NCBI RefSeq assembly: GCF_036013525.1
Contig: NZ_CP107853.1
Coordinates: 4,216,001-4,280,000 of the forward strand
Direction of reading: 5' to 3'
Source: Nonomuraea sp. NBC_00507
GTDB taxonomy: Bacteria; Actinomycetota; Actinomycetes; Streptosporangiales; Streptosporangiaceae
Length of the DNA: 64,000 bases
Shown here: positions 1-64,000 of the stretch, in pieces
Layout of the letters: each line of letters begins with the position of its first letter
How positions within the stretch are numbered: the first letter of the stretch is position 1
Position numbers and translations under genes: made by a program
Notes under the pieces: model-generated
Databases searched by the model: none
Told to the model about the DNA's origin: nothing
The model's input: only the letters and a program-made list of their open reading frames with translations

Positions 1-1
1 G

Positions 2-2176
2 CTGCGCCACGTGTACGCGGCGGCCGATCCGCCGGCGTTCACGCTCGTCATGTTGCCGCCGATGGTGGCGTTGCTGGTGACGTGCGCCGTGATCCCGTCC
101 GTGCTGACCAGCAGGTCCCCTTCCTGGCTGCTCGGCCTGGCGGGCACCGGGGTGCTCGCCACCATGACCACGGCGGCCCTGGCCGCCGGGGTCGCGCGCC
201 TGGACGGCGGCACGCCGCCGACCTGGACCGTCATGCTGGCGCCCGTAGCGCTCCTGCTGCTCGCCGCCGTCCCGTGGACGCCGCGGGTCAGAGAGGCGGG
301 GGTGCCCGTCGCCAGGAACGTCGTCGCGATGGTCCCCCTGGCGCTGGTCGCCGTGGCGGCCTGCACGCTGCTGGCCCACTTGGCCGGGGCGCGTGCCGAG
401 CAGCCCGTCACCGGCGTCGTGGTGGTCGCGGTCTCCGTGGTGCTGCTCCTGCTGGCGCGCCTGTTCGTGGCCTCGGCGGCCAACATGCGCCTGCGCGGGC
501 TGGTCAGGCTCGGCGAGCGCCAGCTCAGGGAGCTGGCCGAGAGCTCGGGCGACGTAGTGTTCCTGTGCGACTACGAGGGCGTCCTCCGCGAGATCGGCCC
601 CGGCGTCGAGGTCACCTACGGCTACCGCCCCGACGAGGTGGTCGGCGGGTCGATCTTCGACTACATCCACCCCGAGGACGTGCCCGGCATCCAGGTCGCC
701 CTGCGTGCCATGCACCTCGACGAGGACAACGCCGCCCCTGGCTCCTGCCTGATCGCCTGCCGGGTACGCGCGGCCGACGGCACCTGGCGTCCCACCGAGT
801 CGGTCGCCACCCGCCACGTCGGCGGCGACGAGCTCATGCTGGTCACCACCAGGGACGTCAGCGACGAGGAGGCCCTGCGCAACCAGGTCGCCCACCTGAC
901 CTTCCACGACGGCATCACCGGCCTGCCCAACCGCGCCTACTTCGAGGAGCGCACCCGCGAGGTGCTGACCGGGCGCGCCTCCGGGCACGTCGCGGTGATC
1001 TTCCTCGACCTCGACGGGTTCACCTCGGTCAACGACTCGGTGGGGCACGCCAGCGGCGACTACCTGCTCGGGCAGGCGGCCCGGCGGCTGCGTGGCGCCG
1101 TGCGCGTCGACGACACGCTCGCCCGGTGGGGCGGCGACGAGTTCGCGGTGCTGGTGGAGACCGGCGGCGAGGCGCAGGTCGCCGTGGACCTGGCCGAGCG
1201 GCTCGTCCGGGCGGTTTCCCAGGAGCCGTTCCGGGTGGCCGACCGGGACGTGGCGCTGACCGCGAGCGTGGGCGTGGCGTTCACCGAGGACGACACGCCG
1301 GCCGGCGATCTCCTGCGTAACGCGGATGTCGCCATGGCGCGCTCCAAAGAGCTGGGCGGGCGGCGGGTGGAGGTGTTCGCCGCGCACATGCACGCGGACG
1401 TCGTACGCCGCCTGGAGCTGGCCGCCGACCTGCAGCGGGCGCTGATCGAGCAGCAGTTCGCGATCGAATACCAGCCCGTGGTCGACCTCGCCACGTCGCG
1501 TGTGACCGCGGTCGAGGCGCTCGTACGGTGGTGGCGCGGGTCGGTGTTCGTGCCGCCCGAGCAGTTCCTGGGGCCGGCCGAGGACACCGGACTGATCGTG
1601 CCGCTGAGCGAGTGGATCCTGCGCGAGGCGTGCAGGGAGGTCGCCGCCTGGCGGGCCTCGTCGTGGGACATCGGACTGTCGCTCAACCTGTCGGCCCGTC
1701 AGATCACCGCGCCCCGCTTCGTCGAGACGGTCGAGGAGGCGCTGGCCGAGAGCGGGCTGCCGGCCTCCGCCCTCACGCTCGAGGTGATCGAGGAGATGCT
1801 CGTCGAGGACGCCGAGGAGACGATCAGGCGGCTGTCGGAGCTGCGTGCGCTCGGGGTGCGGCTGGCGATCGACGACTTCGGCACCGGCTACGCCTCGCTG
1901 GCGTTCCTCAGGCAACTGCCGGTCGACATGATCAAGATCGATCCGTCGTTCGTGGCGGGACTCGGCAGGGACGACACGCTGACGCTGCTCACGCGGACGA
2001 TCGTGCGGCTCGGCCACGATCTCGGGCTGACCGTGGTTGCTGAGGGAATCGAGCGTCCAGAACAGCTGGAGCTGCTGCGGAAAATGGGCTGCACCAGCGG
2101 CCAGGGCTTCCTCGTGGCCCGCCCCATGGCGGCGCGCGGGGTCGACTCCCTGATGCGGACGAGTCTCACGGTTTGA
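2..2176 (+). CDS. Membrane PAS-GGDEF-EAL cyclic-di-GMP protein (5' partial)
   Basis: This is a bifunctional cyclic-di-GMP signalling protein of the diguanylate cyclase/phosphodiesterase type. The frame is open to the window edge, so the true start probably lies upstream; a GTG at 11 is only the first internal start. The visible part has several hydrophobic segments (about residues 1-160), a PAS domain (about 165-275), a GGDEF domain with intact RWGGDEF and an RVDD inhibitory-site motif five residues before it, and an EAL domain with EALVRW and DDFGTGYASL. With both catalytic signatures intact, synthesis and hydrolysis of c-di-GMP are both possible; which one dominates cannot be read from sequence. 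It ends about 200 bp before ilvB and is separated from it by that gene's own promoter, so it is not part of the ilv operon. Confidence 0.93.
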   Translation: MRHVYAAADPPAFTLVMLPPMVALLVTCAVIPSVLTSRSPSWLLGLAGTGVLATMTTAALAAGVARLDGGTPPTWTVMLAPVALLLLAAVPWTPRVREAGVPVARNVVAMVPLALVAVAACTLLAHLAGARAEQPVTGVVVVAVSVVLLLLARLFVASAANMRLRGLVRLGERQLRELAESSGDVVFLCDYEGVLREIGPGVEVTYGYRPDEVVGGSIFDYIHPEDVPGIQVALRAMHLDEDNAAPGSCLIACRVRAADGTWRPTESVATRHVGGDELMLVTTRDVSDEEALRNQVAHLTFHDGITGLPNRAYFEERTREVLTGRASGHVAVIFLDLDGFTSVNDSVGHASGDYLLGQAARRLRGAVRVDDTLARWGGDEFAVLVETGGEAQVAVDLAERLVRAVSQEPFRVADRDVALTASVGVAFTEDDTPAGDLLRNADVAMARSKELGGRRVEVFAAHMHADVVRRLELAADLQRALIEQQFAIEYQPVVDLATSRVTAVEALVRWWRGSVFVPPEQFLGPAEDTGLIVPLSEWILREACREVAAWRASSWDIGLSLNLSARQITAPRFVETVEEALAESGLPASALTLEVIEEMLVEDAEETIRRLSELRALGVRLAIDDFGTGYASLAFLRQLPVDMIKIDPSFVAGLGRDDTLTLLTRTIVRLGHDLGLTVVAEGIERPEQLELLRKMGCTSGQGFLVARPMAARGVDSLMRTSLTV

Positions 2177-2193
2177 GACTTGTGTCCACGAAG

Positions 2194-2224
2194 TTGGCAT
2201 CAGGGCGTTCGAAGCGGCTATCGT
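2194..2224 (+). promoter_or_regulatory. Putative promoter of the ilvB leader transcript
   Basis: TTGGCA at 2194-2199 and TATCGT at 2219-2224 resemble -35 and -10 boxes with a 19-bp spacer. The -10 box ends exactly 7 nt before the ATG of the leader ORF at 2232, which predicts a leaderless transcript starting at that ATG. This is inference from spacing. Confidence 0.55.
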
Positions 2225-2231
2225 GGACGAC

Positions 2232-2282
2232 ATGCTTCGCAGTGAGATTCTCGTAGTACTTCGCCGGCGCGCAGGCCGTTAG
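2232..2282 (+). CDS. ilvB operon leader peptide (Ile-Leu-Val rich)
   Basis: This 16-codon ORF encodes MLRSEILVVLRRRAGR and has five consecutive branched-chain codons (Ile, Leu, Val, Val, Leu) followed by an Arg-rich tail. It matches the known style of actinobacterial ilvB leader peptides, where ribosome stalling on scarce charged Ile/Leu/Val tRNAs controls an attenuator. The tail codons (2265-2275) form one arm of an 11-bp stem with 2296-2306. There is no Shine-Dalgarno sequence, and the putative -10 box sits 7 nt upstream, so translation is probably leaderless. An intrinsic terminator follows and ilvB starts 100 bp downstream. Confidence 0.85.
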   Translation: MLRSEILVVLRRRAGR

Positions 2283-2305
2283 CGAAGCACCGCGACCTGC
2301 GCGCC

Positions 2306-2345
2306 GCCCCAGACCCACCGCCCCCGGTGGGAAGGGGCATTTTTT
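2306..2345 (+). terminator. ilvB attenuator terminator
   Basis: CCCACCG (2314-2320) pairs with CGGTGGG (2325-2331) around a four-base loop, and GCCCC (2306-2310) pairs with GGGGC (2334-2338). A run of six T follows at 2340-2345. It lies between the leader peptide and ilvB. The stem 2265-2275/2296-2306 just upstream would be the pause or competing structure. I did not resolve a clean antiterminator pairing by eye. Confidence 0.8.
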
Positions 2346-2381
2346 ATGTCCTAAGCGAGTAGCCACGCAAGGAACGAGCCG

Positions 2382-4121
2382 ATGACCGAACGCATGACAG
2401 GTGCACAAGCCCTGGTGAGGGCGTTGGAGCACGTGGGAGTCGACACCGTGTTCGGGATCCCTGGCGGCGCCATCCTGCCCGCCTACGATCCTCTCTACGA
2501 CTCGACCAAGGTCCGGCACGTGCTTGTACGGCACGAGCAGGGCGCAGGCCACGCGGCCGAGGGTTATGCGCAGGCCACCGGCAAGGTCGGGGTGTGCATG
2601 GCGACCAGCGGTCCCGGCGCCACCAACCTGGTGACGCCGATCGCGGACGCCTACATGGACTCCGTGCCGATCGTGGCGATCACCGGGCAGGTGGCCAGCG
2701 GCGCGATCGGCACGGACGCCTTCCAGGAAGCGGACATCTCCGGCATCACGATGCCGATCACCAAGCACAACTTCCTGGTCACCGATCCCGCGGACATCCC
2801 GCGCACGATCGCGGAGGCGTTCCACATCGCCTCGACCGGCCGACCCGGGCCGGTGCTGGTGGACATCTCCAAGGACGCGTTGCAGGCCGAGACCACCTTC
2901 TCGTGGCCGCCGGTGATGCAGCTGCCGGGCTACCGCCCGGTCACGCGGCCGCACTCCAAGCAGATCCGCGAGGCGGCCAAGCTGATCGCCGAGTCCAGGC
3001 GGCCGGTCCTGTACGTCGGCGGCGGCGTGCACAAGGCCCGCGCCTCGGCCGAGCTGCTGCAACTGGCCGAGCTGACGAACATCCCGGTCATCACCACCCT
3101 GATGGCGCGCGGCACGTTCCCCGACAGCCACCCGCAGCACATGGGGATGCCCGGCATGCACGGCAGCGTGTCGGCCGTCGGCGCGCTGCAGCAGTCCGAC
3201 CTGCTCATCGGCCTGGGGGTGCGCTTCGACGACCGGGTGACCGGCCACCTGCCGTCGTTCGCGCCGCACGCGAAGGTCGTGCACGCCGACATCGACCCGG
3301 CCGAGATCTCCAAGAACCGCCACGCCGACGTGCCGATCGTGGGCGACTGCAAGGAGGTCATCACCGACCTCATCGCCGCGATCCAGGCGTCCGGGCAGAA
3401 GGGCGACTACGCCGACTGGTGGACGCTGCTCAACGGCTACAAGGAGACCTACCCGCTGGGCTACGAGGAGTTCGAGGACGGCTCGCTGGCCCCTCAATAC
3501 GTGATGCAGCGGCTGAGCGCGATCGCCGGACCGGACACCTACTACGTGGCCGGGGTCGGGCAGCACCAGATGTGGGCCTCTCAGTTCATCGACTACGAAA
3601 ACCCGGGCACGTTCATCAACTCCGGCGGCCTCGGCACCATGGGCTTCGCCGTGCCGGCCGCGATGGGCGCCAAGATGGGCCGCCCGGACGCCACGGTGTG
3701 GGCCATCGACGGCGACGGCTGTTTCCAGATGACCAACCAGGAGCTGGCCACCTGCGCGCTGGAGGGCGTCCCGGTCAAGATCGCCGTCATCAACAACGGT
3801 AATCTCGGCATGGTCCGCCAGTGGCAGACGCTCTTCTACGACCAGCGATACTCCAATACGGACCTGCAGACGACGCGCCGGATCCCGGACTTCGTGAAGC
3901 TCGCCGAGGCCTATGGTTGTGTGGGTCTGCGGTGCGAGCGTCCCGAGGACGTGGACGCCGTCATCAAGAAGGCCATGGAGATCAACGACGTGCCCGTCGT
4001 GGTCGACTTCGTCGTCCACCAGGACGCGATGGTCTGGCCCATGGTCGCGGCAGGCACCAGCAACGACGACATCAAGATCGCCCGCGACATGGCGCCGAAG
4101 TGGGAGAACGAGGATGAGTAG
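2382..4121 (+). CDS. ilvB: Acetolactate synthase large (catalytic) subunit
   Basis: Acetohydroxyacid synthase catalytic subunit, the first common enzyme of valine, leucine and isoleucine synthesis: it condenses pyruvate with pyruvate or 2-oxobutyrate using thiamine diphosphate, Mg and FAD. At 579 residues it is slightly shorter than many IlvB proteins but complete. Visible are the N-terminal TPP-activating glutamate in GYA-preceding [11 protein letters not shown], the central FAD-domain region, and the C-terminal TPP/Mg motif [12 protein letters not shown]. The ATG at 2382 follows an AAGGA-containing ribosome site. Expression is predicted to depend on the attenuator upstream. The stop overlaps the ilvN start by 8 bp, so the two subunits are translationally coupled. 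Confidence 0.98.
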
Positions 4122-4638
4122 GCACACTCTGTCGGTGCTTGTCGAGAACAAGCCGGGTGTTCTGGCGCGCGTGTCCGCGTTGTTCAGCCGCCGGGGGTTC
4201 AACATCGACTCGCTGGCCGTCGGGCCGACCGAGCACGACGACATCTCGCGCATGACGATCGTCGTCAGCGTCGAGGACCTGCCGCTCGAGCAGGTCACCA
4301 AGCAGCTCAACAAGCTGGTCAACGTGCTCAAGATCGTCGAGCTCGACCCGTCGCAGTCGGTGCAGCGCGAGCTGATGCTGATCAAGGTCAAGGCCGACGC
4401 CGAGAGCCGCTCGCACGTGCTGGAGCTCGTCCAGCTCTTCCGCGCCCGCTGCGTCGACGTGGCGGCCGACGCCGTGACCATCGAGGTCACCGGCACTCCC
4501 GACAAGCTCGACGCGTTCATCAAGGTCCTCGAGCCGTTCGGGATCAAAGAACTCGTCCAATCGGGCATGGTGGCCATCGGCCGCGGCGCCCGTTCCATCA
4601 CTGACCGGTCCCTCAGGGCACTGGACCGTACCGCCTGA
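4114..4638 (+). CDS. ilvN: Acetolactate synthase small (regulatory) subunit
   Basis: Regulatory subunit that stimulates IlvB and gives valine feedback inhibition. The 174-residue product starts with an ACT domain ([17 protein letters not shown]) and has the usual C-terminal small-subunit domain. The ATG at 4114 lies inside the end of ilvB, which is the common actinobacterial arrangement; an earlier start in the same frame would overlap ilvB by 200 bp and is not credible. ilvC follows after 14 bp. Confidence 0.97.
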
Positions 4639-4652
4639 AAGGTTTTGAGCAA

Positions 4653-5645
4653 GTGACCGAGATTTACTACGACGACCAGGCCGACCTGTCGATCATCCAG
4701 GGACGCCACGTGGCCGTGCTGGGGTACGGCAGCCAGGGCCACGCCCACGCGCTCTCCCTCCGGGACTCCGGCGTGGACGTGCGGGTCGGCCTGCCCGAAG
4801 GCTCCAAGAGCCGCGAGAAGGCGGAGAACGACGGCCTGCGGGTCGTCACGCCGGCGGAGGCCGTCGAGGAGGCCAACGTCACGATGATCCTCGCGCCGGA
4901 CCACATCCAGCGCCACCTCTACGCCGAGCACGTCGCCCCCAACCTCGTCGAGGGCGACGCCCTGTTCTTCGGCCACGGCCTGAACATCCGCTACGGCCTC
5001 ATCGAGGCGCCCGAGGGCGTGGACGTGTGCATGGTCGCCCCGAAGGGCCCCGGCCACCTCGTCCGCCGTCAGTTCGAGGCCGGGCGCGGCGTGCCGTGTC
5101 TCGTGGCCGTCGAGAAGGACGCCTCCGGCAAGGCGCTGGACCTGGCGCTGTCGTACGCCAAGGGCATCGGCGGCACCCGCGCCGGCGCGCTGCGCACCAC
5201 GTTCAAGGAGGAGACGGAGACCGACCTGTTCGGCGAGCAGGCCGTGCTCTGCGGTGGTGTGTCCGAGCTCATCAAGGCGGGCTTCGACACGCTGATCGAG
5301 GCCGGCTACCAGCCGGAGGTCGCCTACTTCGAGTGCCTGCACGAGATGAAGCTCATCGTCGACCTGATGTACGAGGGCGGCATCTCCAAGATGTACTGGT
5401 CGGTCTCCGACACGGCCGAGTACGGCGGCTACACCCGCGGCCCGCGCGTGATCGGCGACGAGGCCCGTCAGGAGATGCGCCGCATCCTGGGCGAGATCCA
5501 GGACGGGTCGTTCGCGCGGGAGCTCGTCGATGAGTTCGACAGCGGCCAGAAGAAGTTCTCGCAATACCGCGAGGAGCTGGCCGAGGACCCGATCGAGAAG
5601 ACGGGCGCCAAGCTGCGCCCGATGATGAGCTGGCTGAAGGCCTAG
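4653..5645 (+). CDS. ilvC: Ketol-acid reductoisomerase (class I)
   Basis: Converts 2-acetolactate or 2-aceto-2-hydroxybutyrate to the dihydroxy acid using NADPH and Mg. The 330-residue length fits short class I KARI. The nucleotide-binding loop [13 protein letters not shown] is at about residues 25-37 and a Ser/Arg-containing segment ([11 protein letters not shown]) suits NADPH preference. Metal ligands occur in the C-terminal knotted domain ([11 protein letters not shown] and the ECLHE region). GTG is chosen as start because it lies 14 bp after ilvN and gives the usual N-terminus. It is the last gene of ilvBNC; a hairpin follows within 6 bp of the stop. Confidence 0.98.
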
Positions 5646-5646
5646 T

Positions 5647-7254
5647 TCACGGGCGATCCGGGTGGGCGTTCGCGCGCCCACCCGGTGCCCGATCGGCGTA
5701 CGTGGCCAGCATCAAGGTCCGGATGGGCGCGAGAAGGCGGTACCGGCGTCCGGCCGGTGTCTCTTCCGAGAGCACCAGGCCGCGATCGACGAGGGCGGCC
5801 AGGGCGTTGAGCGGCTGAGCGGTCAGGCTCTCGAGGCTGAACTGCCGGCCCAGCGCGGCCGCCTGGAGCAGCAGGGTCTGCTCGGGCTCCGTCAGCTCGC
5901 CCCACGCCGCGTCGAGGCTCTTCGCGAACGGAGCCGTCGCGTCCATCAGCGAGCTCAGATCTGACGCGGCCAGCGTGGCGAGGGGGAGGGCGCGCAGCAA
6001 CGAGGCGAGGAACTCCACGACGGCCGGGATGCCGTCCGCTTGGCCACAGAGGCTGTGTACGTACGACTGGTCGTCGGGGGAGAAGGACAGTCCGGGCACG
6101 GCCTGCGTCGCGCGAAGCCGGAACAGTTTCTCGCACGACGCCTTGTCCAGCGGCCGGGTCACCCAGGTGGCCTCGCCGGACAGCCCGAGCGGCCGATTGG
6201 CCGCAATGAGGACCGCAGTCGAGTCGTCGCCGGCGAGAAACGGTTGTGTCAGCTGCGCTACCAGATCGAGCCGGTCGTCGCAGCCGTCGATCGCGAGGAG
6301 CGTGGCGCCGGCGTCGGCGTGCTTGGCCACGATCCGCCTGGCCGCATCGTCGCCGGTGAAGTCGCTCAGCCGCACGTACCGGCCACCGGGGTGGGTGAGC
6401 GCGATCTCCGCCGTCAGCCTGGTCTTGCCGACGCCCGGTGGCCCGATGACCGTCACCAGCCGATGTTCGGCCAGCAGCGCGCCTATCCGTTCGCACTCGG
6501 CCGCCCGGCCCAGCAGCCGGGTGCGCGGGCGCGACAATCTGCGGCCGAGGGAATCCGTGTGGGCTTGCTGGAGCTGGGTTCCGGGGCCGATGCCGAGTTC
6601 GGTGGACAGTCGCCTCCTGATGGTGTCGAACACCTGGATGGCCGAGCCCTGCTGGCCGAGCGTGGTCAGACCCGTCATCAATATGGCGTGCGCCGCCTCG
6701 TCCAGAGACTCGGAGTGGCAGAGTGGCTGGATGAGCTTGATCGCCAGGGCGGGGCGTCCCTCGTCGAGCGCGACCTGCGCGGAGCGCCGGATCACGGCGT
6801 CGCGCTCGGTGAGGAGCACCTTGACGAGGCGGGTGTCGACGCGCCTGGCGGGCACGTTGGTGAAGGGGCGGCCACGCCAGAGTCCGAGGGCCTTGGACAG
6901 CGACTGGAACGTGGCATCGCTCCTGGCCGCCTCCCGGCGGAACAGGCCGAGATCGGAGGCGCTCTCGCCGAGGTCGAGGTAGTAGCCGTTGGCGTCGGTG
7001 ACGAGCTGGAGGTCCGTATCGGACTCGCGAAGCCAGGCGCGTAAGCGGCAGGCGGCGAGATAGAGAGCCCCCTTGGGGTCGCGCGGCGGATCGTGCCGCC
7101 AGACCACGTCGATCAGCGCCTGAGCGGCGATGGGCGTGGAGGCGGAGGCGAGCAGGCCGAGCAGCGCCCGCAGGACCGGCGCGGGTGGAGCATGGAGGGC
7201 GCCGTCTCTGACCAGACCGACTGGACCGAGCACCCCTACGACGACGTTGCGCAA
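5647..7254 (-). CDS. SARP/AfsR-type regulator with BTAD and NB-ARC-like ATPase
   Basis: Pathway-type transcriptional activator of the Streptomyces antibiotic regulatory protein class. The 535-residue product has an OmpR-like winged-helix DNA-binding domain (about 1-95), a bacterial transcriptional activator domain (about 100-245), then a P-loop ATPase with Walker A GPPGVGKTR near residue 270 and a Walker B-like LLAIDGCDD. The long C-terminal TPR region of AfsR is absent, so it is a shortened AfsR type. The TTG start at 7254 is supported by GGGGAGG six bases upstream and a TATGAT -10 box at 7281-7286. It is divergent from the secreted-protein/Mau-like operon, whose promoter holds SARP-style direct repeats. 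The stop lies 1 bp from the ilvC stop (convergent). Confidence 0.88.
   Translation of the reverse strand: MRNVVVGVLGPVGLVRDGALHAPPAPVLRALLGLLASASTPIAAQALIDVVWRHDPPRDPKGALYLAACRLRAWLRESDTDLQLVTDANGYYLDLGESASDLGLFRREAARSDATFQSLSKALGLWRGRPFTNVPARRVDTRLVKVLLTERDAVIRRSAQVALDEGRPALAIKLIQPLCHSESLDEAAHAILMTGLTTLGQQGSAIQVFDTIRRRLSTELGIGPGTQLQQAHTDSLGRRLSRPRTRLLGRAAECERIGALLAEHRLVTVIGPPGVGKTRLTAEIALTHPGGRYVRLSDFTGDDAARRIVAKHADAGATLLAIDGCDDRLDLVAQLTQPFLAGDDSTAVLIAANRPLGLSGEATWVTRPLDKASCEKLFRLRATQAVPGLSFSPDDQSYVHSLCGQADGIPAVVEFLASLLRALPLATLAASDLSSLMDATAPFAKSLDAAWGELTEPEQTLLLQAAALGRQFSLESLTAQPLNALAALVDRGLVLSEETPAGRRYRLLAPIRTLMLATYADRAPGGRANAHPDRP
5651..5690. terminator. Bidirectional hairpin between ilvC and the SARP gene
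   Basis: CCGGGTGGGCG (5658-5668) pairs with CGCCCACCCGG (5675-5685) over a six-base loop, and an outer GGGC/GCCC pair brackets it. It starts 6 bp after the ilvC stop and sits inside the last codons of the leftward regulator gene, so it can terminate transcripts from both sides. There is no T-run. Confidence 0.65.
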
Positions 7255-7390
7255 CCGTCACCTCCCCGATCTTGACGACGATCATACGGATCGGTCGATC
7301 TTTGCGGTAGGGGCCCTTTCCGGAATCCTTCCGGAGGCTTTCCGCGCACCATATGTGGTCGATCGTCCGATTTTTCTGCGCGGAATCCTC

Positions 7391-7419
7391 TTGATCGTTG
7401 ATTGATCTGGCTTGATCGT
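7391..7419 (+). promoter_or_regulatory. Three TTGATC direct repeats, candidate SARP operator and promoter
   Basis: TTGATCG at 7391, TTGATCT at 7402 and TTGATCG at 7412 stand at steps of 11 and 10 bp, the phasing known for SARP heptamer targets. The last copy contains GATCGT (7414-7419), a plausible -10 box ending 7 nt before the ATG at 7427, so the upstream copies would cover the -35 region. The divergent SARP gene is the obvious candidate binder; this link is inference. Confidence 0.55.
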
Positions 7420-7426
7420 CAGTCCC

Positions 7427-7846
7427 ATGCGCTCGCTATCGCTCGCTGCATCGGTGGCCCTGGCCGCCTCCGTCCTGCTGACGGCCTCTCCCGCCAACGC
7501 GGCAACCCCACAAGGTGTCTGCGGATCCGGCTACTCCGTCGTCGACTCGCTGCCCATCTCCACCGGGAAGCTCTGGGCCACGGTGTACCTGCTGTACAAC
7601 AGCGGCAACGGCTACAACTGCGTGGTCACGATGAAGAAGACCGACCTCTCCGTGGCCACGTTCACCGAGGCGCGGCTGCAGGTCAGCGGATCGTCCACGA
7701 TCCACCGAAACAACGGCAATTTCTTCGAGTACGCGGGTCCGGTCCGGGCGTACGCCCGAGGCAAGTGCGTCCAGTTCGGCGGCACGGCCTCCGACCGGGG
7801 CGGCCAGAGGTTCTCGAGCCTGAGCCCGTGGGGCCACTGCGGATGA
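7427..7846 (+). CDS. Secreted spore-associated-protein-A-like protein
   Basis: A 139-residue exported protein with a clear Sec signal peptide: basic start MRSLSL, hydrophobic core and cleavage after SPANA. The mature part contains CGSGY..., GYNCVVTMKK and a C-terminal WGHCG, and resembles the family called spore-associated protein A in Streptomyces, whose function is not established. Four cysteines in the mature part suggest two disulfides. I chose ATG 7427 rather than the upstream TTG at 7412 because the signal peptide begins there and a -10-like box ends 7 nt before it. It is the first gene of the operon controlled from the repeat-bearing promoter; the next gene starts after 27 bp. Confidence 0.75.
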   Translation: MRSLSLAASVALAASVLLTASPANAATPQGVCGSGYSVVDSLPISTGKLWATVYLLYNSGNGYNCVVTMKKTDLSVATFTEARLQVSGSSTIHRNNGNFFEYAGPVRAYARGKCVQFGGTASDRGGQRFSSLSPWGHCG

Positions 7847-7873
7847 GCACCAACCACACAGAGGAGCGATGAG

Positions 7874-8554
7874 GTGAAAGATCGTACGCCGGACGGCCGC
7901 ACCCTCGTGGTCGACGGAAATTCGCTGCCCTTCCTTAACTCCTGGGCCTACGTCTTCTGGATGCACGGTCCCGACGGCGCCTTCCGCGCCCAGGTCGTGC
8001 CCGCCGGCTCGGCGGAGATCCTGGGCAAGCAGCTCGGCGACTGGCCGCGCTACAAGGTCCGCGAGATCGCCCACAACGGCGGACGGATCCTCTCGCTCGA
8101 GGACGCTTCCATCGGCGGGACCACTTTCGTATGGGTGGGCCCGCAGCACGAGATCGCCACCTACATCGGCGGGACGAACGTCCCCCTGGAGATCTTCATG
8201 GACTGGCTCGCCCAGTTCGATATCCAGGACTCGCCCACCGGCCTGACCATGCTTCCCCGTCCGGGATCGCGGGTGCGATATGGGCGGATGCTCGCGTTCA
8301 ACACGATCGACCAGGTGTGCTCCGTGCAAATCAAGCCGAAGGGCGACGTCACGGACGCATTGCCGCGCAGTACGGGCAAGCGCGTGCGCGGTGGGTCCAT
8401 GTGGCGCTCCGACGAGTACGACGAGCAAGGAAATCTGAAGGTGCGCTCGGCCATCGTGGTCAACGACACCACCGCCACGACGATCGTGGCCGCCAAGCCG
8501 GACGACCCGGCGTTCGTCGGCGTGGTCGAATCGGTGAGCTGCGGGCTGAGCTGA
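7874..8554 (+). CDS. Unknown 226-aa protein in the Mau-like cluster
   Basis: I do not recognise this family. The 226-residue product has no signal peptide or membrane segment; it starts with a polar stretch, is rich in aromatic residues (SWAYVFWMHG, MDWLAQFD) and ends in VSCGLS. It has only two cysteines. GTG at 7874 is preceded by GAGGAG at a suitable distance. Its stop overlaps the ATG of the next gene (TGATG), so it is co-translated with the MauD-like thioredoxin. A cytoplasmic partner or maturation role for the exported Cys-rich protein is possible, but nothing in the sequence proves it. Confidence 0.7.
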   Translation: MKDRTPDGRTLVVDGNSLPFLNSWAYVFWMHGPDGAFRAQVVPAGSAEILGKQLGDWPRYKVREIAHNGGRILSLEDASIGGTTFVWVGPQHEIATYIGGTNVPLEIFMDWLAQFDIQDSPTGLTMLPRPGSRVRYGRMLAFNTIDQVCSVQIKPKGDVTDALPRSTGKRVRGGSMWRSDEYDEQGNLKVRSAIVVNDTTATTIVAAKPDDPAFVGVVESVSCGLS

Positions 8555-9063
8555 TGCAGAACATCATGAACACCATCGCGGTCCTGGCCCTGCTCGGTAC
8601 CGTGATCGCGCTCTTCGCCCTGTCCGCGCTCCTCAAGATGGTGCGCGATCTGCAGAACGAGGTCCGCGGCATGGCTTCGGTCGCGCCCGTTCCGACCATG
8701 CAACGGTCGGTGCCCCGCTTCGCCTCGGCCGACGGGCTGCCGACCTTCGTGCTGGTGGTGCGGGAAGAGTGTTACCTCTGTGCCGAGCGGGCGCAGCGGC
8801 TGGCGCTCGCCCCCGGCTCCGCCGTACAGGGGCACTTGGTCCTGCTCGCCGCGACCCCGGGATGCGCCGACTGGGTGGCGAGCACGGACGTGACGGCGAT
8901 CATCGACGCCGACCTGCTCGGCACGGTCGCGGTCGGTGCCACGCCATCGCTGGTGAAGTACGCCGCCGACGGCACGGAGGAGTGGCGGCGGGCAGTCGGC
9001 TCCGACGAAGACCTGGACACCTACCTCGGCGTGTCCGCACAAGAACCTATCGAAGTGAGGTGA
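8554..9063 (+). CDS. MauD-like membrane-anchored thioredoxin
   Basis: A 169-residue protein with an N-terminal membrane anchor (about residues 5-27) followed by a thioredoxin-like domain. The active-site motif is CYLC in the sequence REECYLCAER, after FVLVV, and GATPSLVKY provides the typical cis-proline loop (TP). This matches MauD, the predicted disulfide carrier needed for methylamine dehydrogenase small-subunit maturation. The ATG overlaps the upstream stop and the next gene, a Cys-rich Tat protein, starts 5 bp later. It probably acts outside the membrane with the MauE-like protein at 10276 to form or shuffle disulfides in that neighbour. Confidence 0.78.
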   Translation: MQNIMNTIAVLALLGTVIALFALSALLKMVRDLQNEVRGMASVAPVPTMQRSVPRFASADGLPTFVLVVREECYLCAERAQRLALAPGSAVQGHLVLLAATPGCADWVASTDVTAIIDADLLGTVAVGATPSLVKYAADGTEEWRRAVGSDEDLDTYLGVSAQEPIEVR

Positions 9064-9068
9064 GCTGG

Positions 9069-9560
9069 ATGACCGACGTCGCACGTTACTGGGATGGCGT
9101 CCCGTCAGTGGACGATGAGCCTGCCAAGCGGGCCGGGCTCGGCACGCTCGTCCCATCGCGCAGAACGATGATGAAGTCCATCGTGGCGCTGGGCGGCGCC
9201 CTCGCCCTCAACGTCGTCAGCGCGCTCCCGCCGGGCCGGCCGAAGAGCGCGAGCGCGGCAGTGGGCACCGAGCATCTCAACTGCGCCGGCTACAACAACT
9301 ATTCCGGTTACAACAACAACACCAAAGCCTGCGTCGGCTTCACCTACAGCAGGAGTTACTGCGGCTCCGACGGCTGGTTCATCAGGTCGAGCGGCACCTG
9401 CTACAACAGCTACCCGATCTCCATCTGCGGTGAGGGCAGCTACAGCAACAGGAACGCGTGGCGCTGGACCCACAGCGGCACGCCGTACCGGTGCGCCGAC
9501 GGCAAGGTCGCGACCTGCGGTGGTACCAGCACCTACATCTGCTCCTGGTCGAATCCCTGA
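9069..9560 (+). CDS. Tat-exported eight-cysteine protein (candidate redox-system substrate)
   Basis: A 163-residue protein with a long N-region, a twin-arginine motif SRRTMMK, a hydrophobic stretch (IVALGGALALNVV) and an Ala-rich cleavage region (SASAA). The mature part of about 100 residues has exactly eight cysteines and many Asn, Tyr, Gly and Ser. Methylamine dehydrogenase light chains are also small, Cys-rich, twin-arginine-like exported proteins matured by MauD/MauE, and the neighbours here are MauD- and MauE-like. However, the sequence is only loosely similar to MauA and I see no heavy chain. The mature part contains Trp in DGWF, AWRW and CSWS, so a Trp-derived cofactor cannot be excluded. 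An unclassified secreted disulfide-rich protein is the safest call. Confidence 0.72.
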   Translation: MTDVARYWDGVPSVDDEPAKRAGLGTLVPSRRTMMKSIVALGGALALNVVSALPPGRPKSASAAVGTEHLNCAGYNNYSGYNNNTKACVGFTYSRSYCGSDGWFIRSSGTCYNSYPISICGEGSYSNRNAWRWTHSGTPYRCADGKVATCGGTSTYICSWSNP

Positions 9561-9718
9561 TGAAGCGCGCGCTCCAGGCGTCCCCGATCGCGCTCGGCCT
9601 GGCGGTTTGCGCGATCGCCCTGGCGGCGAGCCACCTCACGTGGAGCCTCTCGCTCGACGTGCTGGCGTGGACCCTGCTCGGGGTCACCGCCGGGTACTCG
9701 CTGTCCGGGTCGGTTTGA
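9560..9718 (+). CDS. Short membrane protein or N-terminal part of an interrupted membrane protein
   Basis: This 52-codon ORF overlaps the upstream stop (TGATG) and encodes two hydrophobic helices ending GYSLSGSV before TGA at 9716-9718. The same reading frame stays open after that TGA through to 10273, and the sequence directly after it (LLTSSVWRGKLGAFVIG) looks like coding membrane protein although no ATG, GTG or TTG is available before 9791. So this is either a genuine small protein or the amino end of one membrane protein split by a nonsense codon. Confidence 0.55.
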   Translation: MKRALQASPIALGLAVCAIALAASHLTWSLSLDVLAWTLLGVTAGYSLSGSV

Positions 9719-9790
9719 AGCCTCAACTCAGCGGATCTGCTGACCTCGTCGGTCTGGCGAGGCAAGCTGGGCGCGTTCGTCATCGGGCTG

Positions 9791-10273
9791 ATGCTCGGCG
9801 CGCTGGTCTCCGGTCTCGTCGTGGGGATCGTCGGCGGTCTGGCCGCCGTGCTGCCCCTGACGGTGCGCCTCTGGGTGCTCGTTCCGGTCGCTGCTGTGAT
9901 CCTGGCCTTCGAACTGGCCGGGAGGCCGCTCTCGTTGCCGCAGAACCGGCGGCTCGTGCCGCAGGAGGTCGTCAACCACGGTAGCTTCGACGGTCCTCTG
10001 CAGTTCGGCTTCGAGATGGGCACCGGTGTGCGGACCTTCACCCCGACCGCCCTGCCTCACCTGCTGGTCCTGGTCACCGTCCTCGTGGGCGGGATCGGTC
10101 AGGGGCTGCTGGTCGGGATCGGGTTCGGACTGGGGCGTGCGCTCATGCCGACTGCTCGCGCGCTGAGCGACGATCCCCGGCAATGGGACAACGCGATGTT
10201 GCGGTCGATCGTATGGGTGGGCCGCCTGTGCGCGGTCGGCTTCCTGTTGTCGCTGCTCATCGTGGTGATGTGA
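9791..10273 (+). CDS. Polytopic membrane protein in the Mau-like cluster (possibly 5'-truncated)
   Basis: From the ATG at 9791 the product is 160 residues with about four membrane helices (VSGLVVGIVGGLAAV, LWVLVPVAAVILAF, LLVLVTVLVGGIGQG and VGFLLSLLIVV) and a polar middle containing PQNRRLVPQE. I do not recognise the family. Coding-like sequence extends upstream in frame to the TGA at 9716, which suggests that the natural protein began further left and that the annotated start is a default. It ends 2 bp before the GTG of the MauE-like gene. A role as a membrane partner of the redox pair is inference from position. Confidence 0.55.
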   Translation: MLGALVSGLVVGIVGGLAAVLPLTVRLWVLVPVAAVILAFELAGRPLSLPQNRRLVPQEVVNHGSFDGPLQFGFEMGTGVRTFTPTALPHLLVLVTVLVGGIGQGLLVGIGFGLGRALMPTARALSDDPRQWDNAMLRSIVWVGRLCAVGFLLSLLIVVM

Positions 10274-10275
10274 CA

Positions 10276-10779
10276 GTGGCCGTGCTCAACGCTCTGTGTG
10301 CCGGGCTGGCGCTGGCGGGTGCGATGCTGCTGCTCTACGCCTCGCTGCGCCGCCTGGCCGGCGGCGGGAGCCTGACTCGTACGGTCTCCGCGCACGGCAT
10401 CCTGCCGCCCGCGTCGGCCAGGCTCGCCGAGCCCATCGAGCTGGTCGTGGGCCTGTCCATGTCCGTTTCGTGGCTTGCGGGATGGCTGCTGCCCTTCCTG
10501 GCCGGGGCGGTCTGGTACGCGTTCCTGGCCGGATATCTGGCGCTGGTGCTCCGCAAGAAGGGCAGGGTGCCGTGCGGCTGCCTGGATGAGGAGAGCCCGG
10601 TGACGCCGGCGAAGATCGGGCGGGCCGCCGTGATCGCGGTGGCGTGCGTCGCCGTGGCCGGGAGCGCCCCGCCTCCCGGCCTAGGGCTGCGGCTGGTTCA
10701 CCTGCCGGTGGCACTCTTCGTCGCGGCGCTCCTGGTCCTGCTCGATCGAGTGCTGGCTCTTCGCGAAGTACATCCATAA
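10276..10779 (+). CDS. MauE/DoxX-like redox membrane protein
   Basis: A 167-residue integral membrane protein with four or five helices and a CGC motif (RVPCGCLDE) on a loop after the third helix. This is the layout of the MauE/DoxX family, in which the cysteine pair passes electrons between a quinone or cytoplasmic donor and periplasmic thioredoxins such as MauD. The GTG at 10276 is 2 bp after the preceding stop and gives an N-terminus beginning in the first helix. It is the last gene of the operon; a strong hairpin follows within 6 bp. Together with the CYLC thioredoxin it forms a complete disulfide-handling pair. Confidence 0.78.
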   Translation: MAVLNALCAGLALAGAMLLLYASLRRLAGGGSLTRTVSAHGILPPASARLAEPIELVVGLSMSVSWLAGWLLPFLAGAVWYAFLAGYLALVLRKKGRVPCGCLDEESPVTPAKIGRAAVIAVACVAVAGSAPPPGLGLRLVHLPVALFVAALLVLLDRVLALREVHP

Positions 10780-10784
10780 AGGTC

Positions 10785-10817
10785 CACCGCGTAGCGGCGG
10801 CCCGCCGCTACGCGGTG
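10785..10817. terminator. Strong bidirectional terminator hairpin
   Basis: CACCGCGTAGCGGCGG at 10785-10800 is exactly complementary to 10802-10817, giving up to 16 bp of stem with a very tight loop. It lies between the convergent MauE-like gene and the leftward ArsR gene and overlaps the ArsR stop codon. Confidence 0.8.
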
Positions 10818-11179
10818 CGGCCCGGCTCGGCGACAGCATGCTGATCGCTTTCAAGGGCGGGCCGGTCGAGGTGGTCGGCGTGGAAGAGGCCCTCGGTCAG
10901 GAGACGGCGTACGTGCTCGTCCGCCGCGCGGTAATACACGAACGTCCCCTCGCGCCGCCCCTTGACCAGCCCGGCCAGGCGCAGCTTGGCCAGGTGCTGG
11001 CTGACGGCGGTGGGGGCGGCGTCGGCGAGCTCGGCCAGGCAGGCGACGGACGACTCGCCCTGCAGCAGCGCCCACAGGATCTTGATGCGGGTCGGGTCGG
11101 AGAGCAGACGGAACGACTCCGCCGCCAGGTGCACCTGTTCCTCGTTCGGCATGTCGAAGTCGGGCAGTGACGTGTGCAT
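10808..11179 (-). CDS. ArsR/SmtB-family metal-sensing repressor
   Basis: A 123-residue winged-helix repressor. After an N-terminal segment it shows the ArsR helix-turn-helix (AAPTAVSQHLAKLRLAGLV) and wing (REGTFVYYRAADEHV). The C-terminal helix reads DEH, ten residues, then HADH, which exactly fits the alpha-5 metal site D-x-H-x10-H-x2-H of CzrA/SmtB/NmtR-type sensors for zinc, cobalt or nickel. It is divergent from a P1B-type ATPase, the typical partner. TATGCT (minus strand, 11186-11191) lies 6 nt before the ATG, so the transcript is probably leaderless. Metal release should derepress both genes. Confidence 0.88.
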   Translation of the reverse strand: MHTSLPDFDMPNEEQVHLAAESFRLLSDPTRIKILWALLQGESSVACLAELADAAPTAVSQHLAKLRLAGLVKGRREGTFVYYRAADEHVRRLLTEGLFHADHLDRPALESDQHAVAEPGRTA

Positions 11180-11205
11180 GCCGCCAGCATAGCCGTCGAC
11201 CCCCT

Positions 11206-11239
11206 TATTTGCGTATCTGCGTGAATGCGCATGTACGAT
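11206..11239. promoter_or_regulatory. Divergent arsR/ATPase control region with TGCG repeats
   Basis: TTTGCGTAT, CTGCGTGA and ATGCGCAT follow each other at 11208-11232 and form overlapping direct and inverted TGCG units. The rightward -10 box is TACGAT (11234-11239); the leftward one is at 11186-11191. The repeats therefore sit over the -35 regions of both promoters, where an ArsR dimer would block them. Confidence 0.5.
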
Positions 11240-11245
11240 GCCACG

Positions 11246-13253
<2,008 letters not shown>

Positions 13254-13261
<8 letters not shown>

Positions 13262-13922
13262 TCGAGACGAGGTGGCCGTAGGCGATGGTGTTGTTCCGAT
13301 AGTGGCCGCTCGTGCGGTCGAAGTCGCCGCCGCAGGTGATCAGCCGGATGGCCGGGTACGCCACGTCGCCGTAGACGCGCTGAGTGGGGAAGGCATCCTT
13401 GCGGACCGACTCCAGCGCGTCGACCCGGAACGTGGCGACCCTGCCGTCGGCACGCGTCACCCGTACGCGATCGCCCGGGCGCAGCTCGCCGAGCCGGTAG
13501 AAGACGGCCGGGCCGTCGGCGGTGTCCACGTGGCCGACGATCACGGTGGCGCCGGCGGTTCCTGGGGCCGCGCCCCGCTCGTACCAGCCCGTCTGCTCGG
13601 CCTTCGACAGGGGCGGGACCTCCAGCGTGCCGTCGGAGCCGAGACCCAGGTTCATGACCTTCGCCCGTACGCCGATCCCAGGAATCTCCACGTGCAACGG
13701 GGGCGAGGCCGGGACCCGCGGAGTCGCGGCCGCCGGAACGGTGGCGGCGGTGGCGGGCGCGGGAGCCGGGACGGCGGGCGCCGCGGACCGGGGCCACGAC
13801 GACATCGCGATCAGAGCGGCGGCGCCGAGCCCGGCGGCGAGGGCGGGCAGCACGACGCCACGGCGGGCACGAGGTTTGGACAAAGGGCACCTAGCCCGGA
13901 TCAAAAGGGAGACAAGCGGCAT
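13254..13922 (-). CDS. Class F sortase
   Basis: Membrane-anchored transpeptidase-like enzyme of the actinobacterial class F sortases. The 222-residue protein has an N-terminal signal anchor (about residues 22-42), an Ala/Pro-rich linker and the sortase domain. Catalytic residues are visible: His in VIVGHVDT, Cys in RLITCGGDFD and Arg in FDRTSGHYRNN. The substrate is not obvious: no LPxTG protein is encoded nearby, and class F enzymes often lack a linked substrate. The start at 13922 is the furthest upstream ATG; a shorter form beginning nearer the anchor is possible. It is convergent with the metal ATPase. Confidence 0.9.
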
Positions 13923-13965
13923 TCGTGAGAGGCAACTGTATACGAGCCGATAGGGCCTCTCGAGG

Positions 13966-13996
13966 TGTCAAAGCAGGGCAAATGCTGTGGTAGATT
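13966..13996 (+). promoter_or_regulatory. Putative promoter of the glycosyltransferase gene
   Basis: TGTCAA (13966-13971) and TAGATT (13991-13996) with a 19-bp spacer look like a housekeeping-type promoter. An inverted pair GCAAATGC (13978-13985) and GCATTTGC (14018-14025) brackets the -10 box and predicted start. Confidence 0.4.
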
Positions 13997-14078
13997 GCCT
14001 TTTGCTCGCTGACCTGGGCATTTGCTCCATCAGGCGATAGTTCCGTCTCATCACCCCACTTCGCCTGAAAGCGCCCAC

Positions 14079-15212
14079 GTGACCCCTCAGCGGGCCGTCG
14101 CGCGACCGCGACCGACGTCGCACCGTGACGATGGCAAGACAAGTCTGCCCTGGACGCCGATCGACCGGATGCGTGTAACGGCGCTGATCCCCGCCCACAA
14201 CGAGGCCGAGCAGATCGCCGAGAGCATCGACTCGCTGCGCTTGCAGACCCGGTCGCCGGATCGCGTCATCGTGATCGCCGACAACTGCCTCGACGCCACC
14301 GCCCACATCGCCCGCGCTTGTGGCGCCGAGGTGTACGAGACCGTGGGCAATGCGCACAAGAAGGCCGGCGCGCTCAACCAGGTGCTCGACCGGCTGCTGC
14401 ACTTCCTCGGTCCCGACGACGCGATCCTCGTCATGGACGCCGACTCGGCGCTGGACCGGGGCTTCGTCCAGGCCGGGCTCGAATACCTGAGCGGCGGCCG
14501 CTACGCCGCCGTCGGCGGCACCTTCACCGGCAAGGACGGCGGCGGGTTCGTCGGCATGCTCCAGCGCAACGAGTACGTCCGCTACGCACGCGACGTCCGC
14601 CGGCTCCAGGGCAAGGCGCTCGTGCTGACCGGGACCGCCACCCTCTTCCGCGCGCTCACGTTGCAACAGGTCGTCGCCGCGCGGCGAGCCGGTCGCCTGC
14701 CCGGCGCGGGCCACGTGTACGACGTGCGCGTCCTCACCGAGGACAACGAGCTGACGCTGGCCATCCTTCACCTGCGCCTGCGCATCCTGGCGCCCAGCGA
14801 ATGCACGCTGACCACCGAGGTCATGCCCACCTGGCGCGAGCTCTTCCGCCAGCGGTTGCGCTGGAAGCGCGGCGCGCTGGAGAACCTGACCGACTACGGA
14901 TGGACGAAGGTGACCCGGCCCTACTGGGGACGGCAGGTGCTCTCGCTCATCGGCGTCGTGGTCGTCTTCCTCTACCTGGGGACCGTCGCGTGGTCCATCG
15001 CGGTGACGGGTGGCCTGCTGATCCAGCCCGTGTGGGCCGCCATCACCGTGGTCTTCATGGTCGAACGCGTCGTGACCGTACGCGCCCGCGGTCCCCGGCA
15101 GATGCTCCTGGCCGGGTTGCTGTTCGTGGAGATGGTCTTCGACGTGTTCCTGCAGATCGTCCAGGCGAAGGCCTTTTGGGAGGCGGCCTGGCACAGAGAA
15201 AGGAAATGGTGA
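14079..15212 (+). CDS. Membrane glycosyltransferase family 2
   Basis: Processive-type GT2 enzyme. The GT-A core starts MRVTALIPAHNEAEQ (from ATG 14169) and shows the UDP-sugar DxD-like VMDADSALD, the acceptor motif TEDNELT and QRLRW (RQRLRWKRG), followed by three or more C-terminal membrane helices. This domain order is that of synthases making an extracellular polysaccharide such as poly-GlcNAc or hyaluronan-like chains; the sugar cannot be inferred. GTG 14079 is used, but the conserved part begins at ATG 14169, so the first 30 residues (Arg/Pro-rich) may not be translated. A 53-residue membrane protein starts 2 bp after its stop and is probably part of the same transcript. Confidence 0.85.
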   Translation: MTPQRAVARPRPTSHRDDGKTSLPWTPIDRMRVTALIPAHNEAEQIAESIDSLRLQTRSPDRVIVIADNCLDATAHIARACGAEVYETVGNAHKKAGALNQVLDRLLHFLGPDDAILVMDADSALDRGFVQAGLEYLSGGRYAAVGGTFTGKDGGGFVGMLQRNEYVRYARDVRRLQGKALVLTGTATLFRALTLQQVVAARRAGRLPGAGHVYDVRVLTEDNELTLAILHLRLRILAPSECTLTTEVMPTWRELFRQRLRWKRGALENLTDYGWTKVTRPYWGRQVLSLIGVVVVFLYLGTVAWSIAVTGGLLIQPVWAAITVVFMVERVVTVRARGPRQMLLAGLLFVEMVFDVFLQIVQAKAFWEAAWHRERKW

Positions 15213-15214
15213 GC

Positions 15215-15376
15215 ATGTACAACAATGTGCCGATCGGGGGTGTGGCGGCCGGTTTCGGGGGTCTCGTGTCCGCTCCATTCGCCGGATTCAATGCGATCTG
15301 GATCGGGCTGGCGATCTTCACGGTCGTCTCCGCGGGTCTCGCCGTCAAGCGGATCATCCCCAAGCGCGAGTCCTGA
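15215..15376 (+). CDS. Small single-helix membrane protein downstream of GT2
   Basis: A 53-residue product (MYNNVPIGG start) with a glycine-rich N-terminus, one membrane helix (IWIGLAIFTVVSAGLAV) and a basic tail KRIIPKRES. The helix-plus-basic-tail shape recalls the tail of cell-wall-sorted proteins but no LPxTG/LAxTG motif is present. AAAGGA lies 10 nt before the ATG; upstream in-frame ATG 15206 or GTG 15209 would overlap the GT2 stop. It may assist or localise the glycosyltransferase. Function unknown. Confidence 0.65.
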   Translation: MYNNVPIGGVAAGFGGLVSAPFAGFNAIWIGLAIFTVVSAGLAVKRIIPKRES

Positions 15377-15377
15377 A

Positions 15378-15432
15378 CCGTTCCTAGGGACTGAGCATGA
15401 GTTGCTCATGCTCAGCCGCATGCCCCGAACGG
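15378..15432. terminator. Extended hairpin at the 3' end of the TnpB-like gene and GT operon
   Basis: CTGAGCATGAG (15391-15401) pairs perfectly with CTCATGCTCAG (15405-15415) over a three-base loop, enclosed by CCGTTC (15378-15383) and GAACGG (15427-15432). It begins just after the small membrane gene and covers the last codons of the leftward TnpB-like gene. It may terminate transcription on either side; in TnpB systems this is also where the guide RNA scaffold would lie. Confidence 0.6.
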
Positions 15433-17000
15433 TGTTGGGCACACTGGTCGCCCGCGTTCTCGCCACATCCGGGCGGCACGCATCCGGTGCGTGGTCCGGG
15501 AATGCGGGGACGGGGTCCCTCACCCCCAGAAACATCCGGTCCGGCCTGGACGGTCCGATGCCCCGCACGATCCCTCCGGTCGTGCGGGGGCGGTGCCGTC
15601 CGTCGCCGGATCGCATGCCCCTGGGCGCGTCTGCCGATCGCCACGGCAGCCGCGTCGTGGCGAGTCGTCGTCTGATTCTTCTTGTTCGTTCTTGTCAGTG
15701 GGGCCTGCCAGTGCTGGGCACCCCACTTGCTGGTGTACGCCGGATCCACCGCGATGATCGCGATGCCCGCGGCGGCGGCCATCGAGACCAGCCGGGCGCG
15801 CAGCCGACCGGTGGGCATGCCGGAGATGAGCTGCCGGAACCATTTGTGGCGGCCATGCTTCTCCCGGGTCTTCTCTGCCGCGAAATCCAGATTCTCGATC
15901 GCGATCGCGGTCACCCCGCACGCCTTCGCCCAGGCCAGCAGTTGTGTCAGTGCGTGCCGCGCTTGGGCGTCGCGGTGCTCGGCGGTGCCCGACAGGGCAA
16001 AGGGGAAGCGGCGCGGCCGGCCGATCGGGTTGCCATGCACATCCAGATGCCAGGCAGCCAGGTGGTCGGCGTTGGTGTCCATCCCGATCACCCCGTGGGC
16101 CAGCGCCGCCGGCAAGGGGATGGCGGGGGTGGGCGGAAGCTGCCAGGACGCGGTCAGGTACCAGCGGCCCCGGTCGGCGTCCAGGTGGATGCGGTAGGCC
16201 ACCGCCCGATTCGCCTGCACCCGGTCGGCCCACTCGACGCGCCGGTGGGCGAACCGTACCCGGGCCGACAGCACATACCGGCCGTGCGAGGCGTTGGCCA
16301 GATGGGCCAGCGGGGCGGGCAGCTTGAGCGACACCTCACCGTCAGGGGTGACGCGGATGGTCTCGTTGCCGTACCGCTTGCCGGACTCCCCGTCGGCTCG
16401 CAGGAACCAGCGCGCGGCCTCCCACCGTTCACGCCATCCGGCCTCGTCGAGCTGCGCGGCCTCCAGATGGTGCCGGTTGCCGGCCAGCCGTTTGCCGCCC
16501 CGCACGATGTGCACCCGCCCGGCCTGCCAGTCGGCCCGCACGGCGGCCAGCCGGTCTTGAAGCACCCGCAAGCGGCGGGACTTGGCGAACCACTCCGTGC
16601 GCGAGCGGTACCCTGCCGGGGCGTCCTTGGTGGCCTTCTGCCCCACCGGCACTGACAGCCGGCGCATGATCGTCGCGATCCCGGCCTCGAGGCTCTGAAT
16701 GTGCGCGAGCTGGCAGCGGCGGGCCAGCGCCCACTGATCATGCGACGTCCCGGCCCACTGTGCCGACGAGGCCGCGGTCAGTTCCCGCTTCCGTTCCGCC
16801 CACCGGTCCGCGTCGTGCGCCAGCCCATCCCGGCAGCGCACCGCGAGGTCCTTCGATGCCAGAGCACCGAGATGCGCCCCCACCAGCCGGAGCACCGTCT
16901 CGTCCTGGGCGGTCAGCCCCCTAAGCCGGTCACGGACCGCCACACCGCAGGGAGCGGCCGCGACGAACGGCGCTTCGATCGGCCGCAACTGCTCAGCCAT
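15384..17000 (-). CDS. TnpB-like RuvC nuclease of the IS200/IS605 group, no zinc finger
   Basis: A 538-residue protein related to TnpB (OrfB of IS605-type elements), the RNA-guided DNA nuclease ancestral to Cas12. The RuvC triad is visible: Asp in VIGMDTNADHLAAW, Glu in AIENLDFAAEKTR and Asp in TTRHDAAAVAIG. The four-cysteine zinc finger that normally stands between the second and third motifs is missing; that segment reads VDPAYTSKWGAQHW and continues with no Cys. No TnpA is nearby. ATG 17000 is chosen as the start of the conserved part; the frame is open to 17174 but that stretch looks non-coding. The 3' end carries a strong hairpin. It is probably a host-resident or immobile TnpB relative, a group often annotated as TnpB-related in Streptomyces. 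Confidence 0.8.
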   Translation of the reverse strand: MAEQLRPIEAPFVAAAPCGVAVRDRLRGLTAQDETVLRLVGAHLGALASKDLAVRCRDGLAHDADRWAERKRELTAASSAQWAGTSHDQWALARRCQLAHIQSLEAGIATIMRRLSVPVGQKATKDAPAGYRSRTEWFAKSRRLRVLQDRLAAVRADWQAGRVHIVRGGKRLAGNRHHLEAAQLDEAGWRERWEAARWFLRADGESGKRYGNETIRVTPDGEVSLKLPAPLAHLANASHGRYVLSARVRFAHRRVEWADRVQANRAVAYRIHLDADRGRWYLTASWQLPPTPAIPLPAALAHGVIGMDTNADHLAAWHLDVHGNPIGRPRRFPFALSGTAEHRDAQARHALTQLLAWAKACGVTAIAIENLDFAAEKTREKHGRHKWFRQLISGMPTGRLRARLVSMAAAAGIAIIAVDPAYTSKWGAQHWQAPLTRTNKKNQTTTRHDAAAVAIGRRAQGHAIRRRTAPPPHDRRDRAGHRTVQAGPDVSGGEGPRPRIPGPRTGCVPPGCGENAGDQCAQHRSGHAAEHEQLMLSP

Positions 17001-17393
17001 GCGCCGCGGCCCCCAGCACGATGCGGGCTCAACCGTTGACCGAGCGGCAGAATATGGCACCGATGGGTAGAACATGTGAGCGAAACGCAAGCCCTTGCGC
17101 CCCATGTGGCCGTGGCCGTCACGCTCGCCGGCGCACCCCGCGGTCTCGACCAACCCATGAGGTTCACGGCCCACACTCCGGCATCAGCCCTCGTGATTCC
17201 GTGCACACTTACGCACACTCAAAGAACAACTGTTGCCGACCCCTGGACCGCCTCTCTCGTCGAGGGGCGCTCACTCACATCGGGTTGAGCGGCGTTCGGG
17301 CGGGCTGATATCGCTTTGCTCGAACAAGTTGACTCACGATCTTAGATGCACAAGATTGTTCGCGTCCCTTTGGACCGTCCCAAGGAAACGCGA
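17001..17393. other. Intergenic region, no gene seen
   Basis: About 390 bp between the leftward TnpB-like gene and the rightward secreted protein. I see no convincing ORF or RNA gene. It has short CACACT repeats near 17200-17220 and a TTGACT motif at about 17327. GC content is lower than in the genes. Confidence 0.5.
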
Positions 17394-18233
17394 ATGAAGC
17401 GAACAATCGTCGGTGCCGCCGTGGTAGCGGGCCTGGCCTTAGCGGCCGCCCCCGCGCAGGCGGCGCCCAAGATCGACCCGGTGAAGGCGCTCAAGGCCGA
17501 GCTGGCGCCGGGCAAGGCCGTCAATGTGCTGGCCACGGCGAAGGTGACGTACTCGCCAGGCCAGGTCGCCACGTCCGAGCTCGATGGCACGATCGGGTTC
17601 GGCACGCGTGGCGTGCTCGCCTCCGATGTGGCCCACACCCTGCGCTACAGCGCGGATCTGCTGCGCAGGATGATGAAGGCGAAGCCGGAGGAGACCGAGG
17701 CGCTGCAGCAGTCGTCCACCAGGATGATCTCGTCTGGGGACGTGAGCTATGTCTCCGGGCCGGTGGTGGAGACGGCGTTGCGGCGGGCCGACGCGAGCTG
17801 GGTGGGCTATGGAGCAGTGGCGGGGCCTGCCAGCAATCTGTTGATCGAGCTGTTGGAGCCGGCCACGCTCAAGACGCTGCTGGCCGAGCGCACCTCCGCG
17901 CGTGACGGCGTGGTGAAGGGGGCGATCACGACCAAGAAGCTCGCCTCGGTGTCCGACGCCTTTGCCGGGCGGTTCGGGACGCCCTCGAAGAAGGACCGGG
18001 TCGGCAAGATCTCCTACACGATCTGGGTCGGTGGCAACGGCCTGGTCCAGCGGGTGTCCGCCAAGGGTGTGCTGCCTGTGGGCGACAAGGGCTCGGTGCA
18101 GGTCGAGTCGGAGACCAGGTTCATGGACTGGGGGCGTCAGGTCACCGTTCTGCTTCCTCTGCGGGGGGACGTGATCGACCAGAGTGAAGTCAAGGATGAG
18201 GTTCCCGCCGGTGTTCCGGGGGTCTGGAATTAG
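17394..18233 (+). CDS. Secreted LppX/LprG-like protein without lipobox
   Basis: A 279-residue exported protein. It begins MKRTIVGAAVVAGLALA with cleavage after APAQA; there is no lipobox Cys. The mature part has the alternating strand pattern and helices of the LppX/LprG or LolA-like fold (KIDPVKALKAEL..., GKISYTIWVG, VQVESETRFMDWG) that binds lipids in mycobacterial relatives; that assignment is from overall shape, not from a diagnostic motif. AAGGAA precedes the ATG at 17394, which is better than the in-frame ATG 17346. A hydrolase gene follows after 35 bp and may be co-transcribed. Confidence 0.6.
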   Translation: MKRTIVGAAVVAGLALAAAPAQAAPKIDPVKALKAELAPGKAVNVLATAKVTYSPGQVATSELDGTIGFGTRGVLASDVAHTLRYSADLLRRMMKAKPEETEALQQSSTRMISSGDVSYVSGPVVETALRRADASWVGYGAVAGPASNLLIELLEPATLKTLLAERTSARDGVVKGAITTKKLASVSDAFAGRFGTPSKKDRVGKISYTIWVGGNGLVQRVSAKGVLPVGDKGSVQVESETRFMDWGRQVTVLLPLRGDVIDQSEVKDEVPAGVPGVWN

Positions 18234-18268
18234 ATAGCTCCCGGTCATGGTGGGCAGGTGCGTACGCC

Positions 18269-19153
18269 ATGACCACAAGCATCATGGCACCGGTCGCGCA
18301 CAGGACGATCGACGTCGACGGGATCGAGATCTTCTACCGCGCGGCCGGGCCGCCGGACGCGCCGGTCTTCCTGCTGCCGCACGGTTACCCCTGCTCTTCG
18401 TACGAATTCCGCAACCTCTTGCCCGCACTCGGCGACCGCTGGCGGTTGATCGCACCCGACCTGCCGGGCTTCGGCTACAGCGGAACGCCCGACCGCACCG
18501 CCTTCTCGTACACCTTCGACGGCTACGCCGACTTCCTGGACCGTTTCACGCGGACCATGGGACTGTCCCGATACGCCATCTACCTGCATGACTACGGCTC
18601 CCAGTTCGGGCTCCGCCTCGCCATGCGCGCCCCCGAGCGGGTCACCGCGCTCGTCATCCAGAACGGCGACATCTATGAGGACGAGCTGGGGCCGAAGTAT
18701 GGGTGGCTGAAGGAGTTCTGGGCGCACCCGACGCCGGAGGGGAGGGCGAAGCTGGCCGCCAACGTCACGGAGGACGGCTTCCGTGACGAGTTCGCCGGCG
18801 AGCTGCCCGAGCACCTGGCCGTCCGGGTGAGCCCGGACCTGTGGAAACTGCACTGGGCGCTGATGGACACGCCGCAGCGCCGCGAGAACGTCGTCGGGCT
18901 CTTCGAAGACCAGGCGACCACGCTCGGATGGTTCCCGAAACAGCAGGCGTACCTGCGCGAGCACCGTCCGCCGACGTTGATCGTGTGGGGCCCGCACGAC
19001 GGCTACATGCCCGAGGGCGCCGCGAGGGCGTACCTGCGTGATCTGCCGGACGCCGAGCTGCATGTGCTCGACGCCGGTCACTGGGCGCTGGAGACCAACC
19101 TCGGCGAGATCGTCCCCCTCATCCGCGACTTCCTGGTCCGCGTCCTCACGTGA
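18269..19153 (+). CDS. Alpha/beta hydrolase, haloalkane dehalogenase/epoxide hydrolase-like
   Basis: A 294-residue alpha/beta hydrolase. The oxyanion motif HGYP follows the second strand, the nucleophile elbow is HDYGSQFG with Asp as nucleophile, the acid lies in WGPHDGYMP, and the catalytic His is in AGHWALE. Asp rather than Ser at the elbow places it among haloalkane dehalogenases and epoxide hydrolases and not among esterases. The substrate cannot be predicted. It is cytoplasmic with no signal peptide. Confidence 0.88.
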   Translation: MTTSIMAPVAHRTIDVDGIEIFYRAAGPPDAPVFLLPHGYPCSSYEFRNLLPALGDRWRLIAPDLPGFGYSGTPDRTAFSYTFDGYADFLDRFTRTMGLSRYAIYLHDYGSQFGLRLAMRAPERVTALVIQNGDIYEDELGPKYGWLKEFWAHPTPEGRAKLAANVTEDGFRDEFAGELPEHLAVRVSPDLWKLHWALMDTPQRRENVVGLFEDQATTLGWFPKQQAYLREHRPPTLIVWGPHDGYMPEGAARAYLRDLPDAELHVLDAGHWALETNLGEIVPLIRDFLVRVLT

Positions 19154-19297
19154 CCGGGCCGCGCCAGTCGAACGGCAGGTCCGGCGTGCGGCCCACGACC
19201 CGGCCACGCCTATCTCGCCGGCGAGGCACGCACGATCCAGGCTGCTGGACCCCGGGCAGGCGAGGATTCGATTGAATGGACACGGCCACGGTCTGGC

Positions 19298-19321
19298 GAT
19301 AATAATACCGGTATAGTTATC
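19298..19321. promoter_or_regulatory. 24-bp dyad overlapping the promoter of the methionine aminopeptidase gene
   Basis: Half-site GATAATAATACC (19298-19309) faces GGTATAGTTATC (19310-19321); 10 of 12 positions are complementary, with ATACCGGTAT perfect at the centre. It contains TATAGT and GATAAT, either of which could be a -10 box, and lies 20 bp before the GTG start. The AT-rich dyad in this GC-rich genome is a good operator candidate; the regulator is unknown. Confidence 0.5.
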
Positions 19322-19341
19322 GCCGGATAGGGGGAGGGGTC

Positions 19342-20109
19342 GTGATCGAGCTGAAGAGTGCGGGGGAGATCGCCGCGATGCGCGAGGCGGGACGGGTGGT
19401 CGCGGCCGTCCATGCCGCGGTGCGGGAGCAGGCCGCCGTCGGGGTGTCGCTGGCGCGGCTCGACGAGGTGGCGCGGACGGTCATCGAGGAGGCGCGGGCG
19501 GGGGCGTCGTTCCTGGGGTATCACCCGGCGTTCGGCGCCACCCCGTACCCGGGCGTGATCTGCACCTCCGTGAACGGGGTCATGCTGCACGGCCTGCCGA
19601 CGCCGTACCGGCTGCGTGACGGCGACCTGCTCAGTGTGGACTGCGGCGCGTACGTGGACGGGTGGCACGCCGACGGCACGGTGAGTTTCACGGTCGGCCG
19701 GCCGCGCGCGGAGGACCTGAAACTGATCAAGGTGGCCGAGGAGACACTCGCCGCCGGCATCGAGGCGGCCGTGCCCGGCGGCAGGATGGGCGACATCGGC
19801 CACGCCATGTCCATGGTCGGCCGCGGCGCCGGCTACGGCATGCAGAACGACTTCGGCGGCCACGGCATCGGGCGGGCCATGCACGAGTCGCCGTTCGTGC
19901 CCAACGAGGCCCGCGGGGGACGGGGCCTGCTGCTGCGACCCGGCCTGGTGATCGCGATCGAGCCGAGCCTGATGGCCGGGGGCGGCGACGACTACTACAT
20001 GGCCGATGACGGCTGGTCGGTGTGCTCGGCGGACGGCAGCAGGAGCGTGCACGTCGAGCACACGGTCGCCGTCACCGCCGGCGGCCCGGTGGTCCTCACC
20101 CTGCCCTAG
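19342..20109 (+). CDS. map: Type I methionine aminopeptidase
   Basis: Removes N-terminal methionine from nascent proteins using two metal ions. The 255-residue protein has the pita-bread fold ligands: Asp in LLSVDCGAYVDGWHADGT (two Asp), His in GGHGIGRAMHESP, Glu in AIEPSLM and Glu in HVEHTVAVT. GTG 19342 is preceded by a very strong GGGGGAGGGG site. This copy stands alone, away from the secY-adk-map cluster where the housekeeping gene normally lies, so it is probably a second MetAP with its own control by the 24-bp dyad upstream. Confidence 0.93.
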   Translation: MIELKSAGEIAAMREAGRVVAAVHAAVREQAAVGVSLARLDEVARTVIEEARAGASFLGYHPAFGATPYPGVICTSVNGVMLHGLPTPYRLRDGDLLSVDCGAYVDGWHADGTVSFTVGRPRAEDLKLIKVAEETLAAGIEAAVPGGRMGDIGHAMSMVGRGAGYGMQNDFGGHGIGRAMHESPFVPNEARGGRGLLLRPGLVIAIEPSLMAGGGDDYYMADDGWSVCSADGSRSVHVEHTVAVTAGGPVVLTLP

Positions 20110-20326
20110 CGATCGAGGGTCATCCGGCGGTCATGAAAGCGGGGGGTCTTCCTCATCCGAGCGCATATATGCGCCAAGAAGGATGATCTTTGGCACCTCT
20201 TCCCCCAGTTGGCGTGTTTCCGCAGGTCAAGAGAGGAATGCGGGTGGTTTGTTGAAAGAGGGCGTAGGGCAGATCTTCTCGCGATAGCTACGGAGAGTAG
20301 TCGAGAGGTATCAAGGAGATTCGACC

Positions 20327-20590
20327 ATGTACAGACAAGGGCTCGTCCTGCTCGGTCTCGTCGGCGGGATGCTCGCGTTCGGCGGCTCCGCGCTAGCTGC
20401 GACACCCGCCGTCACCGCCGAGTCGGTCCAGGCGAACATCCTGCCGGACCTGGACAACACCGGGAACGGGGAGGGGATGACCTACGTTGGCGAAAGGAAC
20501 AACTTCGGTCAGGAGAGCAACCTCGTCAAGCTGGACGTCTTGTCCAATCTCCTCAGGAACCTTCCCATCTCCATCCTGAGCAGCAGCTGA
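20327..20590 (+). CDS. Small secreted protein, unknown
   Basis: An 87-residue exported protein with a clear signal peptide (MYRQGLVLLGLVGG core, cleavage after SALA). The mature part of about 63 residues has no cysteines and contains NTGNGEGMTYVGERNNFGQES, then a hydrophobic tail LSNLLRNLPISIL. I do not recognise the family; it is not a chaplin, since the paired Cys and the GN-rich core are absent. AAGGAG precedes the ATG by 9 bases and a terminator follows 12 bp after the stop, so it is a single-gene transcript. Confidence 0.7.
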   Translation: MYRQGLVLLGLVGGMLAFGGSALAATPAVTAESVQANILPDLDNTGNGEGMTYVGERNNFGQESNLVKLDVLSNLLRNLPISILSSS

Positions 20591-20602
20591 CTCAGCGCGT
20601 AT

Positions 20603-20636
20603 GAAGGGGACCCGTCTTCTGGGGCGGGCCCCCTTC
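20603..20636 (+). terminator. Terminator after the small secreted protein gene
   Basis: GAAGGGG (20603-20609) pairs with CCCCTTC (20630-20636) and CCCG (20611-20614) with CGGG (20625-20628). It lies 12 bp past the stop codon, with no T-run. Confidence 0.6.
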
Positions 20637-20826
20637 GCCGTGTTCAGGGCTCGTACCCGAACGCCGTCGGACCGGACTCCAAGCGGTGAGGTGGACGTGC
20701 GGGCCCGGCCGCGGTCCTGTGTGCGGGGGAGGCGCGGCCGGGCCCGCTGGAAGGGGAGCGCTGTGGGCGTGCGGTGGGAAACCGGCTTGGGGTGTGGCCG
20801 GTGAAAGCCCTGCGCTCCCGTGGCTC

Positions 20827-21615
20827 TCAGTGGGTTCCGAAGTCCTGGGTCCAGGTCGGGCCCTTGGTGTTGTGCCCGACGCCGATGTGGGTGAAGGCAC
20901 AGTTCATGATGTTGGCCCGGTGTCCGGGGCTGTTGAGCCAGGCCCGGACCACCGCTGCGGCGGTGGGCTGGCCCTTGGCGATGTTCTCGCCCGCCCTGGT
21001 GAAGGCGAAGCCCGCCGCCCTGATGCGCCGGTCGAACGTGCGGCCGTCGCGCGAGTCGTGGTCGAAGTAGTTGTTGGCGGCCATGTCCGCCGAGTGGCGT
21101 TCGGCGGCCAGGTGGAGCTTGCGATCGTGGATCAGAGGGCGGCAGCCGTTCTTGGCGCGAGCGTCGTTGGTGAGCTTGACGACCGCGGTCTCCGCCGAGG
21201 CGAAGCTCCGGCTCGCGGCCGGGCGCCCGCACGACAGCTTCACGGAGCCGGACGTGTCGACCCGGCCCTGCGTGTCGAGCGCGACGACGTAGTAACGGCG
21301 CGCGGTGGCGGTGCACGTGGCGCCGGCGGTGATCCGGCCGTTGCCGATGATCCGGGAGCCGCTCTTGACGATGCGGTCGGGGCCGGTGACGGCCACCGTG
21401 ATGCGTACCCGGAGGCGGGCCTGGTCGGCGCAGCCGGTCCGGACGGCCGTGCCCCGCACCTTGCCCTTGGAGACGACCGGTTTGACCGCGGCGACCCGGC
21501 ACGCCTGCTGGGTGGCCTGGGGTTGAGCGGCCGCCGCGCGAGCTTCGGCGGGTGCAGGGAAGCTCAATGCCGCCAGACTCCCGGCACAGGCCAAGACCTG
21601 GAGCGGTCTGCGCAT
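20827..21615 (-). CDS. Secreted CAP/SCP-domain protein
   Basis: A 262-residue exported protein with a signal peptide (MRRPLQVLACAGSLAALS), an N-terminal beta-rich region of about 100 residues with Cys pairs, and a C-terminal CAP (SCP/PR-1) domain from about residue 140. CAP motifs are visible: the His in AAERHSADMAANNYFDHDS, GENIAKG and a WLNSPGHRANIM signature. Bacterial CAP proteins are extracellular and of mostly unknown function, sometimes nuclease or protease-like. It is convergent with the small secreted protein at 20327. Confidence 0.9.
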   Translation of the reverse strand: MRRPLQVLACAGSLAALSFPAPAEARAAAAQPQATQQACRVAAVKPVVSKGKVRGTAVRTGCADQARLRVRITVAVTGPDRIVKSGSRIIGNGRITAGATCTATARRYYVVALDTQGRVDTSGSVKLSCGRPAASRSFASAETAVVKLTNDARAKNGCRPLIHDRKLHLAAERHSADMAANNYFDHDSRDGRTFDRRIRAAGFAFTRAGENIAKGQPTAAAVVRAWLNSPGHRANIMNCAFTHIGVGHNTKGPTWTQDFGTH

Positions 21616-21760
21616 TTTTGTCCTCCGACTACGGGCTCGACATTGCGTCGAATCCGCATTCTGGTCCTCCTAAGTCCGCCATGTCCTGAAAAGCCATGGC
21701 ATACCTGGAGCTCCAAGTAGCCGAATCGTGATCAGGTGCCGTGCTGAGCCCGGTAAACCA

Positions 21761-21791
21761 TCGCGGCCCCCTGGGCGTCAGGGGGCCGCGA
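21761..21791 (-). terminator. Terminator of the PBP4-type gene
   Basis: TCGCGGCCCCCTG (21761-21773) is perfectly complementary to CAGGGGGCCGCGA (21779-21791) over a five-base loop. It starts 8 bp after the stop of the leftward carboxypeptidase gene. Confidence 0.8.
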
Positions 21792-21798
21792 CGGGCGG

Positions 21799-23343
21799 CT
21801 AGCACTGTGCGGGCTTCAGCCACGAGCACTCGAGGTCGCCTGCCGGGGCGTCACCCGCCGAGCGCAGCTGGGCCGTGGTGTTGACCGGGGTGGTGCGGGA
21901 GAACTGGGCGAGCCGGATCGCGATCTTGTCCTCGATGTCCTTCGGCGAGCCCGACAGGTACTGGTTCAGCATGATCGAGAAGATCAGCGGCTCGCCGTCG
22001 GCGCTCGTGACGTACCCGGACAACGACGTCACCCCGGTCAGCGAGCCGGTCTTGGCGTGGACGTTGTTCGCGGCCGGCGTGTTACGCATCCGGCTGCGCA
22101 GCGTGCCGCCCACGAAGTGGTCGGCGTTGCCGGCGATGGGGAGCGACGCGTACCAGGTGGGGAACCACGGCTTGCCGCGTACGGCGGTCAGCAGCTGCGC
22201 GATCGAGCCGGGCGAGAACCCGTCGCGGCGCGACAACCCGGAGCCGTCCCGCATGTTGATCACCTGGACGCCGTTCGCCTTGGCGAAGTCGGTGCTGACC
22301 TTGAGCCCGGCCGACCACGTGCCCTGGCCGGCGACCTTGCGGCCCATGGCCTTGGTGAGGATCTCGGCGTGGATGTTGTTGCTGAGCTTCATGAACGGCA
22401 CCAGCAGCTCGCCCAGCGTCATCGACTCGTGCGCGGCCAACTCCGTCGCCCCTTGCGGGGTCGCCGCGGCCACGGTCGGGCCGAGCACCTTGACGCCGTG
22501 CTTGGCCAGCGACTTGCGGAACAGCGAGGAGACGTACGCGGTGGGGTCGTCCACGGCCACCCACTCCTGGTACGGGGTCGCCACCGTACCGGTGATCACG
22601 ACCGTCCGGGTGCCGTGCTGCCGCTCGATGAGCACGTCGGTCCGCGTGCCCACGGTGGCCTTGTTGACGATCTTCAGATAGTCGGTCTCCGGCGTCGTGG
22701 TCACCTTGACCTGGTCGCCGTCGGCGGCCACGGCCACGACCACCGAGCCCGCGTCGTAGTCCCGGTCCGGTGAGGCGGTCAGCGCGGAGATGGGCGCCGC
22801 GTAGTAGGCGGTCTCGTCGTCCCACGACCAGTCGTTGCCGAGCCGCTGGGAGTCGAACCACGTGTCGTCGGCCACCAGCTTGCCGGTGACGACCTTGATG
22901 CCCTCCGCCGCGACCTTCGCGGCCAGCGCGTCGTAGTCCTCGGCCAGCATGGTCGGGTCACCGGTGCCGCGCAGCACCAGGTCGCCGGTCAGGAGCGAGC
23001 CGGCTCTGCGGCCGGTGTTCAGCACGGAGGTGGAGAAGCGGTAATCGAGGCCGAGCGTCTCCGCCGCCGCGGCCGCGGTGAAGAGCTTGGTGTTGGACGC
23101 GGGGATGAGCAGCTTGCCGGCGTCGGTGGAGTAGAGCTCCTCGCCGGTTGCGGCGCTCTTGACCACGACGCCCGCTCTGGCGATCGTGAGCCGCGAGTCG
23201 CTGAGGATCTGGTTGATGTCCTGGGCCAGGTCGGCCACTCCGGCCGAGGGGTCGACGGCGACGGCGGGTGAGGTGGGGCTGGACGCCCACGCGAGGGCGG
23301 CGACGAGCGCGCCCGCGACGAGGGATGCTGAGGTGCGCCGCAT
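21799..23343 (-). CDS. dacB: D-Ala-D-Ala carboxypeptidase/endopeptidase (PBP4 type)
   Basis: Exported class C penicillin-binding protein (S13 peptidase) that trims or cuts peptidoglycan cross-links. The 514-residue protein has a signal peptide (MRRTSASLVAGALVAALAWA) and the three active-site motifs in order: SxxK as PASNTK, SxN as LSNNIHAE and KTG as HAKTGSLTG. The large insert between SxxK and SxN is typical of the PBP4 subclass. It is monocistronic, with its own terminator. Confidence 0.95.
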   Translation of the reverse strand: MRRTSASLVAGALVAALAWASSPTSPAVAVDPSAGVADLAQDINQILSDSRLTIARAGVVVKSAATGEELYSTDAGKLLIPASNTKLFTAAAAAETLGLDYRFSTSVLNTGRRAGSLLTGDLVLRGTGDPTMLAEDYDALAAKVAAEGIKVVTGKLVADDTWFDSQRLGNDWSWDDETAYYAAPISALTASPDRDYDAGSVVVAVAADGDQVKVTTTPETDYLKIVNKATVGTRTDVLIERQHGTRTVVITGTVATPYQEWVAVDDPTAYVSSLFRKSLAKHGVKVLGPTVAAATPQGATELAAHESMTLGELLVPFMKLSNNIHAEILTKAMGRKVAGQGTWSAGLKVSTDFAKANGVQVINMRDGSGLSRRDGFSPGSIAQLLTAVRGKPWFPTWYASLPIAGNADHFVGGTLRSRMRNTPAANNVHAKTGSLTGVTSLSGYVTSADGEPLIFSIMLNQYLSGSPKDIEDKIAIRLAQFSRTTPVNTTAQLRSAGDAPAGDLECSWLKPAQC

Positions 23344-23440
23344 GGGGTCTCCAAAGGGCTGAGGGATCGATCAGATCATGAACCAGCCCCGCCATCCTGC
23401 AATCCGCAAATATCCGTATTTCCGCCCCAGTCGCCGTCCC

Positions 23441-23992
23441 TCAGGCGGATGGCTGTCCGGAGGTCAGGAGGAATCCGCAGTCGCCGAAGGAGATCTCATC
23501 GCCGGACCTGACCCGGGCGGGCCCCACGAGCCGCCACCCGTTCAGCCGCGTGCCGTTGAGTGATCCCAGGTCGACGAGCATCCACCCGCCATCGTCATCC
23601 CGCCGCAGCTCGGCGTGGACCCGCGACACCGTCAGGTCGGACAACACGAGATCGCACGCCGACCCCCGCCCCACCACATAACGCAACCGGTCGTCGTCGG
23701 GCAGTGCCAGCCGGGGCAGGCGCGGCCGTCGCCAGGCGGACTGCAGCTTGGTGGTGAACTCGGAAACAGAGGCCACCGCGTCGGTCAGCCGCTGCCTGAT
23801 CGTCGGGCGTTTCGGTAAGTCGGCGACCAGCTCGTCGAGCTCCCACCTGTTGCGGGCCCGCAGCACTTGGTCCACGCGCCCCACGAAGGTGTCATGGGAG
23901 ATCCGGCCCTCTACGGCGCGGTGCTTGAGCTCGTCGATCGCACGGTCACGTTCCCCGTCGGATGCGCGAAAGGGCGGATGGGTCGAGCTCAT
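23441..23992 (-). CDS. DUF1707-FHA domain protein
   Basis: A 183-residue cytoplasmic protein with an N-terminal DUF1707 (SHOCT-like) region, FRASDGERDRAIDELKHRAVEG, and a C-terminal FHA domain that recognises phosphothreonine. FHA signatures are GRGSACDLVL, SRVHAEL and the LGSLNGTRLN turn. It probably reads the output of a Ser/Thr kinase, but no kinase is in this window. ATG 23992 is chosen because DUF1707 begins almost at once; the open frame extends to 24082 but would overlap the divergent padR control region. Confidence 0.85.
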   Translation of the reverse strand: MSSTHPPFRASDGERDRAIDELKHRAVEGRISHDTFVGRVDQVLRARNRWELDELVADLPKRPTIRQRLTDAVASVSEFTTKLQSAWRRPRLPRLALPDDDRLRYVVGRGSACDLVLSDLTVSRVHAELRRDDDGGWMLVDLGSLNGTRLNGWRLVGPARVRSGDEISFGDCGFLLTSGQPSA

Positions 23993-24054
23993 GTAGCGAG
24001 TATCGGCCCGAACCTCGCCCCCTGTCCAGAAAACGCGGATCAGTTGCGAAGGGC

Positions 24055-24078
24055 ATACTCGGTATGCATACTCAGTAT
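24055..24078. promoter_or_regulatory. Tandem ATACTCNGTAT operator before padR
   Basis: ATACTCGGTAT (24055-24065) and ATACTCAGTAT (24068-24078) are two near-palindromic 11-mers with a 13-bp period, ending 2 bp before the padR ATG. ATAC...GTAT dyads are the known target style of PadR repressors, so autoregulation of the padR-ABC operon is likely. Confidence 0.65.
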
Positions 24079-24080
24079 CC

Positions 24081-24605
24081 ATGTCGATCAGACACGGACT
24101 GCTCGCGTTGCTGAGCAGGGGACCGCGTTACGGCTACCAGTTGCGCGTGGAATTCGAGGCGTCGACGGGGGCGACCTGGCCGCTCAACATCGGCCAGGTC
24201 TATACGACGCTCTCGCGGCTCGAGCGCGACGGCCTGGTCGCGCCGGGCGGCGCGGACGAGCAGGGCCGGGCGGTCTACACGATCACCGAGGCCGGTCGTA
24301 CGGAGCTGGAGCGATGGTTCAGCACCCCCGTCGCCCAGGACGACCGGCCTCGGGACGAACTGGCCATCAAGATCGCGATGGCCGTGGCCGGCGCGGACGT
24401 CGACGTGGCCGAGGTCATCCTCACCCAGCGCATGGCCACCATGCGCGCCTTGCAGGACCTCACCCAGGCCAAGCGGGCCGCCACCGGAGGGCTGGCACAG
24501 CGGCTGGTCCTCGATTCGCTGATTTTCAAGGCCGAGGCGGAGCAGCGCTGGCTGGACCACTGCGAGGCCGTTTCCAAGGAGAAGAAGCATGACCGTGGTG
24601 AGTAG
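24081..24605 (+). CDS. PadR-family transcriptional repressor
   Basis: A 174-residue PadR regulator with the winged-helix domain at the start (HGLLALLSRGPRYGYQLRVEFE, NIGQVYTTLSRLERDGLV) and a C-terminal dimerisation region with Lys/Glu-rich helices. PadR proteins of this length often repress an adjacent ABC exporter and respond to its substrates. The stop overlaps the start of the ATPase gene by 17 bp, which gives tight coupling. The promoter carries two ATACTC-N-GTAT boxes. Confidence 0.92.
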   Translation: MSIRHGLLALLSRGPRYGYQLRVEFEASTGATWPLNIGQVYTTLSRLERDGLVAPGGADEQGRAVYTITEAGRTELERWFSTPVAQDDRPRDELAIKIAMAVAGADVDVAEVILTQRMATMRALQDLTQAKRAATGGLAQRLVLDSLIFKAEAEQRWLDHCEAVSKEKKHDRGE

Positions 24606-25272
24606 TTTGCGCGATGTGACCCGCGAGCACGGCTCGGTGCGCGCGCTGCGGGGCGTGAGCCTGGAGGTGTCGAGCGGCGAGTTGGTGGCTGTCATGGGCC
24701 CGTCGGGCTCGGGCAAGTCGACCCTGCTCAACCTGGCCGGCGGCCTCGACCGGCCCACCTCCGGCAGCGTGACGATCGAGGGCCGCGACCTCGCCGCCGT
24801 GAAGGACCTGGCGGCGCTCAGGCGCCGCAGCGTCGGGTACGTCTTCCAGGACCTCAACCTGATCCCGTCCCTGACGGCCGCCGAGAACGTGATGCTGCCC
24901 AGGGAATTGGACGGCGTACGGTCGGGCCGGGCCCGCGCCGAGGCACTGGCCGCGCTGGCCGACGTGGGAGCCGAGGAGGTCGCCGACCGTTTCCCCGAGG
25001 AGCTGTCCGGCGGGCAGCGCCAGCGCGTGGCCATCGCCAGGGCGCTGACGGGCGAGCGGCGGTTGCTGCTGGCCGACGAGCCGACCGGCGCGCTTGACAC
25101 CGCGACCGGCGACGAGATCCTGCAACTGATGCGTTCCCACTGCGACGAGGGCGTGGCGGTGCTGCTCGTCACCCACGAGCCGCGCTACGCGGCCTGGGCC
25201 GACCGCGTGGTCTACCTGCGTGACGGACTGATCGCCGAGGCGAACGCCGTGCGCCTGGAGAGCGCCCGATGA
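24589..25272 (+). CDS. ABC transporter ATP-binding protein (MacB/LolD type)
   Basis: A 227-residue ATPase subunit. Walker A is GPSGSGKST, the signature is LSGGQRQRVAIARAL, Walker B is LLLADEPTGALD, and the H-loop is THEPRYA. The subfamily that pairs with FtsX-like permeases carries out mechanotransmission or export of antimicrobial peptides and lipids. It overlaps padR upstream and the permease gene downstream (ATGA), so padR, the ATPase and the permease form one operon. Confidence 0.95.
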   Translation: MTVVSSLRDVTREHGSVRALRGVSLEVSSGELVAVMGPSGSGKSTLLNLAGGLDRPTSGSVTIEGRDLAAVKDLAALRRRSVGYVFQDLNLIPSLTAAENVMLPRELDGVRSGRARAEALAALADVGAEEVADRFPEELSGGQRQRVAIARALTGERRLLLADEPTGALDTATGDEILQLMRSHCDEGVAVLLVTHEPRYAAWADRVVYLRDGLIAEANAVRLESAR

Positions 25273-27863
25273 GCGCGTTCCGCGCCGCGTTGCGGATCTC
25301 GCGCAGGGACGCGCTGCGCTTCAAAGGCCGCACCGCGCTGATCATGGTGATGATCGGCCTGCCCGTGCTGGTCATCACGGCGGTGCTCACCAGCTCCGCC
25401 ACCACGGACATCACGCCGCGCGACAAATTGGACTCGATGCTGGGGACGGCCGACGCGCGCGTCGTCACCCTCCCGTTCCGCACTCCGGTGAGGCAGGACC
25501 GCGCCGGCCAGAGCCCGAGCCAGCGCGAAGCGCGGCGCTCTGACCGGGCCTGGACACCGGCGGAGATCAACACGCTGCTCCAGGGCCGCCTGCTCCGCTA
25601 CCAGAGCAACGTTGTGGAGGCCCGCTTGGCGGACGGCTACGACCGTGTGGACGTGTTCGAGGTCGACCTGCGTGACCCGATGGCCGGCGGGATGCGCCGT
25701 CTCGTCGAGGGCAGGCTGCCCGCCGCGCCCGGCGAGGTCGCGGTGTCTCCCGAGATGATCGGCCGAGGCGTCCACCTCGGCGACACGATCAAGGTGTGGC
25801 GGCCGGACCGGACCGTGCGCGTGGTGGGCGTCGTCGAGCACCCGAACCGTCCCGGGCTGCGCGAGATGGTCGCCCTGCCGGAGGGGCTGCTCCCGCACCA
25901 GAACGACGGCAACAGCAGCGGCTGGCTGGCCGACACCTCCGCTCCCGTCCAGTGGGCCGATGTGCGGCGGCTGAACAAGGCGGGGCTGGGCGTCATCTCC
26001 CGTGCCGTGATCGAGAACCCGACGGCCGCCCAGCTCAGGCAAGAGAACTTCCACCCGGACGGCCCCGTACGCACTCTGGCCGCGCTCGGCATCGCAGTCG
26101 TGCTCATCGTCACGGAGACCGTGCTGCTGGCCGGGCCGTCGTTCGCGGTCGGGCTGCGGCGCAGGCGCAGGGAGCTGGCGGTGATCGCGGCCCAGGGCGC
26201 CTCCGGCCCGCAACTCCGGACGATCGTGCTGGCCGACGGGCTCGTGCTGGGCGGCGCGGCCGCGCTCCTCGGCGCCGTGCTCGGCATCGGGGCGGGCGCG
26301 CTGGCGGAGTCGATCGCGGCCCGCGCGCTGGACTGGACGCACGGTCCGGTGGACGTCCCGTGGTGGCAGGTGCTCGGTGTCGCCTCGCTCGGCGTGGTGA
26401 GCGGGGTGACCGCGGCGCTGGTGCCGGCGGTGCAGGCGAGCCGGCAGAGCCCGGTGCACGTCTTGGCGGGGCGCGCCGCCGTGGACGCACACGCGCGGGC
26501 GGGCCGTCCCGTGCTCGCAGCGGTGCTGGTGGCGCTGGGGATCGGCGGGAGTTTCCTCGCCGTCCGCCATGGCGTGCTCTCCGTCGCGGCTTCCGGGGCG
26601 GTCCTCGTGCTCGGCCTCGTCGCGCTGATGCCGTGGCTGGTGCGGACCACGGGACGGCTCGCGGCGCGGCTGCCGCTCCCGCTACGGCTGTCCGTACGGG
26701 ACGGCTCCCGCCATCGTGTCCGCACAGCCTCCGCCGCCGCGGCGGTCATGGCGGCCACCATGGTGGCGGTCACCCTCGGCATCGGTCTCAGCAGCTCTTA
26801 CGCCGAGCGCGAGGCGAACAGGAACACCGTGTTGCCCGCGGGAACCCTCTCCATCGGCAGGTACGACGTGGACGATCAAGCGTGGTCCGCGATCCGGGCG
26901 GCGGCCGAGCAGGCGCTGCCCGGCGTGGATCTGGTCTCCGGGCTGAGGGCGAAGGACGGGCAAGGGGAGGACGTGGACCTGACCGTCGCATGGGATCCCA
27001 GGGCGTGCGGGGAGAAAAGACCCTGCGTCCCGCCCGACAGCCACCGCCTGTCCCTGCCGATCGGCGACGAGCGCTTGCTCGCGCTCCTCCAAGGACGCCA
27101 CGACCCGCAGGCCGCCGCGGCGTTGCGCGCGGGCAAGGCTGTGGCGTTCGACGCAGGGCTGGTGCGGGGCGGCGTGATCGAGCTGATGAGCCGGTCATGG
27201 GACCCGGACGGCAGCACGAAGCCCAAGCGGTTCACGGTGCCGGCCGTGGTGGCGAGCGCGGCCGAGCACGCGCAGACCGGTGCTCTGATCCCGGCCTCGG
27301 CCGTGACGGCCGCCGGCTTCACGCCGGCCGAGCGCGTGGTCTACGCCTCCCAGGTGCCCGCCGACGTGGAGCGTCTGGAGCGCGATCTCGTGGTCGTGGG
27401 CGGTGGCGCCTTCGTCGACGTGGAGCAGCGCGCCGACGAGTCCGTCGCGGGCATGCTGCTGATGCTGCTCGGCGCGGCGGTCGTCCTGGTGCTCGGCGGC
27501 ACGTTCGCGGCCACCGGCCTGGCGGCGGCGGACATGCGGAGGGATCTCGACACCATGTCGGCGGTCGGCGGGGCGCCGCTGGTCCGCAGGCTCGTGGTGG
27601 CGGCCCAGGCCGCGTACATCTCGGGACTCGGCGCCGTGGCGGGGCTGGCCGGCGGCGTGGTCAGCGGCATCGCGCTCACCTGGCCGATGACCCGGATGCG
27701 TGACCGGGCGCCGGGGGCGGCCTTCTTCGACCCCGGCACCACCACGATCGACATTCCCTGGGTGTTCCTGGCCGGCCTCGTGATCGGGCTGCCGCTGCTG
27801 GCGGCGCTCGTGACCGGGGCGTTCACGCGGACGCGTCTGGCACTGGCACGACGGGTGGCGTGA
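25269..27863 (+). CDS. FtsX-like ABC permease
   Basis: An 864-residue permease with an N-terminal membrane helix (TALIMVMIGLPVLVITAVL), a large extracellular domain, a first FtsX block (about residues 270-400), further helices in the middle and a second extracellular region, and a C-terminal FtsX block (MLLMLLGAAVVLVLGG to the end). Two FtsX units in one chain is the common actinobacterial type. With the ATPase and PadR it probably exports or senses a membrane-active compound. The stop overlaps the 3' end of the convergent MFS gene by 41 bp. Confidence 0.92.
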   Translation: MSAFRAALRISRRDALRFKGRTALIMVMIGLPVLVITAVLTSSATTDITPRDKLDSMLGTADARVVTLPFRTPVRQDRAGQSPSQREARRSDRAWTPAEINTLLQGRLLRYQSNVVEARLADGYDRVDVFEVDLRDPMAGGMRRLVEGRLPAAPGEVAVSPEMIGRGVHLGDTIKVWRPDRTVRVVGVVEHPNRPGLREMVALPEGLLPHQNDGNSSGWLADTSAPVQWADVRRLNKAGLGVISRAVIENPTAAQLRQENFHPDGPVRTLAALGIAVVLIVTETVLLAGPSFAVGLRRRRRELAVIAAQGASGPQLRTIVLADGLVLGGAAALLGAVLGIGAGALAESIAARALDWTHGPVDVPWWQVLGVASLGVVSGVTAALVPAVQASRQSPVHVLAGRAAVDAHARAGRPVLAAVLVALGIGGSFLAVRHGVLSVAASGAVLVLGLVALMPWLVRTTGRLAARLPLPLRLSVRDGSRHRVRTASAAAAVMAATMVAVTLGIGLSSSYAEREANRNTVLPAGTLSIGRYDVDDQAWSAIRAAAEQALPGVDLVSGLRAKDGQGEDVDLTVAWDPRACGEKRPCVPPDSHRLSLPIGDERLLALLQGRHDPQAAAALRAGKAVAFDAGLVRGGVIELMSRSWDPDGSTKPKRFTVPAVVASAAEHAQTGALIPASAVTAAGFTPAERVVYASQVPADVERLERDLVVVGGGAFVDVEQRADESVAGMLLMLLGAAVVLVLGGTFAATGLAAADMRRDLDTMSAVGGAPLVRRLVVAAQAAYISGLGAVAGLAGGVVSGIALTWPMTRMRDRAPGAAFFDPGTTTIDIPWVFLAGLVIGLPLLAALVTGAFTRTRLALARRVA

Positions 27864-29184
27864 GGCGGTACTTCAGCACCATCAGCACCGACGCGAAGAT
27901 GATCAGCGCGGGGACCGCGGTCAGCCCTATGAGCACCGCGGTCACCGCGCTGTCCGGTTGCTGGACCGGCCTGCTCGGCTCGGACTCGATGAAGCCGCCG
28001 ATCGAGAGGATCACCCCGAAGATCAGCGCGCCGGACGAGCTGACCGCGCTCTCGATGGCCGTCCACAGCCCGGTCAGCACACCCGCCCGGCGCTTGCCCG
28101 TCCGCGCCGCGTCCGCCGCGATCACGTCCGCCAGCATGGAGAACTGCAGCAGTTGCAGCCCCGCGTACCCGACGCCCACGAGCGCGACCGTCACATGCGC
28201 CCACACCGCGCCGAACAGCGGCGTCGCCATGGTGGCCGTCGTGCCGCACCCGAACAGCAGCGTGCCCATGAGCATCGCGCCGCGTTTGCCGAACCGCCTG
28301 GACAGCCGCACCCACAGCGGCATCGTCAGCAGCATCGGGCCCACCAGCGCGGCGAAGAGCGTCTGCGTGGCCTTGGAGGAGCCGATGGTGTAGGTCGCGA
28401 AGTACGGCGCCCCGGCCAGCATCATGCTCACGGCCAGCATTTGCGTGCAGGACAGCACGGTCAGCCACAGGAACGCCGAGTTGCCCTTGATCGCCGCGAA
28501 CTGCTCCCGCCACCCGCCGTGATCCGCCTCGGGGGCGCCGGTCATGGGGGCGCGGGCGGTGCCGAAGAAGGAGCCCAGCATGGCGGCGAGCATGATGATG
28601 GCGATCGTGGCCGCCATCAACCGGTAGCTGCCCAGCGTGCCGTCCTCGCCCTCGCTGGTGGCGATGGCCGGCGCGAGCACGCCGCTGACCGCGGTCGCCG
28701 CTGCGATGAACACCATCCGCCACTGCAGCAGCGACGTGCGCTCGTGGTAGTCGTGTGTCATCTCGCCGGGCATCGCCTTGTACGGGACCTCGAACAACGC
28801 GTACGCCGTCGCCGTCGCCAGGAAGCACACGCCCACGTACGCGGCGGCCGGAACCCCTGTCAGCGGCGGCCCCGCGAACACCAGGAAGAACGCGGCCGGC
28901 AGCGTGCACGCCCCGGCCAGCAGCCAAGGCCGTCGCGGACCCCACCGCGAGACGGTGCGGTCCGACCAGCGCCCCACCATCGGATTGACGACCAGGTCCC
29001 AGACCTTGGGCGCGGTGACCACGACGCCGGCCAGCCACGCGGGCACGGCGAGGAAATTGGTCATGTAGTAGAGCAGCAGCAGCCCGGGCACGGCGTTGAC
29101 CGTGGCCGTGCAGAAGGAACCCACGCCATAACCGAGGCGCACGCCCCTGGAAACCGCGGGCGTGCTCCCCGCCGGTGCGTTCAT
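27823..29184 (-). CDS. GPH-type MFS transporter (MelB-like symporter)
   Basis: A 453-residue, twelve-helix transporter of the glycoside-pentoside-hexuronide:cation symporter group. Characteristic features are the first-helix start GYGVGSFCTATVNAVPGLLLLYYMTNFL, the Asp-containing KVWDLVVNPMVGRWSDRT loop, and RRPWLLAG. The substrate is not predictable; relatives include sugar and steroid/lipid carriers. It begins 12 bp after the SseB-like gene and probably shares its transcript. Confidence 0.88.
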   Translation of the reverse strand: MNAPAGSTPAVSRGVRLGYGVGSFCTATVNAVPGLLLLYYMTNFLAVPAWLAGVVVTAPKVWDLVVNPMVGRWSDRTVSRWGPRRPWLLAGACTLPAAFFLVFAGPPLTGVPAAAYVGVCFLATATAYALFEVPYKAMPGEMTHDYHERTSLLQWRMVFIAAATAVSGVLAPAIATSEGEDGTLGSYRLMAATIAIIMLAAMLGSFFGTARAPMTGAPEADHGGWREQFAAIKGNSAFLWLTVLSCTQMLAVSMMLAGAPYFATYTIGSSKATQTLFAALVGPMLLTMPLWVRLSRRFGKRGAMLMGTLLFGCGTTATMATPLFGAVWAHVTVALVGVGYAGLQLLQFSMLADVIAADAARTGKRRAGVLTGLWTAIESAVSSSGALIFGVILSIGGFIESEPSRPVQQPDSAVTAVLIGLTAVPALIIFASVLMVLKYRLTPPVVPVPDASA

Positions 29185-29196
29185 GAACGCGGTTCG

Positions 29197-30051
29197 TCAG
29201 TCGCACACATCGGCGCACACCACGTGAGCGCCGATCTCGATCATCCGGCGCTCGCTGCGCGCGTCCGCCACCCTGGCCATGAGGATGGGCGCGCCACTGG
29301 CCGCGAACTGCGGCAGCCGCGCGCGCACCAGGCGGTGCAGGTCGCGTACGACGTCCTCGGCGGCCGACATGTGCGTCTTCACATGCAGCATGATCCCCGG
29401 CACTCCGGACGCGGTGCGGGCCTCGGAGATCCAGACGTGGTGCACCAGCGGGAAGTCCATGAGCAGCTGTCCGATCGCCTTGCGCAGGGCGGGCAGGATC
29501 GGGTGCGTGCACCGCCGGTAGCCCGGATCCACCTGCTGCATCGGCCCCGACAGGTGGGGCCGCGGCGCGGGCACCCATGGGATGGCCGGTGCCTGCGGAG
29601 CCGGAGGGGCCACCTGGGCCAGCGTGGCCCCGCGCGACACGGTGGCCATCGCGCCCGTCGCGTAGGCGGCGGGCACCGCCCCCGACAGGACGGGCGTGGG
29701 CCCCGTGCGCGTCGTGGTGAGGAAGCGCTGGAGATCGTCGATGGGCACGGCCGCGGCGGCTGGTCCGGCCGCGTCGATCACGATCTCCCGCACGCCCGTG
29801 ACGCGCTGGATGTCCAGGATGGTGTCGGCGTCGCAGGCCGACAGGGAATGACTGCCACGGTGCCTGGCGTAGGTAGCCGGGCTGGTGTAGCCCAGCAACA
29901 CGCGGTCACCGGCTTGGGTCGTCCCGAGGACGACCGAACGATCTGGTCGCACTGCCACCAGGACACCGCCATCGGCGAGAGCGCTCAGCAGACGGTGGGG
30001 AGTGCCATGCTGAGCGAGCACGTCGGCAAGCGCAGGATTCCCGATGCTCAT
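29197..30051 (-). CDS. SseB-like domain protein, unknown role
   Basis: A 284-residue cytoplasmic protein. The first 110 residues (ALADVLAQHGTPHRLLSAL..., LLGYTSPATYARH) resemble the SseB N-terminal domain; the middle is Pro/Ala-rich, and the C-terminal 120 residues (PALRKAIGQLLMDFP, VHHVWISEA) form a second alpha/beta domain. ATG 30051 is chosen: TATGGT stands 7 nt upstream, giving a leaderless start, whereas the in-frame ATG at 30063 would overlap that box. It lies directly upstream of the MFS gene on the same strand. I cannot assign a function. Confidence 0.6.
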   Translation of the reverse strand: MSIGNPALADVLAQHGTPHRLLSALADGGVLVAVRPDRSVVLGTTQAGDRVLLGYTSPATYARHRGSHSLSACDADTILDIQRVTGVREIVIDAAGPAAAAVPIDDLQRFLTTTRTGPTPVLSGAVPAAYATGAMATVSRGATLAQVAPPAPQAPAIPWVPAPRPHLSGPMQQVDPGYRRCTHPILPALRKAIGQLLMDFPLVHHVWISEARTASGVPGIMLHVKTHMSAAEDVVRDLHRLVRARLPQFAASGAPILMARVADARSERRMIEIGAHVVCADVCD

Positions 30052-30192
30052 ATGACGAACCATAGGTAGTTGGCCACGGCTTATCAGGGTAATGGGCAAG
30101 AAATCTTCCGATCAAGACAAAGATGGGCGCGATGTGGATGAGTTTCCGACCCGGTGGGTACGGGCTGGGCTGTCTCACATCGTGGGTCCCTC

Positions 30193-30222
30193 GTGAACAC
30201 GTTCACAAGCGGCGGATAGACT
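30193..30222 (+). promoter_or_regulatory. serA promoter with overlapping GTGAAC-AC-GTTCAC dyad
   Basis: TGAACA (30194-30199) and TAGACT (30217-30222) are a plausible -35/-10 pair with 17 bp between. The -35 box lies inside a perfect dyad GTGAAC-AC-GTTCAC (30193-30206). The half-site spacing of 2 bp excludes a standard LexA box, which needs 4. A binder is unknown. Confidence 0.5.
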
Positions 30223-30295
30223 CGGTGGGACAGCCGGGGGACCCATGGACGTGTTCCCCGAAGACCCGTCGCAGAGCCCCTAAGGATCCACACCC

Positions 30296-31885
30296 GTGAA
30301 CAAGCCCGTCGTTCTGGTCGCAGAGGAACTGTCCGAGGCTGGCCTCGCCGTGCTCGGTGCTGATTTCGAGGTCCGCCACACCGACGGCGCCGACCGTTCC
30401 CAGCTGCTGCCCGCTCTCGCCGAGGTGGACGCGCTGATCGTTCGCTCCGCCACGCAGGTCGACGCCGAGGCCATCGCCGCGGCGCCCAAGCTGCGGGTGG
30501 TCGCCCGCGCCGGCGTCGGACTCGACAACGTCGACGTCGAGGCCGCCACGAAGGCGGGCGTCATGGTGGTCAACGCGCCGACCTCCAACATCACCAGCGC
30601 CGCCGAGCAGACCGTCGCTCTCATCCTGGCCAGCGCGCGCAACACGGCTCAGGCCCACGCCGCGCTGAAGAACGGGGAGTGGAAGCGTTCCAAGTACACC
30701 GGGGTCGAGCTCGACGAGAAGGTCATCGGCATCCTCGGCCTGGGCAAGATCGGGCAGCTGGTGGCGCAGCGGCTGCAGCCGTTCGGTGTCGAGCTGATCG
30801 CCTACGACCCCTACCTGCCGCCGGCCCGTGCCGCGCAGATGGGCGTCAAGCTGCTCAGCCTCGACGAGGTGCTCAAGCAGGCCGACTTCATCACCGTGCA
30901 CCTGCCCAAGTCCAAGGAGACGCTCGGGCTGATCGGTGACGCGGAGCTGCACAAGGTCAAGCCGAACGTCCGCATCGTCAACGTCGCCCGCGGCGGCATC
31001 GTGGACGAGGCCGCGCTCTACTCGGCCATCAAGGAGGGCCGCGTCGCGGGCGCGGGCCTCGACGTGTTCTCCAAGGAGCCGTGCGTCGACAGCCCGCTGT
31101 TCGAGCTCGACCAGGTCGTCGTCACGCCGCACCTGGGCGCCTCCACGCACGAGGCGCAGGAGAAGGCCGGCACCCAGGTCGCGCGGAGCGTGAAGCTGGC
31201 GCTGGCCGGCGAGTTCGTGCCGGACGCGGTCAACGTCCAGGGCGGCGCGGTGGCCGAGGAGGTCAAGCCGGGCCTGCCGCTGGCGGAGAAGCTGGGCCGG
31301 GTGTTCACCGCGCTGGCCGGCGAGGTCGCCACCAAGCTCGACATCGAGGTGCGCGGCGAGATCGCCTCGCAGGACGTGCGGGTGATCGAGCTGGCCGCCC
31401 TCAAGGGCGTCTTCGCCGACGTGATCGAGGAGCAGGTCACCTACGTCAACGCGCCGCTGCTGGCCAAGGACCGGGGCATCGCCGTCGAGCTGGTGACCAG
31501 CTCGGAGAGCCCTGACTGGCGCAACGTGGTGACCGTGCGCGGCGTGCTCGCCGACGGCCGCCAGGTCTCGGTCTCCGGCACGCTGTCCGGCCCTCGCCAG
31601 ATCACGAAGATCGTCGAGGTCAACGGCTACGAGATGGAGATCGAGCCGACGGCTCACCTGGCGTTCTTCACCTACACCGACCGGCCCGGCATCGTCGGCG
31701 TGGTCGGCCGCCTGCTCGGCGAGCACAACGTCAACATCGCCTCGATGCAGGTGGCCCGTTCCACCAAGGGCGGCAAGGCCCTCATCGCGCTGACCGTCGA
31801 CTCGGCCATCCCGGCTGACGTGTCCGAGCAGATCGTGTCCGAGATCGGCGCGGAGAGCGGCCGCTCGGTGGACCTGCAGGACTGA
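30296..31885 (+). CDS. serA: D-3-phosphoglycerate dehydrogenase
   Basis: First enzyme of serine synthesis, oxidising 3-phosphoglycerate with NAD. The 529-residue length and domain order (substrate domain, NAD domain, an intervening regulatory domain, C-terminal ACT domain) fit the actinobacterial long type. The NAD motif is GLGKIGQLVA near residue 148, the catalytic Arg is in VARGGIVDE, and the His in PHLGAST. The ACT part at the end (FFTYTDRPGIVGVVGRLLG) should bind serine for feedback control. GTG 30296 gives the standard N-terminus NKPVVLVAEELS. A 12-codon ORF (ATG 30245) with its own GGGGGA site lies in the 5' leader. Confidence 0.97.
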   Translation: MNKPVVLVAEELSEAGLAVLGADFEVRHTDGADRSQLLPALAEVDALIVRSATQVDAEAIAAAPKLRVVARAGVGLDNVDVEAATKAGVMVVNAPTSNITSAAEQTVALILASARNTAQAHAALKNGEWKRSKYTGVELDEKVIGILGLGKIGQLVAQRLQPFGVELIAYDPYLPPARAAQMGVKLLSLDEVLKQADFITVHLPKSKETLGLIGDAELHKVKPNVRIVNVARGGIVDEAALYSAIKEGRVAGAGLDVFSKEPCVDSPLFELDQVVVTPHLGASTHEAQEKAGTQVARSVKLALAGEFVPDAVNVQGGAVAEEVKPGLPLAEKLGRVFTALAGEVATKLDIEVRGEIASQDVRVIELAALKGVFADVIEEQVTYVNAPLLAKDRGIAVELVTSSESPDWRNVVTVRGVLADGRQVSVSGTLSGPRQITKIVEVNGYEMEIEPTAHLAFFTYTDRPGIVGVVGRLLGEHNVNIASMQVARSTKGGKALIALTVDSAIPADVSEQIVSEIGAESGRSVDLQD

Positions 31886-31901
31886 CCCGCCCGTCTCGCG
31901 G

Positions 31902-31937
31902 AAGGCCGCCGCCCTCAGGGGTGGCGGCCTTTTGTTG
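31902..31937 (+). terminator. serA terminator
   Basis: AAGGCCGCC (31902-31910) pairs with GGCGGCCTT (31923-31931) and is followed by TTGTTG. The position, 17 bp after the serA stop, separates serA from the leader region beyond. Confidence 0.75.
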
Positions 31938-31952
31938 TCTCAGCATGTGAGA
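31938..31952. promoter_or_regulatory. TCTCA-N5-TGAGA dyad between serA and leuB
   Basis: TCTCAGCATGTGAGA is a 5+5 bp palindrome with a 5-bp centre. A nearly identical sequence, TCTCGACATATGAGA, lies between ndgR and leuC (49950). It is centred about 50 bp upstream of the predicted start of the Val/Leu-rich leader ORF at 31996. I infer an IclR-type (NdgR) operator; it resembles the GTGAGA-ending boxes known for related leuCD regulators. Confidence 0.5.
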
Positions 31953-31995
31953 TACTAGGACATCCAACGAGATGCCTCAGGTATCGTAACGACAA

Positions 31996-32043
31996 ATGCG
32001 CCAGGTGCTCGTACTCATTACCTGCCGCGGCGAGGCCTGTTAG
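31996..32043 (+). CDS. Val-Leu-Ile leader peptide between serA and leuB
   Basis: A 15-codon ORF encoding MRQVLVLITCRGEAC, with five consecutive branched-chain codons (Val, Leu, Val, Leu, Ile). TATCGT (31982-31987), the same hexamer as at the ilvB leader, stands 8 nt before the ATG, so it is probably leaderless. CCGCGGCGAG (32025-32034, in the last codons) is perfectly complementary to CTCGCCGCGG (32057-32066), the same architecture as in the other two leaders. Downstream stems occur at 32103-32118 and 32132-32151, but I see no convincing T-run. The gene under control is not obvious: a 42-codon ORF follows, and leuB is 915 bp away with its own promoter. Confidence 0.65.
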   Translation: MRQVLVLITCRGEAC

Positions 32044-32151
32044 GGCAGGTCGACGACTCGCCGCGGTGAGCGGCGTGCGTCGGCCGATAAGTCCCTTCCT
32101 CTGGTCCGTGACCGGACCGACGAGATCAGGCCCGGTCGGGTTCGCGACCGG
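32025..32151 (+). promoter_or_regulatory. Stem-loop array downstream of the Val-Leu-Ile leader
   Basis: Three stems are seen: 32025-32034 with 32057-32066 (10 bp, arm one inside the leader ORF); GGTCCG (32103) with CGGACC (32113); and CCGGTCG (32132-32138) with CGACCGG (32145-32151). This is consistent with an attenuator or leucine-type leader RNA that has either lost its terminator or acts on translation. Confidence 0.4.
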
Positions 32152-32188
32152 AATCCGAAGTCCTTTTGGAACGCGCCCGCGAAACGAG

Positions 32189-32317
32189 ATGAGAGACATG
32201 TACGAGATGGATGCCTGGAACCGTGCCGAGGAATACGCCGACGAGGCCGCGGAGGCCGTGCAGACCGCCCTGGACCGCAGGGACAACGGCGGCGCGCCTC
32301 AGAATTCCAGCCGGTAG
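32189..32317 (+). CDS. Possible 42-aa helical protein
   Basis: A short ORF whose product is acidic and Ala-rich (AEEYADEAAEAVQTAL) and would form one amphipathic helix. It is the first ORF after the Val-Leu-Ile leader. It overlaps the 3' end of the opposite-strand methyltransferase remnant by 19 bp. Start could also be ATG 32198. No family recognised; it may be a degraded remnant. Confidence 0.3.
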   Translation: MRDMYEMDAWNRAEEYADEAAEAVQTALDRRDNGGAPQNSSR

Positions 32318-32892
32318 AACACCGCCGTCCGCTTCATCCCCGGCACGAGCTCGACGATCCGGGTCACGATGCGATGTGGCGTCGACAGACGGTCGAACCC
32401 GTCGATGTCGAACGCGCTCGTCGCGTCCAGACAGCGCAGCTTCGGGTGGATCGCTGCCAGGTCGGCCGGGCCCTCGATGCTCCACGATCGCCCGCAGCAG
32501 CGCCCGGCCCTCGCCGGGATCGAGATAGTAGAACAGGCCATCGGCGACGACCAGCACAGGCCGGTCGGCGGGGATCTGGTCGAGCCAGGTCAGCTCGGTG
32601 ACCGACGAGCCGATCATGGTGTAGCCCGGCGGCTCGGGGAACAGCCGCCGGCGCAGCTCGACGACCTCCGGATAGTCGACGTCGTACCAGCGCACGGTCG
32701 GCGGCGGGGCCAGCCGGTGGAATCGGGTGTCGAGCCCGCAGCCCAGGTGCAGCACCGTGGCGCCGGGATGCGCGGCCAGGAACTCGGTGGCCCACCGGTC
32801 CATGAAGCGGGCACTGAGCGCCACGGCCGGCGCAGTGCGCGAGGCTCCTCGGTGAGGTGCACCTTCTCGGGCATGCACCCGCGGTAGGCCAC
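32299..32892 (-). pseudogene. Decayed SAM-dependent methyltransferase (TcmP/LCMT-like)
   Basis: The gene reads in three frames. From 32892 the start is MPEKVHLTEEP, a typical family N-terminus. The core continues in another frame: DRWATEFLAAHPGATVLHLGCGLDTRFHR (SAM site), VRWYDVDYPEV, SSVTELTWLDQIPADRPVLVVADGLFYYL. The end is in a third frame: LVPGMKRTAVFYRLEF up to the stop at 32299. Expected segments after the N-terminus and before the C-terminus are also missing, so there are at least two frameshifts plus internal deletions. The family (leucine carboxyl methyltransferase-like, including polyketide O-methyltransferases) is recognisable but the protein cannot be functional. Confidence 0.8.
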
Positions 32893-32957
32893 GAAAGCCT
32901 GTCCGAAGAGTGAGATGATGTGTTCGTCAGTCGAGACGAGCCGGTAAGGTAACCGCC

Positions 32958-34004
32958 ATGGAGTCGCGTAATATCCGCTTGGCCGTCATCCCCGGGGATG
33001 GCATCGGCACCGAGGTCGTGGCCGAAGGACTCAAAGTCCTGGAGGCCGTCGGCACGAAGATCGAGCCCACCCACTACGACCTGGGGGCAGCACGCTACCA
33101 CCGCACCGGCGAGACACTGCCGGACTCGGTGCTCGAGGAGCTGCGCGGTTACGACGCGATCCTGCTCGGCGCCGTGGGCGACCCCAGCGTGCCGCCGGGC
33201 ATCCTCGAGCGCGACCTGCTGCTGCGCCTCCGGTTCGCGTTCGACCACTACGTCAACCTGCGGCCGGTCAAGCTGTTCCCCGGCGTCCGGACCCCGCTGG
33301 CCGACACGGCTGCCGAGGACATCGACATGATCGTCGTCCGGGAGGGCACCGAGGGCCTCTACGCGGGCACCGGCGGCGCCATGCGGCGCGGCACGCCCCA
33401 TGAGATCGCCACCCAGGAGTCGCTCAACACCGCCTACGGCGTCGAGCGCGTGGTGCGTTACGCGTTCGAGAAGGCCAAGACGCGCCCGCGCAAGAAGCTC
33501 ACGCTCGTCCACAAGACCAACGTCCTCACCTACGCGGGCGACCTGTGGCAGCGCACGGTCAACCGGCTGGCGGAGGAATACTCCGAGGTCACGACCGACT
33601 ACTGCCACATCGACGCAGCCTCGATGTTCTTCGTGAGCCAGCCGGAGCGGTTCGACGTGGTCGTCACCGACAACCTGTTCGGCGACATCATCACCGACCT
33701 CGGCGCGGCCATCGCCGGCGGCATCGGCCTGGCCGCCAGCGGCAACATCAACCCCGAGCGCACCGCACCCAGCATGTTCGAGCCGGTGCACGGCAGCGCG
33801 CCCGACATCGCCGGGCAGGGCAAGGCCGACCCGACCGCGACCATCCTGTCGGTCGCCATGCTCCTCGACCACCTCGGCCTGCACAACGAGGCGGCGAAGG
33901 TCGAGCAGGCGGTCGCCGACGACATCCTGGAGCGGCCGGCCGGATGGGCGGGCCGCAGCACGCAGGAGATCGGCGACGCCATCACCGCGCGAGTATCCGG
34001 CTAG
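32958..34004 (+). CDS. leuB: 3-isopropylmalate dehydrogenase
   Basis: Oxidative decarboxylation of 3-isopropylmalate in leucine synthesis, and in the citramalate route of 3-methylmalate to 2-oxobutyrate. The 348-residue product has the family start [14 protein letters not shown], the [10 protein letters not shown] segment, the Arg/Lys substrate region, and the Asp metal ligands around [13 protein letters not shown]. The ATG at 32958 has no ribosome site, but TAAGGT ends 7 nt upstream, so it is probably leaderless with its own promoter. A strong terminator follows. Confidence 0.97.
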
Positions 34005-34021
34005 GGCCGCCTAGTTCGAAC

Positions 34022-34059
34022 GCGCCTGGCGGTCCGAGAAGGGCTGCCAGGCGCTTTTT
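34022..34059 (+). terminator. leuB terminator
   Basis: GCGCCTGGC (34022-34030) pairs with GCCAGGCGC (34046-34054), followed by five T (34055-34059), 17 bp after the leuB stop. Confidence 0.85.
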
Positions 34060-34225
34060 CATGTCCAAACGGTTGAAACCACCCCATCAGCCGCTTGCCA
34101 TCCCATATGGCGAGACAATAGGAAGTACGAGCTGCCCTCGGGCAGTGCTGCCATCGCCCTCGCGGATCCGTAGGTCCGCAGGATTCGGTAGATTTCGCAG
34201 ATTCGCAGAGAGAAGGACCGTCGTC

Positions 34226-35323
34226 ATGACCATCGCTCCGAAGCTCAGCTTCGACGTGCAGCTATCCGACCACGCTCGCACCGCGGCAGAGCGCGAGCAG
34301 GTGCTGGCGGACCCGGGATTCGGGCAGATCTTCACCGATCACATGGTCTCGATCGACTACACCGAGGGCCAGGGCTGGCACGACGCCAGGCTCATGCCGT
34401 ACGGACCGCTCTCTCTCGACCCGGCCACCTCGGTCTTCCACTACGCGCAGGAGCTGTTCGAGGGGCTCAAGGCCTATCGCCAGGTCACCGGCTCGATCGT
34501 GATGTTCCGCCCGTACGCGAACGCCGCCAGGTTCAACCGCTCGGCCGCCCGCATGGCCATGCCCGCGCTGCCCGAGGAGACGTTCGTCGAGTCGCTCGAG
34601 CTACTCGTCGAGACCGACAAGGAGTGGGTGCCCACCACCGAGGGGCACAGCCTCTACCTGCGGCCCTTCATGATCGCCACGCAGGCGGGACTCGGGGTCA
34701 ACTATCCGTCGAAGACGTACAAGTACATGGCGATCGCCTCGCCGGCGGCCTCCTACTTCACGGGCGGCATCAAGCCCGTCTCGGTCTGGCTGTCCACCGA
34801 ATACACCCGCGCGGCGCCCGGCGGCACCGGTTTCGCCAAGTGCGGCGGCAACTACGCGGCGGCGTTCGTCGCCCAGCGGCAGGCGGTGGCGAACGGCTGC
34901 GACCAGGTGGTGTGGCTGGACGCGGGCGCGCACCAGTACGTCGAGGAAATGGGCGGCATGAACCTGTTCTTCGTCTTCGGCAACAAGCTCGTCACCCCCG
35001 CGCTGACCGGCACCCTGCTGCCCGGCATCACCAGGGACTCCATCCTGGAGCTGGCCGGTGACCTCGGCCTGGAGACCGAGGAGCGGCTCATCTCGGTCGA
35101 GGAATGGCAGTCCGGCTGCGAGTCCGGCGAGCTGACGGAGGTCTTCGCCTGCGGGACGGCCGCCGTGGTCACCCCGGTGGGCTCGGTGAAGGGCGCCGAC
35201 CGCGCCTGGACCGTCGCCGACGGCGCCCCCGGGCCGGTGACGATGCGGGTGCGTGAGGAGCTGGTCGGCATCCAGTATGGCGCCCGCCCCGACGCCCACA
35301 ACTGGGTCCACAAGATCGGTTAG
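34226..35323 (+). CDS. ilvE: Branched-chain amino acid aminotransferase
   Basis: PLP enzyme for the last step of valine, leucine and isoleucine synthesis. The 365-residue length fits class IV bacterial BCAT of the longer actinobacterial type. The PLP lysine lies in [27 protein letters not shown] and the phosphate-binding [12 protein letters not shown] are present. ATG 34226 follows AGAAGGA at a good distance. The 5' region (34060-34225) has small hairpins at 34130-34150 and 34171-34188 but no branched-chain leader peptide that I can see. Confidence 0.97.
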
Positions 35324-35327
35324 TCCG

Positions 35328-35972
35328 TCACTTCTTTCTGATCAGCGTCATCCCGTCCGCGACCGGCAGCACGAGCACGGTGACCCGGGGGTCCTCGATC
35401 ACCAGGTCGTTGAACTCCCGGATCTCCACGGTCGTGACCTCGTCGTGGGCGGGATCGGCCACGTGCCCGCCGCGCAGCGTGTTGTCCGCGATCAGCAGCC
35501 CGCCGGGCCGCATGCGCTCGATCAGCAACTCGTAGTAGCCGGGGTAGTTGCCCTTGTCGGCGTCCAGGAAGGCGAGGTCGACGGTCTGGTCGAAGGCGGC
35601 CAGCGTCTCCATGGCCGGCCCCAGCGTGAGCGTCACCCGGTCGGCCACGCCGCCCTCCGCCCAATAGCGGCGCGCGATCGACGTCCACTTCTCGCTCACG
35701 TCGAAGCAGTGCAGCCGGCCGCCCGACAGCCCACGGGCGATGCACAGGGACGAATAGCCGGTGAACGTCCCCACCTCCACGGCCACCTCAGGCGCCATCA
35801 GCTGGGTGATCATCGTGAGGAAAAGGCCCTGGTCAGGGGAGATCTGCATGACCGCGGAGCCGCCCGTGACCTCCATGGTCTCCTTGGTCAGCTCCTCCAG
35901 CAGGGGATCGGGCTTGGTGGAGTGCTCAAGGACATACCGCGCGACGGCGGGAGTGATGAGGTCTGCCTTCAT
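35328..35972 (-). CDS. O-methyltransferase (caffeoyl-CoA/catechol OMT family)
   Basis: A 214-residue SAM-dependent O-methyltransferase. SAM motifs are VAVEVGTFTGYSSLCIARGL, LHCFDVSEKW, and the metal-binding AFLDADKGNYPGYYE (Asp/Asp/Asn). Such small divalent-metal-dependent enzymes methylate catechols or similar groups; the natural substrate is unknown. It is convergent with ilvE (4-bp gap) and divergent from the DsbA-like gene. Confidence 0.9.
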   Translation of the reverse strand: MKADLITPAVARYVLEHSTKPDPLLEELTKETMEVTGGSAVMQISPDQGLFLTMITQLMAPEVAVEVGTFTGYSSLCIARGLSGGRLHCFDVSEKWTSIARRYWAEGGVADRVTLTLGPAMETLAAFDQTVDLAFLDADKGNYPGYYELLIERMRPGGLLIADNTLRGGHVADPAHDEVTTVEIREFNDLVIEDPRVTVLVLPVADGMTLIRKK

Positions 35973-35995
35973 AAGGCCACGATAGGGTCTCGCAA

Positions 35996-36631
35996 GTGAT
36001 GAAGCGGTTTGCGGCGGTCGTACTGGCCTGCGTGGTTCTGTCCGTGTTGTGGTTTGCCCAGCCGGGCACGTCGTCCGATGGCGTGCAGCTGAGCAGGCAG
36101 GCGGACGGCTCCATGGTGATGGCGGACAGGTCGAGCGACGCCCCTGTGCTGGACGTGTACGAGGACTACGACTGCCCGGTGTGCAAGGACATGCATGCCA
36201 AGGTCGACGCCACGATCCAGCGGCTGGCGCGCGAGGGCAAGGTCAAGGTCGTCTTCCACCCGGTGACGATCTTCCAGGACGAGCCCATGCGCTCCAACTC
36301 CGTCCGCGCCGCCGCGGCCGCCCGCTGCGTTCCCGAGGCGAACTGGCTGGCCTTCCGTGACGAGCTGTACGCCATCCAGCCCGCGCCGCACGGCGAGGCG
36401 TCAGGGTTCACCGTCGAGGAGCTGGTCAAGGCGGCCAGGAAGGCAGGCGCGGCGGTCGACGAGTGCGTGACCTCGCAGTCGTACGCGAAGGCGCACCTGG
36501 AGCAGACCGCCACGATCCGGCTGGAGGGCACGCCGACCCTGGTCCTGGACGGGCAGTTGCTCGGCGACGAGGCGTTCGACGCCACCGCGCTCGAAAAGGC
36601 CATCACCGGGGGCACGGGCGTAGAGGTGTGA
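35996..36631 (+). CDS. Membrane-anchored DsbA-like thioredoxin-fold protein
   Basis: A 211-residue protein with an N-terminal membrane anchor or signal (FAAVVLACVVLSVLWFA) and a DsbA-type thioredoxin domain. The active site is CPVC in YEDYDCPVCKDMH, and the cis-Pro loop is EGTPTLVLDG. It probably oxidises or isomerises exported proteins. GTG 35996 is preferred over ATG 35999 because TAGGGT (35983-35988) ends 7 nt before it, giving a leaderless transcript. It is separate from cimA, which has its own leader. Confidence 0.88.
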   Translation: MMKRFAAVVLACVVLSVLWFAQPGTSSDGVQLSRQADGSMVMADRSSDAPVLDVYEDYDCPVCKDMHAKVDATIQRLAREGKVKVVFHPVTIFQDEPMRSNSVRAAAAARCVPEANWLAFRDELYAIQPAPHGEASGFTVEELVKAARKAGAAVDECVTSQSYAKAHLEQTATIRLEGTPTLVLDGQLLGDEAFDATALEKAITGGTGVEV

Positions 36632-36699
36632 CCCGGAGATCCCACAAGATGAGACCGGTGTGCCAAGTGGTGAATCGCTATGGCACACTGGGTGACACC

Positions 36700-36741
36700 A
36701 TGTTCTACGGTCTGCTCATTATCGACAGGCGCGCTGGCTGA
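36700..36741 (+). CDS. cimA leader peptide (Leu-Leu-Ile-Ile)
   Basis: A 13-codon ORF encoding MFYGLLIIDRRAG with a Leu-Leu-Ile-Ile run. The last codons (36729-36738, GCGCGCTGGC) are perfectly complementary to GCCAGCGCGC (36754-36763), and a T-rich terminator follows. The RRAG ending is shared with the ilvB leader. GGGTGA four bases before the ATG could be a ribosome site. This is a branched-chain attenuator dedicated to the first enzyme of the citramalate route. Confidence 0.82.
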   Translation: MFYGLLIIDRRAG

Positions 36742-36763
36742 CACAGGGACAACGCCAGCGCGC

Positions 36764-36798
36764 AGACCTCTCACGTCCGTGAGGGGTCTTTTTGTTTT
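36764..36798 (+). terminator. cimA attenuator terminator
   Basis: AGACCTCTCAC (36764-36774) pairs with GTGAGGGGTCT (36779-36789, one G-T pair) over GTCC, followed by TTTT, G, TTTT. It begins immediately after the 10-bp leader stem, so the two hairpins can stack, and it ends 17 bp before the cimA ATG. Confidence 0.85.
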
Positions 36799-36815
36799 CA
36801 CGAAAAGAGAGGCTC

Positions 36816-38390
36816 ATGGCCGACGACCGCTTCCACGTATACGACACGACCCTGCGAGACGGCGCGCAGCAGGAGGGGCTCAACCTGACCGTCGCCGACA
36901 AGCTCGCCGTCGCGCGTCACCTGGACGGGCTGGGCGTCGGCTTCATTGAGGGGGGCTGGCCCGGCGCCAACCCCAAGGACACCGAGTTCTTCAGGCGCGC
37001 TCAAACAGAGCTCGACCTGAAGCATGCGCAACTCGCCGCGTTCGGCGCGACCCGCCGGGCCGGTGTGAAGGCAGCCGATGACCCTTTGGTGGCCGCTTTG
37101 CGCGAATCCGGCGCGCCGGTCGTGACCCTTGTCGCCAAGAGTCACGACCGGCACGTGGAGCTGGCCCTCCGCACGACTCTCCAGGAGAACCTCGCGATGA
37201 TCCGCGACACGGTCTCTCACCTTCGTGCGGAGGGCCAGCGGGTCTTCCTCGACGCCGAGCACTTCTTCGACGGTTACAAGTCCAATCCAGCCTACGCGCT
37301 GGAGGTCCTCAGGACGGCCGCCGAGGCCGGAGCCGACGTCATCGCCCTGTGCGACACCAATGGCGGCATGCTCCCCGACGAGCTGGCCGACATCGTCAAC
37401 GAGGCCGTTCAGGCCGGCGCCCGCGTCGGCATCCACTGCCACGACGACACCGGCTGCGCGGTCGCCAACACGCTGGCCGCCGTCAAGGCGGGCGCCACCC
37501 ACGTGCAGGGCTGCGCCAACGGCTACGGCGAGCGCTCCGGCAACGCCAACCTCTTCACCGTCGTCGCCAACCTGCAGCTCAAGCGGGGATTCGACCTGGT
37601 GCCGGCGGCCGCGCTCGCCGACATGACCCGCATCGCGCACGCCATCACCGAGGTCACCAACGTCACCCCCAACTCCCACGCGCCCTACGTCGGCATGTCC
37701 GCCTTCGCCCACAAGGCCGGCCTGCACGCCAGCGCGATCAAGGTCGACCCCAACCTCTACCAGCACATCGACCCGGCCGCCGTCGGCAACGACATGCGCA
37801 TGCTGGTCTCCGACATGGCAGGCCGCGCCTCGGTCGAGCTCAAGGGCCGCGAGCTGGGCTACGAGCTGACGCCCGAGCACACCAAGACGCTGGTCGAGCG
37901 GGTCAAGGACCTGGAGTCCAAGGGCTTCACGTTCGAGGCCGCGGACGCCTCCTTCGAGCTGCTGTTGCGTGACACCGTGGCCGGGGAGCGCAAGCGCCAC
38001 TTCGACGTGGAGTCCTGGCGGGTCATCGTCGAGCGGACCAAGGGCGGCGAGTTGGTCAGCGAGGCCACCGTCAAGGTGCACGCCAAGGGCGAGCGCATCG
38101 TGGCCACCGGCGAGGGCAACGGCCCCGTCAACGCCCTGGACAAGGCCGTCCGCCTGGCGCTGGAGCAGCTCTACCCCGAGCTGGCCAGGCTGGAGCTGGT
38201 CGACTTCAAGGTCCGCATACTGGAGGACACGCACGGCACCGACGCCATCACCCGCGTCCTGATCACCTCCAGCGACGACACGGGCGAATGGGCCACCGTC
38301 GGCGTCGCCGAGAACATCATCGACGCCTCCTGGCAAGCACTGGAGCAGGCGGTCACGTACGGCCTGCTGCGTGCCGGCCGCGACTGCTGA
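36816..38390 (+). CDS. cimA: Citramalate synthase
   Basis: Condenses pyruvate and acetyl-CoA to citramalate, the entry to threonine-independent isoleucine synthesis; LeuCD and LeuB then act on the product. The 524-residue protein has the catalytic TIM barrel starting HVYDTTLRDGAQQEG, then FIEGGWPGANPKD (the GGWPG motif separates CimA from LeuA), the HCHDDTGCAVANTLAA metal motif, and the C-terminal LeuA-type regulatory domain that binds the end product. ATG 36816 follows AGAGAGG; an upstream in-frame ATG at 36792 lies inside the attenuator. 2-isopropylmalate synthase (leuA) itself is not in the window. Confidence 0.96.
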   Translation: MADDRFHVYDTTLRDGAQQEGLNLTVADKLAVARHLDGLGVGFIEGGWPGANPKDTEFFRRAQTELDLKHAQLAAFGATRRAGVKAADDPLVAALRESGAPVVTLVAKSHDRHVELALRTTLQENLAMIRDTVSHLRAEGQRVFLDAEHFFDGYKSNPAYALEVLRTAAEAGADVIALCDTNGGMLPDELADIVNEAVQAGARVGIHCHDDTGCAVANTLAAVKAGATHVQGCANGYGERSGNANLFTVVANLQLKRGFDLVPAAALADMTRIAHAITEVTNVTPNSHAPYVGMSAFAHKAGLHASAIKVDPNLYQHIDPAAVGNDMRMLVSDMAGRASVELKGRELGYELTPEHTKTLVERVKDLESKGFTFEAADASFELLLRDTVAGERKRHFDVESWRVIVERTKGGELVSEATVKVHAKGERIVATGEGNGPVNALDKAVRLALEQLYPELARLELVDFKVRILEDTHGTDAITRVLITSSDDTGEWATVGVAENIIDASWQALEQAVTYGLLRAGRDC

Positions 38391-38400
38391 GAGCCCCGCA

Positions 38401-38422
38401 GGCGGCCGGCGTGCCGGCCGCC
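38401..38422. terminator. Bidirectional hairpin between cimA and the lyase gene
   Basis: GGCGGCCGGC (38401-38410) pairs with GCCGGCCGCC (38413-38422). It lies 10 bp after the cimA stop and 1 bp from the stop of the leftward gene. Confidence 0.6.
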
Positions 38423-38423
38423 G

Positions 38424-40058
38424 CTAGAACAGGTCGGCAGGGAACGACACACCGTCGACCGTGACCTTCCCGCCCGAGCACGACACCTTGGGCGACTCGG
38501 CGCCGGGCACGATCACCGTCAGCAGGGACGCGGCCGCCGGGGACACGACCACGTTGGTCGGCTTCTTCGACAGGTAGGTCGGCGACACCCAGCCGAGCTT
38601 GCCGCCGCGCTCCACCTTCTGCCCGCCGACCCGGTCGCAGGAGGCGGAGAACTGCAGCAGCGTGACCTTGAACTTGCCGTCCTCCAGCACCACCTTGCCG
38701 CCGCCGTTGGAGACCACCTTCAGCGAGGGGTCGAAGCGCCACACGTTTCTGACCTTCTTGCCGCCGGAGGCCGTGTCCAGCACGGCCATCACGTCCTCGC
38801 CGTGGTTCACCAGCACGGACCGGGTCCGGCTCACCCCGTAGGCCTGGTCGGTGAGCCGGAAGGCCTGCCGGTCCGAGCCGTACTTCGACTCCGTGAGCTT
38901 GGAGGACGTGCGCGGCCTGAAGCGGGCTCCGACCACGGTGGGGACGTTGTGCGCCTCAGGCGACATCGTCCAGTAGCGGTAGGAGCTCTTCTCGTAGGAG
39001 TGGAAGCCGCCGTCGACGAGGATGTCGCGGCCCTGCGCGTAGTACGTGACGCCCAGGTGATCCTCGTGCCCGTGGAACTTCAGGCCGGGCCCGAACCTGA
39101 TCGAGTAGTACGCCGAGTCGGGCTTGCCCCAGGCGGTCCGGCCGAACACGTAACCCGCCCGGTACGCCTTGACCTCCTGCTTCGGCGTGCCGGTCTCCAT
39201 CTTCGGCTCGGTCTCCGCGCTGCCGTCCCCGAGGGGCGCCATGTAGCCGTTCGGCATGGTCGCGTGGGCGATGAAGTCCTTCAGCGCCTCGGTCCGCGAG
39301 GCGATCGTGCCGGGCACCTTGCGGTCGCAGGACTTCATGACGGTCATCGCGAACTGGAGCCGGCTGTAGACGTAGACCGCGTACCGCGGCGCCTGCTCCA
39401 TCAGCGCGCCCTGCGCGTCCACGTCGATCGCCACCGTGCCGGTCAGGCGCCTGGAGGCCAGGTCCGCCCAGTCCTTGCGGCCGTACCTGCAGCCGATGCC
39501 CATGAGCGCGATGTCCTGGTCGATGCCGTGGTTGTGGCCCTTCTTGTACAGGCGCGAGTCCGACAGGAGCTTGGCGTGCGCGGCCAGGCTGTCCTTCAGC
39601 CAGCCCTCCTTGACGTGCATGCTCAGGCACAACAGCGGCTGAGTGCGCAGGGAGACCGGGTGGTCCTTCCACACGTACGGCTGGGTGCCGCGGGCGCCGT
39701 ACTTGTTGTTGGCCACCCAGTCCTTGGCGATCTCCTCGGCGCGGTCGAGGTAGCTGCGCTCGCCGGTGTTCTCGTACTCGACGACCAGCGTGCCCATCCA
39801 GCGCAGCGACTGGAAGACGAACTCCCAGGAGCGGTTCTTGTACGGGCTCGCATCCCAGTTGATCTTCTTGCCGAGCTTGTAGGCGGGCAGGCCCACCAGC
39901 GAGAGCTCGCCCCGCATGACGTCGTCGGCCGTCGGCGTGCCGGGCAGCCAGTCGCCCTGGCACTGCGCGGTACGCGTCACCTTGTCGTCGGCTTGTGCAG
40001 GGCTCACGAGCCCGCCGAGGGCGAGCATGAGGGCAAGAGGTATCGCGAGCCGGCGCAC
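38424..40058 (-). CDS. Secreted heparinase II/III-like polysaccharide lyase
   Basis: A 544-residue exported protein with a signal peptide (MRRLAIPLALMLALGG, cleavage after AQA). It has an N-terminal alpha/alpha toroid with the catalytic-region motif GHNHGIDQD, and a C-terminal beta-sandwich starting FHGHEDHLGVTYYAQGRDILVDGG. Both are characteristic of the heparinase II/III superfamily, which cleaves uronic-acid polysaccharides such as heparin, alginate or oligosaccharides thereof. The exact substrate is not predictable. It is monocistronic. Confidence 0.88.
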   Translation of the reverse strand: MRRLAIPLALMLALGGLVSPAQADDKVTRTAQCQGDWLPGTPTADDVMRGELSLVGLPAYKLGKKINWDASPYKNRSWEFVFQSLRWMGTLVVEYENTGERSYLDRAEEIAKDWVANNKYGARGTQPYVWKDHPVSLRTQPLLCLSMHVKEGWLKDSLAAHAKLLSDSRLYKKGHNHGIDQDIALMGIGCRYGRKDWADLASRRLTGTVAIDVDAQGALMEQAPRYAVYVYSRLQFAMTVMKSCDRKVPGTIASRTEALKDFIAHATMPNGYMAPLGDGSAETEPKMETGTPKQEVKAYRAGYVFGRTAWGKPDSAYYSIRFGPGLKFHGHEDHLGVTYYAQGRDILVDGGFHSYEKSSYRYWTMSPEAHNVPTVVGARFRPRTSSKLTESKYGSDRQAFRLTDQAYGVSRTRSVLVNHGEDVMAVLDTASGGKKVRNVWRFDPSLKVVSNGGGKVVLEDGKFKVTLLQFSASCDRVGGQKVERGGKLGWVSPTYLSKKPTNVVVSPAAASLLTVIVPGAESPKVSCSGGKVTVDGVSFPADLF

Positions 40059-40198
40059 GCCAGTTCCTTTCGGGACAAAAATATGGATAAGGGAGCGGAG
40101 CTCCCGAGCAAATAAGGACGGCGGAACATGCTGTCCGGATTACGATCAACTGGTCAAGCTGCGTGCCCGATTCGTTAACTGCGCGATGCCCCACTGGC

Positions 40199-40807
40199 AT
40201 GCTTGTTTCCGTGAGATTCGACGACCTTGTGATTCCCGACACGCCCGCCTGCCGCGGCGCGCTCGAACTGGCCGGCCGCTACCATTCGCCGTCGCTGCTC
40301 AACCACTCGATCCGCGCCTACCTGTGGGCGGCCGCGTACGCGCAGGACAACGACATCGCGTTCGACGCCGAGTTGCTCTACGTGTCGGCCATGCTGCACG
40401 ACCTCGGACTGGTCGCCGAGTTCGACAGCCACACGGTGCCCTTTGAGGAGGCGGGCGGGCACGTGGCCTGGGCCTTCGCCGCCGGGGCCGGGTGGTCGCC
40501 CGAGCGCAGGTCACGCGCGGCCGAGGTGATCATCCGGCACATGTGGGACGAGGTGCCGGTGGCGGAGGATCCCGAGGGGCACCTGCTGGAGCTGTCCACC
40601 GGCATGGACATCTCCGGCCGCCGTACCGACGAGATCCCCGCCGAAGTGCGGCGGGAGGTGCTGGAGCGTTATCCGCGGCTGGAGATCGCCAAGGAGTTCG
40701 CCGTGTGCATCTCCGAGCAGGGCGCGCGCAAGCCCGAGAGCATCGCCGGCCGGTTCGTGGCAGGCGGCGTCCTCGACCGCATCGCGCGCAACCCGCTGGA
40801 CGCCTAG
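40199..40807 (+). CDS. HD-domain hydrolase (cyanamide hydratase-like)
   Basis: A small HD-superfamily protein of about 200 residues. Metal ligands are His in LLNHSIRAYLW, the HD pair in SAMLHDLGLV, a further His near FEEAGGHVAWAF, and a distal Asp. The start FDDLVIPDTP and the spacing resemble cyanamide hydratase-like HD proteins, but the true substrate is unknown. The start is uncertain: ATG 40199 is listed, while GTG 40211 gives an N-terminus RFDDLV closer to relatives. Confidence 0.8.
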   Translation: MLVSVRFDDLVIPDTPACRGALELAGRYHSPSLLNHSIRAYLWAAAYAQDNDIAFDAELLYVSAMLHDLGLVAEFDSHTVPFEEAGGHVAWAFAAGAGWSPERRSRAAEVIIRHMWDEVPVAEDPEGHLLELSTGMDISGRRTDEIPAEVRREVLERYPRLEIAKEFAVCISEQGARKPESIAGRFVAGGVLDRIARNPLDA

Positions 40808-40811
40808 AGCA

Positions 40812-41144
40812 CTAGGCCTTGGGGCCCGCGGTCTCGGCGACTTCGAAGGTCCACACCTCGGAGCCCGAGGCCGCAGGGCCCTGACCCTGGGCGGCGGCGG
40901 AGGCGGCGGCCTGGGCATGCCCGCGGGCGAATGCCTGGCTCGACTGCCACTTCTGGAAGTCCTCCTCGCTGCGCCAGCGGGTGTAGACGAGGTAGCGCTC
41001 GGTGCCCTCCACGGGCCTGAGCAGCTCGAACCACTCGAACCCGTCGGCCGACTCCACCATCCCGGCCCGCTTGGAGAAGCGCTTTTCGAGCTCTTCCCGC
41101 AAGTCGGCGGGCACGGTCAGCACGTTGATCTTCACGACGGACAA
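40812..41144 (-). CDS. MhuD/IsdG-like heme-degrading monooxygenase (ABM fold)
   Basis: A 110-residue antibiotic-biosynthesis-monooxygenase-fold protein. It resembles mycobacterial MhuD: VVKINVLTVPA with the conserved Asn, ELEKRFSKRAGMVES, FELLRPVEGTERYLVYTRW, a second Trp in FQKWQ, and a His in ARGHA that would ligate heme iron. It would release iron from heme, with iron acquisition as the role. No heme-uptake genes are nearby. It is convergent with the HD gene (4-bp gap). Confidence 0.75.
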   Translation of the reverse strand: MSVVKINVLTVPADLREELEKRFSKRAGMVESADGFEWFELLRPVEGTERYLVYTRWRSEEDFQKWQSSQAFARGHAQAAASAAAQGQGPAASGSEVWTFEVAETAGPKA

Positions 41145-41193
41145 GGGGAACCCCTCCCATACGGCACAGCTGAGGGCTCCAGGCTAACGCGGA

Positions 41194-41382
41194 TCATTTG
41201 CGCCTCAGGGACAGGCCCAACACGTTCACCTCGCCCGTCGCGGCGACCCGCCCGGCCACGAAGCCGATCGAGCCGAGCCCGAGCACGAGCAGGAACGCGC
41301 CGAGGCCGCCGAAGGCGCCGACCACCCCGAGAACGATGCCGACGGCCATGCCGATCAGCGGCGTCCACTGGACGTTGTTCAT
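41194..41382 (-). CDS. Small two-helix membrane protein
   Basis: A 62-residue protein with two membrane helices (PLIGMAVGIVLGVVGAF and GAFLLVLGLGSIGFVAG) and a short polar tail. This shape matches small proteins often found beside Asp23-type envelope-stress genes, but no such gene is here. ATG 41382 gives the compact form; the frame is open to 41457. Confidence 0.6.
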   Translation of the reverse strand: MNNVQWTPLIGMAVGIVLGVVGAFGGLGAFLLVLGLGSIGFVAGRVAATGEVNVLGLSLRRK

Positions 41383-41513
41383 GCCCTGACAGCTAACCGC
41401 AGCTATCCGGGTGATGCTCCGCACGACGGACTCCAGCCGCATAAATGGACGGCTCATGACTCGTCGGGTGTCGAGTGGGCGGACCCCTGTGGCAGCGGCG
41501 ATAGCCTTATCGG

Positions 41514-42290
41514 GTGCGTATAGCGAGGTTCTCCACAGGCGAAGGCGTGTCGTTCGGCGTGGTCGAAGGCGGTCCGGGCGAGGAGATCGTGTCCACGGTC
41601 GCCGGCCATCCGTTCGGTCAGGTGCAGTTCACCGGCGATCGGTTCCCGCTCAGCCAGGTGAAGCTGCTGGCTCCGATGCTGCCGAGCAAGGTGATCGCCA
41701 TCGGCAGAAACTACGCCGAGCACGCGCGCGAGATGGGCAACGAGGTGCCCGAGGAGCCGCTCATCTTCATGAAGCCGTCCACCTCGGTGATCGGCCACGG
41801 CGAGAACATCGCCTATCCCACGTCGATGTCCGACCGCGTCGACTACGAAGGCGAGCTGGCCGTGGTGATCGGCAGGCTCTGCCGCGAGGTCCCGGTCGAG
41901 CGGGTCAAGGACGTCATTTTCGGCTACACCTGTGCCAACGACGTCACCGCCCGCGATCTGCAGAAGAAGGACGTGCAGTTCACCCGGGCCAAGGGGTTCG
42001 ACACGTTCTGCCCGCTCGGGCCGTGGATCCAGACCGACCTGGACGCGAGCGACCTGGCGCTGACGACCACGGTCAACGGCGAGGTGCGCCAGAGCGGCCG
42101 CACCAGCCAGCTCATCCATGACATCCCCGCGCTGGTGGCCTACGTCAGCGCGGTCATGACGCTGATCCCCGGCGACGTCATCCTGACCGGCACCCCGGCA
42201 GGTGTCGGCCCGCTCCAGATCGACGACGAGGTCAGCGTCGGCATCGAAGGCATCGGCACACTCACGAACAAGGTGGTCTCCCGTGACTGA
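41514..42290 (+). CDS. Fumarylacetoacetate hydrolase family protein
   Basis: A 258-residue FAH-superfamily enzyme, hydrolysing or decarboxylating C-C bonds of acylpyruvate-type compounds with Mg. Motifs: [14 protein letters not shown], the metal Glu pair and Asp in [25 protein letters not shown] and the C-terminal [16 protein letters not shown] 41514 is supported by TAGCCT ending 6 nt before it (leaderless). It overlaps the gltX start by 8 bp, so the two are co-translated, an association widespread in actinobacteria; it probably serves as a housekeeping acylpyruvase or oxaloacetate decarboxylase. Confidence 0.92.
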
Positions 42291-43662
42291 TCTACGGGTG
42301 CGTTTCGCCCCGTCCCCAACCGGCATGTTCCACGTCGGCGGCGCCCGCACGGCGCTGTTCAACTGGGCGCTGGCCGAGCAGTCCGGCGGCCGGTTCGTGC
42401 TGCGCATCGAGGACACCGACGCGTCACGCAACCGTCCGGAGTGGACCGAGGGCATCATCTCCGCGCTGGACTGGATCGGCATCAACGGCTCCAACCCGGT
42501 GTTCGAGGGCCCCTACTTCCAGTCGGCCTACGAGCCGCAGCACCGCGAGGCGGTGGCGAAGCTGCTGGCCGACGGCAGGGCCTACTACTGCGACTGCACG
42601 CGCGATGTGCTCGTCGCCCGCACCGGCTCCGAGCACAAGGGCTACGACGGCTACTGCCGCGACCGCGGCCTGACCGAGGGCGCGGTGCGCTTCCGCACTC
42701 CCGACGAGGGCGTGACGGTGGTGGCGGACCTGGTCCGCGGCAACGTGGAGTTCCCCAACGAGGCGCAGGAGGACTTCGTCATCGCCCGCAGCGACGGCTC
42801 GCCGCTCTACGTGCTGGCCAACGCGGTCGACGACATCACCCAGAACATCACCCACGTCGTCCGCGGCGAGGAGCACCTGGGCAACGCGGCCAAGCAGATG
42901 CTGTTGTGGCCGGCGCTGGGCGCGACGCCGCCGGTCTGGGCACACCTGCCGGTGATCGTCAACGAGCAGCGCAAAAAGTTGTCCAAGCGCCGCGACAAGG
43001 TGGCGCTGGAGGACTACCGCGCGGAGGGCTACCTGGCCGAGGCCATGGTCAACTACCTGATGCTGCTCGGCTGGGGCCCCGGCGAGGACCGCGAGATCAT
43101 GCCGTGGTCGGAGATGGTGCCGCTGTTCCGGCTGGAGGACGTCAACTCCGCCAGCGCGTTCTTCGACGAGAAGAAGCTGCGCGCGTTCAACGGCGAATAC
43201 ATCCGGGCGCTCCCGCTGGAGACGTTCGAGGAGCGCTGCGCGTCCTACCTCGACCCGTCCTGGGACCGCGAGCTGTTCAGCAAGGTCGCGGTCCTGGCCC
43301 AGACCCGCCTCGCGGTGTTGTCGGAGATCCGGCAGAACATCGACTTCCTCTTCCTCGAGGAGCCGGTCTTCGAGCAGGCGTCCTGGGACAAGGCGATGAA
43401 AAACTCCCCCGTGGAGATCATCACCGGCTACCTCGAGCGTCTGGAGACCGTGAGCTGGGACCCGGAGTCGCTCAAGGAGGCCCTGGAGGAGGTCGGCGGC
43501 GCCCACGGGCTCAAGCTCGGCAAGGCCCAGGCCCCGGTGCGTGTGGCGGTCACCGGCCGCACGGTGGGTCTGCCGCTGTTCGAGTCGATCGAGGTGCTCG
43601 GCCGTGAGCGGACCGTGGACCGGCTGCGCGCCGCCCTGACGCGGCTCCATTCAGGCACGTAG
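42283..43662 (+). CDS. gltX: Glutamyl-tRNA synthetase
   Basis: Charges tRNA-Glu, and in organisms without glutaminyl-tRNA synthetase also mischarges tRNA-Gln for amidation. The 459-residue class I synthetase has the HIGH-type motif [13 protein letters not shown], the RIEDTD motif and the KMSKS-type [15 protein letters not shown] 42283 overlaps the FAH stop. The tRNA genes for Gln and Glu lie only 3-5 kb downstream. Confidence 0.97.
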
Positions 43663-43692
43663 TCTGCCGCGACGGTTTCTACCGTCTCCGGC

Positions 43693-44526
43693 ATGACCTA
43701 TTTGGTGACCGGAGCGACGGGTTCCGTGGGCAGGCATGTCGTCGACCATCTCGTACGCGCGGGGCAGCGGGTGAGGGCGCTCACCCGCGACCCGGGCCGA
43801 GCACGATTGCCCGAGCAGGTGGAGGTCGTCCAGGGCGACCTCAGCCGCGCCGAGACGCTCGTCCCCGCGCTCCAGGGCGTCGAGGGCGTGCACCTCATCG
43901 ACGTCGGCGGGTCCGGCTACGCGCCGCTCCCCAACGGCAAGGAGATCGTCCAGCTGATCGCCGAGGCCGGCGTGCGCCGGGTGACGCTGCTCAGCGGCTG
44001 GTCGCAGGGGACGCTGGAGCCCGCCGTGACCGCGAGCGATCTGTCGTGGACCTACGTCCAGCCGACCGAGTTCATGGCGAACGCCCTCGTGTGGGCGGAG
44101 TCCGTCCGGACGAGGGCCGTGATCGAGGAGCCCTTCGGCGCGACGAAGACCGCGATGGTGCACGAGGCCGACATCGGCGCCGTGATCGCCACCGTGCTGG
44201 CGGAGGACGGGCACGCGGGCCACTCCTACGGCCTCACCGGCCCTGAGCTGCTCGACATGCCGGCCAAGGCGGCGACCCTGTCGAAGGCGATCGGCAAGGA
44301 GATCGCCTTCGTCGAGCTCACGGTGGATGAGACGCGCGAGCGTTACCGGGCCGAGGGCGTCCCCGAGGAGATGATCGAGTTCCAGATCGAGGTCTTCGGC
44401 AACGTGCCCGAGGACGCCTACCAGATCACGCCCACCGTCGAGCAGATCACGGGGCGCCCACCGCGCACGTTCGCGCAGTGGGCCGCCGAACATGCCGCGG
44501 TTTTCAGTCCAGACCGCGGCGTTTGA
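43693..44526 (+). CDS. NmrA-type NAD(P)-binding oxidoreductase
   Basis: A 277-residue atypical short-chain dehydrogenase with the Rossmann motif TGATGSVGRHVVDHL and RALTRDPGRARLP. The catalytic Tyr/Lys pair of classical SDRs is not evident, so it fits NmrA/HSCARG-like redox sensors or azoreductase-like reductases. It is convergent with the M3 peptidase, overlapping by 23 bp. Confidence 0.85.
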   Translation: MTYLVTGATGSVGRHVVDHLVRAGQRVRALTRDPGRARLPEQVEVVQGDLSRAETLVPALQGVEGVHLIDVGGSGYAPLPNGKEIVQLIAEAGVRRVTLLSGWSQGTLEPAVTASDLSWTYVQPTEFMANALVWAESVRTRAVIEEPFGATKTAMVHEADIGAVIATVLAEDGHAGHSYGLTGPELLDMPAKAATLSKAIGKEIAFVELTVDETRERYRAEGVPEEMIEFQIEVFGNVPEDAYQITPTVEQITGRPPRTFAQWAAEHAAVFSPDRGV

Positions 44527-46474
44527 GCAGCGGATCGATGCTCGGCTCCCGCCCCCGGAAGTTGCGGAAGGCGGTCAGCGGATCGAGGCTTCCGCCGCGA
44601 GAGAGCAGCTCACGGCGGAAGTGATCGCCGTTCGCCCTGGTCAGGCCGCCGTTGTCCTTGAACCACTCCACGCTCTCCGCATCCAGCACCTCGCTCCAGA
44701 TGTAGGAGTAGTAGCCGGCGCTGTAGCCGCCGGAGAAGATGTGCGCGAAGTAGTTGGTCCGGTAGCGAGGCCTGACCTGTGGCACGGCGATCTGGGCCGT
44801 CTCCAGCGCCGCCGCCTCGAACGCCTCGGCGTCGGCCACCGTCTCGCCGGGGGCCAGCTTGTGCCAGGCCCAGTCGAGCAGCGTGGCGGCCAGGTATTCG
44901 ACGGTCTTGAAACCCTGGTTGAACTTCTCGGCCGCCTGCAGCTTCTCCACCAGCTCGGCCGGCATCGGCTCGCCCGTCTCGTGGTGCTTGGCGTAGCTGG
45001 CCAGGACCTCCGGCCAGGTCACCCACATCTCGTTGACCTGTGAGGGGTATTCGACGAAGTCCCGCGGCACGCTGGTGCCGGACACGCGCGGGAAGCGCAC
45101 CTGGGAGAACAATCCGTGCAGCGCGTGCCCGAACTCGTGGAAGGCCGTGTTCACCTCGTCGTACGTCAGCAGCGTCGGCCCCGAGGCCGGCTTGGTGACG
45201 TTGAGGTTGTTCATCACCACGGGCCGCAGCCCGAACAGGAGGGACTGGTCGACCAGGTTGTTCATCCACGCCCCGCCGCGCTTGGTCGACCTGGCGTACG
45301 GGTCGAGCACGAACAGCCCCAGCCGGCTCCCGTCCTCCTCGAACACCTCGAACACCGTCACATCCGGGTGATATCCACCAAGGTCGGGCCGCCCGGTGAA
45401 GGTGATCCCGTACAGCTTGCCGGCCGCGAAGAAGACCCCGTCCCGGTAGACGCGGTTGAGCTCGAAGTAGGGGCGCATCGTGTCGGCGTCGAAGTCGTAG
45501 CGCGCCTCGCGCACCTTCTCCGAGTAGTAGGGCCAGTCCCACGGCTCGATGTCGAACCCGGCCTGTTCGGTCAGCTCCTCGGCCTCCCGCTTGGCGTTGC
45601 GCACGGCCGGCCCGACGAGCTGGCCGAGCATCTCCTCGACCGCCTCGACGGTCTTGGCCGTCTGGTCGGCCACCGAGTACGCGGCATGGCTGGGGAACCC
45701 GAGCAGCGCCGCCCGCTCGGCCCGCAATGTCGCCATCGTGGCGGCCACCTCGAAGTTGCCTTGGGCCCTGCCGACGCTCAGCTCGTAGAGCCTGCGGCGC
45801 ACGTCGCGGTTCGTCAGCTGGGCCAAACCCGGCTGGGCGGTGAAGTTGAGCAGCGGCAGGACGTAGGTGCCGTCGTCCTTGCGCAGCGACTCGATCCTGG
45901 CCTCGTCGAACCCGTCGAGCTCCTTGGGGTCCTCGACCACCAGCGCCGACTCCGTCGAGGCCTTCAGCAGGCTCTGCGCGAAGGTCGTGGAGAGCTTCGA
46001 CAGCTCCTCGTTGAGCCCGCGCAGCCGGTCCTGCTCGGACTCCGACAGGTCGGCGCCGGCCCTGATGAAGTCGTCGCGGTATTTCTCCAGCAGCCAGGCC
46101 TCCTCCGGGTCCTCCGTGGCGACCTGCTTGATGCGGGCCCACAGCGCCCGGTTGAGGTGGATCGCGTCGGCGTGCCTGGTCAGCTCCGGCGAGATCTCCT
46201 TCTCGATCTCCATGATGCCGTCGCTGGTGTTGGACGCGGCGATGCTGAAGAAGACCTTGGCCGTGCGGTCGAGGATCAGCCCCGACCGCTCGAGCGCGGC
46301 GATCGTGTTGTCGAAGGTCGGTGGCTCTGTGCTGCCCGCGATCGCGTCGACCTCGGCCAGCTGCTCGGCCATGCCGCGCCGGAAGGCAGGCAGGTAGTGC
46401 TCCTCACGGATGTCGGCGAAGGGCGGCAGCTCATACGGCAGGGTGCTTGGGGCGAAGAACGGATTCTCGGCCAA
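44504..46474 (-). CDS. M3 family oligopeptidase (Dcp/OpdA-like)
   Basis: Cytoplasmic zinc metallopeptidase of 656 residues that degrades peptides of up to about 20 residues. The zinc motif is HEFGH in NTAFHEFGHALHGLFS, with the downstream Glu in EMWVTWPEV. The start is a TTG at 46474, chosen because GGAGGAG lies 7 bases upstream on the coding strand and the sequence AENPFFAPSTLPY that follows is the usual N-terminus; an open frame to 46546 lacks a ribosome site. Confidence 0.93.
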   Translation of the reverse strand: MAENPFFAPSTLPYELPPFADIREEHYLPAFRRGMAEQLAEVDAIAGSTEPPTFDNTIAALERSGLILDRTAKVFFSIAASNTSDGIMEIEKEISPELTRHADAIHLNRALWARIKQVATEDPEEAWLLEKYRDDFIRAGADLSESEQDRLRGLNEELSKLSTTFAQSLLKASTESALVVEDPKELDGFDEARIESLRKDDGTYVLPLLNFTAQPGLAQLTNRDVRRRLYELSVGRAQGNFEVAATMATLRAERAALLGFPSHAAYSVADQTAKTVEAVEEMLGQLVGPAVRNAKREAEELTEQAGFDIEPWDWPYYSEKVREARYDFDADTMRPYFELNRVYRDGVFFAAGKLYGITFTGRPDLGGYHPDVTVFEVFEEDGSRLGLFVLDPYARSTKRGGAWMNNLVDQSLLFGLRPVVMNNLNVTKPASGPTLLTYDEVNTAFHEFGHALHGLFSQVRFPRVSGTSVPRDFVEYPSQVNEMWVTWPEVLASYAKHHETGEPMPAELVEKLQAAEKFNQGFKTVEYLAATLLDWAWHKLAPGETVADAEAFEAAALETAQIAVPQVRPRYRTNYFAHIFSGGYSAGYYSYIWSEVLDAESVEWFKDNGGLTRANGDHFRRELLSRGGSLDPLTAFRNFRGREPSIDPLLKRRGLD

Positions 46475-46638
46475 CGCTCGGGCTCCTCCACGTGGTGTTT
46501 TGTCCCCCTCAGCTTGGCACGTCACGGCCGCTTCCGTGCGCGGCACAAGGTCCGTCCGCGAATCGTTTTGGTCTTACCCCCCGAGCTGGGCTATTCTTTC
46601 GGACGTCGCCCAAGCGCTCCTCTAGGGGTTCGCAGCGG

Positions 46639-46710
46639 TGGGGTATGGTGTAATTGGCAGCACGACTGATTCTGGTTCAGTTAGTCTAGGTTCGAGTCCT
46701 GGTACCCCAG
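46639..46710 (+). tRNA. tRNA-Gln (CTG)
   Basis: A 72-nt cloverleaf with acceptor TGGGGTA/TACCCCA, anticodon stem ACTGA/TCAGT around the loop TTCTGGT (anticodon CTG) and a T arm with TTCGAGT. CCA is not encoded. Confidence 0.97.
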
Positions 46711-46715
46711 CAGTG

Positions 46716-46747
46716 AACGGATGTCTCCCAAGGAGACGTCCGTTTTT
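46716..46747 (+). terminator. tRNA-Gln terminator
   Basis: AACGGATGTCTCC (46716-46728) pairs with GGAGACGTCCGTT (46732-46744) over a three-base loop, with a T-run (46743-46747). It begins 6 bp after the tRNA. Confidence 0.85.
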
Positions 46748-47022
46748 CATTTCGCCCTCGCGAACGTCACCGAGTACGCCAGAGGCTTCGGAACGGCCCT
46801 CACGCTCTCGTACACCGGCGAACTCCCTCTTCTCGACATCCGCCACAACGGAGCCGGTTTCGCCCGGCAGACGCCCGCTGACGGCTGCCCGCCATCACCA
46901 GCCGGATCCGCCGTCACAGACCGGATCTGATGGCCGGATAAGCGGTTTGGTTGTGGTCTGCGGGGTGCGGTAGAGTTACCTGCGTCGCCGGGGGAGTCCC
47001 CGGCACACGAGCTTGTGGACAG
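46748..47022. other. Spacer between tRNA-Gln and the tRNA-Glu array
   Basis: Short ORFs here lack a ribosome site and resemble no protein. GGGGAGTCCCC at 46990-47001 can form a small hairpin just before the first tRNA-Glu. TAGAGT (46971-46976) is a possible -10 box for the tRNA-Glu transcript. Confidence 0.4.
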
Positions 47023-47095
47023 GGTCCCGTCGTCTAGTGGCCCAGGACGCCGCCCTCTCAAGGCGGTAGCGCCGGTTCGAATCCGGTCGGGACTA
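47023..47095 (+). tRNA. tRNA-Glu (CTC), copy 1
   Basis: A 73-nt cloverleaf with acceptor GGTCCCG/CGGGACT (a G-T first pair), anticodon stem CCGCC/GGCGG with loop CTCTCAA, anticodon CTC, and discriminator A. CCA is encoded directly after (47096-47098). Confidence 0.97.
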
Positions 47096-47117
47096 CCACT
47101 TGTCACAAGCCCGCGAA

Positions 47118-47190
47118 GGTCCCGTCGTCTAGTGGCCCAGGACGCCGCCCTCTCAAGGCGGTAGCGCCGGTTCGAATCCGGTCGGGACTA
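47118..47190 (+). tRNA. tRNA-Glu (CTC), copy 2
   Basis: Identical in sequence to copy 1, starting exactly 95 bp downstream. CCA is encoded (47191-47193). Confidence 0.97.
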
Positions 47191-47212
47191 CCACTTGTCA
47201 CAAGCCCGCGAA

Positions 47213-47285
47213 GGTCCCGTCGTCTAGTGGCCCAGGACGCCGCCCTCTCAAGGCGGTAGCGCCGGTTCGAATCCGGTCGGGACTA
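47213..47285 (+). tRNA. tRNA-Glu (CTC), copy 3
   Basis: Identical to copies 1 and 2, again after 95 bp, but followed by CGT instead of an encoded CCA. A terminator follows. Confidence 0.97.
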
Positions 47286-47298
47286 CGTCTGCTTCTCC

Positions 47299-47328
47299 GC
47301 TCCGGTGCTCATGGCCCCGGAGCGTTTT
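47299..47328 (+). terminator. Terminator of the tRNA-Glu array
   Basis: GCTCCGG (47299-47305) pairs with CCGGAGC (47317-47323), followed by G and TTTT. Confidence 0.75.
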
Positions 47329-47446
47329 GCTTTTCCCGCCAGGTGACGATTCTCACGGGAACCGAAAGTCTCACGCGAACCGAAAGGCCCCCGCCGCGAA
47401 CAGCGAGGGCCTCAGAATCCGGCAGCGGCGCTGAACAGCGCCGCGC

Positions 47447-49159
47447 TCAGGCGGAGCGAGCCTTGTAGAGGGCGCGTCTGGCCGCCTTGGCGACCTGCTT
47501 GTCCGGATGCACCTGGGCGATCAGATCCAGCAGCTCCTCCACATGCGCGTGCGGAATCTTCCAGATCACCTCGAGCAGGTCGTTGAGCAGGTCCGGCCCG
47601 ATGTCCTGCAGGCTGCTCACGAACTCCGACCGCCCCAGCCCGGCCGAGATCGTCCACATGTCCAGGATCAGCCAGTGCGTGTCATCCTGCGTCGGCTCCG
47701 GCGCCCCCTCGATCTCCAGCTGGCTCAGATGGGTCGCCGCATAGGGCCGCAGCGAGGGCTGTTTGAGCGCCGCCTGCCAGGCCGGGATCGCATCCTGCCC
47801 CAGGGTGCCGACCACACTGGCCGCCTGCACCCTGATCAGCGCGTCGCTCTCGTCCTCCGCCGCCGCCTCCAGCAGCTCCTCGGCCGCCCTGCCCGGCTCG
47901 CGCAGCCGCATCCAGGCCGCGAACTCCGCGTCGGCCTCGTCCTCGGGCAGCTCGGCGCTGAGCGCGAGCAGCTCGTGGGCGCTCATGGACTCTATCGCCG
48001 GCCGCGCGTCCAGCTCGATGTCGGCGTCGTCCACCAGATGGACGACGCCTTCGGTGCCGAGGGGCGTGAGGCTGAGTGTCCGGCCCTGGACCTCGGCCAT
48101 GCCGTAGCCCACGAGCCAGTCGATCGGGGGCGCCAGCGGGTCGTCCGCCGCCTCCCACGCATCGGCGCCCAGCTCCTCGTCGAGCTCGGCGGCGGCCTCG
48201 GACAGCTCCTGCGCCAGCTCGTCGATGTCGCGTGAGCCGCCCGCCAGCAGCAGCCTGACCAGCACGCCGCGGGTCAGGCCCGCCAGGGCCATGGTGAGAT
48301 CCTCGTCCTCGAGCTCCGGGTCGCCGTAGTCGATCGAGTGCAGCCCGAGCATCCACGCGTCGAGGACGTCCTCGTCGTCGTCGAACGGCCACTCCGAGGT
48401 GTCGTCCTGCACACCCACCGTGTTGCCGTCGCCCGGCTCCAGGAACTCCAGGTCGACGGCCAGGTTCCAGATGTTCCACAGCTGCGGGACGGCCTCGGAG
48501 ATCGGGCCGTCGGTCTCCGGCCTGGGCAACCCGACGACCCTCAGCGCCTCCTCCACCTCGGCGTCGCTGAGGAGCGTGTCCTGGCCCACCCGGCGCCCCG
48601 ACCCCACCCACACGGCCAGGTCGCGGGCCTTGGCGATCAGCGGCGCCTGGCGGGCGGCCGCGGCCAGCTCCGAGTCGGGACGCAGCCTGATCGTGTCGAG
48701 ATCGGAGAGCTCGTCGGCGAACGGCTCGAAGTCGCCGAGGTCACCGCTCTCGTCTTCCTCGTCGTCGCCCTCGGCGTCCTCCAGCAGCTCCTCCATGAGG
48801 TCGACGAACTCGTCCTCGACGTCATCGAGCTCGGCCTGCAGATCGGCGAGGGAGTCCGAGCCCTTGGTCAGCCTGCCGGTCTGCGAGAGGAACGTCAGGT
48901 ACGCGTCCACGGCCGGGAGCATCCCGTCGGCGGCGGCGTCGGGATCCTCCACGACCTTGGGTATGCGGTCGAGCAGCAGGATGCGCAGGTCGGCCCGCTT
49001 CCAGGTGCCGAGATCCTGCGAGAAGGCGAGACGGTGCCACAGTGCGGCAGGGCCCACGAGCTCGGGGTCGCTGTCGGGCGCGTTGGCACGCGCCCACATG
49101 ATGAACTCTTCGAGCAGGGGTCGCAGCTCAGTGGCGGCTACCTCGATGCGATCGGTCAC
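47447..49159 (-). CDS. Large acidic protein with HEAT-like C-terminus, unknown
   Basis: A 570-residue, strongly acidic, helical protein. There is no signal peptide or membrane segment. It contains an Asp/Glu-rich stretch around residue 130 (EGDDEEDESGDLGD), repeated acidic patches, and a C-terminal part whose helical pairs (ASVVGTLGQDAIPAWQAAL, VAKAARRALYKARSA) look like HEAT/ARM repeats. I do not recognise a named family. It is divergent from no gene and lies downstream of ndgR on the same strand with a 58-bp gap. Probably a cytoplasmic scaffold; not assignable. Confidence 0.75.
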   Translation of the reverse strand: MTDRIEVAATELRPLLEEFIMWARANAPDSDPELVGPAALWHRLAFSQDLGTWKRADLRILLLDRIPKVVEDPDAAADGMLPAVDAYLTFLSQTGRLTKGSDSLADLQAELDDVEDEFVDLMEELLEDAEGDDEEDESGDLGDFEPFADELSDLDTIRLRPDSELAAAARQAPLIAKARDLAVWVGSGRRVGQDTLLSDAEVEEALRVVGLPRPETDGPISEAVPQLWNIWNLAVDLEFLEPGDGNTVGVQDDTSEWPFDDDEDVLDAWMLGLHSIDYGDPELEDEDLTMALAGLTRGVLVRLLLAGGSRDIDELAQELSEAAAELDEELGADAWEAADDPLAPPIDWLVGYGMAEVQGRTLSLTPLGTEGVVHLVDDADIELDARPAIESMSAHELLALSAELPEDEADAEFAAWMRLREPGRAAEELLEAAAEDESDALIRVQAASVVGTLGQDAIPAWQAALKQPSLRPYAATHLSQLEIEGAPEPTQDDTHWLILDMWTISAGLGRSEFVSSLQDIGPDLLNDLLEVIWKIPHAHVEELLDLIAQVHPDKQVAKAARRALYKARSA

Positions 49160-49217
49160 GCACTCAGGCTAGTGCGCTCCCGAGGCACTCGGCTCCCCAA
49201 ATACGCGCTTTTGCTGA

Positions 49218-49934
49218 TCATGACGTGCGACGCATGGCCTCCGTGATGCGTTCGGCGGCGGCCATGACGGGCACCGCGTGCAGCCGTCCAGGTGCCCGCG
49301 TCAGCCTTTCTATGGGGCCGGAGACGGAGACCGCGGCGATCACCTTCCCGCCGCTGCCCCTGATCGGGGCGGAAACACTGGCCACGCCCTGCTCGCGCTC
49401 GCCGACGCTGTGGGCCCACCCGCGGCGGCGTACGGAGGCCAGCGTGGCGGCGGTGAACTTGGCGCCGCGCAGGCCGCGGTGCAGCCGGTCGGGCTCCTCC
49501 CACGCCAGCAGTATCTGGGCCGCGGAGCCGGCGGTCATGGGCAGCGCCGAGCCCACGGGAACCGTGTCACGCAGGCCGCTGGCCCGCTCGGCGGCCGCCA
49601 CGCAGACCCGCTCATCGCCCTGGCGGCGGTAAAGTTGCGCACTCTCCCCGGTCAGATCCCTCAGCTGCATCAGCACGGGTGCGGCCACCGCCAGCAGCCG
49701 GTCCTCGCCGGCCGCTGTGGACAACTCCGACAGCCGCGGGCCGAGCACGAATCGGCCCTGTGTGTCACGGCTCACAATGCGGTGGTGCTCAAGTGCGACG
49801 GCCAACCGGTGGGCGGTGGGGCGGGCCAGGCCGGTGGCCTGGACGAGCTGCGCCAGTGAAGCGGGCCCCGCTTCGAGGGCATTGAGTACAAGAACCGCCT
49901 TGTCGAGTACTCCGACTCCGCTAGAGTTGTCCAT
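49218..49934 (-). CDS. ndgR: IclR-family regulator NdgR
   Basis: A 238-residue IclR regulator with an N-terminal winged helix (DKAVLVLNALEAGPASLAQLVQATGLARPTAHRL) and the C-terminal effector domain. Position divergent to leuCD is the hallmark of NdgR in Streptomyces and LtbR in corynebacteria, which control leucine and other amino-acid genes. ATG 49934 is selected: the usual N-terminus MDNSSGVGVLDKA starts there and a CAGTAT box lies 6 nt upstream (leaderless). The shared dyad at 49950-49964 would let it control itself and leuC. Confidence 0.93.
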   Translation of the reverse strand: MDNSSGVGVLDKAVLVLNALEAGPASLAQLVQATGLARPTAHRLAVALEHHRIVSRDTQGRFVLGPRLSELSTAAGEDRLLAVAAPVLMQLRDLTGESAQLYRRQGDERVCVAAAERASGLRDTVPVGSALPMTAGSAAQILLAWEEPDRLHRGLRGAKFTAATLASVRRRGWAHSVGEREQGVASVSAPIRGSGGKVIAAVSVSGPIERLTRAPGRLHAVPVMAAAERITEAMRRTS

Positions 49935-49949
49935 ACACCGATACTGCAG

Positions 49950-49964
49950 TCTCGACATATGAGA
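49950..49964. promoter_or_regulatory. TCTCG-N5-TGAGA dyad in the ndgR-leuC intergenic region
   Basis: TCTCGACATATGAGA sits 16-30 bp upstream of the ndgR start, over its promoter, and 38-52 bp upstream of leuC. It matches the site at 31938 in 12 of 15 positions. Candidate NdgR operator. Confidence 0.55.
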
Positions 49965-50001
49965 AAGCAAGTCGGAGGGAAGTTCTCAAGGAGGAGAGAT
50001 C

Positions 50002-51387
50002 ATGGGCCGCACACTGGCCGAGAAGGTCTGGGAGCAACACGTCGTCAGGCGTGCCGAGGGCGAACCTGACCTGCTCTACATCGACCTGCACCTCATTCAC
50101 GAGGTGACCAGTCCGCAGGCGTTCGACGGGCTCCGTCTCGCCGGCCGGAAGGTGCGACGACCCGATCTCACGATCGCCACCGAGGACCACAACGTGCCGA
50201 CCGTGCTCGGCCCGATCTCCGACCCGGTGTCCAAGACCCAGGTCGAGACCCTGCGCAAGAACGCGGCCGAGTTCGGCATCAGGCTCCATCCGATGGGCGA
50301 CGCCGGGCAGGGCGTGGTGCACATCATCGGCCCGCAGTTCGGCCTGACCCAGCCGGGCATGACCATCGTGTGTGGCGACTCTCACACCTCGACGCACGGC
50401 GCGTTCGGCGGCATCGCGTTCGGCATCGGGACCTCCGAGGTCGAGCACGTGCTGGCCACGCAGACGCTGCCGGCCTACCGGCCCAAGACGATGGCCATCG
50501 AGGTCTCTGGCGAGCTGCCCGTCGGCGTCACCGCCAAGGACCTGATCCTGGCCATCATCGCCAAGATCGGCACCGGCGGCGGGCAGGGCTACATCGTCGA
50601 ATACCGCGGTGAGGCCGTGCGCAAGCTCTCCATGGAGGGCCGCATGACGGTCTGCAACATGTCGATCGAGGCCGGCGCCCGGGCCGGCATGATCGCGCCG
50701 GACGAGACCACGTTCGCCTACCTCAAGGGCCGCCCGCACGCGCCCGAGGGCGAGGCGTGGGACCAGGCCGTCGAATACTGGAAGACGCTGCGCACCGACG
50801 ACGACGCCGTGTTCGACAAGGTCGTGGAGATCGACGCCTCGACGCTGACGCCTTTCGTCACGTGGGGCACCAACCCCGGCCAGGGCCTGCCGCTGGACGC
50901 GTCCGTTCCGTCGCCGGAGAGCTTCTCCGACCCCGTCGAGCGCTCGGCCGCCGAGCGGGCCCTGGAGTACATGGGCCTGACCGCCGGCACGCCGCTGCGC
51001 CAGATCGAGGTCGACACGGTGTTCGTCGGCTCGTGCACCAACGGCCGCATCGAGGACCTGCGCTCGGCCGCCGAGATCCTGCGCGGCCGTCAGGTGAAGA
51101 CCCGCACGCTGATCGTGCCCGGCTCGATGCTGGTCAAGCTGCAGGCCGAGCAGGAGGGCCTGCACGAGGTATTCAAGGCCGCGGGCGCCGAGTGGCGCGA
51201 GGCCGGCTGCTCCATGTGCCTGGGCATGAACCCCGACACCCTCCAGCCGGGCGAGCGCAGCGCCTCGACCTCCAACCGCAACTTCGAGGGCCGCCAGGGC
51301 AAGGGTGGCCGTACCCACCTGGTGTCGCCGCAGGTCGCCGCCGCGACCGCCGTCACCGGCCGCCTGACCGCTCCCGCCGACCTGTAA
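50002..51387 (+). CDS. leuC: 3-isopropylmalate/(R)-2-methylmalate dehydratase large subunit
   Basis: Iron-sulfur subunit of isopropylmalate isomerase, used for leucine and for the citramalate route. The 461-residue protein has the aconitase-family motifs: [26 protein letters not shown] and the cluster cysteines in [22 protein letters not shown] precedes the ATG. leuD follows after 12 bp. Transcription is probably controlled by NdgR from the divergent gene. Confidence 0.98.
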
Positions 51388-51399
51388 GGAAACAGACAG

Positions 51400-51987
51400 A
51401 TGGACGCTTTCACCACCCACACCGGTACGGCGGTGCCGCTGCGCCGCAGCAACGTCGACACCGACCAGATCATCCCGGCCGTCTGGCTCAAGCAGGTCAG
51501 CCGCACCGGCTTCGAGAAGGGCCTGTTCGCCGCCTGGCGCGAGGACCCGACGTTCGTTCTGAACGAACCCGCCTACGAGGGCGGCACGATCCTCGTCTCC
51601 GGCCCCGACTTCGGCACCGGCTCCTCCCGCGAGCACGCCGTCTGGGCGCTGCAGCAGTACGGTTTCCGGGTCGTCATCGCCGCCCGCTTCGGCGACATCT
51701 TCCGCAACAACTCCACCAAGATGGGCCTGCTGCCGGTCATCCTGCCCGGCGACAAGGTCGAGGCCCTGCAGTCGGCCGTCGAGACGGACCCCAAGCTGGA
51801 GATCACGGTTGACCTGGCCGAACGCCAGGTGCGCTGGGCGGACGAGGTCGTGACTTTCGAGATCGACGACTACACGCGCTGGCGGCTCATGGAAGGCCTC
51901 GATGACATCGGGCTGACCCTGCGTCATGCCGAGGATGTCGGGGCGTACGAGAATGGTCGGCAGCCATGGCTGCCGAGGACCGTCTAG
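51400..51987 (+). CDS. leuD: 3-isopropylmalate dehydratase small subunit
   Basis: Swivelling-domain subunit that completes the LeuC active site. The 195-residue protein shows [13 protein letters not shown], the GSSREHA substrate motif and [16 protein letters not shown]. It overlaps the next small gene by 22 bp, so the transcript continues into it. Confidence 0.98.
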
Positions 51988-52193
51988 AAGACGACGAACT
52001 GGCGCGGCGGTTGCGCGAGGCGCACCGCCGCGTCCGCATGCTGCCCGCCAGCGAGAAGGCGCGGCTGGCCCGCCGCTATCTCGCCATCTGTGACCTGGCC
52101 AAGCGTGACCCGGAAAGGGCGTCCGCCCGGCTCGAGGCCTTCTTGAGCGCACTCGACACGCCACGCAATGACGAAAACACGCTCGGTGATTGA
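51966..52193 (+). CDS. Small helical protein coupled to leuD
   Basis: A 75-residue, highly charged protein ([36 protein letters not shown]) predicted to be all helix. Start ATG 51966 lies inside the end of leuD, so it is translationally coupled. No family is recognised. The charge and helix pattern suggest a cytoplasmic partner or nucleic-acid-associated role, without proof. Confidence 0.6.
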
Positions 52194-52292
52194 GTTCCTT
52201 CGCGATCCCGCCTACTTTCAAGCGCGTAAGGGGTTTCTACGTTGAACTCGTGAGCTGGAACCCCGAGCCATAACTGGGGGAGCAGGACTTTC

Positions 52293-52592
52293 ATGAACAA
52301 GCGAGAACTCGTCGAGGCCATCGCGGATCGGGTGGGGGACAGGAAGACGGCCACCGAGGCCGTGAACGCGGTCATCGACGCCGTCCAGAAGGCCGTGGCG
52401 AGCGGCGACAAGGTCTCGATCACGGGCTTCGGCGCGTTCGAGATGGTGCACAAGCCCGCCCGCACGGCGAGGAACCCGTCGACCGGCGCGGAAATCAACG
52501 TTCCGGAGAGCTGGGGGCCGAAGTTCCGGCCCGGCTCTGATTTCAAGGAGCTGGTGAACGCGGGCGGGCGGAAAGTCGGCAAGAAGAAGTAG
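52293..52592 (+). CDS. hup: HU-family nucleoid protein
   Basis: A 99-residue DNA-binding histone-like protein. It begins NKRELVEAIADRVGDRKTATEAVNAVIDAV and has the arm motif GFGAFEMVHKPARTARNPSTG. It lacks the long Lys/Ala-rich tail of HupB/HupS, so it is the short vegetative type. A strong own terminator follows the stop. Confidence 0.96.
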   Translation: MNKRELVEAIADRVGDRKTATEAVNAVIDAVQKAVASGDKVSITGFGAFEMVHKPARTARNPSTGAEINVPESWGPKFRPGSDFKELVNAGGRKVGKKK

Positions 52593-52607
52593 ATCCAGCG
52601 GACCAGC

Positions 52608-52633
52608 ACGCCCGGACCCCGCGGTCCGGGCGT
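52608..52633. terminator. hup terminator
   Basis: ACGCCCGGACC (52608-52618) pairs perfectly with GGTCCGGGCGT (52623-52633) over a four-base loop. No T-run; it can serve the leftward gene too. Confidence 0.75.
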
Positions 52634-52665
52634 CCGCATTTCCGGGACCGGCTACGGCCGGGGAC

Positions 52666-52872
52666 CTACGGGTTCGGGACCGGGAACGTCGAGAGCGTGA
52701 TGTAGGTGATCTCGTCGCCCGACATCGCCAGATTCACCCGCTGCCCCGAGCGCAGCAGCCGCAGCGGGCCCGCGTCGAAGGCCGACGTGCCGAACTCCAG
52801 CACGGTCCCGTCGTCCAGGAAGACCGTGCCCGACCGCGTGGCCTCGTCAAAGGTGCGTACCGTCGCCTGCAC
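52666..52872 (-). CDS. Cold-shock-like small OB-fold protein
   Basis: A 68-residue protein starting MQATVRTFDEATRSGTVFLDDG, which follows the cold-shock pattern (short strand, turn, aromatic), but without the RNP motifs of true Csp proteins. It would form a small beta barrel. Its role is not assignable. Confidence 0.6.
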   Translation of the reverse strand: MQATVRTFDEATRSGTVFLDDGTVLEFGTSAFDAGPLRLLRSGQRVNLAMSGDEITYITLSTFPVPNP

Positions 52873-52928
52873 GCAGACCAGCCTAAAGCGTTTGCCCCGG
52901 ACCGGCGAGCACGCGAGGATCGCCGAGT

Positions 52929-54134
52929 ATGCGGGGCGACTTCCGGCGGTTCACCTGGGCCAACGGCGTCACCCAACTGGGCACGCAGGTCACGGTCGTC
53001 GCACTGCCGCTGACCGCCCTGCTCGCGCTGGAGGCCGGAGGCTTCGAGCTGGGCCTGCTGTCGGCCGCCCAGATGGTGGCGTTCCTGGTGATCGGGCTGC
53101 CGGCCGGCGTCTGGGTGGACCGGGCACGCCGCCGTCCGATCCTCGTCTGGGCCGACCTCGCCAGAGGCGTCGCGCTGCTGACCGTCCCCGCCGCCGCCTG
53201 GCTGGGCGTGCTCACGTTGCCGCACCTGTACGCCGTCGCGCTGGTGCTGGGCGTGGGCACGGTGTTCTTCGACGTGGCGCAGATGAGCTTCCTCCCGGCG
53301 ATCGTTCCCAAGGAGGGGCTCGAACGCGCCAACGGCCGGTTGGAGGTCACCAGGCAGATGTCCGTGCTGGTGGGGCCTGGGCTGGGCGGCTGGCTGGTCA
53401 CCGCGCTGACGGCGCCGTTCGCCCTGCTCGCCGACGCGCTCGGCTACGTCGTGTCGGGGCTCCTGCTCGCCGGGGTGCGGGCCCAGGGGAGGCGGGGACC
53501 GGCAGAGGAGCGCGGGCGGGGGTGGCGATCGGAGGTCGCCGAGGGGATCGCCTTCGTCGTCCGGGACCCCGTGCTGCGCCGGATCGCCATCGGTGGGGCG
53601 CTCACCAGGCTTGGGCTCGGCGCCGGCGCGGTCGGCTCTCCGCTGTATCTGGTGGCGGAGCTGGGCGTCGGCGCCACCGCCTACGGTCTCCTGCTGTCGG
53701 CCTCCGCCGTCGGCGCCCTGGCCGGCGCGCCGCTGGCGGCCCGGCTGGCGGCCAGGTGGGGAGTCGGCCCGACCCTCTATGGTTCCGCCCTGGCGACGAT
53801 GGCGCTCTACCTGCCGGCCCTGGCCACCGGACCGGGATGGCGACTGCTGACCTTCCCCGTCTTCTCGGCCCTGGCCGGCGCCGCCGCAGTGGTGTTCAAC
53901 ATCGCCCAGCTCAGCCACCGCCAGCGCATCACCCCCGAACGCCTGCTCGGCCGGGTCAACGCCAGTATGCGCTTCCTCATGTGGGGCGCGATGCCCCTGG
54001 GCGGGCTCGCCGGAGGCGCGCTGGGGGAGTGGCTCGGCGGGTACGCGGCCTTCGCCGCGGGCATCGCCGGGGTCGCCCTGTCGTATCTCGCCGTCGTCCT
54101 GGCTCCGGGGATCACCCGCGCGGCCGCTCGATGA
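52929..54134 (+). CDS. MFS efflux-type transporter
   Basis: A 401-residue, twelve-helix major facilitator protein of the enterobactin/multidrug-exporter-like type. The loop after helix 2 reads GVWVDRARRRPILVWADLARG, which fits the conserved MFS motif A variant, and QLGTQVTVVALPLTAL marks helix 1. Substrate unknown. It is convergent with cofC. Confidence 0.88.
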   Translation: MRGDFRRFTWANGVTQLGTQVTVVALPLTALLALEAGGFELGLLSAAQMVAFLVIGLPAGVWVDRARRRPILVWADLARGVALLTVPAAAWLGVLTLPHLYAVALVLGVGTVFFDVAQMSFLPAIVPKEGLERANGRLEVTRQMSVLVGPGLGGWLVTALTAPFALLADALGYVVSGLLLAGVRAQGRRGPAEERGRGWRSEVAEGIAFVVRDPVLRRIAIGGALTRLGLGAGAVGSPLYLVAELGVGATAYGLLLSASAVGALAGAPLAARLAARWGVGPTLYGSALATMALYLPALATGPGWRLLTFPVFSALAGAAAVVFNIAQLSHRQRITPERLLGRVNASMRFLMWGAMPLGGLAGGALGEWLGGYAAFAAGIAGVALSYLAVVLAPGITRAAAR

Positions 54135-54145
54135 CGGCCTCAGGT

Positions 54146-54784
54146 TCAGGGCGACTCGGGCCACAGCCGGGCGACCACGGCGGCCGTGTGGGGCCCCAGC
54201 CCTAGCGCGACGGCCGCGCGCAGGTCGTCGGGCGTGTCCACGTCGCGCCTGACCGAGTCGATGCCCGGCACGGACAGTTCCTTCGCCCCACCGGCCAGGT
54301 GCTTGGCCCGCGACTCCCCGCCGAATCGCGGCGAGAAGGCCACACCGGGACGTACCCCGTAGAAGGTCGTGCCGACGTCGAGCGCGTCCGGCACGAAGGA
54401 CTGGTCGAACTCGGCCGCCGCCGCCAGCGCCACCTCCAGCTCGGCCGGCCGCAGGGCGGGCAGGTCCGCCTGGAGCGCGCCGACCGCGTCGGCAGACGCC
54501 ACGCGTGCGGCGTGGGCGGCGCCCGTACGCAGCGCGGTGTTCAGGCCCCGGTCGGGGTCGGGCACCACGTCGGCGCCCAGCGCCGCCAGCGGTCCTGCGG
54601 CGGCCGGGTCGGCCGTCACCACGATCACCCGTGCCACCGGCGGGCAGGCGAGCGCCGCCGCGACGGTGTCACTGGCCACGGCCACGGCGAACTCGGTGCG
54701 ATGCGGGCCCGTCGCCGCCGCCAGCCGAGTCTTCGCCGCGACCAGCGTCTTCACCGGGATCACCAGCGACCATCGGATGTTCAT
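54146..54784 (-). CDS. cofC: 2-phospho-L-lactate (phosphoenolpyruvate) guanylyltransferase
   Basis: Enzyme of coenzyme F420 biosynthesis that makes the GDP-activated C3 acid accepted by CofD/FbiA. The 212-residue nucleotidyltransferase starts WSLVIPVKTLVAAKTRL (GTP-binding loop) and has LQADLPALRPAEL and a DVDTPDDL motif that binds metal. Its position near plsC and ddl matches other actinobacteria. It shows that this organism makes F420. Confidence 0.93.
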   Translation of the reverse strand: MNIRWSLVIPVKTLVAAKTRLAAATGPHRTEFAVAVASDTVAAALACPPVARVIVVTADPAAAGPLAALGADVVPDPDRGLNTALRTGAAHAARVASADAVGALQADLPALRPAELEVALAAAAEFDQSFVPDALDVGTTFYGVRPGVAFSPRFGGESRAKHLAGGAKELSVPGIDSVRRDVDTPDDLRAAVALGLGPHTAAVVARLWPESP

Positions 54785-55080
54785 AGGGTGGAACCGTTTC
54801 TCATAGTCGCTACGAAACCTAAGGCTCTGCCACGATCTCTTCGTGGCTCTGTTGGTTCAACAAACTGACCACGCTGTCTGCGCGGGTGTTGCGGCGATTA
54901 CGCTAACGCGGGATCGGCCGAGGGGCTGATGGACACGCCTGTGGGAGGCCGCCCCCGCCACGGTCCCGCCTGCCCGATTTGCCGGAAATACTTAGGTGGG
55001 CACACAGAATCGCAGCGCTTAAGCATCGCGCCCCCCGCGGCCAACCGGGAGACTTGGGGCGCAGACCGGAGGAGGAAACC

Positions 55081-55791
55081 ATGAGCCGCCCCACGCGACC
55101 ATCGCGTTTCTGGGAAACCCTGGCAGTGATCATCGTGAAACCGCTGTCCCGGCTCCTGGTCAAGCGGGATTGGCGGCACGGCGAGCGCATCCCCCGCACC
55201 GGTGGCGTGATCATCGCGACGAACCACCTCTCCTGGGCGGACCCGGTCCTGCTGTCCCACTTCCTCTACAACAACGGGCGCTGGCCGGTCATCCTCGCCA
55301 AGTCGGCCCTGTTCAAGGTGCCCTTCCTGGGCAAGGCGGTGACGGGCCTGCTGGCCATCCCGGTCGATCGCGGCAGCAGCGAGGCGGCCAGGTCGCTGCG
55401 CGCCTCGGCCCAGCGGCTCGACGACGGGTGCGCGATCCTGTTCTACCCCGAGGGCACCTGCACCCGTGATCCCAACCTGTGGCCCATGGTGGGCAAGACG
55501 GGCGCGGCCCGGCTGGCGCTGGAGAGCGGCGCCCCGGTCATCCCGGTGGCCCATTGGGGGGCGCAGGAGCTGCTGCCGTACGGGGAGAAGAAGCCGAGGT
55601 TGTTCCCGCGCAAGACGTTCCGCGTGACGGTGGGCCCGCCGGTGGATCTGTCGAAGTACGCGGGCCAGCCGCTGCAGGCCGGCGTGCTGCGCGAGGCGAC
55701 GGCTGACATCATGGCGGCGATCACCGAGCAGCTGGCCGAGCTGCGTGGCGGAAAGGGCCCCGAGACGCCGTATGATCCGGCTGGGCGGTGA
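55081..55791 (+). CDS. plsC: 1-acyl-sn-glycerol-3-phosphate acyltransferase
   Basis: Membrane-bound acyltransferase of phosphatidic acid synthesis. The 236-residue protein has the HX4D motif in NHLSWADP, the substrate motif [10 protein letters not shown], and a helix near the start. GGAGGA precedes ATG 55081. gpsA starts 4 bp after its stop, coupling glycerol-3-phosphate supply with its acylation. Confidence 0.94.
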
Positions 55792-55795
55792 TGGC

Positions 55796-56806
55796 ATGAC
55801 AAAGGTGGCCGTGTTCGGCACGGGCTCGTGGGGGACCACGTTCGCCATGATCCTGGCGGAGGCGGGCAACGAGGTCACGCTGTGGGGCCGCAGGCGGGAG
55901 CTGACCGAGGCGATCGACCGTACCCACACGAATCCGGACTACCTGCCCGGCATCCCCCTGCCCGAGTCGCTGCGGGCCACCACCGACCCGGCGCGTGCGC
56001 TGGACGGGGCGGAGTTCGTGGTGCTGGCCGTGCCGTCACAGCAGCTCCGGCCCAACCTGGCCCGCTGGCGCGAGCACCTCCCTCCGGGCGCGATCCTGGT
56101 CAGCCTGATGAAGGGCATCGAGCTCGGCACGACCAAGCGCATGAGCGAGGTGATCCGCGAGGTCGCCGAGGTGCCGGAGGAGCGGGTCGCGGTGATCTCG
56201 GGTCCCAATCTCGCCCTGGAGATCGCCCAGCGCCAGCCCGCCGCGACGGTCGCCGCCTGCACGGACCTGTCCGTGGCCGAACGGCTGCAGGCGATCTGCC
56301 ACCTGCCTCCGTGGTTTCGCCCTTACACCAACCCCGATGTGGTCGGCGTCGAGCTCGGCGGCGCGGTGAAGAACGTCATCGCGCTGGCCGTGGGTGTCTC
56401 CGCGGGCATGGGCATGGGCGACAACGTCAGTGCCATGCTCATCACCAGAGGGCTGGCCGAGATCTCCCGCCTGGGCGCCGCGCTGGGGGCCGACCCGCAC
56501 ACGTTCTCGGGGCTCGCCGGGATGGGTGACCTGGTCGCCACCTGCACCTCGCCGCTGTCGCGCAACCGCACGTTCGGCGAAAACCTGGGCCGCGGCATGA
56601 CGCTGGCGGAGGTGATCGCCGCCACCAAGCAGACCGCCGAGGGCGTCAAGTCCTGCGAGTCGGTGCTGGCGCTGGCCAGGAAACACGACGTGGAGATGCC
56701 GATCACCGAGGTCGTCGTCGGCGTCGTGCACGACGGCATGTCCCCGGCAGAGGCGGGGATGCTGCTCATGTCGCGATCGCCCAAGCCGGAGCGATATGGC
56801 CTCTGA
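55796..56806 (+). CDS. gpsA: Glycerol-3-phosphate dehydrogenase [NAD(P)+]
   Basis: Makes glycerol-3-phosphate from dihydroxyacetone phosphate. The 336-residue protein has the nucleotide loop [11 protein letters not shown], catalytic Lys in [10 protein letters not shown], and the [14 protein letters not shown] motif. ATG 55796 gives the standard start TKVAVFGTG. ddl begins 60 bp downstream with its own promoter. Confidence 0.97.
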
Positions 56807-56866
56807 TCTGTGCTCGCGGCGTGCTTGGCTCGCTGTCCTGCGGACACCCCGGTAGATTCGGACACC

Positions 56867-57961
56867 ATGAGCAAGCCACGCGTCGCCGTCGTTTTCGGAG
56901 GTCGCAATTCCGAGCATGCCGTGTCCCTGATGGGCGCGGGCAGCGTGCTGGATGTGATCGACAGGAGCAAATATGAGGTGATCCCGATCGGGATCGCCCA
57001 GGACGGCAGGTGGGTGCTGGCCGCCTCCGACCAGCGCTTCGCCATCGAGGGCGGCGAGCTGCCGGTCGTCGACAGCTCGGGCGCGGCGCTGGCGCTGCCG
57101 TCCGGCGGCCCCTCGCTGGTGGCGTACGACCCGGGCAGCATCCCCGTGGAGCTCGGCTCGGTCGACGTGGTGTTCCCCGTGATGCACGGGCCGTTCGCCG
57201 AGGACGGGACGATCCAGGGGCTGCTGGAGATGGCCGGGGTGCGATACGTCGGCTCCGGCGTGCTGGCCAGCGCGGTCGGCATGGACAAGGCCCACATGAA
57301 GACCGTGATGGCCGCGGCAGGGCTGCCGACCGGCCCCTACGTGGTCGTGCGTGACCGGGACTGGCGGACCAACCGCGAGCTCGTGCTGAAGGAGGCGGAG
57401 GAGCTCGGCTGGCCGGTGTTCGTCAAGCCCGCCAGGGCCGGCTCCTCGCAGGGCATCTCCAAGGCGCACGACCGGGAGCAGTTGGCGGAGGCCGTCGAGT
57501 TCGCCAGGCAGCACGACCCCAAGGTGCTCATCGAGGCCGCGATCGAGGGGCGGGAGATCGAGTGCGCGGTGCTGGAGTCGTTCGGTGACGAGCCCGCGGC
57601 TGCGTCGCTGCCCGGCGAGGTGAAGGTCGAGGGCGGGCAGGAGTTCTTCGACTTCGAGGCGAAGTACTACCCCGACCAGATGTCGCTGACCGTGCCCGCC
57701 GACCTCCCGGCGGAGACGGCCGAGGAGCTGCGGGCCATGGCCGTGCGGGCGTTCGAGGCGCTCGACTGCGAAGGGCTCGCACGGGTGGACTTCTTCTACA
57801 CGCCGGACGGCAAGCTGGTCTTCAACGAGATCAACACGATGCCGGGATTCACGTCGCTGTCGGTGGCGCCTCAGCTCTGGGCCGCGACGGGGATGCCCTA
57901 CCCGGCGCTGGTGGATCGGCTCATCCAGCTCGCGCTGTCCCGGTCAGCGGGTCTGCGGTGA
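56867..57961 (+). CDS. ddl: D-alanine-D-alanine ligase
   Basis: ATP-grasp enzyme joining two D-Ala for peptidoglycan synthesis. The 364-residue protein starts VAVVFGGRNSEHAVS, has VFPVMHGPFAEDGTIQG, the ATP-binding VKPARAGSSQGIS and the C-terminal NEINTMPGFTS. I see no sign of a D-Lac (vancomycin-resistance-type) active-site pattern. ATG 56867 has TAGATT ending 8 nt upstream (leaderless). The stop overlaps the 3' end of the opposite-strand DUF3515 gene by 18 bp. Confidence 0.97.
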   Translation: MSKPRVAVVFGGRNSEHAVSLMGAGSVLDVIDRSKYEVIPIGIAQDGRWVLAASDQRFAIEGGELPVVDSSGAALALPSGGPSLVAYDPGSIPVELGSVDVVFPVMHGPFAEDGTIQGLLEMAGVRYVGSGVLASAVGMDKAHMKTVMAAAGLPTGPYVVVRDRDWRTNRELVLKEAEELGWPVFVKPARAGSSQGISKAHDREQLAEAVEFARQHDPKVLIEAAIEGREIECAVLESFGDEPAAASLPGEVKVEGGQEFFDFEAKYYPDQMSLTVPADLPAETAEELRAMAVRAFEALDCEGLARVDFFYTPDGKLVFNEINTMPGFTSLSVAPQLWAATGMPYPALVDRLIQLALSRSAGLR

Positions 57962-58375
57962 GATCTGGGCGATCGGCTTCGACAGGTCAGCGAGCACCTC
58001 GGCGGCGGTGTGCTCGCCGCCGACCGTGACCTCCACATACGCGGAGTCGGTCACGGCGGTGAACAACGCGGGCTTTTCCGGATCGGGGAACCAGCCGACG
58101 CCGTCGATCTCCTGCAGTTGGTCGGTGGGCGCCATCCTGACCGGCCGGGGCACGCCACAACGCAGGGCGATGACACCGTCGCCCCAGACGGCCACGTACG
58201 GCGACTCCGGCGTGGACGTGCTGCGCGGCGCCCCGTCGAGCGTCTGGGGCAGGAGTGTCGCCAGCTTGTCGCAGGCAGCCGCCGCCTGGCCCTGCGGCGC
58301 GGGCGGCTCGACCTGCACGGTGCCGCCGCAACCAGCGAGTGCTAGGAGAACGAGCAGGACGGCGGCGGCACGCAT
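57944..58375 (-). CDS. DUF3515 lipoprotein
   Basis: A 143-residue exported lipoprotein. The signal ends in LAGCGG (lipobox LAGC). The mature part has conserved Cys in AACDKLATLLP and ALRCGVPRP and a WFPDPEKPALFTAVTDSAYVEV core, matching the actinobacterial DUF3515 family that is commonly beside ddl and thiL. Function unknown; cell-wall related by context. Confidence 0.88.
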   Translation of the reverse strand: MRAAAVLLVLLALAGCGGTVQVEPPAPQGQAAAACDKLATLLPQTLDGAPRSTSTPESPYVAVWGDGVIALRCGVPRPVRMAPTDQLQEIDGVGWFPDPEKPALFTAVTDSAYVEVTVGGEHTAAEVLADLSKPIAQISPQTR

Positions 58376-58388
58376 GCGACGACTACCC

Positions 58389-58622
58389 TCAGATGTGAAC
58401 GATCGGACACGTAAGAGTACGCGTGATCCCGTCCACCGCCTGAATCTGCGCCACGACGAGTTTGCCCAGTTCGTCGACGTTGCGGGCCTCCGCGCGGACG
58501 ATCACGTCGTAGGGGCCCGTCACGTCTTCAGCCTGAGTGACCCCGGGGATCTCGGAAATCTCGTGAGCCACCGCAGCGGCCTTGCCGACCTCGGTCTGAA
58601 TAAGGATGTAGGCCTGCACCAT
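58389..58622 (-). CDS. Stand-alone RAM-domain Lrp/AsnC-like protein
   Basis: A 77-residue protein equivalent to only the ligand-binding (RAM) half of Lrp/AsnC regulators, with no DNA-binding helix. It begins VQAYILIQTEVGKAAAVAHEI and has the GPYDVIVRAEA core. Such proteins form oligomers and may bind amino acids or modulate other Lrp members. AGGA precedes the ATG; the frame continues upstream to 58661 but would lack a ribosome site. It is 13 bp from the DUF3515 gene. Confidence 0.85.
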   Translation of the reverse strand: MVQAYILIQTEVGKAAAVAHEISEIPGVTQAEDVTGPYDVIVRAEARNVDELGKLVVAQIQAVDGITRTLTCPIVHI

Positions 58623-58669
58623 TGCGTCCTCCCAGGCGATTGGATCACGCCGAAGGGCCACCGTACCCT

Positions 58670-59638
58670 GTGTGCGTCAGGAGGTGCGTCATCACAGTCG
58701 GAGATCTCGGCGAATTCGGAGCGATAAATCGTATTACCGGACGTCTGCCCCAGGGCGCGGCAGTGATGCTGGGCCCGGGTGACGACGCCGCGGTGATCGG
58801 TGCGCCTGACGGGCGCGTGGCGGTGTCCACGGATCTGCTGATCGAGGGTAGGCACTTTCGCCGGGACTGGTCCAGTGGTTATGACGTGGGTCGCAAGGCC
58901 GCCGCGCAGAACCTCGCGGACGTGGTCGCCATGGGGGCGACGCCCACGTGCATCGTGGTCGGGCTCGGGATGCCGGCGGACCTGCCGGTGGCGTGGCTGG
59001 ACGCGCTGACCGACGGGATCCGCGACGAGTGCGCCGTGGTCGGCGCAAGCGTGGCCGGCGGCGACATCACCCGCTGTGACCTGGTGGTCCTTGGGGTGAC
59101 CGCGCTGGGGGACCTGGGCGGGCGGCCACCGGTCACCCGTGCCGGTGCGGCGCCGGGGCAGGTTGTGGCGGTCTCGGGACGGCTCGGGTACGCCGCCGCC
59201 GGGTGGGCGCTGCTCGACGCCGGCGCGCCGGTGGACTCCGCCGCACTCCAGGAGGTCGTGGCCGCGCATCGGCGGCCGCATCCCCCGTACGCGGAGGGTC
59301 CGCGGGCGGCGGAGCTGGGCGCGACCGCGATGCTCGACGTCAGCGACGGGCTGCTGCAGGACCTCGGCCACGTCGCCAAGGCCAGCGGGGTGCGGGTGGA
59401 GCTGGATCCGCAGGCGTTCGCGATCGGGGAGCCGGTGGCCGCGGCGGCCAAAGAACTCGGGGTCGATCCGCTGGAGTGGGTGCTCACGGGGGGCGAGGAT
59501 CACGCCCTCGCGGCCGTGTTCCCCCAAGGGGTGCCGCTGCCGGCGTCGTGGCATGTCGTGGGCCGGGTGGTCGAGGGTGACGGCGTACTGGTCTATGGGC
59601 GTGAGATTGGACACGGCGGGTGGGATCACTTTCGGTAA
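58670..59638 (+). CDS. thiL: Thiamine-monophosphate kinase
   Basis: Phosphorylates thiamine phosphate to the active cofactor. The protein shows LGPGDDAAVIGAPDG, the VSTDLLIEGRHF motif, AGGDITRCD and a C-terminal LTGGEDHALAA. The start is unusual. GTG 58670 is the only standard codon in frame and gives VCVRRCVITVGDLGEFG, but AGGAGG (58679-58684) lies inside that stretch and is placed 6 nt before an ATC (58691), from which the usual N-terminus (I)TVGDLGEFG begins. An ATC start is possible. The gene is divergent from the RAM-domain gene. Confidence 0.93.
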   Translation: MCVRRCVITVGDLGEFGAINRITGRLPQGAAVMLGPGDDAAVIGAPDGRVAVSTDLLIEGRHFRRDWSSGYDVGRKAAAQNLADVVAMGATPTCIVVGLGMPADLPVAWLDALTDGIRDECAVVGASVAGGDITRCDLVVLGVTALGDLGGRPPVTRAGAAPGQVVAVSGRLGYAAAGWALLDAGAPVDSAALQEVVAAHRRPHPPYAEGPRAAELGATAMLDVSDGLLQDLGHVAKASGVRVELDPQAFAIGEPVAAAAKELGVDPLEWVLTGGEDHALAAVFPQGVPLPASWHVVGRVVEGDGVLVYGREIGHGGWDHFR

Positions 59639-59763
59639 CGATCTGTCCCGATTTAAGTGATAATTGCCCGATTTGTGGTATGACTAGTGGGATTGCTGTG
59701 ACAACGGCGTATCAAAGGTGTTATGAAGATTGGCGGCCACTGTAACCGGCAGAAAGGGCAGCC

Positions 59764-61806
59764 ATGGGCCGCCACGGCACAGGTGGATCCGACGACGGGG
59801 ATGAATGGGGGAGCGGCAGCGCATTCTGGGGTCCTGACGAGCAGGACGAGCCGCCTGGTTGGCCGTCACTGCCGGACCGGCCCGAGGTGACGGGGCAGTG
59901 GGCCCCGATGCCGCGGAGGGAAGGCGAGCCGCCGGCGCGCGGGGCGCAGCCCGAGCCGTTCGAGACCACCGGCGCCTTCGCGCAGCCGCCGAGCCCGTAT
60001 GACGAGCAGGCCGGGCCTTTCGAGACGACGGGCGCGTTCACCCGCCCGCCGGAGTGGGACTCGCCTCCCGACCGCCGCGGCCCTGGCGCCCCGAATGAGT
60101 CGAGCTTCCCAGGTGGTCCCAGTCCTTCAAACGTTCCAGGCCCTTTCCCCACTCCGGGGCCGGCAGGCTCTTTCGGCACTCCAGGGGCGGCAGGCGGCGC
60201 CGGTGGCGCGGGGCCGGTCGGCGGTTTCAACGCCCCCCACGGCCCCGACGTCTTCGACGGTCCCGCTACCGGAGCCTTCGATCGCCCCGGCGGGCCCCAC
60301 GGGCCCAGGCCAGGCGATGGCCCTGGCGGCTTCGGCGCGCCGGGCCCCGGACGTCCAGGAGCCTTCGACGGCCCGGCGGATCGACCGGGCGCTTTCAACA
60401 CGCCCGGGGGCGGGACCGGCCCCTTCGATGGACCAGCCAACGCAACCGGCCCCTTCGGCGGCCAGGGACCCTTCGGCAGCCCAGGACCCTTCGGCAGCCC
60501 AGGGCCCTTCGACGGCCCGGACCGCCGCAACGATTTCTTCGACGGCCCACGTGGCCACAGTGGTCACAATGGCCCCTTTGACGGCAGGGACGGTGGCAAC
60601 GGTCCCTTCGGCGGGCCGGATGGCGGCGACCGTCCCTTCGGCGGGCCGGATGGCGGCGACCGTCCCTTCGGCAGGCCGGATAGCGGCGACGGCGCGTTCG
60701 ATGGACCTGACGGCCGCGATGGCGCCTTTGGCGGGCCCGCGGATCGTACGGCCAGGTTCGATCGGACCCCGGGCTTCGGGGCCGTAGCCGGCGATCCGCC
60801 CGAGCCGGGCGACATCAAGGTGGCCGGCGAGCCGACGGCCGTGCAGGCCCCGGCCTGGGCGGAGACCGAGACCGGGTTCCTGGGCTCCGGCTGGTCGGCT
60901 GACTCCGGCCCGGACGAGCCGGACGAGCACAAGGGCCGGCGCGGCCGCCGCAAGGGCGGTCGTGGTGGTGGCCGTGGCGACGACGAGGTGCTCGTCCCCG
61001 CCTCCGGAGCCGGCAAGGGCCGGGTGGCGCTGCTGTCGGTGGCGGCCGTGGCCGTCGTGCTCGGCGGCACCGTGGCCGGCGTCAAACTCATGAGCTCCTC
61101 CGGTGCCCCCGCCAAATGCGAGGGCACCACGTGTGCGGCCGCACAGACCACGAGCGGCCAACCGGGCCCCGCGGTCTCCGACCCCGCCCCGGAGGAGACC
61201 GAGACCGAGGAGGAGCCGGTCGAGGAGGAGACCACGCCCTCCGAGACCCCGACGCCGACGGCCTCGTACGTCCCCCGTACGCCGCGGCGCACCACCTCGG
61301 CCAAGCCGACGCCGACCAAGACCAGGGTGAAGAAAACCACCACGCCCACGCCCACGCCGACACAGTCGTCGGAGACGCCCGTTGAGGATGGCGTGACCGT
61401 TTCGCCCAGTGAGGACCCGTCGGCGCTGGACGAGGGCGGCACGGCGACCGTCAGCGCCACGCCGCAGCCCACTGCCGATGCGGGGACGTTCAACTCCGGC
61501 GGCAGCGCAGGCGCGCTGAACGTCAAGCAGACGATCAGCCAGCGCCTGACCACCTACAGAGTCGACATGACGCTCTCGAACACCTCACAGGAGAAGCTGG
61601 ACAACCCCACGGTCTCCGTGCCCGTCGAGGGCCAGGTGCTGAGCGTGAGCGGCGCCGAGTGGACGCAGGACGGCGACCTGCTGATCCTGGACCTGTCGGG
61701 GTCGCTGGCGGTGGGTGACTCGGCCAAGGTCTCGTTCACCGCCACAGGGCGCGGCCAGGAGGCCCAGGCCTGCGGCATGGTGGGCGGGGAGTGCGTAGTT
61801 AGCTGA
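59764..61806 (+). CDS. Single-pass membrane protein with Gly/Pro/Phe repeats and CBM2-like end
   Basis: A 680-residue protein in three parts. Residues 1-390 are a low-complexity cytoplasmic region with many FDGP, PFGGP and GPFG units, including a three-fold 30-bp DNA repeat. A membrane helix ([20 protein letters not shown]) lies near residue 425. Beyond it are a Thr/Pro/Glu-rich stalk with TPTPT and an exported domain of about 100 residues ([19 protein letters not shown], ending [12 protein letters not shown]) like a CBM2-type beta-sandwich with a C-terminal disulfide. Topology: inside N, outside C. It may link an internal condensate-like region to the wall; role unknown. Confidence 0.7.
60601..60690 (+). 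repeat. 30-bp coding tandem repeat, three copies
   Basis: Units at 60601-60630, 60631-60660 and 60661-60690 differ at only a few bases (encoding the decapeptide pattern [10 protein letters not shown]), followed by two more degenerate copies to 60750. An 18-bp pair lies upstream at 60469-60504. It encodes the intrinsically disordered N-terminal region of the membrane protein. Confidence 0.9.
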
Positions 61807-61814
61807 ATGGTTGG

Positions 61815-62618
61815 ATGGGGGACATGACGGTTTCGACCCCTCCACGCGTGCTGACCGTCGCCGGCTCCGACTCAGGGGGCGGCGCGGGCATCCAAGCCGA
61901 TCTGAAGACCATGCTGGCCATGGGCGTCCACGGCATGAGCGTCATCGCGGCCGTGACCGCGCAGAACTCGCTCGGTGTCCAGGGCTACTGGGAGCTGCCG
62001 CCCGAAGCCGTGCGGGCGCAGCTCGACTCGGTGCTCGGCGACATCGGCGCCCAGGCGGTCAAGACCGGCATGCTGGCCTCTCCGGCGCTGGTCGAGCTCG
62101 TGGCGGACGTGCTGGGCGGCTATGCCGCGCCGGTGGTGGTCGATCCCGTCGGGGTGTCGAAGCACGGCGACCCGCTGCTGGCGCCCGAGGCCGTCGAGAC
62201 GGTGCGGACCCGGCTCCTGCCTGTGGCCACCGTGGCCACGCCGAACCTGTGGGAGGTGGAGCAGCTCACCTCGGTCAAGGTCGAGGACGAGGATGGGCTC
62301 CGGCGGGCGGCGGACGCCGTACTGGAGCTGGGGCCCACGTGGGCGCTGATCAAGGGCGGCCACCTGCCCGGCGCGCCCGTGGACCTGCTCACGGACGGCA
62401 CGAGCGAATACCGCTTCGCCGCCGAACGCCTCGACAACCGCCACACCCACGGCACGGGCTGCACGCTGGCCTCGGCCATCGCCTCCCGGCTCGCGCTGGG
62501 CGACGATGTGCCCGCGGCGGTGGGAAAGGCGAAGGAGTACGTGACCGGTGCGATCGCCCGCGGATTCCCCCTGGGCGCCGGCATCGGCCCGGTGGACCAC
62601 GCCTGGCACTGGCGCTGA
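61815..62618 (+). CDS. thiD: Hydroxymethylpyrimidine (phosphate) kinase
   Basis: Phosphorylates HMP and HMP-phosphate for thiamine synthesis. The 267-residue ribokinase-fold protein starts [21 protein letters not shown] and has the catalytic [19 protein letters not shown] loop. The start may be 61815 or ATG 61824; GGGGGA lies too close to the latter. It is 8 bp after the repeat protein and belongs to the same thiL region. Confidence 0.95.
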
Positions 62619-62666
62619 CCTGCATGGGGCGCCGCGGGTCGGGGCGTCACTGACGCTGACCCGCAT

Positions 62667-62692
62667 GAGGCGCCCCGGGGCCGGGGCGCCTC
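62667..62692 (+). terminator. thiD terminator
   Basis: GAGGCGCCCC (62667-62676) pairs with GGGGCGCCTC (62683-62692). It lies 49 bp after the stop. Confidence 0.55.
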
Positions 62693-62735
62693 TGAGCTGA
62701 GCATGACCGGGCTGTGGGCGTTTGGTCTGGGGACG

Positions 62736-62782
62736 AAAAACGCGCAAGCCCGCAACTCCCTCAGGAGCGACGGGCTTGCGCG
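62736..62782 (-). terminator. rpmB terminator
   Basis: CGCGCAAGCCCG (62741-62752) pairs with CGGGCTTGCGCG (62771-62782), with an inner CTCC/GGAG. On the minus strand a five-T run (62736-62740) follows. It begins 11 bp after the rpmB stop. Confidence 0.85.
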
Positions 62783-62792
62783 AAAGTGTGGA

Positions 62793-62978
62793 CTAGCGGG
62801 TGACCTTGCCCGCCTTGATGCACGAGGTGCACACGTTCAGCTTCTTCGGCGTGCCGCCGATGACCGCGCGAACCGTCTGGATGTTGGGGTTCCAACGACG
62901 GCGGGTGCGGCGGTGCGAGTGGGACACATTGTTGCCGAAGGTCGGGCCCTTGCGGCAGACATCGCAGACGGAAGCCAC
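62793..62978 (-). CDS. rpmB: 50S ribosomal protein L28 (zinc-type)
   Basis: A 61-residue L28 with the start [31 protein letters not shown]. Two CxxC pairs (CDVC and CTSC) make it a zinc-binding (C+) form; actinobacteria often hold a second C- form expressed under zinc starvation. GTG 62978 follows AAGGAG. It is divergent from the FakA-type gene. Confidence 0.97.
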
Positions 62979-63212
62979 GGTATCGCTCCTTAAAACAGTC
63001 GATGTAGCCCTGTCCGCTGATGCTTTCCGGGCGGAGGGCATGCCGGGACAACCGGCCAGCCAGACGAGAATATCCGATCCATACCGTTGGGCGCGAACCG
63101 GAGCGCTGGACCGAGTGCTGACGCACACTCCACTTGGCCCCTGCGCAGAGATATTCTCCTCCAACAACAGTAGCGCATTCGGGCCGGCCGGCCAGCCGGG
63201 ATGCGGTCGGCC

Positions 63213-63244
63213 GGGGTCGGTTGGTCGGGGTCGGTTGGTCGGGG
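63213..63244. repeat. 14-bp tandem repeat upstream of the DhaL/FakA-type gene
   Basis: GGGGTCGGTTGGTC is present twice (63213-63226, 63227-63240) and begins a third time (GGGG). It lies 20 bp before the ATG, immediately upstream of the ribosome site. Confidence 0.85.
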
Positions 63245-63263
63245 ACATAGTCGGAGGACGCAG

Positions 63264-64000
63264 ATGAAGATCCTCGACCCGCCCGCGGTGCGCCGCTGGG
63301 CCCGCCTGGCGGCCGACGCCCTGGGCCGGGCCAGGACGGAGATCGACGCCCTCAACGTGTTCCCGGTCGCCGACGGCGACACCGGCACCAACCTGCACCT
63401 GACCCTGTTGTCCGCGGCCGAGGCCGTCGAGTCGCTGCCCGATGACGTGGACGCGGCCGTGGTGTGGCAGACGCTCTCGTACGGCGCCTTGGTCGGGGCC
63501 CGGGGCAACTCCGGCGTGATCGTCAGCCAGGCGCTGCGCGGTCTCGCCGAGGTGCTGAAGGACGGCCACGACCTGCGAGCCGGGCTGCTCAGGGCCGCCG
63601 TGCTGGCCAGGGAGGCGGTGGCCAGGCCGGTCGAGGGCACGGTGCTGAGCGTGCTGGAGTCCGCCGCGCGGGCCGTACAGGATGTGGACGGGGACCTGCA
63701 CGAGGTGGCGCGGCAGGCGGCGGGGGAGGCGCGGGCGGCGCTCGGACGTACTCCGGATCAGCTCGACGTGCTGGCCCGCAGCGGCGTCGTGGACGCGGGC
63801 GGCGCAGGCGCGGCGATCGTGCTGGAGACCCTGGCCGCAGTGATCACTGACTCGTACGCCGACCACTACGACGTGCCCCCGCCCACCACGCGGGTGGCGC
63901 CGATGACCGAGGTCGGGGCGGGCTATGAGGTGATGTACCTGCTGGACGCCGACGACCGGGCGGTGGCCCGGCTGCGTGAAGAGCTCGACGCCATGGGCGA
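63264..64000 (+). CDS. DhaL/FakA-type (DAK2-domain) kinase, 3' partial
   Basis: The first 245 residues of a DAK2/DhaL-domain protein of the YloV/FakA group, which phosphorylates fatty acids bound to FakB. The ATP-Mg loop is [16 protein letters not shown], with [12 protein letters not shown] and [21 protein letters not shown] precedes the ATG by 5 bases. The reading frame is open to the end of the window, so the C-terminal domain is not visible. In related genomes recG follows this gene. Confidence 0.93.

Follow-up and report, generated by a model that had tools for sequence, protein, structure and literature searches.

Introduction

The closest described counterpart of the locus analysed here is the mau operon of Paracoccus denitrificans, in which MauF, MauE and MauD are encoded beside a Tat-exported protein with multiple cysteines. 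The present cassette carries relatives of all three proteins, likewise beside a Tat-exported multi-cysteine protein, but differs in having a putative selenocysteine (Sec) in place of a Cys, another exported client and an additional gene for a 226-aa protein. A further difference is that no methylamine dehydrogenase heavy chain was found in the host genome with PF06433, a search in which the controls were equally silent; the heavy chain is likely absent from this organism.

Two other bodies of work are relevant. The decRiPPter study (PMC7794033) put forward Streptomyces families of which three contain mauE and one mauD, and predicted for each of them a precursor with eight or more Cys; it thus resembles the present case in placing mauE/mauD homologues beside Cys-rich genes. 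It differs in that its main text contains none of the terms selen-, MauF, CcdA, DsbD, thioredoxin, Tat signal, twin-arginine or TGA. Prokaryotic selenoproteins have been surveyed in PMC9312934, Table 1 of which gives 87 families, and with these the cassette shares an in-frame UGA, a SECIS-like hairpin, Cys homologues and Sec machinery. Going by name, none of the families in that table, which also has unnamed hypothetical entries, is MauF or a relative, and literature searches returned no report of a selenoprotein form of MauF. The membrane protein described below, seleno-MauF, apparently represents an undescribed selenoprotein family.

Gene content and conservation of the cassette

The window is a 64,000-nt stretch of the Nonomuraea sp. 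NBC_00507 genome (NZ_CP107853.1, nt 4,216,001–4,280,000). It carries a tight forward-strand operon (nt 7874–10779) whose neighbouring genes overlap by 1–4 bases or sit 5 bases apart. The first gene (A, nt 7874–8554) encodes a conserved 226-aa protein without a match in Pfam or NCBIfam, and is followed by a MauD-like, membrane-anchored thioredoxin with a CYLC motif (B, nt 8554–9063), a Tat-exported client of 163 aa with eight Cys (C, nt 9069–9560), the 237-residue seleno-MauF (nt 9560–10273) and a MauE-type membrane protein with a CGC motif (nt 10270–10779), the GTG start of which overlaps the stop codon of seleno-MauF. A secreted protein labelled SapA-like (nt 7427–7846, forward strand) adjoins the cassette, and a SARP-type regulator (nt 5647–7254, reverse strand) is divergently oriented; its BTAD domain (PF03704, 79 bits) scores above the Pfam cut-off and its AAA matches below.

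The CGC protein is MauE according to Pfam (PF07291, 40.9 bits against a curated cut-off of 27). The CYLC thioredoxin itself has no Pfam match; the profile of its family matches MauD (P 97.1, E = 5e-11), and both cysteines of the CxxC motif (C73 and C76) are invariant in 13 aligned members. Since the remaining membrane gene is a MauF relative, the cassette holds all three of MauD, MauE and MauF.

The order A-B-C-MauF recurs outside the window and across genera. Among 31 loci, all picked via C, genes A, B and C are present in every one and MauF in 30 (the window and the near-identical locus L023 are both counted). MauE clusters were found in 22/31 loci by a simple gene caller, and another look at the loci finds some more. 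The remote copies L111, L116 and L118 have MauD- and MauE-like genes alongside as judged by model, as does L119, where MauE was recognised by reading. A BTAD/SARP-type regulator occurs in 13/31 loci and an ECF-sigma-like gene in 6/31, one member of each regulator cluster being confirmed by Pfam, while the SapA-like gene lies inside the fetched stretch in just five.

An earlier, sequence-only reading of this DNA had proposed a Mau-like disulfide system serving a Tat-exported Cys-rich client, and this is borne out: its MauD-like, Tat-exported and MauE-like parts hold, the linkage is kept across genera, and neither of the two outcomes that it named as refuting was seen. The co-occurrence that it expected extends to A, B, C, MauF and, in most loci, MauE; the gene that it called spore-associated-like, from which the label SapA-like is taken, is not a constant part, and the SARP control that it suggested is one of several regulatory arrangements. 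Taken as a whole, the best explanation, in which the operon serves the maturation of an exported protein in a Mau-like manner and its membrane protein is a selenoprotein, is very probable.

The exported client

Six of the client cysteines are invariant in 47/47 aligned members and the other two covary. W103, W131 and W133 are each present in 46 of the 47, and the motifs NAWRW and YRCADG are kept throughout. Clients differ from one cassette copy to another. Beyond weak Tat-signal matches no Pfam family was found, so that the client is not tied to a known, unrelated family. Its predicted model is middling (pLDDT 72, pTM 0.56) and gave no significant fold match.

The client may be a secreted disulfide-rich peptide of the RiPP kind and not an enzyme subunit, a reading that would leave the selenoprotein interpretation unaffected. 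The decRiPPter candidates and the variation between copies are in keeping with such a peptide, whereas motifs kept across 47 members are more like those of a folded protein, and we consider it rather unlikely. Less probable still is a MauA-like quinocofactor subunit, which the shared maturation partners, the conserved tryptophans and a Tat leader weakly resembling that of MauA might suggest. The profile match to MauA is, however, confined to this leader (P 13), and none of the 47 members matches PF02975, to which true MauA scores 180 bits; the host genome also returned no PF02975 match, in a search whose controls were equally silent. At the sequence level, kinship with MauA is unsupported, in agreement with the sequence-only reading, which had found no close match between the two proteins.

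A MauF relative interrupted by an in-frame TGA

The region nt 9560–10273 had been listed only as "membrane protein(s)". A membrane gene is indeed present, but its kinship with MauF and its structure, one 237-codon frame interrupted by TGA (nt 9716–9718), had been missed. In all 31 copies first examined the interrupting codon is TGA, never TAA or TAG, with the same frame and conserved residues on both sides. A census of 38 loci found TGA exactly at the motif in 33, including all 14 strong carriers; of the remaining five, two are Cys forms, one has decayed, one lies at a contig end and one is a weak hit. The pN/pS ratio in this frame (0.77 before the TGA and 0.56 after) is below that of the other frames, yet not low. 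Relatives in the databases are mostly shortened hypothetical proteins consisting of the downstream part alone. The AlphaFold2 model of the read-through protein is of high confidence (pLDDT 91.5, pTM 0.90) and has residue 53, the putative Sec, at the start of a helix following a break; a fold search returned no PDB match at E = 1e-3.

Profile comparison (hhalign) of the main subfamily (DE) with Paracoccus MauF, represented by three sequences, gave P 95 and E = 3.8e-8 over 163 columns, spanning most of the membrane domain and placing the TGA on MauF Cys79. A sister subfamily also matches MauF (E = 8.5e-18). Of its 120 listed proteins, 109 have Cys at the Sec site and 11 start immediately past it; at the nucleotide level it shows TGA in seven genomes and TGC in two. 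The site motif reads SGSV-U-S in the window protein, SP-U-G in the sister Sec forms and TWSPCG in MauF, the Cys of which is absent from the window protein, with Sec in its place. None of the 117 listed main-subfamily proteins has Cys at the site, as 116 are without the site motif and one (P0069, from a metagenome contig of 921 bases) carries Trp; Cys at this position was thus found in the sister subfamily and MauF alone.

There is also some likeness to the DsbD/CcdA carriers (PF02683, DsbD_TM), as a sister Sec form matches this family at E = 6e-4 (19.6 bits, below the cut-off of 27.1) and the window model has the broken helix at residue 53. In DsbD/CcdA proteins the reactive Cys sits at a comparable place. 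The cassette proteins differ in scoring below the family cut-off, the window protein having no PF02683 match at all, and in the lack of a second conserved Cys in the DE alignment, which makes a DsbD-like internal pair unlikely.

Hairpin and selenocysteine machinery

A hairpin with a 7-pair stem and GGU in the loop region lies 26 nt 3' of the UGA (nt 9745–9761, forward strand). In the alignment of the corresponding sites, from which L118 was excluded as it forms no hairpin, 99.0% of cells are paired and compensatory changes on both sides occur in six of the seven pairs (0/500 shuffles). The site is the best match in the window to the hairpin model, which was itself built with it included. No match was found at the site of the two Cys forms or in three MauF loci; the model missed L145, and gave a chance match in L118 (E = 0.009) and a partial one in L132 (E = 0.03). 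Bacterial selenoprotein stem-loops, as described in PMC1088965, lie downstream of the UGA and have a small apical loop containing a G, and such a loop is seen in the cassette hairpin, with L118 and L145 as exceptions.

The host genome encodes SelA (414 bits), SelB (260 bits) and SelD (371 bits), all above cut-off, as well as tRNA-Sec. At a threshold of 60 bits, chosen after a gap between 62 and 55 bits was seen, all 14 carrier genomes have tRNA-Sec, compared with 101 of the 394 genomes in total (p = 2.6e-9), and it is present in 20 of 21 genomes with the sister subfamily. Within the genus the figures are 14/14 carriers against 23/36 genomes, and nine of those 23 are without the cassette. A tRNA-Sec gene (anticodon tca) lies inside 13 of 29 cassette loci. 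Among individual cases, G188, a 68% complete genome, has the TGA and no strong tRNA-Sec, the Cys form G052 has a middling match (55 bits), and the putative copy in G061 is split over contigs.

Sec decoding is favoured because a single frame runs across the UGA, Sec pairs with Cys in relatives, the hairpin covaries, and the Sec machinery both co-occurs with and is linked to the cassette. On these comparisons, the window protein is very likely a MauF relative in which UGA is decoded as Sec. It is most improbable that UGA is instead read through as Trp at a low level, so that a short product of 52 residues would be accompanied by a small amount of a selenium-free long form: the Trp of P0069 and the lack of Cys forms in the main subfamily would fit, but Cys occupies the site in the 109 sister proteins, and the hairpin covariation and the co-occurring, linked tRNA-Sec speak against it. 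A pair of distinct genes, with translation starting anew shortly past the end of the upstream one, can be practically discounted, for although databases mostly hold the downstream part and ATG, GTG or TTG occurs at codons 6–12 past the TGA in 11 of 37 distinct copies, the other 26 have no start codon within 15 codons, the first five codons lack one in every copy despite conserved residues there, and the frame is identical in all copies.

Proposed mechanism and significance

Under Sec decoding, SelB and tRNA-Sec would decode UGA 9716–9718 with the aid of the hairpin just downstream. The eight-Cys client would be exported by the Tat pathway and exchange disulfides outside the membrane with the MauD-like thioredoxin, while seleno-MauF and MauE may carry electrons into or across the membrane, with Sec53 acting at the broken helix, a position comparable to that of the reactive Cys in DsbD/CcdA proteins. 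The best reading is that MauD, MauE and seleno-MauF form a putative membrane redox relay installing disulfides in the exported protein. More tentatively, and as a possibility that we would not yet call probable, the cassette could be a portable selenium-dependent folding pathway, in which a membrane Sec drives either disulfide formation or the building of an atypical cofactor from the conserved tryptophans in exported clients that vary between copies, and in which additional tRNA-Sec genes move together with some of the cassettes.

These results add an apparently new selenoprotein family, held in databases mostly as truncated proteins, and could help to explain why selenocysteine is retained by many actinomycetes. 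Cys79 is now singled out as the likely reactive residue of the maturation protein MauF, the role of which becomes directly testable. The finding would also put selenocysteine within the membrane domain of a disulfide pathway.

Operon structure and the in-frame TGA

The operon (7874-10779) comprises genes that overlap or nearly touch one another. It begins with gene A (7874-8554; 226 aa, family unknown), followed by B (8554-9063), a membrane-anchored thioredoxin with a CYLC motif whose family matches MauD in profile comparison (P 97.1, E 5e-11), C (9069-9560), a Tat-exported protein with eight cysteines, DE (9560-10273), a membrane protein gene with a TGA at 9716-9718, and F (10270-10779), a membrane protein with a CGC motif identified as MauE by Pfam. 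The sequence-only reading describes the gene content correctly, save that what it calls 'membrane protein(s)' is the single, TGA-interrupted gene DE. Beyond the operon, judged from translations, lie a mutually divergent ArsR-like regulator and heavy-metal P-type ATPase (10808-13261) and, on the minus strand (15384-17174), a 596-aa ORF resembling IS605-type TnpB.

DE was at first suspected to be a broken gene. In relatives, however, the frame could be followed in 31 copies, drawn from 30 of the 31 sources (locus L033 yielded none); the TGA is kept in all 31, TAA or TAG never occurs, and residues are conserved on either side, with AG[FY]..SGS.-U-S.NSA found in most copies. In-frame pN/pS is below that of shifted frames, though the values themselves are not low (0.77 on the 5' side of the TGA, 0.56 on the 3' side). 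Censuses of 59 relatives and 394 genomes of the class produced 38 loci, 33 of them with TGA exactly at the motif; of the remaining five, L087 and L105 are Cys forms, L090 is a decayed copy, L106 lies at a contig end and L092 is a weak hit. Restart of translation 3' of the TGA is unlikely on sequence grounds because start codons are scarce there: 26 of 37 distinct DE copies have no ATG, GTG or TTG within 15 codons, and the first five codons are free of them in every copy.

A conserved hairpin downstream of the TGA

A 7-pair stem begins 26 nt 3' of the TGA in DE. Across 29 distinct copies 99.0% of cells are paired, with changes on both sides in six of the seven pairs, and none of 500 shuffles attained any of five measures. 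Published bacterial SECIS elements are alike in having a small, guanosine-containing apical loop (PMC1088965). A model built from these DE copies, the window site included, scores the DE site at 64 bits, with a runner-up in the window at 11 bits, and recovers five of six sister-subfamily sites absent from the model; it matched nothing at the corresponding position in two Cys forms or three MauF loci. L118 does not have this hairpin and L145 is not detected by the model.

Relationship to MauF

Profile comparison of DE with MauF (P 95, E 3.8e-8) places the TGA on Cys79, so that Paracoccus MauF has a cysteine where the window's DE has the probable Sec53 codon. The sister subfamily matches MauF with E 8.5e-18, and the annotated Paracoccus protein carries its motif (STWSPCGYSS). 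Cys forms in two genomes read STWSPCGISML (G052) and GTWSPCGASML (G148); seven further genomes have sister forms of these that carry TGA at the same position (TWSP-U-GESML). The sister subfamily comprises 1303 database homologues out of 7999 scored candidates; Cys occupies the site in 109 of the 120 matches listed, and the other 11 begin just past it, as truncated Sec forms would. Counter-evidence comes from P0069, a main-subfamily database protein with Trp at the putative Sec site; Cys was found there in none of the 117 main-subfamily proteins among the matches listed, the 116 others being devoid of the site motif. In three loci with SPxG-type MauF (L111, L112 and L113), MauD-like genes lie nearby together with a protein of unknown family (147-172 aa), and in L111 and L113 also a MauE-like gene; no obvious Cys-rich client was seen beside MauF in the three.

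We found no report of a MauF-type selenoprotein in literature that mostly excludes subscription papers. Table 1 of PMC9312934 lists 87 prokaryotic selenoprotein families, hypothetical ones among them; going by the names, none is MauF or of its kind. Nor, by name, is MauF among the nine new families, three of them hypothetical, of a 2025 predictor paper (PMC12013277). The nearest antecedent for MauE/MauD next to Cys-rich genes is PMC7794033, which describes such adjoining genes and whose main text does not mention selenium.

Selenocysteine machinery

The host genome encodes selA and selB over curated cut-offs with an adjoining tRNA-Sec, selD elsewhere, and two further tRNA-Sec genes (anticodon tca). 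One of these adjoins an 86-aa SelB-like fragment (L115, C1:2557000-2576000), and no cassette gene was recognised in the surroundings. A thioredoxin-like family and the presence of multiple tRNA-Sec genes have been described (PMC5330540). ARAGORN placed tRNA-Sec within 13 of 29 cassette loci, and clusters taken as SelB, SelA and SelD occur in 13, 10 and 7 of 31; the SelB and SelA labels match NCBIfam on the host's own proteins, the SelD label being our reading. Counted at 60 bits or more, tRNA-Sec occurs in 14/14 main-TGA-form genomes versus 101/394 overall in the class (p 2.6e-9), in 14/14 versus 23/36 within the genus (p 2e-4) and in 20/21 sister-subfamily genomes (p 5e-12). Kinship makes the genomes non-independent, so that these p-values overstate the evidence. 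In the genus, tRNA-Sec also occurs without the cassette in nine genomes.

Variation among cassettes

A, B and C occur in all 31 loci, which were picked through C, and MauF in 30. Regulators vary (BTAD/SARP in 13/31, ECF sigma in 6/31). A gene of ~170 aa follows MauE in many loci (L025:9771-10286 and relatives; cluster in 18/31); it had no Pfam match over cut-off and was not found in the window. In L114 (G007:C26:108000-124000), apparently a decayed cassette, the MauF copy has no Sec region, MauE and the downstream 170-aa gene are kept, and tRNA-Sec is nearby. The host carries three copies (window, L046 and L116). L116 has MauE, a MauD-like protein and MauF with TGA, no A, a different protein with 11 Cys and a twin-arginine leader, and tRNA-Sec ~0.9 kb further along.

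The client protein and the proposed chemistry

Six cysteines are invariant among 47 members of C. Two more, C111 and C150 (scored within 3 columns), covary: both are present in 24 members, neither in 20 and one in 3 (p 2e-10). Totals of six or eight in 45/47 members fit a disulfide protein, as would be expected of one. The mature part of C shows no kinship to MauA, in agreement with the sequence-only reading; its middling model (pLDDT 72, pTM 0.56) gave no significant match in a fold search.

The read-through DE protein, with Sec modelled as Cys, folds confidently (pLDDT 91.5, pTM 0.90). In this model a break precedes residue 53, which lies close to where a half-helix begins; the position is presumably comparable to that of the reactive Cys of DsbD/CcdA proteins, and a sister Sec form matched that membrane domain family below cut-off. 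We know of no described chemistry for MauF. Because no second conserved Cys was found across the DE alignment, the partners of Sec53 would be the CYLC thioredoxin and the CGC motif of MauE, and not an internal residue.
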